34,722 bases of DNA from Actinomycetota bacterium (GTDB taxonomy: Bacteria; Actinomycetota; Actinomycetes; Actinomycetales; Kineosporiaceae), in assembly GCA_030837345.1 (NCBI GenBank), contig JAUPKQ010000195.1, positions 1 to 34,722 on the forward strand. Reading direction: 5' to 3'. Shown here piece by piece: positions 1-34,722 of the stretch. Below the pieces are notes generated by a model. The model saw only the letters and a list, made by a program, of their open reading frames with translations. It searched no databases and had not been told where the DNA came from. How positions within the stretch are numbered: the first letter of the stretch is position 1; every line of letters begins with the position of its first letter. The position numbers and the translations under genes were made by a program.

Positions 1-94
1 CCACGCGGCGGAACCACTCCTCCACAGGGGGGCCGCCGCACCGGAGCCTGAGGCACTCTCCGGCTCCTTCCCGGGGCGGACGTACGATCGCGTC

Positions 95-457
95 ATGTCA
101 GGCGACCCGGCTGCCCGATCGGTGGCCCCGGTCGACGCCTGGGAGATCTTCGCCTTCGCCTCCGACCTCGCGATGCTCGCCGCTCTCGCGGTCGCCGGCT
201 GGACCCTGAAGCCCTCAGCGCCGGCCGGTCTCATCGTGGTGTTCGCCCTGCCCGGTCTCACCGGTCTCCTCTGGGGGACCTGGCTCGCGCCACGGGCCCG
301 CCGCAGGCTCACCGAACCGGCCCTCACCTCGGCCAGGATCCTCCTCCTCGTCTCCAGCGGCGCCCTTCTCCTCGCCGTCGGTCAACCTCACTGGGCCGTC
401 GTCCTCACCGCCGCCGGAGTGACGATCGCGATCGTGCTCGCCCGTCGACACAGGTGA
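95..457 (+). CDS. DUF2568 (YrdB-like) membrane protein
   Basis: A 120-residue integral membrane protein of unknown function. Four hydrophobic segments are visible at about residues 17-37, 43-63, 78-95 and 98-115. The pattern of an acidic residue in helix 1, a Leu-Trp-Gly stretch at the end of helix 2 and a following Ala-Pro-Arg-Ala-Arg resembles the DUF2568/YrdB family, whose members are usually 110-125 residues. The ATG at 95 has no close Shine-Dalgarno; GGGGCGGA lies about 15 bases upstream, so a leaderless or weakly initiated message is possible. The next gene on the strand is 173 bases away and no operon is obvious. The family call rests on motif resemblance. Confidence 0.7.
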   Translation: MSGDPAARSVAPVDAWEIFAFASDLAMLAALAVAGWTLKPSAPAGLIVVFALPGLTGLLWGTWLAPRARRRLTEPALTSARILLLVSSGALLLAVGQPHWAVVLTAAGVTIAIVLARRHR

Positions 458-630
458 GGACCCGCCGGCTTCCGGGGAACCATCCACCGCTCCGGCCGCG
501 GACGACGGTGGTGTGAATCATCCGTTCGGTGAACGCAAACGGGCCCGATTGCAGACCGTTACGTATCACAGTGGTGCTCATACGGTTTGTAGCTGTCCCA
601 CCGCTTCGCTGTCCCGAGGAGGACCGGTCC

Positions 631-1464
631 GTGACGACCGTGGCACCGCCGAACAGAACGGTGTGGCGGCGCACGCTCGTCGTGGTGGCGGCGGGACTGT
701 TCGGACTCGCCGCCGTGGCTCCCGCCCTCGGCGGCTCCGTCGGCCCGGCCACCGGGGCGACGGGATCGACGGCGGCACCCGCGGCTCCGTGGTCCGAGGC
801 GTCCTTGTCCCCGGCGATCCGCGGGACGGAGGGACTTCTCCCCGGCGGACCCGGCGCCCCGGTGACGATCGAGCCGGACGGAGGACCGACGGTGCTCGAA
901 TCGCTCGCGGCGCCCGCCTTCCCCGGTGGTCCGCCGGTGACGGTCACGCCGGACGGATCACGTCTTCCCCGTGAGTGCCCGGCGCTCGCGTGGCGGGCGA
1001 CCGTTGTCCGACGTCCGTCCCTGGAGAGGGAGACCCTCCCGGCCGTGGAGATCTCGCTGTCCACGACCGCCCCGAGCGGCTGCCAGGGATACGACAGGCC
1101 TCTCCCCCTCGTCGTGCTGGGTCCAGGAGGTGAGAGCCTCCGGGCGATCACCTCCGTACCGATCACCGTGGCCGTCCTCGCGACACCGGGCATCTCGGTG
1201 CGCGGCGAGGACGGCCAGGTCGCCGTCCTCCCCATCGCCCCGACGTCCGGGCCCGTCCCGGCGGAGTACACGATCGACGTGCGGGAGGCGGGCGGGGAAT
1301 GGATCCCCCGTCGCACGACTCCCGCTCCCGCCGTCTGCCTCCTGCCCCCGGCCGCCGGGACCGAGACGGTCGCGTATCGCGTCACGGCACGCCTTCGCGA
1401 GTGGAGCCGCAGTTCCGCGCCGGTGAGATACCCGACGCGGGCCACGGCGTCCGCGCCGATCTAG
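631..1464 (+). CDS. Secreted protein of unknown function
   Basis: A 277-residue protein with a classical export signal: two arginines, then a hydrophobic core at about residues 14-31 (LVVVAAGLFGLAAVAPAL), followed by a Gly/Ser/Thr/Ala-rich stretch. The GTG at 631 is chosen because GAGGAGGA sits 7 bases upstream at 616-623; the in-frame ATG at 529 would put a charged tail before the signal. The mature part is rich in Pro, Val and Thr, with three widely spaced cysteines, and ends in a beta-rich segment (VAYRVTARLREWSRSSAPV) that looks like the last strands of a fibronectin-type or Ig-like fold. I do not recognise a family. It probably acts outside the membrane. Confidence 0.75.
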   Translation: MTTVAPPNRTVWRRTLVVVAAGLFGLAAVAPALGGSVGPATGATGSTAAPAAPWSEASLSPAIRGTEGLLPGGPGAPVTIEPDGGPTVLESLAAPAFPGGPPVTVTPDGSRLPRECPALAWRATVVRRPSLERETLPAVEISLSTTAPSGCQGYDRPLPLVVLGPGGESLRAITSVPITVAVLATPGISVRGEDGQVAVLPIAPTSGPVPAEYTIDVREAGGEWIPRRTTPAPAVCLLPPAAGTETVAYRVTARLREWSRSSAPVRYPTRATASAPI

Positions 1465-1787
1465 CTGGACAGCCGACCCGGGCGGTGGTGGACGGACGGC
1501 GGTGGACGGGTCCGTAGGTGGTGGATGGACCCACCGTCAGTTGGTGCCCGGGCCCACCGACGCGGTCGGCACATCGGCGGGCCCGGTGTCTCAGCCGTCC
1601 TCAGGGCAGGACGTATCCCCCGATTGCCCGGCGGACCACCCCGGGCCGAATGGGGGAGATCACCCACATCGCCTACATTCGCCCGCTCCGGACGACGAGT
1701 ATCGACGTGTCCTTCACTCCCGAATCCCCCGGAAGTCCCCCGGCACGAATCCCCCCCAGGAACGAAGGAGTTTGCAGTGACGCCCGG
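1465..1787. other. Intergenic region with G-rich repeats and an orphan ribosome binding site
   Basis: No protein here is convincing. The first 90 bases hold loosely repeated GGTGGTGGA/GGTGGACGG units and short GC-rich inverted repeats that may end the upstream message. At 1764-1769 the sequence AAGGAG is followed six bases later by GTG at 1777, a textbook start signal, but the frame it opens runs only to a stop at 1966-1968 and lies antisense to the 116-residue gene at 1788-2138. Confidence 0.5.
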
Positions 1788-2138
1788 TCAGGGACCGGAG
1801 TACCGGATGCGCATGCGGATCCGGTCTGCCATGGGTTTCAGCACCTCCTCGTCGACGACTCCTCGTACGACGAAAGCATCGGCATCGGTCCGAATCGCCA
1901 GCTCCTCCACGCGCTCGTATCCGGCCGCATCCCCGGGCCAGATCTCGAACACGTCAAGTAAGAAGTAGCCGAGGGCGTGAGCTGTCAATGCCACCTGCAA
2001 ACGCTCTTCGGTTCGGCGCACCTCCCAGGACTCGTCCGGCGACGACTCGTCCGGTTGGACCGCGAGGACTCCGATCGCAAACGGACGGACAGCGGTAGTT
2101 GAGCGACCCGCACGCGGGACTTCGAACGGCAAGGTCAC
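1788..2138 (-). CDS. Unknown 116-residue protein
   Basis: A soluble acidic protein with no family I recognise. Codon usage is normal for the replicon and the GTG start at 2138 has GAGGGGGA a few bases upstream, which supports a real gene. The central part (residues 40-90) alternates hydrophobic and charged residues (VALTAHALGYFLLDVFEIWPGD) as in a compact alpha/beta fold. There is no signal peptide or membrane helix. It diverges from the small-protein/XRE operon, and the 152 bases between them carry two palindromes, so shared regulation by the XRE protein is possible; this is inference from position. Confidence 0.65.
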   Translation of the reverse strand: MTLPFEVPRAGRSTTAVRPFAIGVLAVQPDESSPDESWEVRRTEERLQVALTAHALGYFLLDVFEIWPGDAAGYERVEELAIRTDADAFVVRGVVDEEVLKPMADRIRMRIRYSGP

Positions 2139-2205
2139 AGATCATCCCCCTCACCACTCGAGAACCTACGCCCAAAGGTACGGGCTAGACCCGGCACATG
2201 ACCAG

Positions 2206-2219
2206 AATTGCGCGCAATT
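2206..2219. promoter_or_regulatory. 14-base palindrome AATTGCGCGCAATT, candidate operator
   Basis: AATTGCGCGCAATT is its own reverse complement. Half of it, GAATTGCG, recurs as a direct repeat at 2236-2243, 31 bases (about three helical turns) from the copy at 2205-2212. It lies between the divergent 116-residue gene and the XRE operon. The neighbouring XRE protein is the natural candidate to bind it, but nothing in the sequence proves this. Confidence 0.45.
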
Positions 2220-2259
2220 GCTTTGAAGTTTGGGCGAATTGCGGGACCATGACACGGAG

Positions 2260-2277
2260 CGCCACCGTATGGTGGCG
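2260..2277. promoter_or_regulatory. Inverted repeat next to the ribosome binding site of the small gene
   Basis: CGCCACC-GTAT-GGTGGCG is a perfect 7-base inverted repeat with a 4-base loop. Its last G starts the purine tract GGAAAGGAAG that serves the GTG at 2291. It could be a second operator or an RNA hairpin limiting translation of the small protein. Confidence 0.45.
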
Positions 2278-2290
2278 GAAAGGAAGCAGC

Positions 2291-2494
2291 GTGGCAGAGC
2301 TCGAGTTCCTCTGGAAGGACCTCAACTCGGGTGGAGGCGGATGTCCCGCCCTCTATCGGACAGAGGGCGGCTACATCGTCCAGGGCAAACGACTCGATTC
2401 CGGGGAACGAGCCCAGCTGCGCGACCTGGCCGGGGACGAGGAGGGCGTCTATGTGCCCGCGAACGTCCTCGACCGGCTGACCGGAAGGACTTGA
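2291..2494 (+). CDS. Small XRE-partner protein (DUF397-like role)
   Basis: A 67-residue acidic protein beginning VAELEFLWKDLNSGGGG and containing CPALYRTEGGYIVQG. The GTG at 2291 follows AAAGGAAG at 2279-2286; an upstream in-frame ATG at 2198 is rejected because the extra residues are low quality and would run through both palindromes. The layout (Trp-Lys, Ser/Gly turn, Cys-Pro, then a Gly-Tyr-Val-Val-type strand) recalls DUF397 proteins, the small partners of DUF5753-type XRE regulators, but it is not a clear DUF397 member. Its stop overlaps the TTG start of the regulator (TTGA), so the two are translationally coupled. In known pairs the partner more often lies downstream of the regulator; here it comes first. 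Confidence 0.75.
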   Translation: MAELEFLWKDLNSGGGGCPALYRTEGGYIVQGKRLDSGERAQLRDLAGDEEGVYVPANVLDRLTGRT

Positions 2495-3336
2495 TCATCA
2501 GCGGAGACGGGACCGAGGAACGCATCCGGCTCGCCGAGCGGTTGCGTGCCGTCAGACTGCACGCGGGGCTCAGCGGGAAGGAGCTCTCACAGAAGTCGGG
2601 TTGGCAGCCGTCGAAGGTGTCGCGCCTGGAGACCGGTCGTCAACTGCCGTCCGAGCCGGATCTCCTGCGCTGGATGGAACTCTGCGGCGTGGACGAGGGG
2701 GACCGCGAGGGCCTGCTCGCACTGCGCGAGGCCGCGACGACCGCCCACCGGACCTGGCAGCAACGCATGCGACGGGGGCAGCAACCCGTCCAGGCCGACT
2801 ACAACCGCCTGGTCGAGGCGTCGACGCGAATACGCCACTTCGAGACGGCCTGGGTACCCGGACTGCTCCAGACCCCCGTCTACGCCCGGATCGTCTTCAC
2901 CGAGATGGTGTCGCTCCACCACGTCGACATCAGGGACATCGACAGTGCCGTCAACACCCGCATGCAACGACAGCGGTGCCTGTACGACACGACCAAACAC
3001 TTCGAGTTCCTGCTGGCCGAGCCCGTGCTGCGATGGCGCTTCTGCCCGCCCGAGGTCCTGCGCGCCCAGCTCGACCGGTTGCGTGGAGTGATTGGTATGC
3101 CGAACGTGCGCTTCGGCATCCTCCCTCTGGACGCGACGGTGGGGACCCCGCCGCAGAACGCCTTCCAGCTCTACGACTCCACCGCCGTCGTCGAGACGTT
3201 CGCCGGGGAGACGATGCACTCACGGGTCGACTCGGCGATCTACAACCGGGTGCTCGACCGCCTGTGGTCCGACGCCCTCGTCGGTGACACGGCTCTCACC
3301 GCGTTGGAAGCCGCGGGCGCCCTGCTGACCGGTTGA
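2491..3336 (+). CDS. XRE-family regulator with DUF5753 domain
   Basis: A 281-residue DNA-binding regulator. Residues about 10-70 form the Cro/C1-type helix-turn-helix (LRAVRLHAGLSGKELS, then WQPSKVSRLETGRQLPS). From residue 95 to the end is the actinobacterial DUF5753 region, with its typical HFETAWVPGLLQTPVYARI segment. Length is normal for the family. The TTG at 2491 is chosen because it overlaps the preceding stop and follows GGAAGG; an ORF reading back to 2230 has no plausible protein upstream of it. Family members act with small DUF397-type partners and influence development and antibiotic production in Streptomyces; a toxin-antitoxin-like role has also been proposed. Which applies here cannot be told. 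It ends 7 bases from the convergent tetR gene. Confidence 0.9.
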   Translation: MIISGDGTEERIRLAERLRAVRLHAGLSGKELSQKSGWQPSKVSRLETGRQLPSEPDLLRWMELCGVDEGDREGLLALREAATTAHRTWQQRMRRGQQPVQADYNRLVEASTRIRHFETAWVPGLLQTPVYARIVFTEMVSLHHVDIRDIDSAVNTRMQRQRCLYDTTKHFEFLLAEPVLRWRFCPPEVLRAQLDRLRGVIGMPNVRFGILPLDATVGTPPQNAFQLYDSTAVVETFAGETMHSRVDSAIYNRVLDRLWSDALVGDTALTALEAAGALLTG

Positions 3337-3343
3337 CCCGGCC

Positions 3344-3973
3344 TCAACCGGCGACGGGCCCGTTCCGGTCCAGCAGCTGGGCGACGAGGTACTCGACGTC
3401 CGAGCGCAGGACGCCGGGCAGCGCGTCCGGCTCCACCCGCCCGAGTTCCAGGCGCACGAGCTTGAGGTAGAGCACTGAGAAGATCACTCCGGCCACCCGG
3501 CGGACGTCGGCGTCCGGCCGGACCTCACGGGACTCCGCGTAGCGCCCCAGCATCGAGGCCATCGCCTCCTCCAGTTCCTGGATGCGGGTGAGGGCCTCGG
3601 TCCGATGCGGACCGTCCGCGCCGAACAGCACCTCCCGCTGGAAGACCGCCGTGTTCTCCGGCTGAGTGATCGCGGCCTGCACCAAGGGCTCCACGAGGCC
3701 GACGACGGCCTCGGCGACCGACCCGCCCCGTTCGACGATGTCCTGGCCCCGCTCGGCGCCGAGACGCAACCGCTCGTTCATCACCATGATCAGGAGTTCC
3801 GCCTTCGTGCGCGCGTACCGGAACAGCGTGCCGGCACCGATGTCGGCGGCCTCGGCGATCTCCTGCGTGGTGACGGCGGAGTATCCCTTCCGGCCGAACA
3901 GGGTGTCGGCCGTCTCGGAGATCCGGCGCAACGTCTCGTTCTTCTTCCGCTCACGGCGACCCACCGTTGCCAC
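3344..3973 (-). CDS. TetR-family repressor, probably of oleate hydratase
   Basis: A 209-residue regulator. The N-terminal helix-turn-helix spans about residues 12-60 (ADTLFGRKGYSAVTTQEIA, then AADIGAGTLFRYARTKAEL), the classical TetR fold. The C-terminal helical domain would hold the ligand. The GTG at 3973 is chosen over the ATG at 4006 because a perfect AGGAGG (complement of 3981-3986) lies 7 bases upstream. It diverges from the oleate hydratase gene over 132 bases containing a long inverted repeat. The arrangement suggests repression of both genes, relieved by a fatty acid or acyl-CoA. The ligand is inferred from the neighbour and not from residues. Confidence 0.9.
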   Translation of the reverse strand: MATVGRRERKKNETLRRISETADTLFGRKGYSAVTTQEIAEAADIGAGTLFRYARTKAELLIMVMNERLRLGAERGQDIVERGGSVAEAVVGLVEPLVQAAITQPENTAVFQREVLFGADGPHRTEALTRIQELEEAMASMLGRYAESREVRPDADVRRVAGVIFSVLYLKLVRLELGRVEPDALPGVLRSDVEYLVAQLLDRNGPVAG

Positions 3974-4053
3974 CGTTACACCTCCTGCACTCGTCGACGG
4001 GTTCATCGTCCTCCACGCCTCACCACGAACGGTCCGGGTCTCCCCCCGAGCTC

Positions 4054-4094
4054 CAAAACGGAGTACGCTCATTTTTGAGCACACTACCGTTTTG
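4054..4094. promoter_or_regulatory. Inverted-repeat operator between tetR and oleate hydratase genes
   Basis: The left arm CAAAACGGAGTACGCTCA (4054-4071) is matched, after reverse complementing, by the right arm at 4076-4094 (CAAAACGGTAGTGTGCTCA) with one inserted base and two substitutions. The centre is four T residues. TACGCT at 4064-4069 and its opposite-strand counterpart TAGTGT (complement of 4081-4086) both fit a TAnnnT -10 hexamer, so the two divergent promoters may be buried in the repeat. The right arm ends where the ribosome binding site of the hydratase gene begins (4094-4099). A bound TetR dimer, or two, would shut off both genes. Confidence 0.75.
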
Positions 4095-4105
4095 AGGAGC
4101 AGGTC

Positions 4106-5704
4106 ATGACGTCGGATCGCACGGGGAAGCACGTCTGGATCGTGGGAGGCGGCATCGCGGGGATGGCCGCGGCGGCGTTCGCGATCCGCGACGCGGGGCT
4201 TCCGGGAGGCAACGTCCACATCCTGGAGGAGCTCGGGGTCACCGGGGGTTCCATGGACGGCGCCACCTCGCCGACCGCGGCCGGCGCCTTCGTCACCCGG
4301 GGAGGCCGCATGCTCGAGGAGAAGGCCTACCGCTGCACCTGGGACCTCTTCGGCACGGTCCCCTCGCTGGAGGATCCCGGGACGACGGTGCGCCAGGAGA
4401 TCATCGACTTCAACCAGCGGGTCCGCACCGAGGCCCGGGCGCGTCTGATCGACGCGGATCACCGGGTCCTCGACGCGACGGACTACGGGTTCTCACTGAG
4501 GGACAGGGCCGACCTCTCCCGGCTCATCGTCACGCCCGAGGGGCTGCTCGGTTCACGGCGCATCGATGAGTTCTTCACCGAGCACTTCTTCACCACGAAC
4601 TTCTGGCGCATGTGGCGGACGACCTTCGCCTTCCAGAAATGGCACTCGGCGGCGGAGCTCCGTCGCTACTTCCTGCGCTTCCTCCACGTCTTCGACCACC
4701 TCGACACGCTGAGCGACGTCCGCCGGACGGTCTACAACCAGTACGACTCAATGATCGTCCCGCTGCAGCGCTGGCTGGTCGACCAGGGAGTCGACGTCCG
4801 GTTCGGGACCTCGGTGACCGACGTCGACCTCGTGGACGAGCCGGGCCGGGGACGGCGTATCACCGGCCTGCACCTCGTCACCGGCGACGGGAGCGAGCAC
4901 CTGGCCCTGGGAGCTGATGACTACGCCCTCGTCACCATCGGCTCGATCACGGCGGACGCCCGTTACGGCGGTGCCGACTCGGTGCCGACGCTCGTCCGGG
5001 ACCGGCAGGACAACGGCTGGTCGTTGTGGGAGCGGATCGCCGCGAAGGGCCCGGATCTCGGCCGTCCGATGACGTTCTACGGCGGCGTCGACGAGCACAA
5101 GTGGGAGTCGTTCACCCTCACGATGCACGACGACACCCTGATCCGGCGGATCGCCGAGTACTCCGGGAACGAGCCGGGAACAGGCGCGCTCATGACCTGG
5201 GTCGACTCCGGCTGGCACCTGTCGGTCGTCGTGCCCCACCAGCCGCACTTCCCCGGGATGCCGAAGGACACCTACACCCTCTGGGGCTACGGCTTCGAGG
5301 TCGACGAAAAAGGCGACCACGTCCCGGAGCGCCTGGCCGACGCGACCGGGACGCAGATCGTCACGGAACTGATCGGTCAGCTGGGATTCGACGACATCCT
5401 CGACCACGTCCTGGAGACCACCGACGTCACGAGCGTGATGATGCCCTACGCCTCCGCGCTCTTCGCGTGCAGGAAACCCGGCGACCGGCCGAAGGTCGTC
5501 CCCGACCGGTCACGGAACTTCGCCTTGCTCGGGCAGTTCACCGAGCTCGACGAGGACGTCGTCTTCACGGTCGAGTACTCGATCCACGGGGCGATGCACG
5601 CGATCTACACCCTCCTCGGGGTGGACCGGACCATCCCGCCGATCTACCACGGCATCCTCGACCCGGCCACCGCTCTCCGGGCGACGAAAACCCTCCTGCG
5701 CTGA
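4106..5704 (+). CDS. ohyA: Oleate hydratase (FAD-dependent fatty acid hydratase)
   Basis: A 532-residue enzyme of the myosin-cross-reactive-antigen/oleate hydratase family, which adds water to the cis-9 double bond of oleate to give 10-hydroxystearate. The FAD-binding Rossmann motif is at residues 12-17 (VGGGIAGMAA). RGGRML at 65-70 is followed by Glu71, matching the family's catalytic glutamate in RGGRxxE. The signature stretch MWRTTFAFQKWHSAAELRRY lies at about 169-188; Tyr188 is a candidate for the second catalytic residue. VYNQYDSMIVPLQRW follows. The protein is somewhat shorter than many homologues (560-650). The ATG has GAGGAG six bases upstream. It probably detoxifies unsaturated fatty acids at the membrane face under control of the divergent TetR. 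Confidence 0.93.
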   Translation: MTSDRTGKHVWIVGGGIAGMAAAAFAIRDAGLPGGNVHILEELGVTGGSMDGATSPTAAGAFVTRGGRMLEEKAYRCTWDLFGTVPSLEDPGTTVRQEIIDFNQRVRTEARARLIDADHRVLDATDYGFSLRDRADLSRLIVTPEGLLGSRRIDEFFTEHFFTTNFWRMWRTTFAFQKWHSAAELRRYFLRFLHVFDHLDTLSDVRRTVYNQYDSMIVPLQRWLVDQGVDVRFGTSVTDVDLVDEPGRGRRITGLHLVTGDGSEHLALGADDYALVTIGSITADARYGGADSVPTLVRDRQDNGWSLWERIAAKGPDLGRPMTFYGGVDEHKWESFTLTMHDDTLIRRIAEYSGNEPGTGALMTWVDSGWHLSVVVPHQPHFPGMPKDTYTLWGYGFEVDEKGDHVPERLADATGTQIVTELIGQLGFDDILDHVLETTDVTSVMMPYASALFACRKPGDRPKVVPDRSRNFALLGQFTELDEDVVFTVEYSIHGAMHAIYTLLGVDRTIPPIYHGILDPATALRATKTLLR

Positions 5705-5707
5705 CAA

Positions 5708-5772
5708 GATCGAGTTCTTGGGTGACGGAGGTGATGATCCTTGTGTCACATCCGTCACCTGAGTTCTCGATC
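5708..5772 (+). terminator. Long hairpin behind oleate hydratase
   Basis: The arms 5708-5734 and 5746-5772 pair at 22 of 27 positions around an 11-base loop, starting three bases after the stop codon. The core GGTGACGGA pairs with TCCGTCACC. There is no U tract, as is usual for actinobacterial terminators. It most likely ends or stabilises the oleate hydratase message. The rest of the gap to 5963 shows no supported gene. Confidence 0.65.
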
Positions 5773-5963
5773 GCTCCGGGGTCATCGGCGGTTGTCCGTG
5801 CGGCAGCTCCCGGTCCCGCGAGTTCTCAGCTGACCAGGACGGCCGATCCCCTGACGACGTGATCTCTCCAGAGCGGACACGCGGCAACCCTGGATCGGAA
5901 GGCCCCGCTGGGGCACGATGGACGGACGGCCCTCGACTCATCACCTTCCGTGAGGGGAGCACC

Positions 5964-6899
5964 ATGGATCTGCCTCCCGGAGTCAGGTCACGACGCGGAG
6001 CCAGGTCACGACGAGGGGCCCGGGTGCTCGCCGTCCTTCTGCTGGCAGGGGCGGTCGCTGTCCCCGGTCAGGCGGTCGCAGCCCCTCTCCCCTCAGCCGG
6101 TTCCACGGGGACCGGAACCCATGGGTTCGGATCCCGTGCGTTCGGATCCCGTGCGTTCGGGCCCCGGACCGGTCCCGGTGAGCGGATACGGCCACGGATG
6201 GTCGTCGTCGGGGACTCGTTCGCCGCCGGGGTGGGCACCGGACGGTACGACCTGGCGGGGCGACCGTGTCTGCGCAGCTCGCAGGCCTACGGACCGTTGC
6301 TCGCCACCCGCCTGGACGGGAACCTGACATTCCTCGCCTGTTCCGGCGCGAAGATGAACGAGGTGGTGCGGAAACAGATCCCGAAGATTCCCCGGGAGAC
6401 CGATCTGGTCCTCATCACCATGGGTGGCAACGACACCGGGTTCATGCCGGTGCTCTCCGTGTGCACTCTCGCCTCGGACGACGAAACGTGCCGGACGGCG
6501 GTCCGTGTCGGCAAGGCGGCGGCGGTGACGGTGGTGCCCGTCCAACTGGCCGCGGCCGTCATGCTCTCCAGGAGAAGGGCGCCGCGCGCACGGATCGTCG
6601 TCGTCGGGTATCCGAAGCTGTTCGAGACCGGACGCTGCACGGCGGCGTTCGTCCCGAACCAGTGGCGGCGGAAGCTCCTCAACGAGGGAGCGGACCTCCT
6701 CAACAACGCCCTTCGCTCGGCGTCCCGGTCCCTGGAGGTCGGCTACGTCGACGTCGGACGTCAGTTCGTGGGACACGGGATCTGCGCCCCCGAGGGCAAG
6801 GCGTGGATCAACCCTCCCGGTTCCGGTCCCGACAGCTACCACCCGACTCCCACCGGGTACGAGCAGGGCTACCTGACGGCGCTGTCGGCGGTGCGCTGA
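5964..6899 (+). CDS. Secreted SGNH-hydrolase family esterase/lipase
   Basis: A 311-residue secreted hydrolase. After an Arg-rich start and hydrophobic core (ARVLAVLLLAGAVAVPG) the signal ends near AVAA-P at about residue 40. The catalytic blocks are visible: GDSFAAGVG near residue 78 (block I, nucleophile Ser), GGNDTGF (block III) and DSYHPTPTGYEQGY (block V, Asp-x-x-His) near the C terminus. The block II glycine region is less clear. Four or more cysteines in the mature part suggest disulfides. The ATG at 5964 follows GAGGGGAG by five bases, and the longer ORF upstream has no signal-like start. Relatives include Streptomyces GDSL lipases acting on esters outside the cell. The N-terminal linker carries a short tandem repeat (GFGSRAFGSRAFG). 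Confidence 0.87.
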   Translation: MDLPPGVRSRRGARSRRGARVLAVLLLAGAVAVPGQAVAAPLPSAGSTGTGTHGFGSRAFGSRAFGPRTGPGERIRPRMVVVGDSFAAGVGTGRYDLAGRPCLRSSQAYGPLLATRLDGNLTFLACSGAKMNEVVRKQIPKIPRETDLVLITMGGNDTGFMPVLSVCTLASDDETCRTAVRVGKAAAVTVVPVQLAAAVMLSRRRAPRARIVVVGYPKLFETGRCTAAFVPNQWRRKLLNEGADLLNNALRSASRSLEVGYVDVGRQFVGHGICAPEGKAWINPPGSGPDSYHPTPTGYEQGYLTALSAVR

Positions 6900-6939
6900 C
6901 CCGGGACCCGGCCGGTCCCTGTCAGTGTCAGCGGGGATG

Positions 6940-9345
6940 TCAGCGGCGACCTCCCGTGTCGTGGTCAGCGGCCGTGCCTCCGACCAGACGCAGCAGCGGC
7001 TGGCCGGGGCGGATGCTCCGACGCCCGCCGGAACGCGCGGCGAGCGCCCGGCGCAGCGCCCTGGCGACGTCCCGGTCGTCGAGGTGGGGGACGGAGCGGT
7101 TCAGCACGTCCAGGGCGGCGGGGTGGTCGAGGGTGACGGCGGTCGAGACGGCCCCCGTTACCCGGAGCAGGTCGATCAGTTCGCTGGCGACCACGAGTTC
7201 ACGCAGGGCCTCGCGGGAGCCCATGGCGGCGGAGGTCGCGTCGATGGCGAGCCACAACCGCTGCCGGAGCGTCAGGCCGGGGCCGACCCCGAGGGTCTCG
7301 CCGACCGCGGCCGCGACGGCGCTGAGCCAGTTGTCGCCGCGCCACAGGTCGAGCAGCGGGGCGACACGGGGACCGGCCGCGCACAGGACGGCGGGCAGGG
7401 CCGCCCGTCGGCCCGGGCCCTCGGGCCCGATCACCGCGGCCGACAGGGCGACCTCCCGGACGGCTGATTCCCAGTGCTCCCCCCGGGCTGCGATCCACGC
7501 CCCGGCCTCGACGACGGCGTCCTCGGGCACGTAGGGCAGGAGCCGGTCGAGGAGTTCGCCGGGGGCGGCGGAGACGCAGTCCCCGGACTCCGGGACCCAC
7601 CAGCCGTGGGCCCGCAGCAACCGGGCCAGGCCGTGCGCCCCGAGAGGCGACACCATGAGCAGCGGACCGGCTGCGAGCGCGCTGACGACCGCGTCGACGT
7701 GCACCCGCGCGTACTGGCTCAAGGCGTCGTCCTGGACCGGGGAGACGTCATCGTCGAGCATGGCGCCCGTGAGGTCGCGGCGAAGATCCGCGAGGGCGCC
7801 ACGAAACTGTGTCACGCCGTCTTCCGCCTCTCCGTGGGGGGTCGGCGAACCGCCCGCCGAAAGGACCGTCCCGCCGGCACCGACGACGCCCAGCACCCCC
7901 TGCATCGGGGTGATGCCCGTCACGGGAGGCGGAACGACGCCGAGGACGCCGGCCATCACCCAGTCCTGGGCGGCTTCCGAAACGCCGGCGACGAGGCTCG
8001 GGATCAGCCACAGCGGCGGAGGCTCGTCGTCCTCGGAGTTCTTGTCCGCGAGAGTGAGCGCGATCATGCCTACAGTCACCGGCTCCCGGGCGCCCAGGGC
8101 GTAGAAGAGCGGCGCGCTCGCCGGCAGGACATCACCCACGGGACCGAAGGGGTAGGCCCCGGAGGCCCGTGAGGCCTCTGACCGGGCGCGGAGATAGGCG
8201 GCCAGCAGGCGGGCCCAGCCGTCCACCCGCCGCTCCGGCTCGGACGGGCCGTCCCACACGGCCAGTCCGGGGCCCGGGCAGGCACGTGTCCCCCGGACGT
8301 CGATCAGTCCCGCCGCGACGGCCGCCGTCCAGACGGGGTGGAGAACGGGGAGGTCACGGGCGCTGCGGACCGTCATCTGCCCGCCGGGATGGCACCCGCC
8401 GGAGTGCCCCCCGGCGACGGGTCCCCGGACCGCGGGGTGGCGACCGGCGATACCGATACCGAGGGTGTCGAGCCCGGGCAGGAGAAGGACGGGGTCGGCG
8501 AGGCCGAGTTCGTCGACGGCGCGGAGGGCGTCGGCGGGGCGGAGGACGCCGCTCGCCGTCAGGTGCCGGGGGCCGCCCAGCCAGTGGGCGAGGGCCACCG
8601 CGCGGCGGACCAGGGGCGACTCGGCCGCGAGGTCGGCGAGCATGTCGACGGAGGCGGGGTAGTGCACCGGGAACGGACCCGAGGGCACGCGCTCCTCCAC
8701 GGCCCCGCATCCGCAGGGGCACTCGTGGCCCGCCTCCTCGGCGAGGGAGGGGAACAGGTCGTCGAAGACGGCGTCGATCTCGCCCCCGGGTGCCCCCGGC
8801 GCCGGCAGATCGCCCCCGGGGGAGGCGATGCCGACACCACGCAGCTCCAAGGCGAGACGGGCCCGCGCGGCGTCGTCGAAACGCCCTGGCCGGCGGACCC
8901 CGGTGCCTTCTTCGGGCGCGAGCCCGGCACCGGCGCGGCACGCCGGGTACCAGCGGTCGGGGACGGCCGTGCCGACCTTCTCGACCACGACGCGGTGACG
9001 CCCTTCGTCACCGGTGCCGAAGGGATAGATGTAGTCGAACTGCTCACCAGGGTGCGTGGCCACGCTCGACAACCGGACGACGTCGTCGTCGCGGACACCG
9101 GGGGTGAGGGACCAGGGGCCCTCGTGCATCTCGTAGGCGTCGCCCGAGGCGTAACAGACCCCCCGGACGTCGAACTGGTGGGGCCCCTGGTCGCTCCACC
9201 CGAACGCGAGGTTCAGGACCTCACTCAGCTGCCCGAGCGCGACCGTCGACGGCACCTCGATCCGGCGCCACACGGCTGGTCGGACCCCGGTCAGAGTCAC
9301 TTTTAGTGTGTGAACCGTTGCCTGTGTCGCGATCGTCGGTGTCAC
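6940..9345 (-). CDS. Large PRiA4_ORF3-domain protein, copy 1
   Basis: An 801-residue protein. Residues about 8-170 match the plasmid pRiA4b ORF-3-like domain (TVHTLKVTLTGVRPAVWRRI and LNLAFGWSDQGPHQFD); a family with this fold includes TnpR of IS1096. The usual Y-DFGD-x-W-x-H motif is degenerate here (YPFGTGDEGRHRVVVE, around residues 107-122). A Cys cluster ECPCGCGA follows near residue 215 and may bind zinc. The remaining roughly 580 residues are helical, Ala/Leu-rich and unannotated, but align along their length with the paralogue at 19736-21940 (GPEGP-RR, GPRV-P, LTLRQRLWLAID, LDHPAALDV). The GTG at 9345 is chosen for GGGAGGGAG eight bases upstream and because the conserved domain starts directly after it. 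Function unknown; soluble. Confidence 0.8.
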   Translation of the reverse strand: MTPTIATQATVHTLKVTLTGVRPAVWRRIEVPSTVALGQLSEVLNLAFGWSDQGPHQFDVRGVCYASGDAYEMHEGPWSLTPGVRDDDVVRLSSVATHPGEQFDYIYPFGTGDEGRHRVVVEKVGTAVPDRWYPACRAGAGLAPEEGTGVRRPGRFDDAARARLALELRGVGIASPGGDLPAPGAPGGEIDAVFDDLFPSLAEEAGHECPCGCGAVEERVPSGPFPVHYPASVDMLADLAAESPLVRRAVALAHWLGGPRHLTASGVLRPADALRAVDELGLADPVLLLPGLDTLGIGIAGRHPAVRGPVAGGHSGGCHPGGQMTVRSARDLPVLHPVWTAAVAAGLIDVRGTRACPGPGLAVWDGPSEPERRVDGWARLLAAYLRARSEASRASGAYPFGPVGDVLPASAPLFYALGAREPVTVGMIALTLADKNSEDDEPPPLWLIPSLVAGVSEAAQDWVMAGVLGVVPPPVTGITPMQGVLGVVGAGGTVLSAGGSPTPHGEAEDGVTQFRGALADLRRDLTGAMLDDDVSPVQDDALSQYARVHVDAVVSALAAGPLLMVSPLGAHGLARLLRAHGWWVPESGDCVSAAPGELLDRLLPYVPEDAVVEAGAWIAARGEHWESAVREVALSAAVIGPEGPGRRAALPAVLCAAGPRVAPLLDLWRGDNWLSAVAAAVGETLGVGPGLTLRQRLWLAIDATSAAMGSREALRELVVASELIDLLRVTGAVSTAVTLDHPAALDVLNRSVPHLDDRDVARALRRALAARSGGRRSIRPGQPLLRLVGGTAADHDTGGRR

Positions 9346-9681
9346 GGGCCCCGCTCCCTCCCCCTGGACCGGTTCGATCCTGGTAGGCGGGGGTATGCCC
9401 TGTCCAATCCTCGGTCGCTTCCTGCCCCCCGGAGCCGCTCGTCCTCTCCGTCGGTTCTCGGCTGGAATCGACGCGATCGTGATGTTTCCAGGGGGAAACG
9501 GAAGGTGGACGACGGTACGCGGCTGTTCAGGCATAAAGCCAGCCCCTTCGGCCCCTTAAAGGCGTCTAAAAGACCCGTACCTCCTCTTCCGCGCGATCGG
9601 CCGCCTTCACTACGTTCAAGGCCCGGCGGCATAAGTAAAGGATTATCGCCAACCCCTGCCGCCGTCCGACTATGAGGGATC
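9346..9681. other. Divergent control region of PRiA4 copy 1 and chitinase
   Basis: No gene is supported. The perfect inverted repeat GTTTCC-AGGG-GGAAAC is at 9484-9499, and GTCT-AAA-AGAC at 9564-9574 within an AT-richer patch. Around 9628-9650 an imperfect repeat (GGCGGCATAA and TTATCGCC) lies about 35 bases before the chitinase start. Either could bind a regulator of the chitinase; neither matches the DasR consensus well. Confidence 0.4.
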
Positions 9682-11244
<1,563 letters not shown>

Positions 11245-11260
11245 GAACCACTGATCGGCT

Positions 11261-11300
11261 GGTGTCCGGACGGTCGTGCCCCCCACACCGTCCGGACACC
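11261..11300 (+). terminator. Hairpin terminator of the chitinase gene
   Basis: GGTGTCCGGACGGT (11261-11274) is perfectly complementary to 11287-11300, with a 12-base loop; three more pairs can form outside. It begins 17 bases after the chitinase stop and lacks a U tract. Confidence 0.8.
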
Positions 11301-11403
11301 GGCACACCCGCGAAGAAGGTCGTGACGGTATCCGGACCGTCACGGAGGCACCGTGGTCCCGCTCCCCGCGTCGGCCCCGATCGGCCCGCTCGGGAACTTG
11401 ACG

Positions 11404-11419
11404 GAGAGAGCGCTCTCTC
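11404..11419. promoter_or_regulatory. LacI-type operator 1 of the glucanase gene
   Basis: GAGAGAGCGCTCTCTC is a perfect 16-base palindrome with a central GCGC, the form bound by LacI-family sugar regulators such as CebR/BglR relatives. It lies 94 bases before the chosen glucanase start. No LacI-family gene is in the window. Confidence 0.75.
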
Positions 11420-11438
11420 GCCATGGTTGACCACCCCC

Positions 11439-11452
11439 AGAGAACGCTCTCT
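11439..11452. promoter_or_regulatory. LacI-type operator 2 of the glucanase gene
   Basis: AGAGAACGCTCTCT shares the GAGAnCGCTCTCT core with operator 1 and has one mismatched pair. The two centres are 34 bases apart, about three helical turns, so two dimers would sit on the same face of the DNA. Confidence 0.7.
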
Positions 11453-11512
11453 CAGGAAATGCCGATGACGTCGGCCGCTGCTGGCCGACGCGTCACGAAG
11501 GGATGTGTGACC

Positions 11513-12952
11513 ATGTCTGATCACCCCGCCCACCGCCCCCGTCCACGGTCGCGCCGTGTCGTGACGGGGGTGGTCGCTGGGACCGCCCTCGGACTCACCG
11601 GGCTGCTCGGCGTCACGATGACGGCGTCGGTCTCGGGCGCGGCGACACCGGCCACCCCGGCGGGCTGGAAGACCGTCTGGTCGGACGACTTCGCCGGAGC
11701 CTCGGGCAGCCTCCCGTCGTCGTCGAACTGGCTGTTCGACATCGGGACCAGCTACCCCGGCGGCGCCGCGAACTGGGGGACCGGCGAGATCGCGGCCCAC
11801 ACGAACAATCCGGCGAACGTCAGTCTCGACGGCTCCGGCAACCTGCGGATCACCCCGGTGAGGGATTCCGCCGGGAAGTGGACGTCGGCACGGATCGAGA
11901 GCCAGCGCACCGATTTCCGGCCTCCCGCGGGCGGGACCTTGCGGATCGAGGGCCGCCTCCGTCTCCCCGACGTCAGCGGTGCGGCCGCCCAGGGAATCTG
12001 GCCCGCCTTCTGGACGCTCGGCGCTCCCTTCCGCGGTGTCTACACCAACTGGCCGTCGGTCGGCGAGATCGACATCATGGAGAACGTCAACGGCGGCAAC
12101 ACGGTCTACGGCACCCTCCACTGCGGGGTCGCGCCGGGCGGGCCGTGCAACGAGAACTCGGGTATCGGCGGAAACCGCGCCGACAATTCCCCCAGCCTCC
12201 AGAGCGCCTTCCACACCTACGCCGTCGAATGGGACCGCAGCAGCTCACCCGAGCAGCTGCGCTGGTACATCGACGGAACCCAGTTCCATTCCGTCAAGAG
12301 CAACCAGGTCGACGCCTCCACGTGGAAGCAGGCAACGGACCACGGGTTCTTCATCATCCTCAACGTGGCCGTCGGGGGCGGCTGGCCGGGCGCTCCGACG
12401 GCCGCCACGGCGTCCGGGAAACCCATGCTCGTCGACTACGTGTCGGTGATGAGCCGCGGCAACGGAACGACACCGCCGGAGACCAACCCGTCGCCGGCGA
12501 ATCCCCCGGTGACCACGCCGCCGTCCGGCCCGGCCCCGACGGGATCACGTGACGCCTACGCCCGGATCGAGGCGGAGAGCTTCGACTCCTCCCAGGGCGT
12601 GCAGGTGACGACGGCCGACGGCGTCAAGAAGATCGGCTCGATCGGGAACGGCGACTGGGCGCTGTTCAAGGGCGTCAAGTTCGGGAGCGCGAACGCGAAC
12701 CGGTTCGTCATCCGGGCGGCCTCCGGCGCGCCGAACGGCGTGAGCGGGCTCGTCGAGGTGCGTCTGGACAGCCGGACGGCGGCCCCGGTGGGCACCGTCT
12801 CCGTCGGGAGCACCGGGGGCTGGACGTCGTACCGTGAGGTGCCCGGAGGGATCTCCAAGGCGACGGGGACGCACGACGTCTACCTGACCTTCTCCTCGGG
12901 CCAGTCGACGGAGTACGTCGACATCGATTGGCTGCGGTTCGACCGGGCCTGA
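11513..12952 (+). CDS. Secreted GH16 beta-glucanase with C-terminal CBM6
   Basis: A 479-residue extracellular glucanase, most likely an endo-beta-1,3-glucanase. The signal peptide has an Arg-rich head (RPRPRSRRVVTG) and hydrophobic core and ends near SGAA. The GH16 domain spans about residues 48-310; GEIDIMEN holds Glu185 (nucleophile), Asp187 and Glu190 (acid/base), and WPAFWTLG precedes it. A Pro/Thr linker at about 320-345 leads to a CBM6 beta-sandwich (YARIEAESFDSSQGVQ, YVDIDWLRF). Start choice: ATG 11513 has AAGGGA nine bases upstream; GTG 11507 is possible; the ATG at 11423 would fall between the two operators and is rejected. LacI-type control implies induction by a glucan oligosaccharide. 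Confidence 0.92.
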   Translation: MSDHPAHRPRPRSRRVVTGVVAGTALGLTGLLGVTMTASVSGAATPATPAGWKTVWSDDFAGASGSLPSSSNWLFDIGTSYPGGAANWGTGEIAAHTNNPANVSLDGSGNLRITPVRDSAGKWTSARIESQRTDFRPPAGGTLRIEGRLRLPDVSGAAAQGIWPAFWTLGAPFRGVYTNWPSVGEIDIMENVNGGNTVYGTLHCGVAPGGPCNENSGIGGNRADNSPSLQSAFHTYAVEWDRSSSPEQLRWYIDGTQFHSVKSNQVDASTWKQATDHGFFIILNVAVGGGWPGAPTAATASGKPMLVDYVSVMSRGNGTTPPETNPSPANPPVTTPPSGPAPTGSRDAYARIEAESFDSSQGVQVTTADGVKKIGSIGNGDWALFKGVKFGSANANRFVIRAASGAPNGVSGLVEVRLDSRTAAPVGTVSVGSTGGWTSYREVPGGISKATGTHDVYLTFSSGQSTEYVDIDWLRFDRA

Positions 12953-12957
12953 TCTGA

Positions 12958-13026
12958 CCACGACCTGGGCCACCGGCCGGGTCCCCCGCACCGCGAGGGG
13001 GAACCGGCCGGTGGCCCAGGTCGTGG
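12958..13026. terminator. Bidirectional hairpin, perfect 23-base stem
   Basis: Arms 12958-12980 and 13004-13026 are perfectly complementary, and the 23-base interior holds a second stem (TCCCCC 12982-12987 with GGGGGA 12997-13002). It lies between the convergent glucanase and GlsB genes, five bases after the glucanase stop and 30 bases beyond the other stop, and can act on both strands. There is no U tract. Confidence 0.85.
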
Positions 13027-13056
13027 TGGGCGAGAGGTGTCGTGGTGAGCCAGAGG

Positions 13057-13332
13057 TCAGGCGCGGGTCTGCTTACGCCCGGACATACCGCTCAGAACGG
13101 CGATTCCGGCGGCTGCGACGACGATCTGGAAGACGAGTTCGATCCAGTCGATTCCGTTGGTGTCGGCCACCCCCAGAATTCTGGCGAGGAATGTGCCGAC
13201 GAAGGCGCCGACCGCACCGACGAGAATGGTCAGCCAGAGGGCGATGTCCTGTTTGCCCGGCAGAACAAGCCTCGCCAGGCCACCGATGACGAGACCGACG
13301 ACAAGGGCTGTGATGATCCCGGTGATACTCAT
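13057..13332 (-). CDS. GlsB/YeaQ/YmgE-family membrane protein
   Basis: A 91-residue protein of the family once called transglycosylase-associated. Three hydrophobic helices are visible at about 4-24, 32-53 and 62-82, with the family's GGLARLVLPGKQDI loop and VGAVGAFVGTFLARILG in helix 2. Members are small stress-responsive inner membrane proteins of unknown biochemistry. The ATG at 13332 follows GAGGAGAG. The stop of the large activase gene is only 25 bases upstream on the same strand with no hairpin between them, so the two are probably co-transcribed; a functional link is unproven. Confidence 0.92.
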   Translation of the reverse strand: MSITGIITALVVGLVIGGLARLVLPGKQDIALWLTILVGAVGAFVGTFLARILGVADTNGIDWIELVFQIVVAAAGIAVLSGMSGRKQTRA

Positions 13333-13357
13333 GAACTCTCCTCGGGAAGGTGTTCTC

Positions 13358-16300
13358 TCATTGATCGTCCCTCGAACTGAGGGCGGGGCCGACCTGGGTG
13401 TTCAATGTCTCATACGTACCCGTTGACCGCACCCGGCGAGAGGCTCCGGCCGCGAGCAGGAGCCTGATCCGATTGAGCTGGTTCACCTCGCTCGCCCCCG
13501 GGTCGTAGTCGATCGCCGTCACGTTGGCCTCGGGGTGGAGGCGCAGGACCCGCCGGAACGTACCTTTCCCCGTGATGTGGTTGGGCAGGCATCCGAAGGG
13601 CTGGACGCAGAGGACGTCGAGGACACCCTCGTCGATGAGCCTGAGGATGTCCGCCGTCAGCAACCAGCCCTCGCCCGCCTGGTTGCCGAGCGAGGTGACC
13701 GGACGCACCAGTTCGATCAGGTCGGGGACGAACGGTGGTGGGGCGATCAGGCCACCGGGCCGGCCCAGGGCCCGGCGCACCGGCAGCTGGTGACGCGCCA
13801 CGACGCCCCGTAACACCTTCTTGACGTGCCGTGTCACGCCCTCGATCCCGAGGGTCCGGTAGTTCCACTCGGCGGTGTGCATGCTGTTGGTGACGAACTC
13901 CGTCAGCCCTGGCAGGACGGCCTCGTACCCCTCGGCCTCGATGAGGTCGACCAGATGGTTGTTCGCGCCGGGGTGGTAGGTGACGAGGATCTCCCCCACG
14001 ATTCCGACCCTCGGACGACGTGGTCCCGGCCGCGTCGCGAGGCTCCCGAAGGACTGGACGATCTCCTCGACGAGATCCCGGTACCGCAGTCTGCCCCCGG
14101 CGACGACGGAGCGCCCCCGGTTGAGGAGTACCTCGCGGCCGATCCGTTCCCAGCGCCGGCAGAGGGCGTCGGCGCTGCCCGGCTCCGCCTCGTACGGACG
14201 CACCCGCAACAGCAGCGCCTGTAACAGATCACCGATCACGACGGCCCGCAGCGCCCGGCTGACGAGTCCCGGAGTGATCCGGAGGCCGGGGTGCCGTTCG
14301 AGGCCGGAGGTACTGATCGCGGCGACGGGCACCCCGCCGAACCCCGCCTGCCGCAGCCCGCGCCGCAGCAGGGCCGTGTAGTTGGTGGCCCGGCACATGC
14401 CTCCGCTCTGGGAGATGAGCACCGACGTCGTCGCCGGGTCACGACGCCCGGTCACGAAGGCGTTCACCAGCTGCCCGACGACGAGGATCGCCGGGTAGCA
14501 GGCGTCGTTGTTCACGTACCGCAGGCCGGTCTCGAGATCCCCCTCACTCACCGCCGGCAGGACCTCCGCCCGGATCCCCGACGCCCCCAGCGCCCCCTCC
14601 AGCAGCGGAAAGTGGATGGGGCACATCTGCGGCATGATCACTTGATGCTCCCGGCGCATCGCTCGCGTGAACACCGGCGTCCGCCCGGTCGCCGCCGTCG
14701 CACGCACCGCGGTCGCACGTGCACCGGTCGCCGCCGTCGCACGTGCATCGGTCGCCGCCACCAGCGAGCGCAGGCGGATCCGGGCGGCCCCGAGGTTCGA
14801 GACCTCGTCGATCTTCAGGACGGCGCCGATGTCCCCGGCCCGCCGCAGGATGTCCGTCGTCTGCTCGGCGGTGATCGCGTCCAGACCACAGCCGAAGGAG
14901 TTCAGCTGCACGAGGTGCAGGCCGGGGTGGGAGGCGACGACGGCGGCCGCCGCGTAGAGGCGGGAGTGGTAGGCCCACTGGTCCCTCACGTCGAGCGGCA
15001 CGTCGAGCGGCACGTCGTCCGGGGTCTCGCCGAGGATGCTGTCCTCCGTCAGCACGGCGAGACCGAGACCGTTGACGAGCTCGGGAATGCCGTGGTGGAT
15101 CTCCGGATCGACGTGGTACGGGCGTCCGGCGAGAACGATTCCCGCGACGCCCTGCTCCTTCATCCGGGCCAGGGCCCGGCGGCCGGAGTCCCGGATGTCC
15201 TGTTTGAAGGCCCGGTCCTCGGCGTACCCCGCGTTCACCGCCGCCCGGGCCTCGGCGACCCCCACGCCGTCGTCCACGAAGACCTCGGCGAGCCGTTCGG
15301 TGAGCTTCGACGGGTCTGCGAGGTTGAGGAACGGCGCGAGGAAACGCACCCCCGCCGTCCGGAGCTGTTCGTGGTTCCCGGCGATCACCTCCGGGTAGGA
15401 GGCGACGACAGGACAGTTGTAGTGGTCGTCCGTCCCGGGGACGAGCTGCTGCTCGTAGGGGATCGCCGGGTAGAAGATGGTCCGGATCCCCCGGGCGACG
15501 AGGTCTGCGACATGCCCGTGCACGAGCTTCGCCGGGTAGCAGATGTTCTCCGACGCGATCGACTCCAGCCCTTGTTCCAGCTGGGCGCGGGACGACCGGC
15601 CGGAGAGGACGACGCGGAAACCGAGTCGCGTGAGCACCGTGAACCAGAACGGGTAGTTCTCGTACATGTTGAGAGCGCGGGGAATCCCGATGTCGCCGCG
15701 CGTCGCCTCGGCGGCGGTCAGCCGCCGGTACCGGAACAGCCGGTGGTACTTCTCGGCGACGAGGTTCGGCAGGGTGTTCCGGGGACGATCCGGGTCGTCC
15801 CCGCGCTCGCACCGGTTGCCGCTGACGTAGCGGCGGGGTTCCGCGTGCGCGACGGCGCCCCCCGGGGTCCCGTCCGCCGGGGTCCCGTCCGCCGGGTTCT
15901 CGTCGAAGGTCGAGACCGTGAGCCTGCACCGGTTCTGGCAGAGACCGCAGACGGAGAGGCTGGTGCCGACGCGCAGGTGGGCGAGGGCGTCGACCGGCCG
16001 GTGGGGTGCCGGACCGCTCTCGTCGTACCGGCGCCGCGCGACGAGGGCCGCGCCGTACGCGCCCATGAGACCCGCGGCGTCCGGGCGGACGACCTCTCTT
16101 TCGGTCAGGAGCTCGAAGGCCCGCAGGACGGCGTCGTTGAGGAAGGTTCCGCCCTGGACGACGACGGTGTCGCCGAGCTGCGAGGGATCCACCAGTTTGA
16201 TCACTTTGTAGAGCGCGTTGCGGACGACGGCGTAGGACAGTCCGGCCGCGATGTCGGAGACCGTCGCGCCCTCCCGCTGCGCCTGCTTGACACTCGAGTT

Positions 16301-17785
16301 CATGAACACGGTGCAGCGTGAGCCGAGGTCGACCGGCGCCGCCGACTCCTGGGCGAGGCGGCAGAACGTCTCCAGGTCGACGTCCAGCGACCGCGCGGAC
16401 GTCTGGAGGAACGAACCGCACCCCGAGGAGCAGGCCTCGTTCACGACGATCTCGTCGACGGCGCCGTCACGGATCCGCAGGTACTTCATGTCCTGGCCGC
16501 CGATGTCGATCACCGAGGCCACCCCGGGGGCCACCCGCCTCGCGGCCTCGTAGTGGGCCATCGTCTCGACCACGCCGTCACCGATCCCCAGGGCGGCCGA
16601 GACGAGACCCTCCCCGTACCCGGTCGCGCAGGCCCGGACGACGACGGCGCCCGGCGGCAGGGCGAGGCCGAGATCCCGGACGACGCGGACGGCGGCGGCC
16701 ACGGGGTCCCCGGCGTTGTCGTCGTAGTGGGAGAGGAGGATCCGGTCCCGGGAGTCGGTGAGGACCGCCTTGACCGTGGTGCTTCCCACGTCGATCCCGA
16801 GGTAGCAGGGACCGTCGGCGTCCCCGGCCCGTGCTCGCGGGAGCCGGACGTCGTGCCGCTCGCGGAATCGCCGCCGCTCGTCGTCGCCGGTGAACAGGGG
16901 GCGCAGGCGGGCGGTCGCGCCGGCTCCGCCGACGGTCCGCCGTGCCGTGCGGGCCGGTCCGGCGACCGGTACCGCCTCACCGCGGGCGAGCAGGGCGGCC
17001 CCCCTCGCGACGAACAACTGGGCCTGGTCGGGGACGACGAAGGTGCAGCCGGACGACGTCAGCACCCGTTCGAAGGCTGCGCGCAGCTGCGGGAGGAAGA
17101 AGAACGGTCCGCCGAGCAGGGCGACGTGGCCCCGGACGGGACGGCCACAGGCCAGTCCGGCGACCGTCTGCAGGGCCACGGCCTGGAAGACGGACGCCGC
17201 GAGGTCCTCCGGTCTCGCCCCCTCGTTGATCAGAGGCTGGAGGTCGCTCTTGGCGAAGACCCCGCACCGGGAGGCGATGGGGTAGAGATGCTCGAAACCG
17301 GAGGCGAGACGGTCGAGACCGGTGACATCGGTCCGCAGCAGGGACGCCATCTGGTCGATGAAGGCGCCCGTCCCGCCCGCGCAGGTGCCGTTCATCCGCT
17401 GCTCGGGCGAGGATCCCAGATAGGTGATCTTCGCGTCCTCGCCGCCGAGCTCGATCGCCACGTCGGCGTCCGGGAGGAGCCGTGCCGTCGCCCCGGTCCC
17501 GGCGATCACCTCCTGGACGAAGGGCAGCCCCAGCCTGTCCGCGATCCCGAGACCCGCCGAACCGGTGACGGCGAACCGGGCCTCCGCCTGGGGGAAGGAC
17601 CCGGCAAGCGTCTCCAGCAGCCGGGTCACCTCGCCCCACACGTCCGCGTGATGACGCCGGTAGCCGTGGAGGACGACGCGGTCGCCGTCCAGGGCCACCA
17701 GTTTCACCGTCGTGGAACCGGCGTCGAGTCCCACCGCGAGCGACGGCTCCGGACGTCCCGGCCGACCGGACACGTGCTCACCCAT
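13358..17785 (-). CDS. Giant 2-hydroxyacyl-CoA dehydratase activase-type protein
   Basis: A 1475-residue fusion. Two BadF/BadG/BcrA/BcrD ATPase domains of the ASKHA fold lie at about 16-262 and 328-590 (LDAGSTTVKLVAL and IDVGSTTVKAVLT). Each keeps two cysteines 39 residues apart, Cys135/Cys174 (GTCAGGTGAF, ASRCGVFAKS) and Cys452/Cys491 (EACSSGCGSF, GSRCTVFMNSS), the spacing of the [4Fe-4S] ligands of the dimeric activase HgdC. A DUF2229 region at about 612-830 adds further cysteines (CGLCQNRC, CYPAKLVHGH). The last 450 residues resemble a dehydratase-subunit-like domain. Activases hydrolyse ATP to inject an electron into 2-hydroxyacyl-CoA dehydratases or benzoyl-CoA reductases. No such enzyme subunits are nearby. 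The ATG has GGGAGG five bases upstream. Three in-frame tandem repeats sit in loops. Confidence 0.88.
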   Translation of the reverse strand: MGEHVSGRPGRPEPSLAVGLDAGSTTVKLVALDGDRVVLHGYRRHHADVWGEVTRLLETLAGSFPQAEARFAVTGSAGLGIADRLGLPFVQEVIAGTGATARLLPDADVAIELGGEDAKITYLGSSPEQRMNGTCAGGTGAFIDQMASLLRTDVTGLDRLASGFEHLYPIASRCGVFAKSDLQPLINEGARPEDLAASVFQAVALQTVAGLACGRPVRGHVALLGGPFFFLPQLRAAFERVLTSSGCTFVVPDQAQLFVARGAALLARGEAVPVAGPARTARRTVGGAGATARLRPLFTGDDERRRFRERHDVRLPRARAGDADGPCYLGIDVGSTTVKAVLTDSRDRILLSHYDDNAGDPVAAAVRVVRDLGLALPPGAVVVRACATGYGEGLVSAALGIGDGVVETMAHYEAARRVAPGVASVIDIGGQDMKYLRIRDGAVDEIVVNEACSSGCGSFLQTSARSLDVDLETFCRLAQESAAPVDLGSRCTVFMNSSVKQAQREGATVSDIAAGLSYAVVRNALYKVIKLVDPSQLGDTVVVQGGTFLNDAVLRAFELLTEREVVRPDAAGLMGAYGAALVARRRYDESGPAPHRPVDALAHLRVGTSLSVCGLCQNRCRLTVSTFDENPADGTPADGTPGGAVAHAEPRRYVSGNRCERGDDPDRPRNTLPNLVAEKYHRLFRYRRLTAAEATRGDIGIPRALNMYENYPFWFTVLTRLGFRVVLSGRSSRAQLEQGLESIASENICYPAKLVHGHVADLVARGIRTIFYPAIPYEQQLVPGTDDHYNCPVVASYPEVIAGNHEQLRTAGVRFLAPFLNLADPSKLTERLAEVFVDDGVGVAEARAAVNAGYAEDRAFKQDIRDSGRRALARMKEQGVAGIVLAGRPYHVDPEIHHGIPELVNGLGLAVLTEDSILGETPDDVPLDVPLDVRDQWAYHSRLYAAAAVVASHPGLHLVQLNSFGCGLDAITAEQTTDILRRAGDIGAVLKIDEVSNLGAARIRLRSLVAATDARATAATGARATAVRATAATGRTPVFTRAMRREHQVIMPQMCPIHFPLLEGALGASGIRAEVLPAVSEGDLETGLRYVNNDACYPAILVVGQLVNAFVTGRRDPATTSVLISQSGGMCRATNYTALLRRGLRQAGFGGVPVAAISTSGLERHPGLRITPGLVSRALRAVVIGDLLQALLLRVRPYEAEPGSADALCRRWERIGREVLLNRGRSVVAGGRLRYRDLVEEIVQSFGSLATRPGPRRPRVGIVGEILVTYHPGANNHLVDLIEAEGYEAVLPGLTEFVTNSMHTAEWNYRTLGIEGVTRHVKKVLRGVVARHQLPVRRALGRPGGLIAPPPFVPDLIELVRPVTSLGNQAGEGWLLTADILRLIDEGVLDVLCVQPFGCLPNHITGKGTFRRVLRLHPEANVTAIDYDPGASEVNQLNRIRLLLAAGASRRVRSTGTYETLNTQVGPALSSRDDQ
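14686..14759. repeat. In-frame tandem repeat in the activase gene (24-base type)
   Basis: Copies of CGGTCGCCGCCGTCGCACG occur twice, with a shorter CGGTCGCACGTGCAC between them and a partial copy after. They encode an Ala/Thr/Arg-rich stretch (ATAATGARATAVRATAATG) between conserved domains, so the expansion is probably tolerated as a linker. Confidence 0.8.
14987..15017. repeat. In-frame 12-base tandem repeat in the activase gene
   Basis: The unit CACGTCGAGCGG is present 2.6 times and encodes VPLDVPLDV on the minus strand. Confidence 0.8.
15864..15899. repeat. In-frame 15-base tandem repeat in the activase gene
   Basis: The unit GGGGTCCCGTCCGCC occurs twice plus a partial third, encoding ADGTPADGTPGG next to the DUF2229 region. 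Confidence 0.8.
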
Positions 17786-17857
17786 CAGCGCCTCCCTCGG
17801 AACGGGCAGGAGCGCGTCGGACCGCTCGCTCCCGGCGAAACACCGATCGAAAACCCT

Positions 17858-17873
17858 GACAACAATTGTTGTC
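17858..17873. promoter_or_regulatory. Perfect palindrome GACAACAATTGTTGTC, candidate operator
   Basis: A 16-base perfect palindrome 72 bases before the activase start. Its AT-rich centre and outer GAC/GTC are typical of sites bound by MarR-, TetR- or GntR-type dimers. It lies downstream of the candidate leftward -10 element, where a bound protein would block transcription. No matching regulator gene is in the window. Confidence 0.65.
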
Positions 17874-18044
17874 CATCACCATTTTTTGCGTCAGGTGGAG
17901 CGCATTGGTGCAGGACATAGGTCCGCGACCCCCGACGTACCGGCCGGACGATCCGACTCGACGATCACCCTCCCCAAGATCCTTATACCGCACGGCGAGG
18001 CCGCGGACCACCCCATTCCCTGGACAACGAGCCGGTATAACCTC

Positions 18045-18061
18045 GTAAGAAAACGCTTACA
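18045..18061. promoter_or_regulatory. cre-like LacI-family site upstream of the TreT-like gene
   Basis: GTAAG-AAAACG-CTTAC, followed by A, reads on the minus strand TGTAAGCGTTTTCT, which fits the cre-type consensus TGWAARCGYTWNCW. It lies immediately downstream of the rightward TATAAC -10 candidate, a repressor position. A sugar-responsive LacI regulator is implied but not present nearby. Confidence 0.5.
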
Positions 18062-18324
18062 TCGAATAGCAGCCGTGAGTGATACTACGCCCCATTCATG
18101 GAATCTGTGAAGTGAGACACGTCATATCATTCGAACCAACACATTCCATCAACAACACAATTAAGCACCAGGGTCACTTGCCATTACGGGACGATGCGCC
18201 CTAGAATACAATTGATCTTCGATTAACTGGTTGCCGTCGGCATACAGGTTCACTGGCGAACGTCGACGTACCTGACAACCAATACCGGATCACGCCCGGA
18301 CGAGCAGTTCAGGAGCACCCAACG

Positions 18325-19599
18325 GTGATGAGCAAGAATCCCCTCGACAAGCGTCGGATATGGCATGTGAACACAGTCTCCCGAGGGGGAGGCGTCGCCG
18401 AGATTCTGGAGGCGATGGAAGAGTACTCCCCCGCTGGAAGCCCGGAGTTCCGCAGATTCATCATGACTCCGGACCCAAGGATCTTCAGTCTGACGAAGAC
18501 CATTCACCACCGCCTGCACGGGAATTACGGAGGTGAGTTGCCCAGCCAGGCCGAACACGAACGGTTCGTCAGCTGGGGGCGGCACAACGCCGAGAGGCTC
18601 CTCCAGGCGGCACGGACCACTGACCCCGTGATCCTGCACGACCCCCAGACCCTGCCGATGATTCCCGTGCTCGCAGAGGCCGGTCTGCAGGTCGCCTGGC
18701 GGTGCCACATCGGCACGAGCGAACCGAACGAGGTGAGCGAGTCGACCTGGGACTACATCACCCACTTCCTGTCACCGGGCGTTCCTCTGATCTTCAGTGA
18801 CAAGGGAATGGTCCCGTCTCACGCCACGGACCACCCGGTGTTCACGATCCCGCCGTCGATCGACCCACGCAGCGAGAAGAACCGGGAGATCGACGACGAC
18901 ACCGTCGATCGCTGCCTCGCCGCCGCCGGGCTCCCGGTCGACTCCGTTCCGATCGTGCTCCAGATCTCGCGGTGGGATCCCCTCAAGGACATGTGCGGCG
19001 TCCTCGACGCCTTCACGGCGTCAACCCTCCCCTTCCTGTCACGGCTCGTTCTCTGCGGCCCCTCCCCGGAAAGCGTCGCCGACGACCCGGAGGCCTCCGA
19101 CGTCTTCAGCCGAATCCTCGAACGTTACCGCTCGCTCCCCCCGGACATCTCCGAGCGAGTGCATCTCATCTGCACGACGACCCAGAGACCGACCGAGAAC
19201 AATCTTCTCGTGAATGCCCTGCAACGCCGTGCCGCGGTGGTGGTCCAGAAATCCCTCCAGGAGGGATTCGGTCTCACCGTCACCGAGGCGATGTGGAAGG
19301 CCAGGCCCGTCGTGGCCAGCAAGCGCGGCGGACTCGTCGCCCAGGTGATCCACGGGCGGACCGGACTGCTCCTTGAGGATCCGTACGACCTCAACACCTT
19401 CACCAACTACGTGGCGAGGCTCCTCCACCATCCGCAGGACGCCCGCGCGCTCGGGGATGCAGCGCGCAGGCACGTCGAGGAGAACTTCCTGACCCCGCGT
19501 GAGGTGCTCGACCACACCCGGGTGTACGAACTCCTCGCCGGCAGGATCAGCCGCCCGCGACGCGCCGCCACCCCACCGGCCGGGGACGCCGTCGCCTGA
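18325..19599 (+). CDS. TreT-like trehalose synthase, GT4 glycosyltransferase
   Basis: A 424-residue soluble glycosyltransferase of GT-B fold. The N terminus (IWHVNTVSRGGGVAEIL) is the sugar-acceptor loop typical of trehalose glycosyltransferring synthase (TreT) and trehalose phosphorylase relatives; TKTIHHRLHGNYG, LHDPQTL and WRCHIGTSEPN follow. The C-terminal half carries ISRWDPLKDMCGVLDAF and the nucleotide-sugar motif QEGFGLTVTEAMWKARP with its E-x7-E pattern. TreT makes trehalose from NDP-glucose and glucose. The GTG at 18325 is preferred, being nine bases from AGGAG; the ATG at 18328 is an alternative. A cre-like site and candidate promoter precede it. The exact donor and acceptor cannot be read from the sequence. 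Confidence 0.8.
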   Translation: MMSKNPLDKRRIWHVNTVSRGGGVAEILEAMEEYSPAGSPEFRRFIMTPDPRIFSLTKTIHHRLHGNYGGELPSQAEHERFVSWGRHNAERLLQAARTTDPVILHDPQTLPMIPVLAEAGLQVAWRCHIGTSEPNEVSESTWDYITHFLSPGVPLIFSDKGMVPSHATDHPVFTIPPSIDPRSEKNREIDDDTVDRCLAAAGLPVDSVPIVLQISRWDPLKDMCGVLDAFTASTLPFLSRLVLCGPSPESVADDPEASDVFSRILERYRSLPPDISERVHLICTTTQRPTENNLLVNALQRRAAVVVQKSLQEGFGLTVTEAMWKARPVVASKRGGLVAQVIHGRTGLLLEDPYDLNTFTNYVARLLHHPQDARALGDAARRHVEENFLTPREVLDHTRVYELLAGRISRPRRAATPPAGDAVA

Positions 19600-19658
19600 G
19601 CCCGCCGGGGTTCGCGCCGCCCAGCGAGCACCGGCCGGGATCCGCCGGCCTACCGGCC

Positions 19659-19690
19659 CACCGGGACCGACAATGTCGTCGGTCCCGGTG
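19659..19690. terminator. Bidirectional hairpin between convergent genes
   Basis: CACCGGGACCGAC (19659-19671) is perfectly complementary to 19678-19690 with a six-base loop. It sits between the ends of the TreT-like gene and PRiA4 copy 2. Confidence 0.8.
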
Positions 19691-19735
19691 CGGGTCCTGG
19701 TACGGGTCCCGCTCGACGCCGACGGGCGCGCCGGA

Positions 19736-21940
19736 TCAGGAACGCCCGAGGCGCCGGGGACGCCGGGACCCCGAGCCCATGCCCGTGCCGCCGACCGCGT
19801 GCAGCTTCGGCCGGGTCTGCGGGGCTCCGCTCAGAGCCTCACGCAGCCGCCGGGCGAGAGCGACGTCCTCGATGACCGCGGCCACCGCGTGCAGGACCTC
19901 GGCCGCGTGGGGGTGGTCGAGGCGGACGGCGGCCTCGGTCCCGCCGGGCTGGTCGAGGAGCTCGATCACGTCGGAGTCCGCGATCTCGTCCGCGAAGTCC
20001 TCGTCGTCCTCGGCCAAGGAGGGGAAGAGCCCGTCGACGGCGAGCCACAGCTGCTGGCCGAGCGTCGGCTCCGGACCGGCACCCGCCGCGTGCAGGGTCG
20101 TGGCGACGACCGCGGAGAGCCACGGGTCCTGCAGGAGAGCGTCTATCACGGGCAGGACACGGGGACCGGTGATGGCCCACACGAGCATGAGCATCAACCG
20201 CCGGGCCGGGCCCTCCGGACCGGGCACGGCCGCGGAACGGGCGACCTCCACCGACGCCCGCTCCCAGGCGTCACCCTGGGCATCGAGCCAGGCGGTGTAC
20301 TCCGCGGCCGCGTCGTCGGGGAGATACCCCATCAGCGCTTCGAGGATCTCCTCGGGAGGAAGGTCGGCGCACGCCCCCGCCACCGGCGGCTCCCACCCGT
20401 GGGCGATCAGCAGGCGTCCCAGCCCGTAGGAGCCGAGAGGCGTCAGCCGCACGACCGGTCCCCGGCCGATGTCGTCGATGATCTTGCGCAGGACCGGTGT
20501 CATCGTCCGCTCCATCGAGTCCGGTTCCACCGGGCCGGACTCGAACTGGTCGACCCTCTCGCGAAGGTCCGCGGCGAGTTCGGCCGCCAGACCCCGGGAG
20601 GAGAGCTCGCCGTCCGCCGGGTCCGGCTCCGGCTCCGGGGCGATCTCGAGGATGCCCGCGAGCAGCCAGTCGTCGATGAGGGAGGCGGCCACCGCGGTGA
20701 GATCGGGCAGGTCGAACAGCGACGCGAGGAAACCGCCGTCGTCGGCCTCGTCACCGTCACCGATCTGGGTGACGGCGAGCGCGAGGGCCGCGGGGTTGAG
20801 GACGTCCCCCGGCGTCGAGTAGACGACGAGCACCCCCGCCGCGACCGTTCCCTGCCGGAGCTGTGCCCGGTAGCTGCGGCTGGACTGGGCCTCGTCGTCC
20901 GCCGCGCGCAACATGCCGGCGAGCATCCGTGCCCAGTTCTCCAGCCTGGCGGACGGGACGGCCAGGCCCTGCCAGATCGCCAGGCCGTTGCCCGCCCGGG
21001 CCTTGCCTCCGCGGATGTCGATGACTCCCGCTGCGATCGCCGCGCACCAGACGGCGTGCAGCGGCCAGAAGTGCTTGGCGCTGCGGAGCTTCTCCGGCGG
21101 GGTCAGGCCGATCAGCCGCGAGGCCGCGACGGCGTCCGCGGGGCCGAGCACGACGGACGGGGTGACGCGGCGTCCGTCGTCCCCGAGCCAGGTCGCCAGT
21201 TTCACGGCCCGCCGGACGAGTTCGCTGCGGGCGGCGAGCGAGGCGAGGGCGTCGTCCGCCGCCGGGTCGTAGACCGGCATCACCGGGCTCGTGCCACCGA
21301 TCGCGCCGCATCCGCAGGGACACTCACACCGATCGGTGAGGAGGTCGGGCAGCAGCCCGGTGAACACGGTGTCGGTGGGCCCCTCCCCGGTCGGCAACTG
21401 CCGCCCGGTCACCGCGCCCTGGGTTCTGCGCAGGCTCGCGTTGAGACGGTTCCTCGCGTCCTCGCCGAAGGACCCGGGGCGGTCGTCGCCCGAGTCCTCC
21501 TCGGGTGGCAGACCGGTCCCGGCGGTGCACGCCGGGTAGAAGGCGTCCGGTGCGGCGGGGGCGATCTGCTCGACGACGAGGTCATGCTGCCAGTTGTCGC
21601 CGAAGTCATAGGTGTACGTGAGGATGTCGCCGGGCCGCGGGACGACGGTCTCGAGGGACACGACGTCCTCGTCGAGGGTCCAGGTGCCGGGGCCGAGGGA
21701 GGGACCGTACGAGTCGACGATCTCGGGTGGACCGAACCGGCGTCCCCTGCACTCGAAGACGTGCAGGTGGTCGTCCTCCCAGTCGAAGGCGACCTGAAGG
21801 ATTTCGTGGACCTCGCCCAGGGTTGTCGACGAGGAGATCTCCAACCGCCGCCACACCACCGGGCGGACGTGCCGAAGAGTCACCTTGAGCGTATGGATGG
21901 ACGCCAGCCTGGTCATGGGAGCTTCAGCGCCCCAGCACAT
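19736..21940 (-). CDS. Large PRiA4_ORF3-domain protein, copy 2
   Basis: A 734-residue paralogue of the gene at 6940-9345. The N-terminal PRiA4_ORF3 domain (IHTLKVTLRHVRPVVWRRL, LQVAFDWEDDHLHVF) has the intact family motif YDFGDNWQHDLVVE near residue 110, unlike copy 1. A CECPCGCGA cluster follows, then some 480 helical residues of unknown function with an acidic patch (LAEDDEDFADEIADSD). The ATG at 21940 has GGAG four bases upstream; ATG 21916 is a possible alternative, nearer to the conserved domain. There is no signal peptide or membrane helix. It is flanked by a hairpin and by a divergent Uma2 gene. Whether the two copies are functionally distinct is unknown. Confidence 0.82.
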   Translation of the reverse strand: MCWGAEAPMTRLASIHTLKVTLRHVRPVVWRRLEISSSTTLGEVHEILQVAFDWEDDHLHVFECRGRRFGPPEIVDSYGPSLGPGTWTLDEDVVSLETVVPRPGDILTYTYDFGDNWQHDLVVEQIAPAAPDAFYPACTAGTGLPPEEDSGDDRPGSFGEDARNRLNASLRRTQGAVTGRQLPTGEGPTDTVFTGLLPDLLTDRCECPCGCGAIGGTSPVMPVYDPAADDALASLAARSELVRRAVKLATWLGDDGRRVTPSVVLGPADAVAASRLIGLTPPEKLRSAKHFWPLHAVWCAAIAAGVIDIRGGKARAGNGLAIWQGLAVPSARLENWARMLAGMLRAADDEAQSSRSYRAQLRQGTVAAGVLVVYSTPGDVLNPAALALAVTQIGDGDEADDGGFLASLFDLPDLTAVAASLIDDWLLAGILEIAPEPEPDPADGELSSRGLAAELAADLRERVDQFESGPVEPDSMERTMTPVLRKIIDDIGRGPVVRLTPLGSYGLGRLLIAHGWEPPVAGACADLPPEEILEALMGYLPDDAAAEYTAWLDAQGDAWERASVEVARSAAVPGPEGPARRLMLMLVWAITGPRVLPVIDALLQDPWLSAVVATTLHAAGAGPEPTLGQQLWLAVDGLFPSLAEDDEDFADEIADSDVIELLDQPGGTEAAVRLDHPHAAEVLHAVAAVIEDVALARRLREALSGAPQTRPKLHAVGGTGMGSGSRRPRRLGRS

Positions 21941-22040
21941 CGGCTCCGCTCGTTCCTGACAGTCATCTGGAAGAACACCTCGCGATCATAACCGCCACGG
22001 GCGAGCCTGCCGCCCTCGCGGGCAGACCCCGCTTAACCTT

Positions 22041-22060
22041 GCCGACAGGAGCCGACAGGA
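22041..22060. repeat. Exact 10-base tandem duplication
   Basis: GCCGACAGGA occurs twice in direct succession just upstream of the Uma2 ribosome binding site. Confidence 0.85.
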
Positions 22061-22084
22061 ACCGTGCGGCCAGGAGGCAACTCG

Positions 22085-22612
22085 ATGAACCGAACCGCGA
22101 CGCCGTATCAGGCTTACCTGGATCTACCGGACCACCTGCGTGCCGAGTACGTCGGTGGCGTCATCATCGTGAAACCGCCGCCCTCGCCCCTCCATCAACT
22201 GATCTGCGGCCGGTTGAACGATCTCCTGTCCGCCGCGCTGCCCCGCGCGACCGTGGCCGTCTCCGTCGGCTGGGCGTTGCGCCCCGACGGCTCCGGGGTC
22301 CGGGTGCCCGACGTCAGCGTGCTCGATCACGACCCGTCGGACAAGTTGCTCGTGGTTCCGCCCCTCGTCGTCATCGAGGTGCTGTCGGCCAACCGTTCAG
22401 AGGATCTCGTGCGGAAATCCACCGACTACCTCGACGCGGGGGCCGGGCAGTACTGGATCGTCGATCCGCGTGACCGGCTCCTCGACGCCTACCTCAACAC
22501 CCCGACCGGATGGGAGCCCTTGGCCGGTCTGACCGACGACAACCCGACCGGGACCGTGGAGGTGTCCGGGTACGGTGCGGTCGGGCTCGACCTGTCCCAG
22601 CTCCTCCCCTGA
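22085..22612 (+). CDS. Uma2-family PD-(D/E)XK nuclease-like protein
   Basis: A 175-residue protein of the Uma2/DUF820 family, a restriction-endonuclease-like fold found in many copies in cyanobacteria and actinomycetes; its substrate is not known. The core is intact: RVPDVSVLD (metal-binding Asp), PLVVIEVLS (Glu, with the following Ser), then VRKSTDYLDAGAGQYWIVDP with the catalytic Lys. The start ATG at 22085 is fixed by a perfect AGGAGG seven bases upstream; a GTG at 22064 is rejected. It stands alone between a divergent PRiA4 gene and a convergent DUF4352 gene. Such genes often move horizontally, but codon usage here is ordinary. Confidence 0.9.
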   Translation: MNRTATPYQAYLDLPDHLRAEYVGGVIIVKPPPSPLHQLICGRLNDLLSAALPRATVAVSVGWALRPDGSGVRVPDVSVLDHDPSDKLLVVPPLVVIEVLSANRSEDLVRKSTDYLDAGAGQYWIVDPRDRLLDAYLNTPTGWEPLAGLTDDNPTGTVEVSGYGAVGLDLSQLLP

Positions 22613-22674
22613 TGCCGGACGACCAGCCTTTCCCCCTAAACGGTAACCGATGGCATTTATTGGCCTTCAACAAT

Positions 22675-22695
22675 GCCAAATCGGACGAATTTGGC
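22675..22695. terminator. Weak hairpin between Uma2 and DUF4352 genes
   Basis: GCCAAAT and ATTTGGC form a perfect 7-base stem with a 7-base loop. It may help end the Uma2 message; the stem is AT-rich and weak. The rest of the gap 22613-22837 holds nothing I can support. Confidence 0.35.
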
Positions 22696-22837
22696 CGGTC
22701 CTTCGGGCAATTCTTCGAAGCCGATGCGTCCGGGCGTTCACTGCGTCTAGCCTCGGATCGCGATCCGGGTCCGACGGACCGCGGTCGGCGTCTCGGCCCG
22801 TCAATGTCGCCGGGTCGAGGCACCGTCCGGTACCGGA

Positions 22838-23719
22838 TCAGCCGATGAGCCGCACATCCACCCCGGCCGTTCCGGGGATCTCGTGGAGTTCGATCCGGTC
22901 GACGGTGACCCCCACGGGGATGTCGAACACGGCGACCGTCTTCACGGTGATGCCGGCGGGGAGTTGCTCGATGTAGTTCTCGCCTTCTTTACCGAGGTAG
23001 ATCGAGGCTCCCGAGTCGGCCTCGTACTCCTGGCCCGCCGTGTCATACAGCTTCTGGACGGCCGCCATGAACAACTGGCTCTCACTGCTCACGTTCTTCA
23101 CCGTGAGCGAGACGAGCAGGTATTGCCCCTGGGCCCGCTGGCTGACGTACTCGTTGCCGATCGTCGGGGCGACGCGAACACCGGTGACGGTGAATTCGAA
23201 CGACCCGTCACGAACGGGCACCGCCACGGCCGCGGTCTTTCCGGGCACCGCCACGGCCGCGGTCTTTCCGGGCACCGCCTTTCCGGGCGGCACCTCACCG
23301 GGCGCCGCCGACGACAGGTTCGGCCTCGGCGACGGGGTCGACACCGCCGTCCCCAGATCGGCGAGGGTCGCGGTGGTGTCCCGGTCAGGCAGGAAGGACC
23401 CCACAGCGATGAGGACCGCGCTGACACCGACGAATCCCACGGCGATCCGCACCCCCCGGCGGCTCCCGAGGGACCGTTCCGACCGTGACCGTTCCGACCT
23501 GGCCCGTTCGCGGAGCGCCCGGCGCGTCCGCCCGTCGTCCGGACGTCGTGCCACCTGGGGAGCGACGTCGGGGGAGATCTCGTAGGCGTCTCTCCCGCCA
23601 GCGTCCGGGGAGATGTCGTAGGGGGAGGGCGGTAGCATCTCTTCGAGCCACCGGGACTCGCCGCTCGCGGGGTCCACCACGTACTGGCACCCCGACACCG
23701 GGTCCGTGAAGATCTCCAT
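22838..23719 (-). CDS. DUF4352 membrane protein with WW-like N terminus, copy 1
   Basis: A 293-residue single-pass membrane protein. Residues 1-27 (MEIFTDPVSGCQYVVDPASG, then ESRWLEE) resemble the second half of a WW domain (G-x-x-Y-x-V-D-x-x-x-G-x-S-x-W). A polar, Arg-rich cytoplasmic stretch follows, then a transmembrane helix at about 90-110 (IAVGFVGVSAVLIAVGSFL). Outside is a Pro/Ala linker with a duplicated 9-residue unit and a DUF4352 domain (GSFEFTVTGVRVAPTIGNEYV, YLLVSLTVKNVSSESQLF, YEADSGASIY, VAVFDIPVGVTVDRIELHE), an Ig-like fold. The ATG follows GGGAG by eight bases, as in copy 2. Function unknown; DUF4352 proteins are extracellular and often lipoproteins. Confidence 0.85.
   Translation of the reverse strand: MEIFTDPVSGCQYVVDPASGESRWLEEMLPPSPYDISPDAGGRDAYEISPDVAPQVARRPDDGRTRRALRERARSERSRSERSLGSRRGVRIAVGFVGVSAVLIAVGSFLPDRDTTATLADLGTAVSTPSPRPNLSSAAPGEVPPGKAVPGKTAAVAVPGKTAAVAVPVRDGSFEFTVTGVRVAPTIGNEYVSQRAQGQYLLVSLTVKNVSSESQLFMAAVQKLYDTAGQEYEADSGASIYLGKEGENYIEQLPAGITVKTVAVFDIPVGVTVDRIELHEIPGTAGVDVRLIG
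23216..23288. repeat. 27-base tandem repeat in DUF4352 copy 1
   Basis: A 27-base unit beginning GGGCACCGCCACGGCC and ending GGTCTTTCC occurs twice exactly (23216-23242, 23243-23269), with a third broken copy. It encodes VPGKTAAVA units in the linker between membrane helix and DUF4352 domain. Confidence 0.88.
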
Positions 23720-23872
23720 CGGCGGCGCTCCCTAGCTGATCGTCACCTGCCGTATCGAGGCGCGCGGCCAATCATTGCACCGATAGAACTTGACATTGGA
23801 AATGATGGCTCATCTCTACCGGAACAGATTCTCCACGAGCAGTTGTATTACCGTCAGCAATACGACAGACAC

Positions 23873-24520
23873 TCAGAGCGAGTACAGCTCACACCCGTAC
23901 CCGACGTTCCCGATCATCTCGGGGGCGGGCGAGCGCCCGTGGCCCAGGAGGCGCCGTCCCACGGCGAGCAGTTCCGCCGTCACCGACGCCCGGTCGCCGG
24001 ACACCCCGGGACCTGCGTCCCCGCGGGAGGATCGGTCACCGAACCAGGGGTTGCGCACCACGACGGGGTCGGGACCGGACACCGGGCCGGAGGATCCACC
24101 GGTCCCCGTCCCTCCCCGGAGGACGGCGTTGACCAGGGGCGCGTCCTGGGGATTCCGGGAACGCCATTCGAGAAGCAGCCACCGCAGGGAGCGGATCACG
24201 TCGTCCACGGTCTCCACCCGCACGGCGAGGATCCGGACGGCGAGCGTCCGAAGAAGAACCCTGCCGGTGCAGCTCGCCGGCCCGGCTGCCCGGATCCCCC
24301 GGGCGAGGAGCTCGGTAAGGGTCCGGACGAGTTCCCCGGACCGGGGACCGGCGGATATCCCTCCGGCTCTCCGCACCTCGTCGAGGCAGGTGAACACCAA
24401 TTCCAGTGGAAAGGACTCCCCGGCGCGGTCCGCCCGGGTGAGCTCCTCCACGCGGCCCGCGACGATCGTCCACGACGCCTCGGGCCACACTGCGCAGGGC
24501 TCATCCAGGCAGACGGTCAT
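23873..24520 (-). CDS. Unknown 215-residue protein
   Basis: I do not recognise a family. The first 135 residues are predicted by eye to be helical (ELVFTCLDEVRRA, LVRTLTELLARGIRAA, VDDVIRSLRWLLLEWRSRN); a Gly/Ser/Pro-rich loop separates them from a last helix (SVTAELLAVGRRLLGHG) and a C-terminal tail ending GYGCELYSL. There is no signal peptide or membrane helix. Its ATG overlaps the stop of the upstream unknown gene by ATGA, so the two proteins are made in a fixed ratio and may form a complex. Four cysteines are present without an obvious metal motif. Confidence 0.7.
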   Translation of the reverse strand: MTVCLDEPCAVWPEASWTIVAGRVEELTRADRAGESFPLELVFTCLDEVRRAGGISAGPRSGELVRTLTELLARGIRAAGPASCTGRVLLRTLAVRILAVRVETVDDVIRSLRWLLLEWRSRNPQDAPLVNAVLRGGTGTGGSSGPVSGPDPVVVRNPWFGDRSSRGDAGPGVSGDRASVTAELLAVGRRLLGHGRSPAPEMIGNVGYGCELYSL

Positions 24521-25062
24521 CGGGAGGCGCGACCTTCGGAAACCCGCACCGCCCGGAGCATGATCGGGGTGGTGGCGGCCGGGTCGGGAAGCTCAAGCAC
24601 CCGGGACGGCGCACCGGCGTCCGCACCCGCATCCGCACCGGCACAGGACCACTGCCGCAGCTGGGGCAGCAGGACGTGGGTGGCGAAGGCCCGCAGGGCC
24701 TCCGCACGGCGCGCCCGTTCCGCCGACCCGATCAGCGCCGGGGCTCCGACGAAGACGACGAGCCCGCATCCGGTCCCGGCCGAACCGGCGGAACGACCCG
24801 AACCACCCGAACCACCCGAACCAGCACGGACGGCGACCTGGATCCGGGTGAGGTCGAGGTCGGCGAGACCCGAGCCCGGGGCGACGTCGTCCAGGTCGAC
24901 CGGAGGAAACCCGGTCAGGTTCGACAGGTCGAGGACGGCGTGCCCACGGGCGTCACGCAGCGGAGGACGGGAGCGGATCTCCCGCAGGACGACGTCGACC
25001 GCGTACTGGATGGTCCTGACGTCACCGCCGTCGAACCGCAAAGTCACAGTGGATTCCGTCAT
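24517..25062 (-). CDS. Unknown 181-residue protein
   Basis: No family recognised. Residues 1-60 alternate strands and a helix (STVTLRFDGGDVRTIQYAVD, VVLREIRSR, HAVLDLSNLTGFPPVDLDDV). A Gly/Ser repeat (GSGGSGGSG) separates a second part (CGLVVFVGAPALIGSAERARR, LRAFATHVLLPQLRQWSC), then an AGADAGADAGAP repeat and a final strand. The ATG at 25062 follows GAGGGAG by seven bases. The gene is translationally coupled to the next and lies 134 bases downstream of DUF4352 copy 2 on the same strand. Soluble, no signal. Confidence 0.7.
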   Translation of the reverse strand: MTESTVTLRFDGGDVRTIQYAVDVVLREIRSRPPLRDARGHAVLDLSNLTGFPPVDLDDVAPGSGLADLDLTRIQVAVRAGSGGSGGSGRSAGSAGTGCGLVVFVGAPALIGSAERARRAEALRAFATHVLLPQLRQWSCAGADAGADAGAPSRVLELPDPAATTPIMLRAVRVSEGRASR

Positions 25063-25196
25063 GCCTTCGCTCCCTCATCGCCTCCAATTGCTGGGAGTAA
25101 CTGTTCATCACTGAGAGTGCATAGATGGGGAGGCGCGCTGACACGGCCCGGGCGTTCCCGCGAATCTCATCCACGGCTCCCGGCGCGGGCACCGGA

Positions 25197-25988
25197 TCAT
25201 CGGAGGTCGACCTCGACCCCACCGGACAGAACACTGTCGTGGAGGACGACACGATCCGGGGTGCTGTCGACGGGCACGTCGAAGACCAGCGTTCCCGTGA
25301 CGGAGGTTCCGGGATCGATCTGGTCGACGAGGTTCGACGGCGCCCCCAAGAAGATCGCAGCGGCCGGGTCCGCCGTGAACTGGCGGCCCGCGGTGTCGTG
25401 AAGCTTCTGGGCGAGGGACAAGAAGGTCTTGTTCTTGTCGCTGATGTTCCTCACCGTCACGGTGACGAGGAGGAAGGTGCCGTCCGACGTGGTGTTGACG
25501 AACTCGTTGCCGAGCCGCTTCTTCCTGGCGATCCCGGTGACGGTGAATTCGAACTTGCCGTCGCGCACCGGCGTCCCGACGCCCGGTACCGGTGGCGCGG
25601 GCCTCGGGGTGGGCCGGGTGGCGGGCTTCTGGGACGGCGGTGCGACCGTCCGGGACGGCGTGGGGCGGGTGGGCTGCGACGGAGTGTCCCCGCCCCGGCC
25701 CAGCACGAGGACGAGCGCGGTCCCGAGCACGCAGAGGACGAGCAGCACGGCGAGAACCCTCATCGCGACCCCGCCGGCCCGGCCCATCCTTCTCGACTGC
25801 TCCGGCGGGACCTCCGGGTACCACCCGGGATCGGGCTCATGGCCGCCGTACCCACCGCCCGGTGGAACGGGCAGCTCCTGGGTGTCCTGGAGGTTCGGCG
25901 GCGGGGGCTGGTCGAGCCACCGCGACAGCCCGGTCGCCGGATCGACGGTGTACTGCCGCCCGGAGGCGGGGTCCGTGTAGATCTCCAT
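25197..25988 (-). CDS. DUF4352 membrane protein with WW-like N terminus, copy 2
   Basis: A 263-residue paralogue of 22838-23719. It starts MEIYTDPASGRQYTVDPATG and continues LSRWLDQPPPP, a closer match to the C-terminal half of a WW domain (GRxY, V-D-x-x-T-G-x-S-x-W-x-x-P). After a Pro/Gly-rich stretch comes a transmembrane helix at about 76-96 (VLAVLLVLCVLGTALVLVLG), a Pro/Thr/Arg linker and a DUF4352 domain (GKFEFTVTGIARKKRLGNEF, FLLVTVTVRNISDKNKTF, FTADPAAAIFLG, GTLVFDVPVDSTPDRVVLHD). The ATG at 25988, eight bases after GGGAG, is chosen over an ORF extending to 26105 because copy 1 starts at the same residue. Cytoplasmic WW-like head and extracellular DUF4352 are inferred from the single helix. 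Confidence 0.87.
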   Translation of the reverse strand: MEIYTDPASGRQYTVDPATGLSRWLDQPPPPNLQDTQELPVPPGGGYGGHEPDPGWYPEVPPEQSRRMGRAGGVAMRVLAVLLVLCVLGTALVLVLGRGGDTPSQPTRPTPSRTVAPPSQKPATRPTPRPAPPVPGVGTPVRDGKFEFTVTGIARKKRLGNEFVNTTSDGTFLLVTVTVRNISDKNKTFLSLAQKLHDTAGRQFTADPAAAIFLGAPSNLVDQIDPGTSVTGTLVFDVPVDSTPDRVVLHDSVLSGGVEVDLR

Positions 25989-26133
25989 GAAGGGGGCTCC
26001 CGGTGTGACCTGCCCGGAACGGCGGGCACCACCTTTCCCCACGCGCACCCGATCCGGCATCCTGATCCACATAATCCCACTCCTCCTGACGACAACGACA
26101 GGCACTGCGAGGGGGTGCCCGGCCCGTCCGGGT

Positions 26134-26148
26134 GCTGTCCCTGACAGC
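26134..26148 (-). terminator. Hairpin between the GH3 and DUF4352 genes
   Basis: GCTGTC-CCT-GACAGC is a perfect 6-base stem, adjacent to a second GC-rich stem (GTGCCCGG with CCGGGTGC, one G-T pair) at 26115-26135. Together they lie between the GH3 stop and DUF4352 copy 2 and may separate the two transcripts. Confidence 0.5.
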
Positions 26149-26182
26149 GCCCCGGGATGCCTCTACCCGCCGGGTCCGGTGA

Positions 26183-27424
26183 TCAGCACGGGAGGATCCC
26201 GGCGCGGTGCTTGCTCAGCAGGACGTGGACGACGGCCTCGTCGAGGCGGGCGCGGAAGGCCGCCGAGCCGCGGGCCCGGGTGACGAGCGCCTGCCCGAGG
26301 ACCCCGGCGTCCTGGCGACGGACGGTCAGCACCATGTCGCCGCCGGCAGCGATGAAGTCCACCGCCCGCTGTCCGGCCGACCGGTCCTGAACGGCCTTCG
26401 CGACCCCGAGATCGTCGGAGACGACGAGCCCGGTGAATCCCAGGTTCGTGCGGAGCATCGAGATGATCGGCTCGGAGAAGACCGCCGGCTGGCCGGCGTC
26501 GAGCTTCGGGTAGCGGGCCGACGACATCATGACGGCTCCGGCGCCCGCGGCGACGCCGGCGACGAAGGGGCGCAGGTAGGCGTCGTCCTCGGTGGCCGTC
26601 GCGTCGACCGCGCCGTCCGAGAAGTCGGTGTTGACCGTGACGCGTCCAAGGCCCGGGAAGTGCTTGAGCGTCGCCTGGACCCCGGCCGCCTGGCTGCCCC
26701 GGACGACGGCCGTCACCTTCGTCGCCACGGTGGCGGGATCGGAGCCGTACTGCCTGCCGAGGGCCCCGATCGGGGGGTTCTGGGTCTTCCGGTTCGCGGG
26801 GACGGTGTCGGTCACCGGGGCGAAATTCATGGTCACCCCGACGGTGCGCAGGCTCTTGGTCCAGTCTTTCGTGCGCCGTTCGAGCAGGGCGGTGTCCCAG
26901 GTTCCCTGTTCGAGGGCGGAGGCGAGGGCGCCGATCCCGGTGCCGCGCAGGGTCTGGACCTTCCCGCCCTCCTGGTCGACGGCGACGTGCAACGGCACCC
27001 CGCCCGACCGGCTCCTGTCCCGCAGGTCCTTGACCTCGGGGGCGAGTCCTGAGATCGGGACGGCGCTTCGGCCGTGCAGGAAGACGCCACCGAGGCGGTA
27101 GGCGCGGACGACGCCCAGGGCCGTCGCGGGCGAGTGGACCGGCGTCGCGACCATCAGGACCTGCCCGGCCCGGTCGGTGGGCGTCATCCGGGCCAGGGTG
27201 GTCCTGGCGCATTCCCTCGCGGCCTCCGGGACGGTGTACGTCCCCGCCGGCGCCCCGGTCGACGCCGGTGGCAGCGACCCGCTCCCCCGGCCGGAGCCCT
27301 CCCGGCCGGAACCGTCCCGGCGAGCGGACGGCGTGGAGCCGCCCGGGGCGACGGAGCAGGCGGCCACGAGCAACAGACCCGCCACGGCGGTCCCCCGGGC
27401 CATCGCACGACGACGACCGGACAC
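26183..27424 (-). CDS. GH3-family lipoprotein, beta-N-acetylhexosaminidase-like
   Basis: A 413-residue lipoprotein with a lipobox LLVAAC (Cys23). The single GH3 barrel follows: LARMTPTDRAGQVLMV, VDQEGGKVQTLRG, NFAPVTDTVPANRKTQNPPI, KHFPGLG at 254-260 and VVSDDLGVA with Asp337 as the likely nucleophile. This layout is that of NagZ-type enzymes, which remove N-acetylglucosamine from muropeptides or chitooligosaccharides. The NagZ His-bearing loop is altered: KHFPGHG reads KHFPGLG, and NTD-F-S replaces the usual DSH. The GTG at 27424 has GGAAGG nine bases upstream; the ATG at 27403 is a possible alternative. It may work with the chitinase, but activity is uncertain. Confidence 0.87.
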   Translation of the reverse strand: MSGRRRAMARGTAVAGLLLVAACSVAPGGSTPSARRDGSGREGSGRGSGSLPPASTGAPAGTYTVPEAARECARTTLARMTPTDRAGQVLMVATPVHSPATALGVVRAYRLGGVFLHGRSAVPISGLAPEVKDLRDRSRSGGVPLHVAVDQEGGKVQTLRGTGIGALASALEQGTWDTALLERRTKDWTKSLRTVGVTMNFAPVTDTVPANRKTQNPPIGALGRQYGSDPATVATKVTAVVRGSQAAGVQATLKHFPGLGRVTVNTDFSDGAVDATATEDDAYLRPFVAGVAAGAGAVMMSSARYPKLDAGQPAVFSEPIISMLRTNLGFTGLVVSDDLGVAKAVQDRSAGQRAVDFIAAGGDMVLTVRRQDAGVLGQALVTRARGSAAFRARLDEAVVHVLLSKHRAGILPC

Positions 27425-27524
27425 CCCGATCAGCCTTCCACAGGTTGCCCCCGGCGACCGTCCGCGTACCCCTGGCGATCGTCCGCGCACCCCTGGCGAC
27501 CGGCTGCCCGGCACCGGCGACCGG

Positions 27525-27745
27525 TGTGGCACCATCGGATCCGACGGACGCGGAGGAACTCCGGTGCGGGTGGTGAGCCCAAGGCCGGGGCGGGCCCGCC
27601 ACTGTGACCGGGGAGCCGCTCCCCACCGATGGCCACTGGTGACCGGCGCGAGCCGGACGCCGGGAAGGCCGGGAGGCGGCGTCCGTGACCCGCCTGATCG
27701 GGCGGGCACGGGGAGCCGGGAGCCAGGACATTCCCGCCGTCCCGC
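27525..27745 (+). promoter_or_regulatory. Cobalamin riboswitch upstream of cobT
   Basis: The conserved elements appear in order: AGGAACTCCGGTG at about 27556, GGGCCCGCCACTGTGACCGG at 27593-27612, the B12-box-like GATGGCCACTGG at 27628-27639, GGGAAGGCCGGGAGGCGGC near 27662 and GAGCCGGGAGCCAGGACAT near 27712. The limits are approximate. It lies in the 396-base leader before cobT with the expression platform presumably at 27745-27820. Adenosylcobalamin binding would lower cobT expression. No other gene lies between it and cobT. Confidence 0.9.
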
Positions 27746-27820
27746 GTCCGGGCGTCCCGTCCGGGCCCGGCTTTCGGTGCCTGGCGGCGTGGAACCCCGT
27801 CATCCCTGGAAGGACCTCCT

Positions 27821-28960
27821 ATGCCGGATGTTCCCGGACGTCTTCTCGCCCGTACCCTCGCCGCCATCGGCCCCGCCGATCCGCAGGCCACGAAGGCGGC
27901 CCGCCTCCGGCAGCGGCACCTGACGAAACCACTCGGTTCGCTCGGCGTCCTGGAGGATCTCTCCGTGCAACTCGCGGGCCTGGCCGGGAGCTGCCCCCCG
28001 CCCGTGCCCGAGCCCGCCGCCGTCGCCGTGTTCGCGGCGGACCACGGCGTCGCCGTCCACGGCATCAGCGTCTGGCCCCAGGAGGTGACCGTGCAGATGG
28101 TCGCCAACTACCTGGCGGGAGGCGCCGCGGTCAACGTGTTCGCCCGGCAGGCGGGGGCGCACCTGACGGTGGTGGACGTCGGTATCGCGGGCCCGGTGGC
28201 GGACCCGCCCCCCGGCTGCCCCGTGCCCCTGCTGCGGCGGCGCGTCCGCCCGGGGACGGCGGACCTGACGACGGGTCCGGCGATGACCCGCGACGAGGCG
28301 GTCCGGTCGGTGGAGACCGGGATCACCGTCGCTCACGAACTGGTCGACGCCGGGTTCCGGTGCCTGCTCACGGCGGAGATGGGCATCGGCAACACGACGA
28401 CGTCCGCCGTCCTGATCGCCGCCTTCACCGGGGCCGGCGCGGACGCCGTCACCGGCCGGGGCGGTGGCCTCTCGACGGAACGGCGCCGGCACAAGGTCGC
28501 CGTCGTCCGGGCCGCCCTCGACCGCCACCGGCGCGACCAGAACAGGACCGACCAGAACAGGCCAGGCCCGGCGGACCCGCTCGGGGTGCTCGCGGACGTC
28601 GGCGGGCTCGAACACGGCGCGCTCGCCGGTCTCGTGCTCGGCGCGGCCGAGCGCCGGGTACCGGTGATCCTGGACGGCGTGATCGCCGGGGCGGCGGCCC
28701 TCGTCGCCGCGGCGCTGGCGCCGGACAGCATGGCGGCGTGTGTCGCGGGCCACCGGTCCGCCGAACCGGGGCACGCGATCACCCTCGAGCACCTCGGGCT
28801 CTCCCATCCCCTCGTCGACCTGGGTCTGCGACTGGGCGAGGGCACCGGAGCCCTGCTGGCGCTGCCCCTCGTTCAGACGGCGTGCCGGGCGCTGCGGGAG
28901 ATGGCGACCTTCGACTCGGGCGGCGTCTCCGTCCGCGACGAGTCGCTGGCCGACGATTGA
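27821..28960 (+). CDS. cobT: Nicotinate-nucleotide--dimethylbenzimidazole phosphoribosyltransferase
   Basis: A 379-residue enzyme that transfers phosphoribose from nicotinate mononucleotide to 5,6-dimethylbenzimidazole, making the lower ligand precursor of cobalamin. Recognisable motifs are RLTKPLGSLG-like RHLTKPLGSLGVLEDL, VAVFAADHGVAVHGIS, YLAGGAAVNVFARQ, LLTAEMGIGNTTTSA, LDGVIAGAAAL, and the C-terminal RLGEGTGALLA with Glu340 as the catalytic base. Length and order are normal (about 350 residues), apart from a small insertion with a duplicated DQNR unit near residue 242. The ATG follows GGAAGG by seven bases. It is the only cobalamin gene in the window and lies under the riboswitch. Confidence 0.95.
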   Translation: MPDVPGRLLARTLAAIGPADPQATKAARLRQRHLTKPLGSLGVLEDLSVQLAGLAGSCPPPVPEPAAVAVFAADHGVAVHGISVWPQEVTVQMVANYLAGGAAVNVFARQAGAHLTVVDVGIAGPVADPPPGCPVPLLRRRVRPGTADLTTGPAMTRDEAVRSVETGITVAHELVDAGFRCLLTAEMGIGNTTTSAVLIAAFTGAGADAVTGRGGGLSTERRRHKVAVVRAALDRHRRDQNRTDQNRPGPADPLGVLADVGGLEHGALAGLVLGAAERRVPVILDGVIAGAAALVAAALAPDSMAACVAGHRSAEPGHAITLEHLGLSHPLVDLGLRLGEGTGALLALPLVQTACRALREMATFDSGGVSVRDESLADD

Positions 28961-28984
28961 CGCCCGCAATGCCAGAATCACTCC

Positions 28985-30916
28985 ATGAGCCGGGATGACT
29001 ACCCCAAGTTATGGCAGGCGGTTCTCGGCGGCGGAGCCTCCTTCGCCCTCGGGGTGACGTGCAATCTCGTCACCGACGCGCTGCCCCCGCGCCCGTGGAT
29101 CCCGGTCATCAGTGCGGGGACCGCGTTCGTGATCTACCTTCCGGTGATCGTCGCCGAGGTCCGCCGGGCCCTCCAGCGCGGGGTCCCGGCGCAGGAGGCG
29201 GTCCTCACCGTCGTCGATCCGTCGGGGAACGAGGTGGGCCACGCCGTCCGGATCGTCTGGGGACGCTGGCTCGTCTGCCCGGCCAGGGTGGTCCTTCGCG
29301 CCCTGTCCCATCCCTGGTACGCAAGACCGCGACGGTCGGACACGGTGTCCCTCCGCGCACGGCGTCCCGGCGGCACGGCGACCGTGGAGGCGAAGGTCGC
29401 CCTGTGGGGTCCGGGCCGGGCCGGGGACGACGCGCGCCTCGCCGTCCTGCGCACCACGAAGCGGCTGCCGGGACGGGGTGGCCGGGCTCTCGGGGCGAGC
29501 GCGCCGGAGGTCGAGAGCGTCGCCGTCCTCCGTGCGGGAACGACGGGCGGAACGGCGGGGTGGGCTCCCGGGCGCCGGACGGGTGGGAGCGTCGAGCTCG
29601 ACGACGGCAGCACCGTGACGCCGGGGTCTGTCGTCGTGACGGACGACGCGTTCGTCGGTTTCGTCGAACCGGACGACGCCCAGCCCAGCGTCGGCACACC
29701 CCCCGGCGGCCCGGCGCCCGGACCGTCGGCCGCTCCGGCGCCCGGACCGGGGCTGACGCTCATCGATGCCCGGACGGCGGTCAGGCTGCGCTCGATCGCG
29801 GTGTCGCGACGGACGGCGATCACAGGCTGCACCGCCGCCGCCCTGGTGGGAGGCACCGCCGGGGGCGCCTACTGGTGGATCACCAGGCCCACCCGCGTGA
29901 ACGGCGCCGGATGGGACGTGCTCTTCGCCGGCGACGACGGCGGGCCCGCCCCGTGGCTGAGGGGCGGACCGGTGATCGAGCAGTTCACGAAGCAGTCAGG
30001 ACGGGAGGCTCTCCAGCTGACGACGGCGGAGCTTGAGGAGCTCGACGTCATCACCTCCCCGAACGACTTCATCGCGAGTGAACTCCGGCAGCACGTCAAG
30101 AGCCTGCTCGGCCGGGATCCGCTCGCCGTCGAGACGATCTGCACGGACTCGACCGTGGTCCTCGCCCGGCGAAGTTTCCTCCCGGCGATGGCCACGGGCC
30201 GCATGCTCGTGCGCCCGAAGGGCCGCGACGGCGTGTACCTCGACCTGGCCCGCTACCTGGAGTGTTGTCACACGCGCTGGAGTGACCTCGACCCAGCGCT
30301 CGCCAGGCTCGTCACGGACGTCGGCGGACAGCAGGTCACGATCGACACGGCCGATCCCCGGACGAGCGGCGGCGGACAGAACGTCCTCGCAGCCCTGGAG
30401 CGGACCCGTTCCACCATGCCCCGGAAGGAGCAGAAGGCGTCTGGCTTCGCGACGACAGAATCCCTCTGGCGGCATGACCCCTACCGGCAGGGTCCGTTGG
30501 CCCGGCGGATGCCGAGTTCGTCGTCTGACCTGCTCGACACCCTGCGGTCGGGAGACAGGCCCGTCATCTTCGCCTACGAGCACGACGCCCTGCGCGAGGT
30601 CACCACCGATCCGGGTCTGGTGCTTCTTCGCACGATCCGGGAGGCGAGGTTCACGCAGAAGCTCGTCGTCCTCACCGAAGCAGGCCAGACGATCCGCCGA
30701 CGCCTGCGCTCGTCCGCCGCCGCCGACTACCTCAGCGACCGCGGGATCAAGGTGCCGGGTCGCGAGACGAAGGTCGAAGCCCGTCTGCGGGCGCACCACG
30801 CCACCGTGGCAGGCCTGGTCGGTCGCGTGGAGGAGGTGAGTTGGCCCGCCGCACCGGTCGACCTGGACAAGGACTCCGTCGAGCGGTACCTCGCCCTCTT
30901 CGAACGCACGAGCTAA
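28985..30916 (+). CDS. Membrane fusion of a trypsin-like fold (no catalytic triad) and a solute-binding fold
   Basis: A 643-residue protein. Two membrane helices lie at about 12-32 and 38-58, followed by a basic stretch. Residues about 70-245 run like a trypsin-like domain (AVLTVVDPSGNEVGHAVRIV, WLVCPARVV where CAHVV is usual, LAVLRTTKRLP, TPGSVVVTDDAFVGFVEP where the Ser motif is usual), but the catalytic His and Ser appear lost. A third helix at about 276-298 follows an Arg pair. Residues about 305-640 resemble the solute-binding half of actinobacterial SBP-VWA proteins (ITSPNDFIASEL, DTADPRTSGGGQNVLAAL, KLVVLTEAGQTIRRRL, Gly-Ile-Lys-Val-Pro near the end). Positive-inside reasoning puts the first domain inside and the second outside. 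It starts 24 bases after cobT with no clear ribosome binding site. Function unknown. Confidence 0.7.
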   Translation: MSRDDYPKLWQAVLGGGASFALGVTCNLVTDALPPRPWIPVISAGTAFVIYLPVIVAEVRRALQRGVPAQEAVLTVVDPSGNEVGHAVRIVWGRWLVCPARVVLRALSHPWYARPRRSDTVSLRARRPGGTATVEAKVALWGPGRAGDDARLAVLRTTKRLPGRGGRALGASAPEVESVAVLRAGTTGGTAGWAPGRRTGGSVELDDGSTVTPGSVVVTDDAFVGFVEPDDAQPSVGTPPGGPAPGPSAAPAPGPGLTLIDARTAVRLRSIAVSRRTAITGCTAAALVGGTAGGAYWWITRPTRVNGAGWDVLFAGDDGGPAPWLRGGPVIEQFTKQSGREALQLTTAELEELDVITSPNDFIASELRQHVKSLLGRDPLAVETICTDSTVVLARRSFLPAMATGRMLVRPKGRDGVYLDLARYLECCHTRWSDLDPALARLVTDVGGQQVTIDTADPRTSGGGQNVLAALERTRSTMPRKEQKASGFATTESLWRHDPYRQGPLARRMPSSSSDLLDTLRSGDRPVIFAYEHDALREVTTDPGLVLLRTIREARFTQKLVVLTEAGQTIRRRLRSSAAADYLSDRGIKVPGRETKVEARLRAHHATVAGLVGRVEEVSWPAAPVDLDKDSVERYLALFERTS

Positions 30917-30935
30917 CGTCTGTTCCCGTCGCGAC

Positions 30936-31673
30936 TCAGCTCTTGTCGCAGGCGATGCCGTCCTTGTCGCTGTCGAGGTCGTAGACGTCGTTGCCGATCA
31001 CCCGGACCGGCCCCTGGACATACGCGGGACCGTTCCCTTTTCCCCCGGCGCAGTCGACGTCGCTGGCGATCGGCACGCAGGCCCCTGAGTAGTTCGGGTC
31101 GCAGTTCGACGCCGTGGTCGTGGGCCTCGTGCCCGTCGTCGTCCTCGTGGTGGTTGTGGTCGTCGTGGTCGTCGTGACGTCGACCGGCCCCTTCACCACG
31201 GCCGTCGTGGACGCCGTCGACGGGGCCTTCGGCTCCGGCGGCCTGGCCGTCTGCCGGACGACGCTCGTCACCGTCCTCGAAGGCGCGGACATCCTCGTGG
31301 TGACGATCCGCCGCGGGGCCAGCGGTTTCGCGACCGGCCGCCGGGTGGCGATCCTCCGGATGACCGGCACCCTGGTGATGGACACCCTCGTGATGGGCAC
31401 TCTCGTGACCGGCGTGCTCATCCTGGTGCTCTCCTCGGTACCCACCTCGGTGACCTCGTCGGCGCCCGCCCTCGTGTCCTCACCGATGGCTGGAGACGTC
31501 TCCGTCACGAGGGGCGTCCCCACCTGAGGTGTCTGCTCCTGCGGGGTCTGCGGGATCTGGGCCCCCGCCAGCGAGGTGCTGTCCGACTGCCCGCAGGCGA
31601 CCAGGAGCGCCGTCGAGGTAGCGATGACCACGAGAAGAGCCGTCCGAGCAGGACGATCGACATACCGGGTCAT
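30936..31673 (-). CDS. Lipoprotein with C-terminal Excalibur-type domain
   Basis: A 245-residue lipoprotein with lipobox LLVAC. A long, low-complexity extracellular stalk follows, holding degenerate TRVPITRVSITRVPV repeats and a run of ten threonines. The last 55 residues form an Excalibur-like domain (NCDPNYSGACVPIASDVDCA, NGPAYVQGPVRV, then DLDSDKDGIACDKS), in which Asp/Asn residues are thought to bind calcium and the cysteines to form disulfides. The ATG at 31673 follows AAGGTGAG by about ten bases; GTG 31700 has no binding site. It converges on the fusion gene with 19 bases between and diverges from the lipoprotein operon. Such domains occur on cell-surface proteins, with nucleases in some bacteria. 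Confidence 0.88.
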   Translation of the reverse strand: MTRYVDRPARTALLVVIATSTALLVACGQSDSTSLAGAQIPQTPQEQTPQVGTPLVTETSPAIGEDTRAGADEVTEVGTEESTRMSTPVTRVPITRVSITRVPVIRRIATRRPVAKPLAPRRIVTTRMSAPSRTVTSVVRQTARPPEPKAPSTASTTAVVKGPVDVTTTTTTTTTTRTTTGTRPTTTASNCDPNYSGACVPIASDVDCAGGKGNGPAYVQGPVRVIGNDVYDLDSDKDGIACDKS

Positions 31674-31904
31674 ATACCCGCATCTCACCTTGATCTTCAC
31701 GATGAAGACCTAACCACACCAACGCTTGCCTCCGCAGGGTGTTTGCCCAATTACTTATTGTTGTGCCCGGTGCGGTCTCCCCCATTCGCCCGATGGACAC
31801 GGAATCGACCACTCCCCCAAGAATAGATCTTGGTACAAATCTCCACACAGCGCTTATAGCGGCATACCTGCCGTCATGCCCGCCGGAACGGACAGGGAGC
31901 TCAC

Positions 31905-32246
31905 ATGGTCCGATTCGTCCCCCTCGTCGTCCTGGTCACCGTCCTTGCGGCGTGTGGGTCGTCCACGGTGACGCCTGTCGACCCCACCGGCCCGGAGGTT
32001 CCCGACCGGCCGTCGGTCACCACCACGGAGCCGCACCCCACCGACACCGCGGACGCCGCTCGCTGCGCCCCGCTCGTCACGACCTGGGAGCACCAGCTCA
32101 AGGTGACCAAAGACGCCCAGGACTGGGCCGACAAGGTCGACGACCCGACGGTGAAGAAGGCTGCCCAGGACACCGCCCGGAGGAACCAGGAGATCGCCGA
32201 CAGCATGCGGGTGACCCTCGTCCGCCTCGGATGCCCTCTTCCGTAG
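31905..32246 (+). CDS. Small lipoprotein of unknown function
   Basis: A 113-residue lipoprotein: signal MVRFVPLVVLVTV and lipobox LAAC, then a Thr/Pro-rich stretch and one helical hairpin (APLVTTWEHQLKVTKDAQDW, VKKAAQDTARRNQEIADSMR) bracketed by two cysteines that could join (RCAP and LGCPLP). AGGGAG lies five bases before the ATG. It heads a probable three-gene operon, 56 bases before the next gene. No family recognised. Confidence 0.8.
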   Translation: MVRFVPLVVLVTVLAACGSSTVTPVDPTGPEVPDRPSVTTTEPHPTDTADAARCAPLVTTWEHQLKVTKDAQDWADKVDDPTVKKAAQDTARRNQEIADSMRVTLVRLGCPLP

Positions 32247-32302
32247 CACCCGGTCCGCCCCTCCCCCAGCGCTGACACGCCCTCTCCGAGGAGGCCTTCG
32301 TC

Positions 32303-33067
32303 ATGGACGACGCCCTGCCCGAGCCCGCACCCGATCCCCTGCCCGGCCCGCCCGGGTCACCGGACTGGCCCTCGTTGCTGGCCCGGGAGTTCTGCCCGGT
32401 GGAGGAGCCGATCGCCGGGGAGGTCGCGCGACGCTACGCGGAGGGCGGGCGGTCGCGCCGGGCCCTCTTCGCCGAGTCGGGTGAGCAGACCGGTGGTTTC
32501 GGCGGCGGCGCCCCGGTCGCCGAGATCGCCGTCCTCCTCGACACGGTCGCCCAATCGGCGCGGGTGGTGCTGGCGTTCCTCGACGCGCACCAGGGCCTCG
32601 GCGTCCTCGTCGAGTCGGGGGCCGTGGTGATCGCCGTGGTCGAGGCTCGGCGCTCCCGCAAGCTCGCCGCGAAGGAGCCCCTCACACCGGAGGACTCCGC
32701 CGAACCCTCCGCTGCCTCCGCAGCCTCCGCGCCGGAGGAGGCCCTCCTTCCGGACGACGCCGTCGCCCTCGTCGACGACGCCCTGGAGGGACTGGCCGCA
32801 CGACTCACCGTCCACGGTCTGACGGAGCAGGCGGCCTGGGCCCGGTCCTGTGCGCTCCTGCTCCTCCTGGAGCGCGAGAACCCGGCCGGCGCCGCGGCGT
32901 TCGTGCGCTACCTCTCGCACACCGACGCGGCCCGGCAGGACGGCGCCCGCCCTGAGGGCGCCCGATCCGGCGCGGCCCGACACGACGGCGCCCGATCCGG
33001 CGCCGAGCCCGGGGGCGACCGTTCGCGACTGCGCTGGTGGCCGTTCCGCCGTCCGGGACAGCCGTGA
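32303..33067 (+). CDS. Unknown 254-residue protein coupled to a membrane protease
   Basis: No family recognised. A Pro-rich N terminus leads to two mostly helical parts, one hydrophobic at about 70-115 (AEIAVLLDTVAQSARVVLAF, LGVLVESGAVVIAVVEARRS), the other at about 150-205 (AVALVDDALEGLAARLTVHG, WARSCALLLLLEREN). The C terminus is a Gly/Ala/Arg repeat (GARPEGARSGAARHDGARSG) ending in basic residues. The first hydrophobic stretch could touch the membrane but is not a clean helix. ATG 32303 follows GAGGAGG. Its stop overlaps the protease start by GTGA, so the two are translated together and may act as a pair. Confidence 0.72.
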   Translation: MDDALPEPAPDPLPGPPGSPDWPSLLAREFCPVEEPIAGEVARRYAEGGRSRRALFAESGEQTGGFGGGAPVAEIAVLLDTVAQSARVVLAFLDAHQGLGVLVESGAVVIAVVEARRSRKLAAKEPLTPEDSAEPSAASAASAPEEALLPDDAVALVDDALEGLAARLTVHGLTEQAAWARSCALLLLLERENPAGAAAFVRYLSHTDAARQDGARPEGARSGAARHDGARSGAEPGGDRSRLRWWPFRRPGQP

Positions 33068-34722
33068 CGGGCGTCGCGTCGTCCGCGGGACGACGTGCGA
33101 CGGCGCTGCCCCCCTGGCTGCTCGTGTACGCGGCGCTGACCGTCGCGTTCGTCCTCCCGGGTCAGGTGACAGGGTTGCAGGACGGCGTGGCCCAGATCGA
33201 GGCCGCTCGGGCGGAGGCCGCCCTCAGCGGGGTGAGGGGAGTCGAGGCCTACTGGCTGCTCCTCGTCGCCCAGGCGGTGCCCCCGGTGTCCCTGGTGATC
33301 GGGCTGGCGTACGTCGTGTTCCCCGGGCTTCGACGCCGGATGGTCGAGCACCGGCATCCGCTGACGCCGTCCTCCGGCGCGGGACCGGCGGAGATGCAGA
33401 ACTTCGTCGACCGCCACGCCACCCGGGTGGAGGTATGTCTGACGACGAGGCCGGCGGGTCTGGCACGCGTCTACCCCAAGGGTTTCCGGAGGGCGAGGAT
33501 CGCGGTGTCCCCGGGGTTCCTTCACCTGTGGGACGACGACCGTCCGGCCGCCGAGGCCACCCTTCTCCACGAAATCGCCCACCGGCGTCAGGGTGAGCAC
33601 CTGCTCGCCGGGGTGGGCGGTCCGTTCCAGATCCTCGTCCGGATCTGGGCCGTGGCGTTCGTCGTCTTCTCTGTGCTGCCTGTCGCGATTCTCGCCCTGA
33701 TGAGCGGCTGGGACCGTCGTCTCCTGGCCGTCGCGGCGACTCCACAACTCGCGCAGGACAGCGTGCTGCTGGTGAAACTCCTCGTCTTCCCGGTGGCTGC
33801 CCTCTGGCTGGCGGAACTGGTCGCCGACGAGTGGGCCGCCCGCCTCCGGGGCACCGACGCCGTCCTCTCCGCTCTCTCAAAGCCCCACGTCACCCGGTTC
33901 CGGACCCGGATGTTCGGCCTGCTCGACCATCCCCCTCTGGCGCTGCGACGCCGGATGCTCCGGCCGGACCGGGTGACGTGGTTTCTCTTCTCCTGGCCCG
34001 CCGTTCCCGTCGCCCTTCACTTCCTCATCAGCGCGGCGGCTCTGGTGCCCACGTACTGGCTGTTGTGGAACACGTTCCAGGGATTGCCCGCGTGGATCGT
34101 CCAAGGGCTCGTGGGGACGCTCCGCTCGTCCCTGCCCTTGACCGTGACGTCGGGCGTCCTCCTCGCCGGCTGGTCTCTCGCCGGACTGCGTCGTCGCCCC
34201 CTCACGCTCGCCGCCCTTCTGTCGGCTCTCCTGGCCGCGGGAGCCTTCCTTCCCGTTCCGACGGCCGAGGCCCCCGATCACCACCCGAGCTTCGTCGGCC
34301 CGTCATCCCTCCCCGACACCCTCGGCTCCGGACGCCTCCCCCTCGTTCTGAAGGTCACGCGCGTGGTGTCGTTCGACGACACACTCGCCACACCGGAGCA
34401 AACGGCCGAAGCCCGGACCAGGCTGATGGCCGCCCGATGGACGTTCGACGAGAACGGCCGTTTCGAGCTCGGCGGCTCCGGGCTACCGTCCGATCTCTAT
34501 CCGGTCCACGGCCAGTGGACGGCCTCACCTCATCGCGTCGACTTCTCCTCCGCGGACCTCACCGGTGGTTCCTCTCCCGCCGGAGGCCTGCCGCCGGTCT
34601 CGGTCTCGGGTTCGATCGACGCGGCGAAACAGCCGCCCGAGATGGAGCTGATGTGGTCCGTCACCGCTGACCCGATGACGCCTCAGATCTACCACCTCAC
34701 CACCGAGGTCGCTCCCGCCTGA
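33064..34722 (+). CDS. M48/M56-like membrane metalloprotease with extracellular tail
   Basis: A 552-residue membrane protein. The zinc motif HEIAH is at 169-173, and ELVADEWAARL places Glu251 and Asp255 as the third-ligand motif ExxxD of M48-type peptidases. Helices are seen at about 15-35, 62-85, 190-218, 238-256, 310-335, 345-370 and 375-400. The final 150 residues have no helix and look like an extracellular domain (TRVVSFDDTLATPEQTAEAR, WTFDENGRFELGGSG, YHLTTEVAPA). M56 relatives sense beta-lactams and M48 relatives degrade membrane proteins; neither role can be assigned. The GTG at 33064 overlaps the previous stop. The stop codon ends at the window's last base, so the gene is complete. 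Confidence 0.82.
   Translation: MTGVASSAGRRATALPPWLLVYAALTVAFVLPGQVTGLQDGVAQIEAARAEAALSGVRGVEAYWLLLVAQAVPPVSLVIGLAYVVFPGLRRRMVEHRHPLTPSSGAGPAEMQNFVDRHATRVEVCLTTRPAGLARVYPKGFRRARIAVSPGFLHLWDDDRPAAEATLLHEIAHRRQGEHLLAGVGGPFQILVRIWAVAFVVFSVLPVAILALMSGWDRRLLAVAATPQLAQDSVLLVKLLVFPVAALWLAELVADEWAARLRGTDAVLSALSKPHVTRFRTRMFGLLDHPPLALRRRMLRPDRVTWFLFSWPAVPVALHFLISAAALVPTYWLLWNTFQGLPAWIVQGLVGTLRSSLPLTVTSGVLLAGWSLAGLRRRPLTLAALLSALLAAGAFLPVPTAEAPDHHPSFVGPSSLPDTLGSGRLPLVLKVTRVVSFDDTLATPEQTAEARTRLMAARWTFDENGRFELGGSGLPSDLYPVHGQWTASPHRVDFSSADLTGGSSPAGGLPPVSVSGSIDAAKQPPEMELMWSVTADPMTPQIYHLTTEVAPA

Follow-up and report, generated by a model that had tools for sequence, protein, structure and literature searches.

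How might an actinobacterial cell use a single membrane protein that carries a degenerate trypsin domain in one half and a solute-binding protein (SBP) domain in the other? The question is raised by a gene at 28985-30916 (plus strand, as are all of its features given below) of a 34,722-nucleotide stretch of DNA from a member of the Kineosporiaceae (contig JAUPKQ010000195.1), which we call the window. The gene encodes 643 amino acids within exact ORF limits, its GC3 is 0.88, and its codon-position composition is typical among the window's other genes. It starts 24 bases downstream of cobT (27821-28960, a DBI_PRT match). Between the two (28958-28984), the cobT stop codon shares the reading frame of the fusion gene and stands eight codons before its ATG, and a clear ribosome-binding site upstream of that ATG is absent. 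We rejected the idea that the two genes form an operon, as the linkage is not common to the second genome that carries the fusion. Neighbours that could be recognised comprise cobT, a gene for a GH3 protein and genes for DUF4352 proteins. The scan of window proteins recognised no kinase, cyclase, vWA or MoxR protein, and no window neighbour reveals the output of the fusion protein. Two of the neighbouring genes, at 22838-23719 and 25197-26105, encode DUF4352 proteins and enclose two unmatched small genes, all on the minus strand. At 33037-34722 lies a gene, cut by the contig end, for a membrane protein with a HEIAH motif and the look of an M56/BlaR1-like metallopeptidase, with no Pfam match.

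The encoded protein begins with two hydrophobic helices, residues 12-30 (29018-29074, KD 1.44) and 39-57 (29099-29155, KD 2.13), the latter followed by the positively charged EVRRALQR. A degenerate S1 domain, about 170 residues long, and a Pro/Gly/Ala-rich linker (residues 233-267, 29681-29785) separate helix 2 from a weak third helix at about residues 277-299 (29813-29881; ~277-298, KD 1.11, in the hydropathy profile), behind which lie R301 and R304. The remaining 340 residues (304-643, 29894-30913) form the SBP-type domain. Hydropathy thus bore out the three membrane helices of the initial annotation.

The same annotation had read the middle region as a dead trypsin fold from the order of its motifs CPARVV (residues 98-103, 29276-29293) and TPGSVVV (212-218, 29618-29638). 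Searches with single sequences did not detect it: Pfam Trypsin and Trypsin_2 gave no match to the region (up to E 1) or to the whole protein (up to E 10), NCBIfam held nothing for the fusion protein, PDB sequence searches returned nothing useful, and Pfam matches to DUF7146 and Glyco_hydro_67N were rejected as far under cut-off. For profile-profile comparison we assembled S1 domains from the same family, including long conflict-type proteins, and widened the set to 33 class-level actinobacterial domains. Against these, window residues 60-232 aligned with the homologous region of the second genome (L110) scored 36.4 (E 3.9e-5, 87 columns). In contrast, 150 column shuffles averaged 12.8 (sd 2.8, maximum 22.2) and the reversed profile scored 11.8. 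The alignment placed CPARVV on CAHVV and DARLAVLR on DLAVLR, a register also obtained with a smaller S1 set, and the trypsin-type order of the motifs was thereby upheld. Run against 297 class genomes, the two-row pseudo-protease profile yielded no further relative, only short, scattered and weak matches (E 0.003 or worse).

Structure prediction pointed the same way at low overall confidence (mean pLDDT 36 for the full-length model and 52 for the isolated region). The AlphaFold model of the isolated region, built from two sequences, was fairly confident only for residues ~70-159, where most ten-residue blocks reached 62-80 and one 47. Its Foldseek matches in the PDB were nearly all S1 proteins (best E 2.3e-3). 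VIA-align returned a uniformly S1 list with Z up to 9.3, just above the tool's warning level; the list included DegS and, among S1 proteins that do not catalyse, haptoglobin, protein Z and MamO, the last of these a pseudo-protease that matched with Z 9.2 over 83 residues (rmsd 2.7). The full-length model, made separately, also matched trypsins, and the element order E-E-E-H-E-E-E is common to both models. A trypsin-type N-terminal barrel with a helix after the His motif (residues 70-165, 29192-29479) is thus supported by the models and by the profile comparison alike. The presumed C-terminal barrel (166-232, 29480-29680) is shortened, has pLDDT mostly below 50, and shows a fitting block order only in a forced alignment. 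Judged by profiles and models together, only the N-terminal barrel of the trypsin fold is truly demonstrated, and to that extent the proposed fold holds.

The catalytic residues are lost. In the window protein CPARVV replaces CAHVV (CPAGVV in L110), so the His is absent from both proteins. The Asp position in DDARLAVLR (148-156, 29426-29452), which replaces (D)DLAVLR, is occupied by Arg; L110 retains the Asp (CDLVVLR). TPGSVVV sits where GFSGSPV is expected: in the forced alignment the VTPG of both proteins falls on the block that precedes FSG, FSG itself being gone in the window protein and represented by RPGEG in L110 (TPGRPGEGV), and GxSG is missing from both. A conserved His/Asp/Ser triad, which the initial annotation had named as evidence against its reading, is therefore absent. 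Identity between the two proteins is nevertheless highest in the N-terminal barrel (43.5%), ahead of the SBP domain (38.7%), the C-terminal barrel (23.9%) and the linker (14.3%). Because this barrel is the best conserved part despite the lost triad, we argue that it retains a non-catalytic role, probably as a binding module rather than as debris.

The C-terminal domain matches Pfam SBP_bac_11 at 18-20 bits, below the 25-bit gathering cut-off, and the full-length model (pLDDT 36) is too poor to be a reliable guide to this domain. Its assignment came through intermediates. A profile of the three homologues' SBP domains reached membrane-anchored proteins of 362-392 residues in another actinomycete family (f35; L017-L021), with E 2.5e-7 and weaker. 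In profile-profile comparison the SBP domain matched these anchored relatives with E 4.9e-12 over 257 columns, and the relatives matched the SBP_bac_11 set with E 3.6e-6; shuffle controls fell well below. Membership of the C-terminal domain in the SBP superfamily, as initially proposed, is thus supported transitively. Class-level matches of the same profile (L008, L011 and L012) were rejected, being unrelated proteins matched at the helix-3 segment alone. The fusion protein and the anchored relatives share a homologous SBP domain and membrane anchoring; the relatives differ in their strongly hydrophobic N-terminal anchors and their pairing with a VWA gene, and they have no pseudo-protease, no R-R with a weak helix and no conserved Cys pair. 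That pair, C386 (30140-30142) and C428 (30266-30268), is invariant in the three homologues and a candidate disulfide, and three of the four anchored relatives compared contain no cysteine at all. An SBP-VWA gene lies downstream of the anchored SBP gene, on the same strand, in all five f35 genomes examined, at spacings from overlap to 1.2 kb (L017:7084-9913 and the matching places in L018-L021), a conserved two-gene module in which the anchored SBP has no Pfam match.

Which half lies on which side of the membrane was predicted from hydropathy and charge. Positive charges lie after helix 2 (EVRRALQR in the window protein, RKLVERFRER in L110) and ahead of helix 3. By the positive-inside rule, the pseudo-protease would therefore lie inside and the SBP domain outside. 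The arrangement in the initial annotation is consistent with these charges, with the invariant R-R before the weak helix 3, with the paralogue described below and with the invariant Cys pair of the SBP domain, and it stands as a prediction. Helix 3 starts with SRRTAI in the window protein (residues 274-279, 29804-29821), TRRLAL in L110, which is the poorer match to a twin-arginine motif, and SRRTAL in the third homologue; both arginines (R275 and R276) are invariant. Across the three homologues, the best 19 residues of this helix have KD values of 1.11, 1.14 and 1.51, whereas the anchors of four SBP relatives lie at 2.7-3.1. Dual Sec-Tat proteins combine an even number of helices, an R-R motif, a last helix of low hydrophobicity and positive charges behind it (PMC5449189). 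The fusion protein has this anatomy, including arginines downstream of helix 3, and TatC is present in the window genome; by analogy, the SBP domain is probably exported by Tat. The R-R before helix 3 also fits a plain positive-inside signal. The actinobacterial Rieske protein Sco2149 (PMC5449189) likewise spans the membrane with three helices, the third weakly hydrophobic, preceded by R-R and followed by positive charges; it differs in having about 43 residues between helix 2 and R-R, where the fusion protein, a putative Tat substrate with no evident cofactor domain, has about 200 that include a folded domain. A comparison with a Rieske yardstick from the same genome failed, the only Rieske match there being a small protein without helices of the dual Sec-Tat type.

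A profile search for the same architecture in other actinomycetes, as first suggested, recovered it from one other genus of the same small family, in a river-sediment Actinomycetota MAG (G001, JAUPKJ01; draft, 95% complete). Homologues were found in these two genomes only: the remaining 56 of 58 relatives had none, nor did 11 other family members or 394 other genomes of the order, class-wide searches gave only weak SBP-domain relatives, and single-protein close-relative scans of viral and genome contigs found nothing. With two of hundreds of genomes carrying the fusion, the power of comparison is small. Since two independent assemblies have the same fusion, a chimeric contig is excluded, and the sequences indicate that the fusion is a real architecture and no assembly artefact. 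The MAG encodes the full architecture at L110:4984-7224 and a paralogue at L111:4441-7149. The paralogue keeps R-R, helix 3 and the SBP domain, but helices 1-2 and the pseudo-protease are replaced by an N-terminal stretch of about 520 residues that is acidic, rich in proline, partly repetitive and disordered. Within this tail (L111:5467-5692) are about three 75-base repeats, SSEAQTVAIP / SEAETATIP, whose Thr-x-x-Ile pattern presumably resembles the phospho-threonine sites bound by FHA domains.

We infer a receptor-like role, and give an even chance to the reading of the fusion protein as a transmembrane receptor or adaptor with the SBP domain outside and the pseudo-protease as a docking module inside. 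Sec would insert helices 1-2; the SBP domain would probably fold first and then be carried across by Tat at the R-R-marked helix 3. Outside, it would bind a small solute or a cell-envelope ligand. Inside, the pseudo-protease, related to actinobacterial conflict-system S1 proteases, would no longer cut, and its conserved N-terminal barrel could still dock a peptide or a partner protein. Closure or clustering of the SBP domain on binding its ligand might then alter the access to the docking domain or its clustering. The paralogue exchanges the inside half while the outside half stays constant, as expected of a receptor or adaptor. Peptide binding has been proposed for the inactive trypsin modules of actinobacterial conflict systems (PMC7159879), in line with a docking role. 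Against this reading, no conserved neighbour hints at an output, and the two halves might be uncoupled by the Pro-rich linker between them.

Most SBPs serve importers, and the fusion protein might likewise be a tethered transport SBP that feeds an ABC importer encoded elsewhere, its pseudo-trypsin part a relic or mere anchor. The degenerate C-terminal barrel (24% identity) and the unconserved linker agree with such a history, but the conservation of the N-terminal barrel exceeds that of the SBP domain. Moreover, no permease or ATPase gene was recognised adjoining the fusion gene in the window or among the homologues' scanned neighbours, though importer genes may lie elsewhere, and the nearest SBP relatives adjoin an SBP-VWA gene in five of five genomes with no recognised ABC genes alongside. 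We regard this explanation as rather unlikely. The S1 half invites another, that within a conflict (defence) system a membrane-held pseudo-trypsin mimics an active S1 protease and acts as a decoy or dominant negative. The nearest S1 relatives found are indeed conflict-type proteases, and the window genome itself encodes one (G000:C227, L080) with intact CAHVV, DL and GFSG. They share with the fusion protein the N-terminal barrel and the order of the CAHVV-like, W-P and DLAVLR-like blocks, and inactive modules are known among them (Kaur et al. 2020, PMC7159879); in MoxR-vWA systems, nearly all trypsins in the effector position are inactive, and peptide binding or a dominant-negative effect has been proposed for them (PMC7159879). 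The fusion protein differs in its lack of catalytic residues and of a Pfam match, in its membrane attachment and in having an SBP partner instead of an NTPase or vWA. As an SBP domain outside is ill-suited to a purely intracellular trap, and no vWA, MoxR, VMAP or Trypco neighbour (including the adjacent MoxR and vWA genes of the ternary system) was recognised among the window proteins scanned, a decoy seems quite improbable. In the second genome, a divergent gene pair at L052 (G001:C92:1000-7500) encodes conflict-type S1 domains, in both cases followed by a segment resembling a metallophosphoesterase start (TVLHLSDLGFS).

A comparable plan is seen in CisA of S. coelicolor (SCO4242), for which a layout of cytoplasmic part, membrane helix and extracytoplasmic SBP-like domain has experimental support and a sensing role has been suggested (PMC12237407). 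By analogy, the fusion protein could draw a contractile injection system (CIS) from the cytoplasm to the membrane while its outer domain senses stress; the paralogue with its disordered N-terminus is even closer to CisA, and the window genome contains a CIS, with sheath and baseplate genes (L115:5254-7242 and L117, on contigs C81 and C168). The likeness is one of overall plan, with several differences: CisA has a disordered N-terminus, a single transmembrane helix and a C-terminal domain of about 160 residues, half the ~340 of the SBP domain here, and its gene lies in the CIS cluster and is restricted to CIS-bearing genomes, a pattern that the fusion gene does not follow. The baseplate contig of the window genome has no conspicuous CisA-like membrane gene. 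The fusion gene is off that genome's CIS contigs, and no sheath match was obtained in the draft second genome, which encodes two homologues; we therefore consider a CIS role unlikely and give very little weight to the CIS-adaptor version. Least credible of all is enzymatic activity or metal binding at an unusual site, for example with C98 as the nucleophile. C98 and P99 are conserved in the window protein and L110, and a degenerate S1 barrel can bind metal, as in MamO (PMC4794232), a bacterial pseudo-protease among the top fold matches that differs in being a magnetosome protein with other domain partners and another location. No His of the pseudo-trypsin region is conserved between the two sequences, however, and C98 aligns with the Cys of TCAHVV, a motif shared by active relatives, rather than with the nucleophile.

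The initial annotation knew of no described system with this pairing. None emerged from the open-licence papers searched, in which the combination is undescribed; the component parts are of known kinds, and both halves have precedents (PMC7159879 and PMC12237407). We tentatively suggest, as a possibility that is itself doubtful, that these are lineage-specific one-piece transmembrane sensors, inserted by Sec and Tat together, in which a half-degenerate, conflict-related trypsin barrel serves as the cytoplasmic output of an SBP receptor and the output half is exchanged between paralogues. The practical weight of the finding is limited by its rarity, in two genera both known from draft genomes alone. 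If the receptor reading is true, a membrane receptor would have taken over a dead protease as its signalling or docking end, and the fusion would be a possible dual Sec-Tat protein with no evident cofactor.
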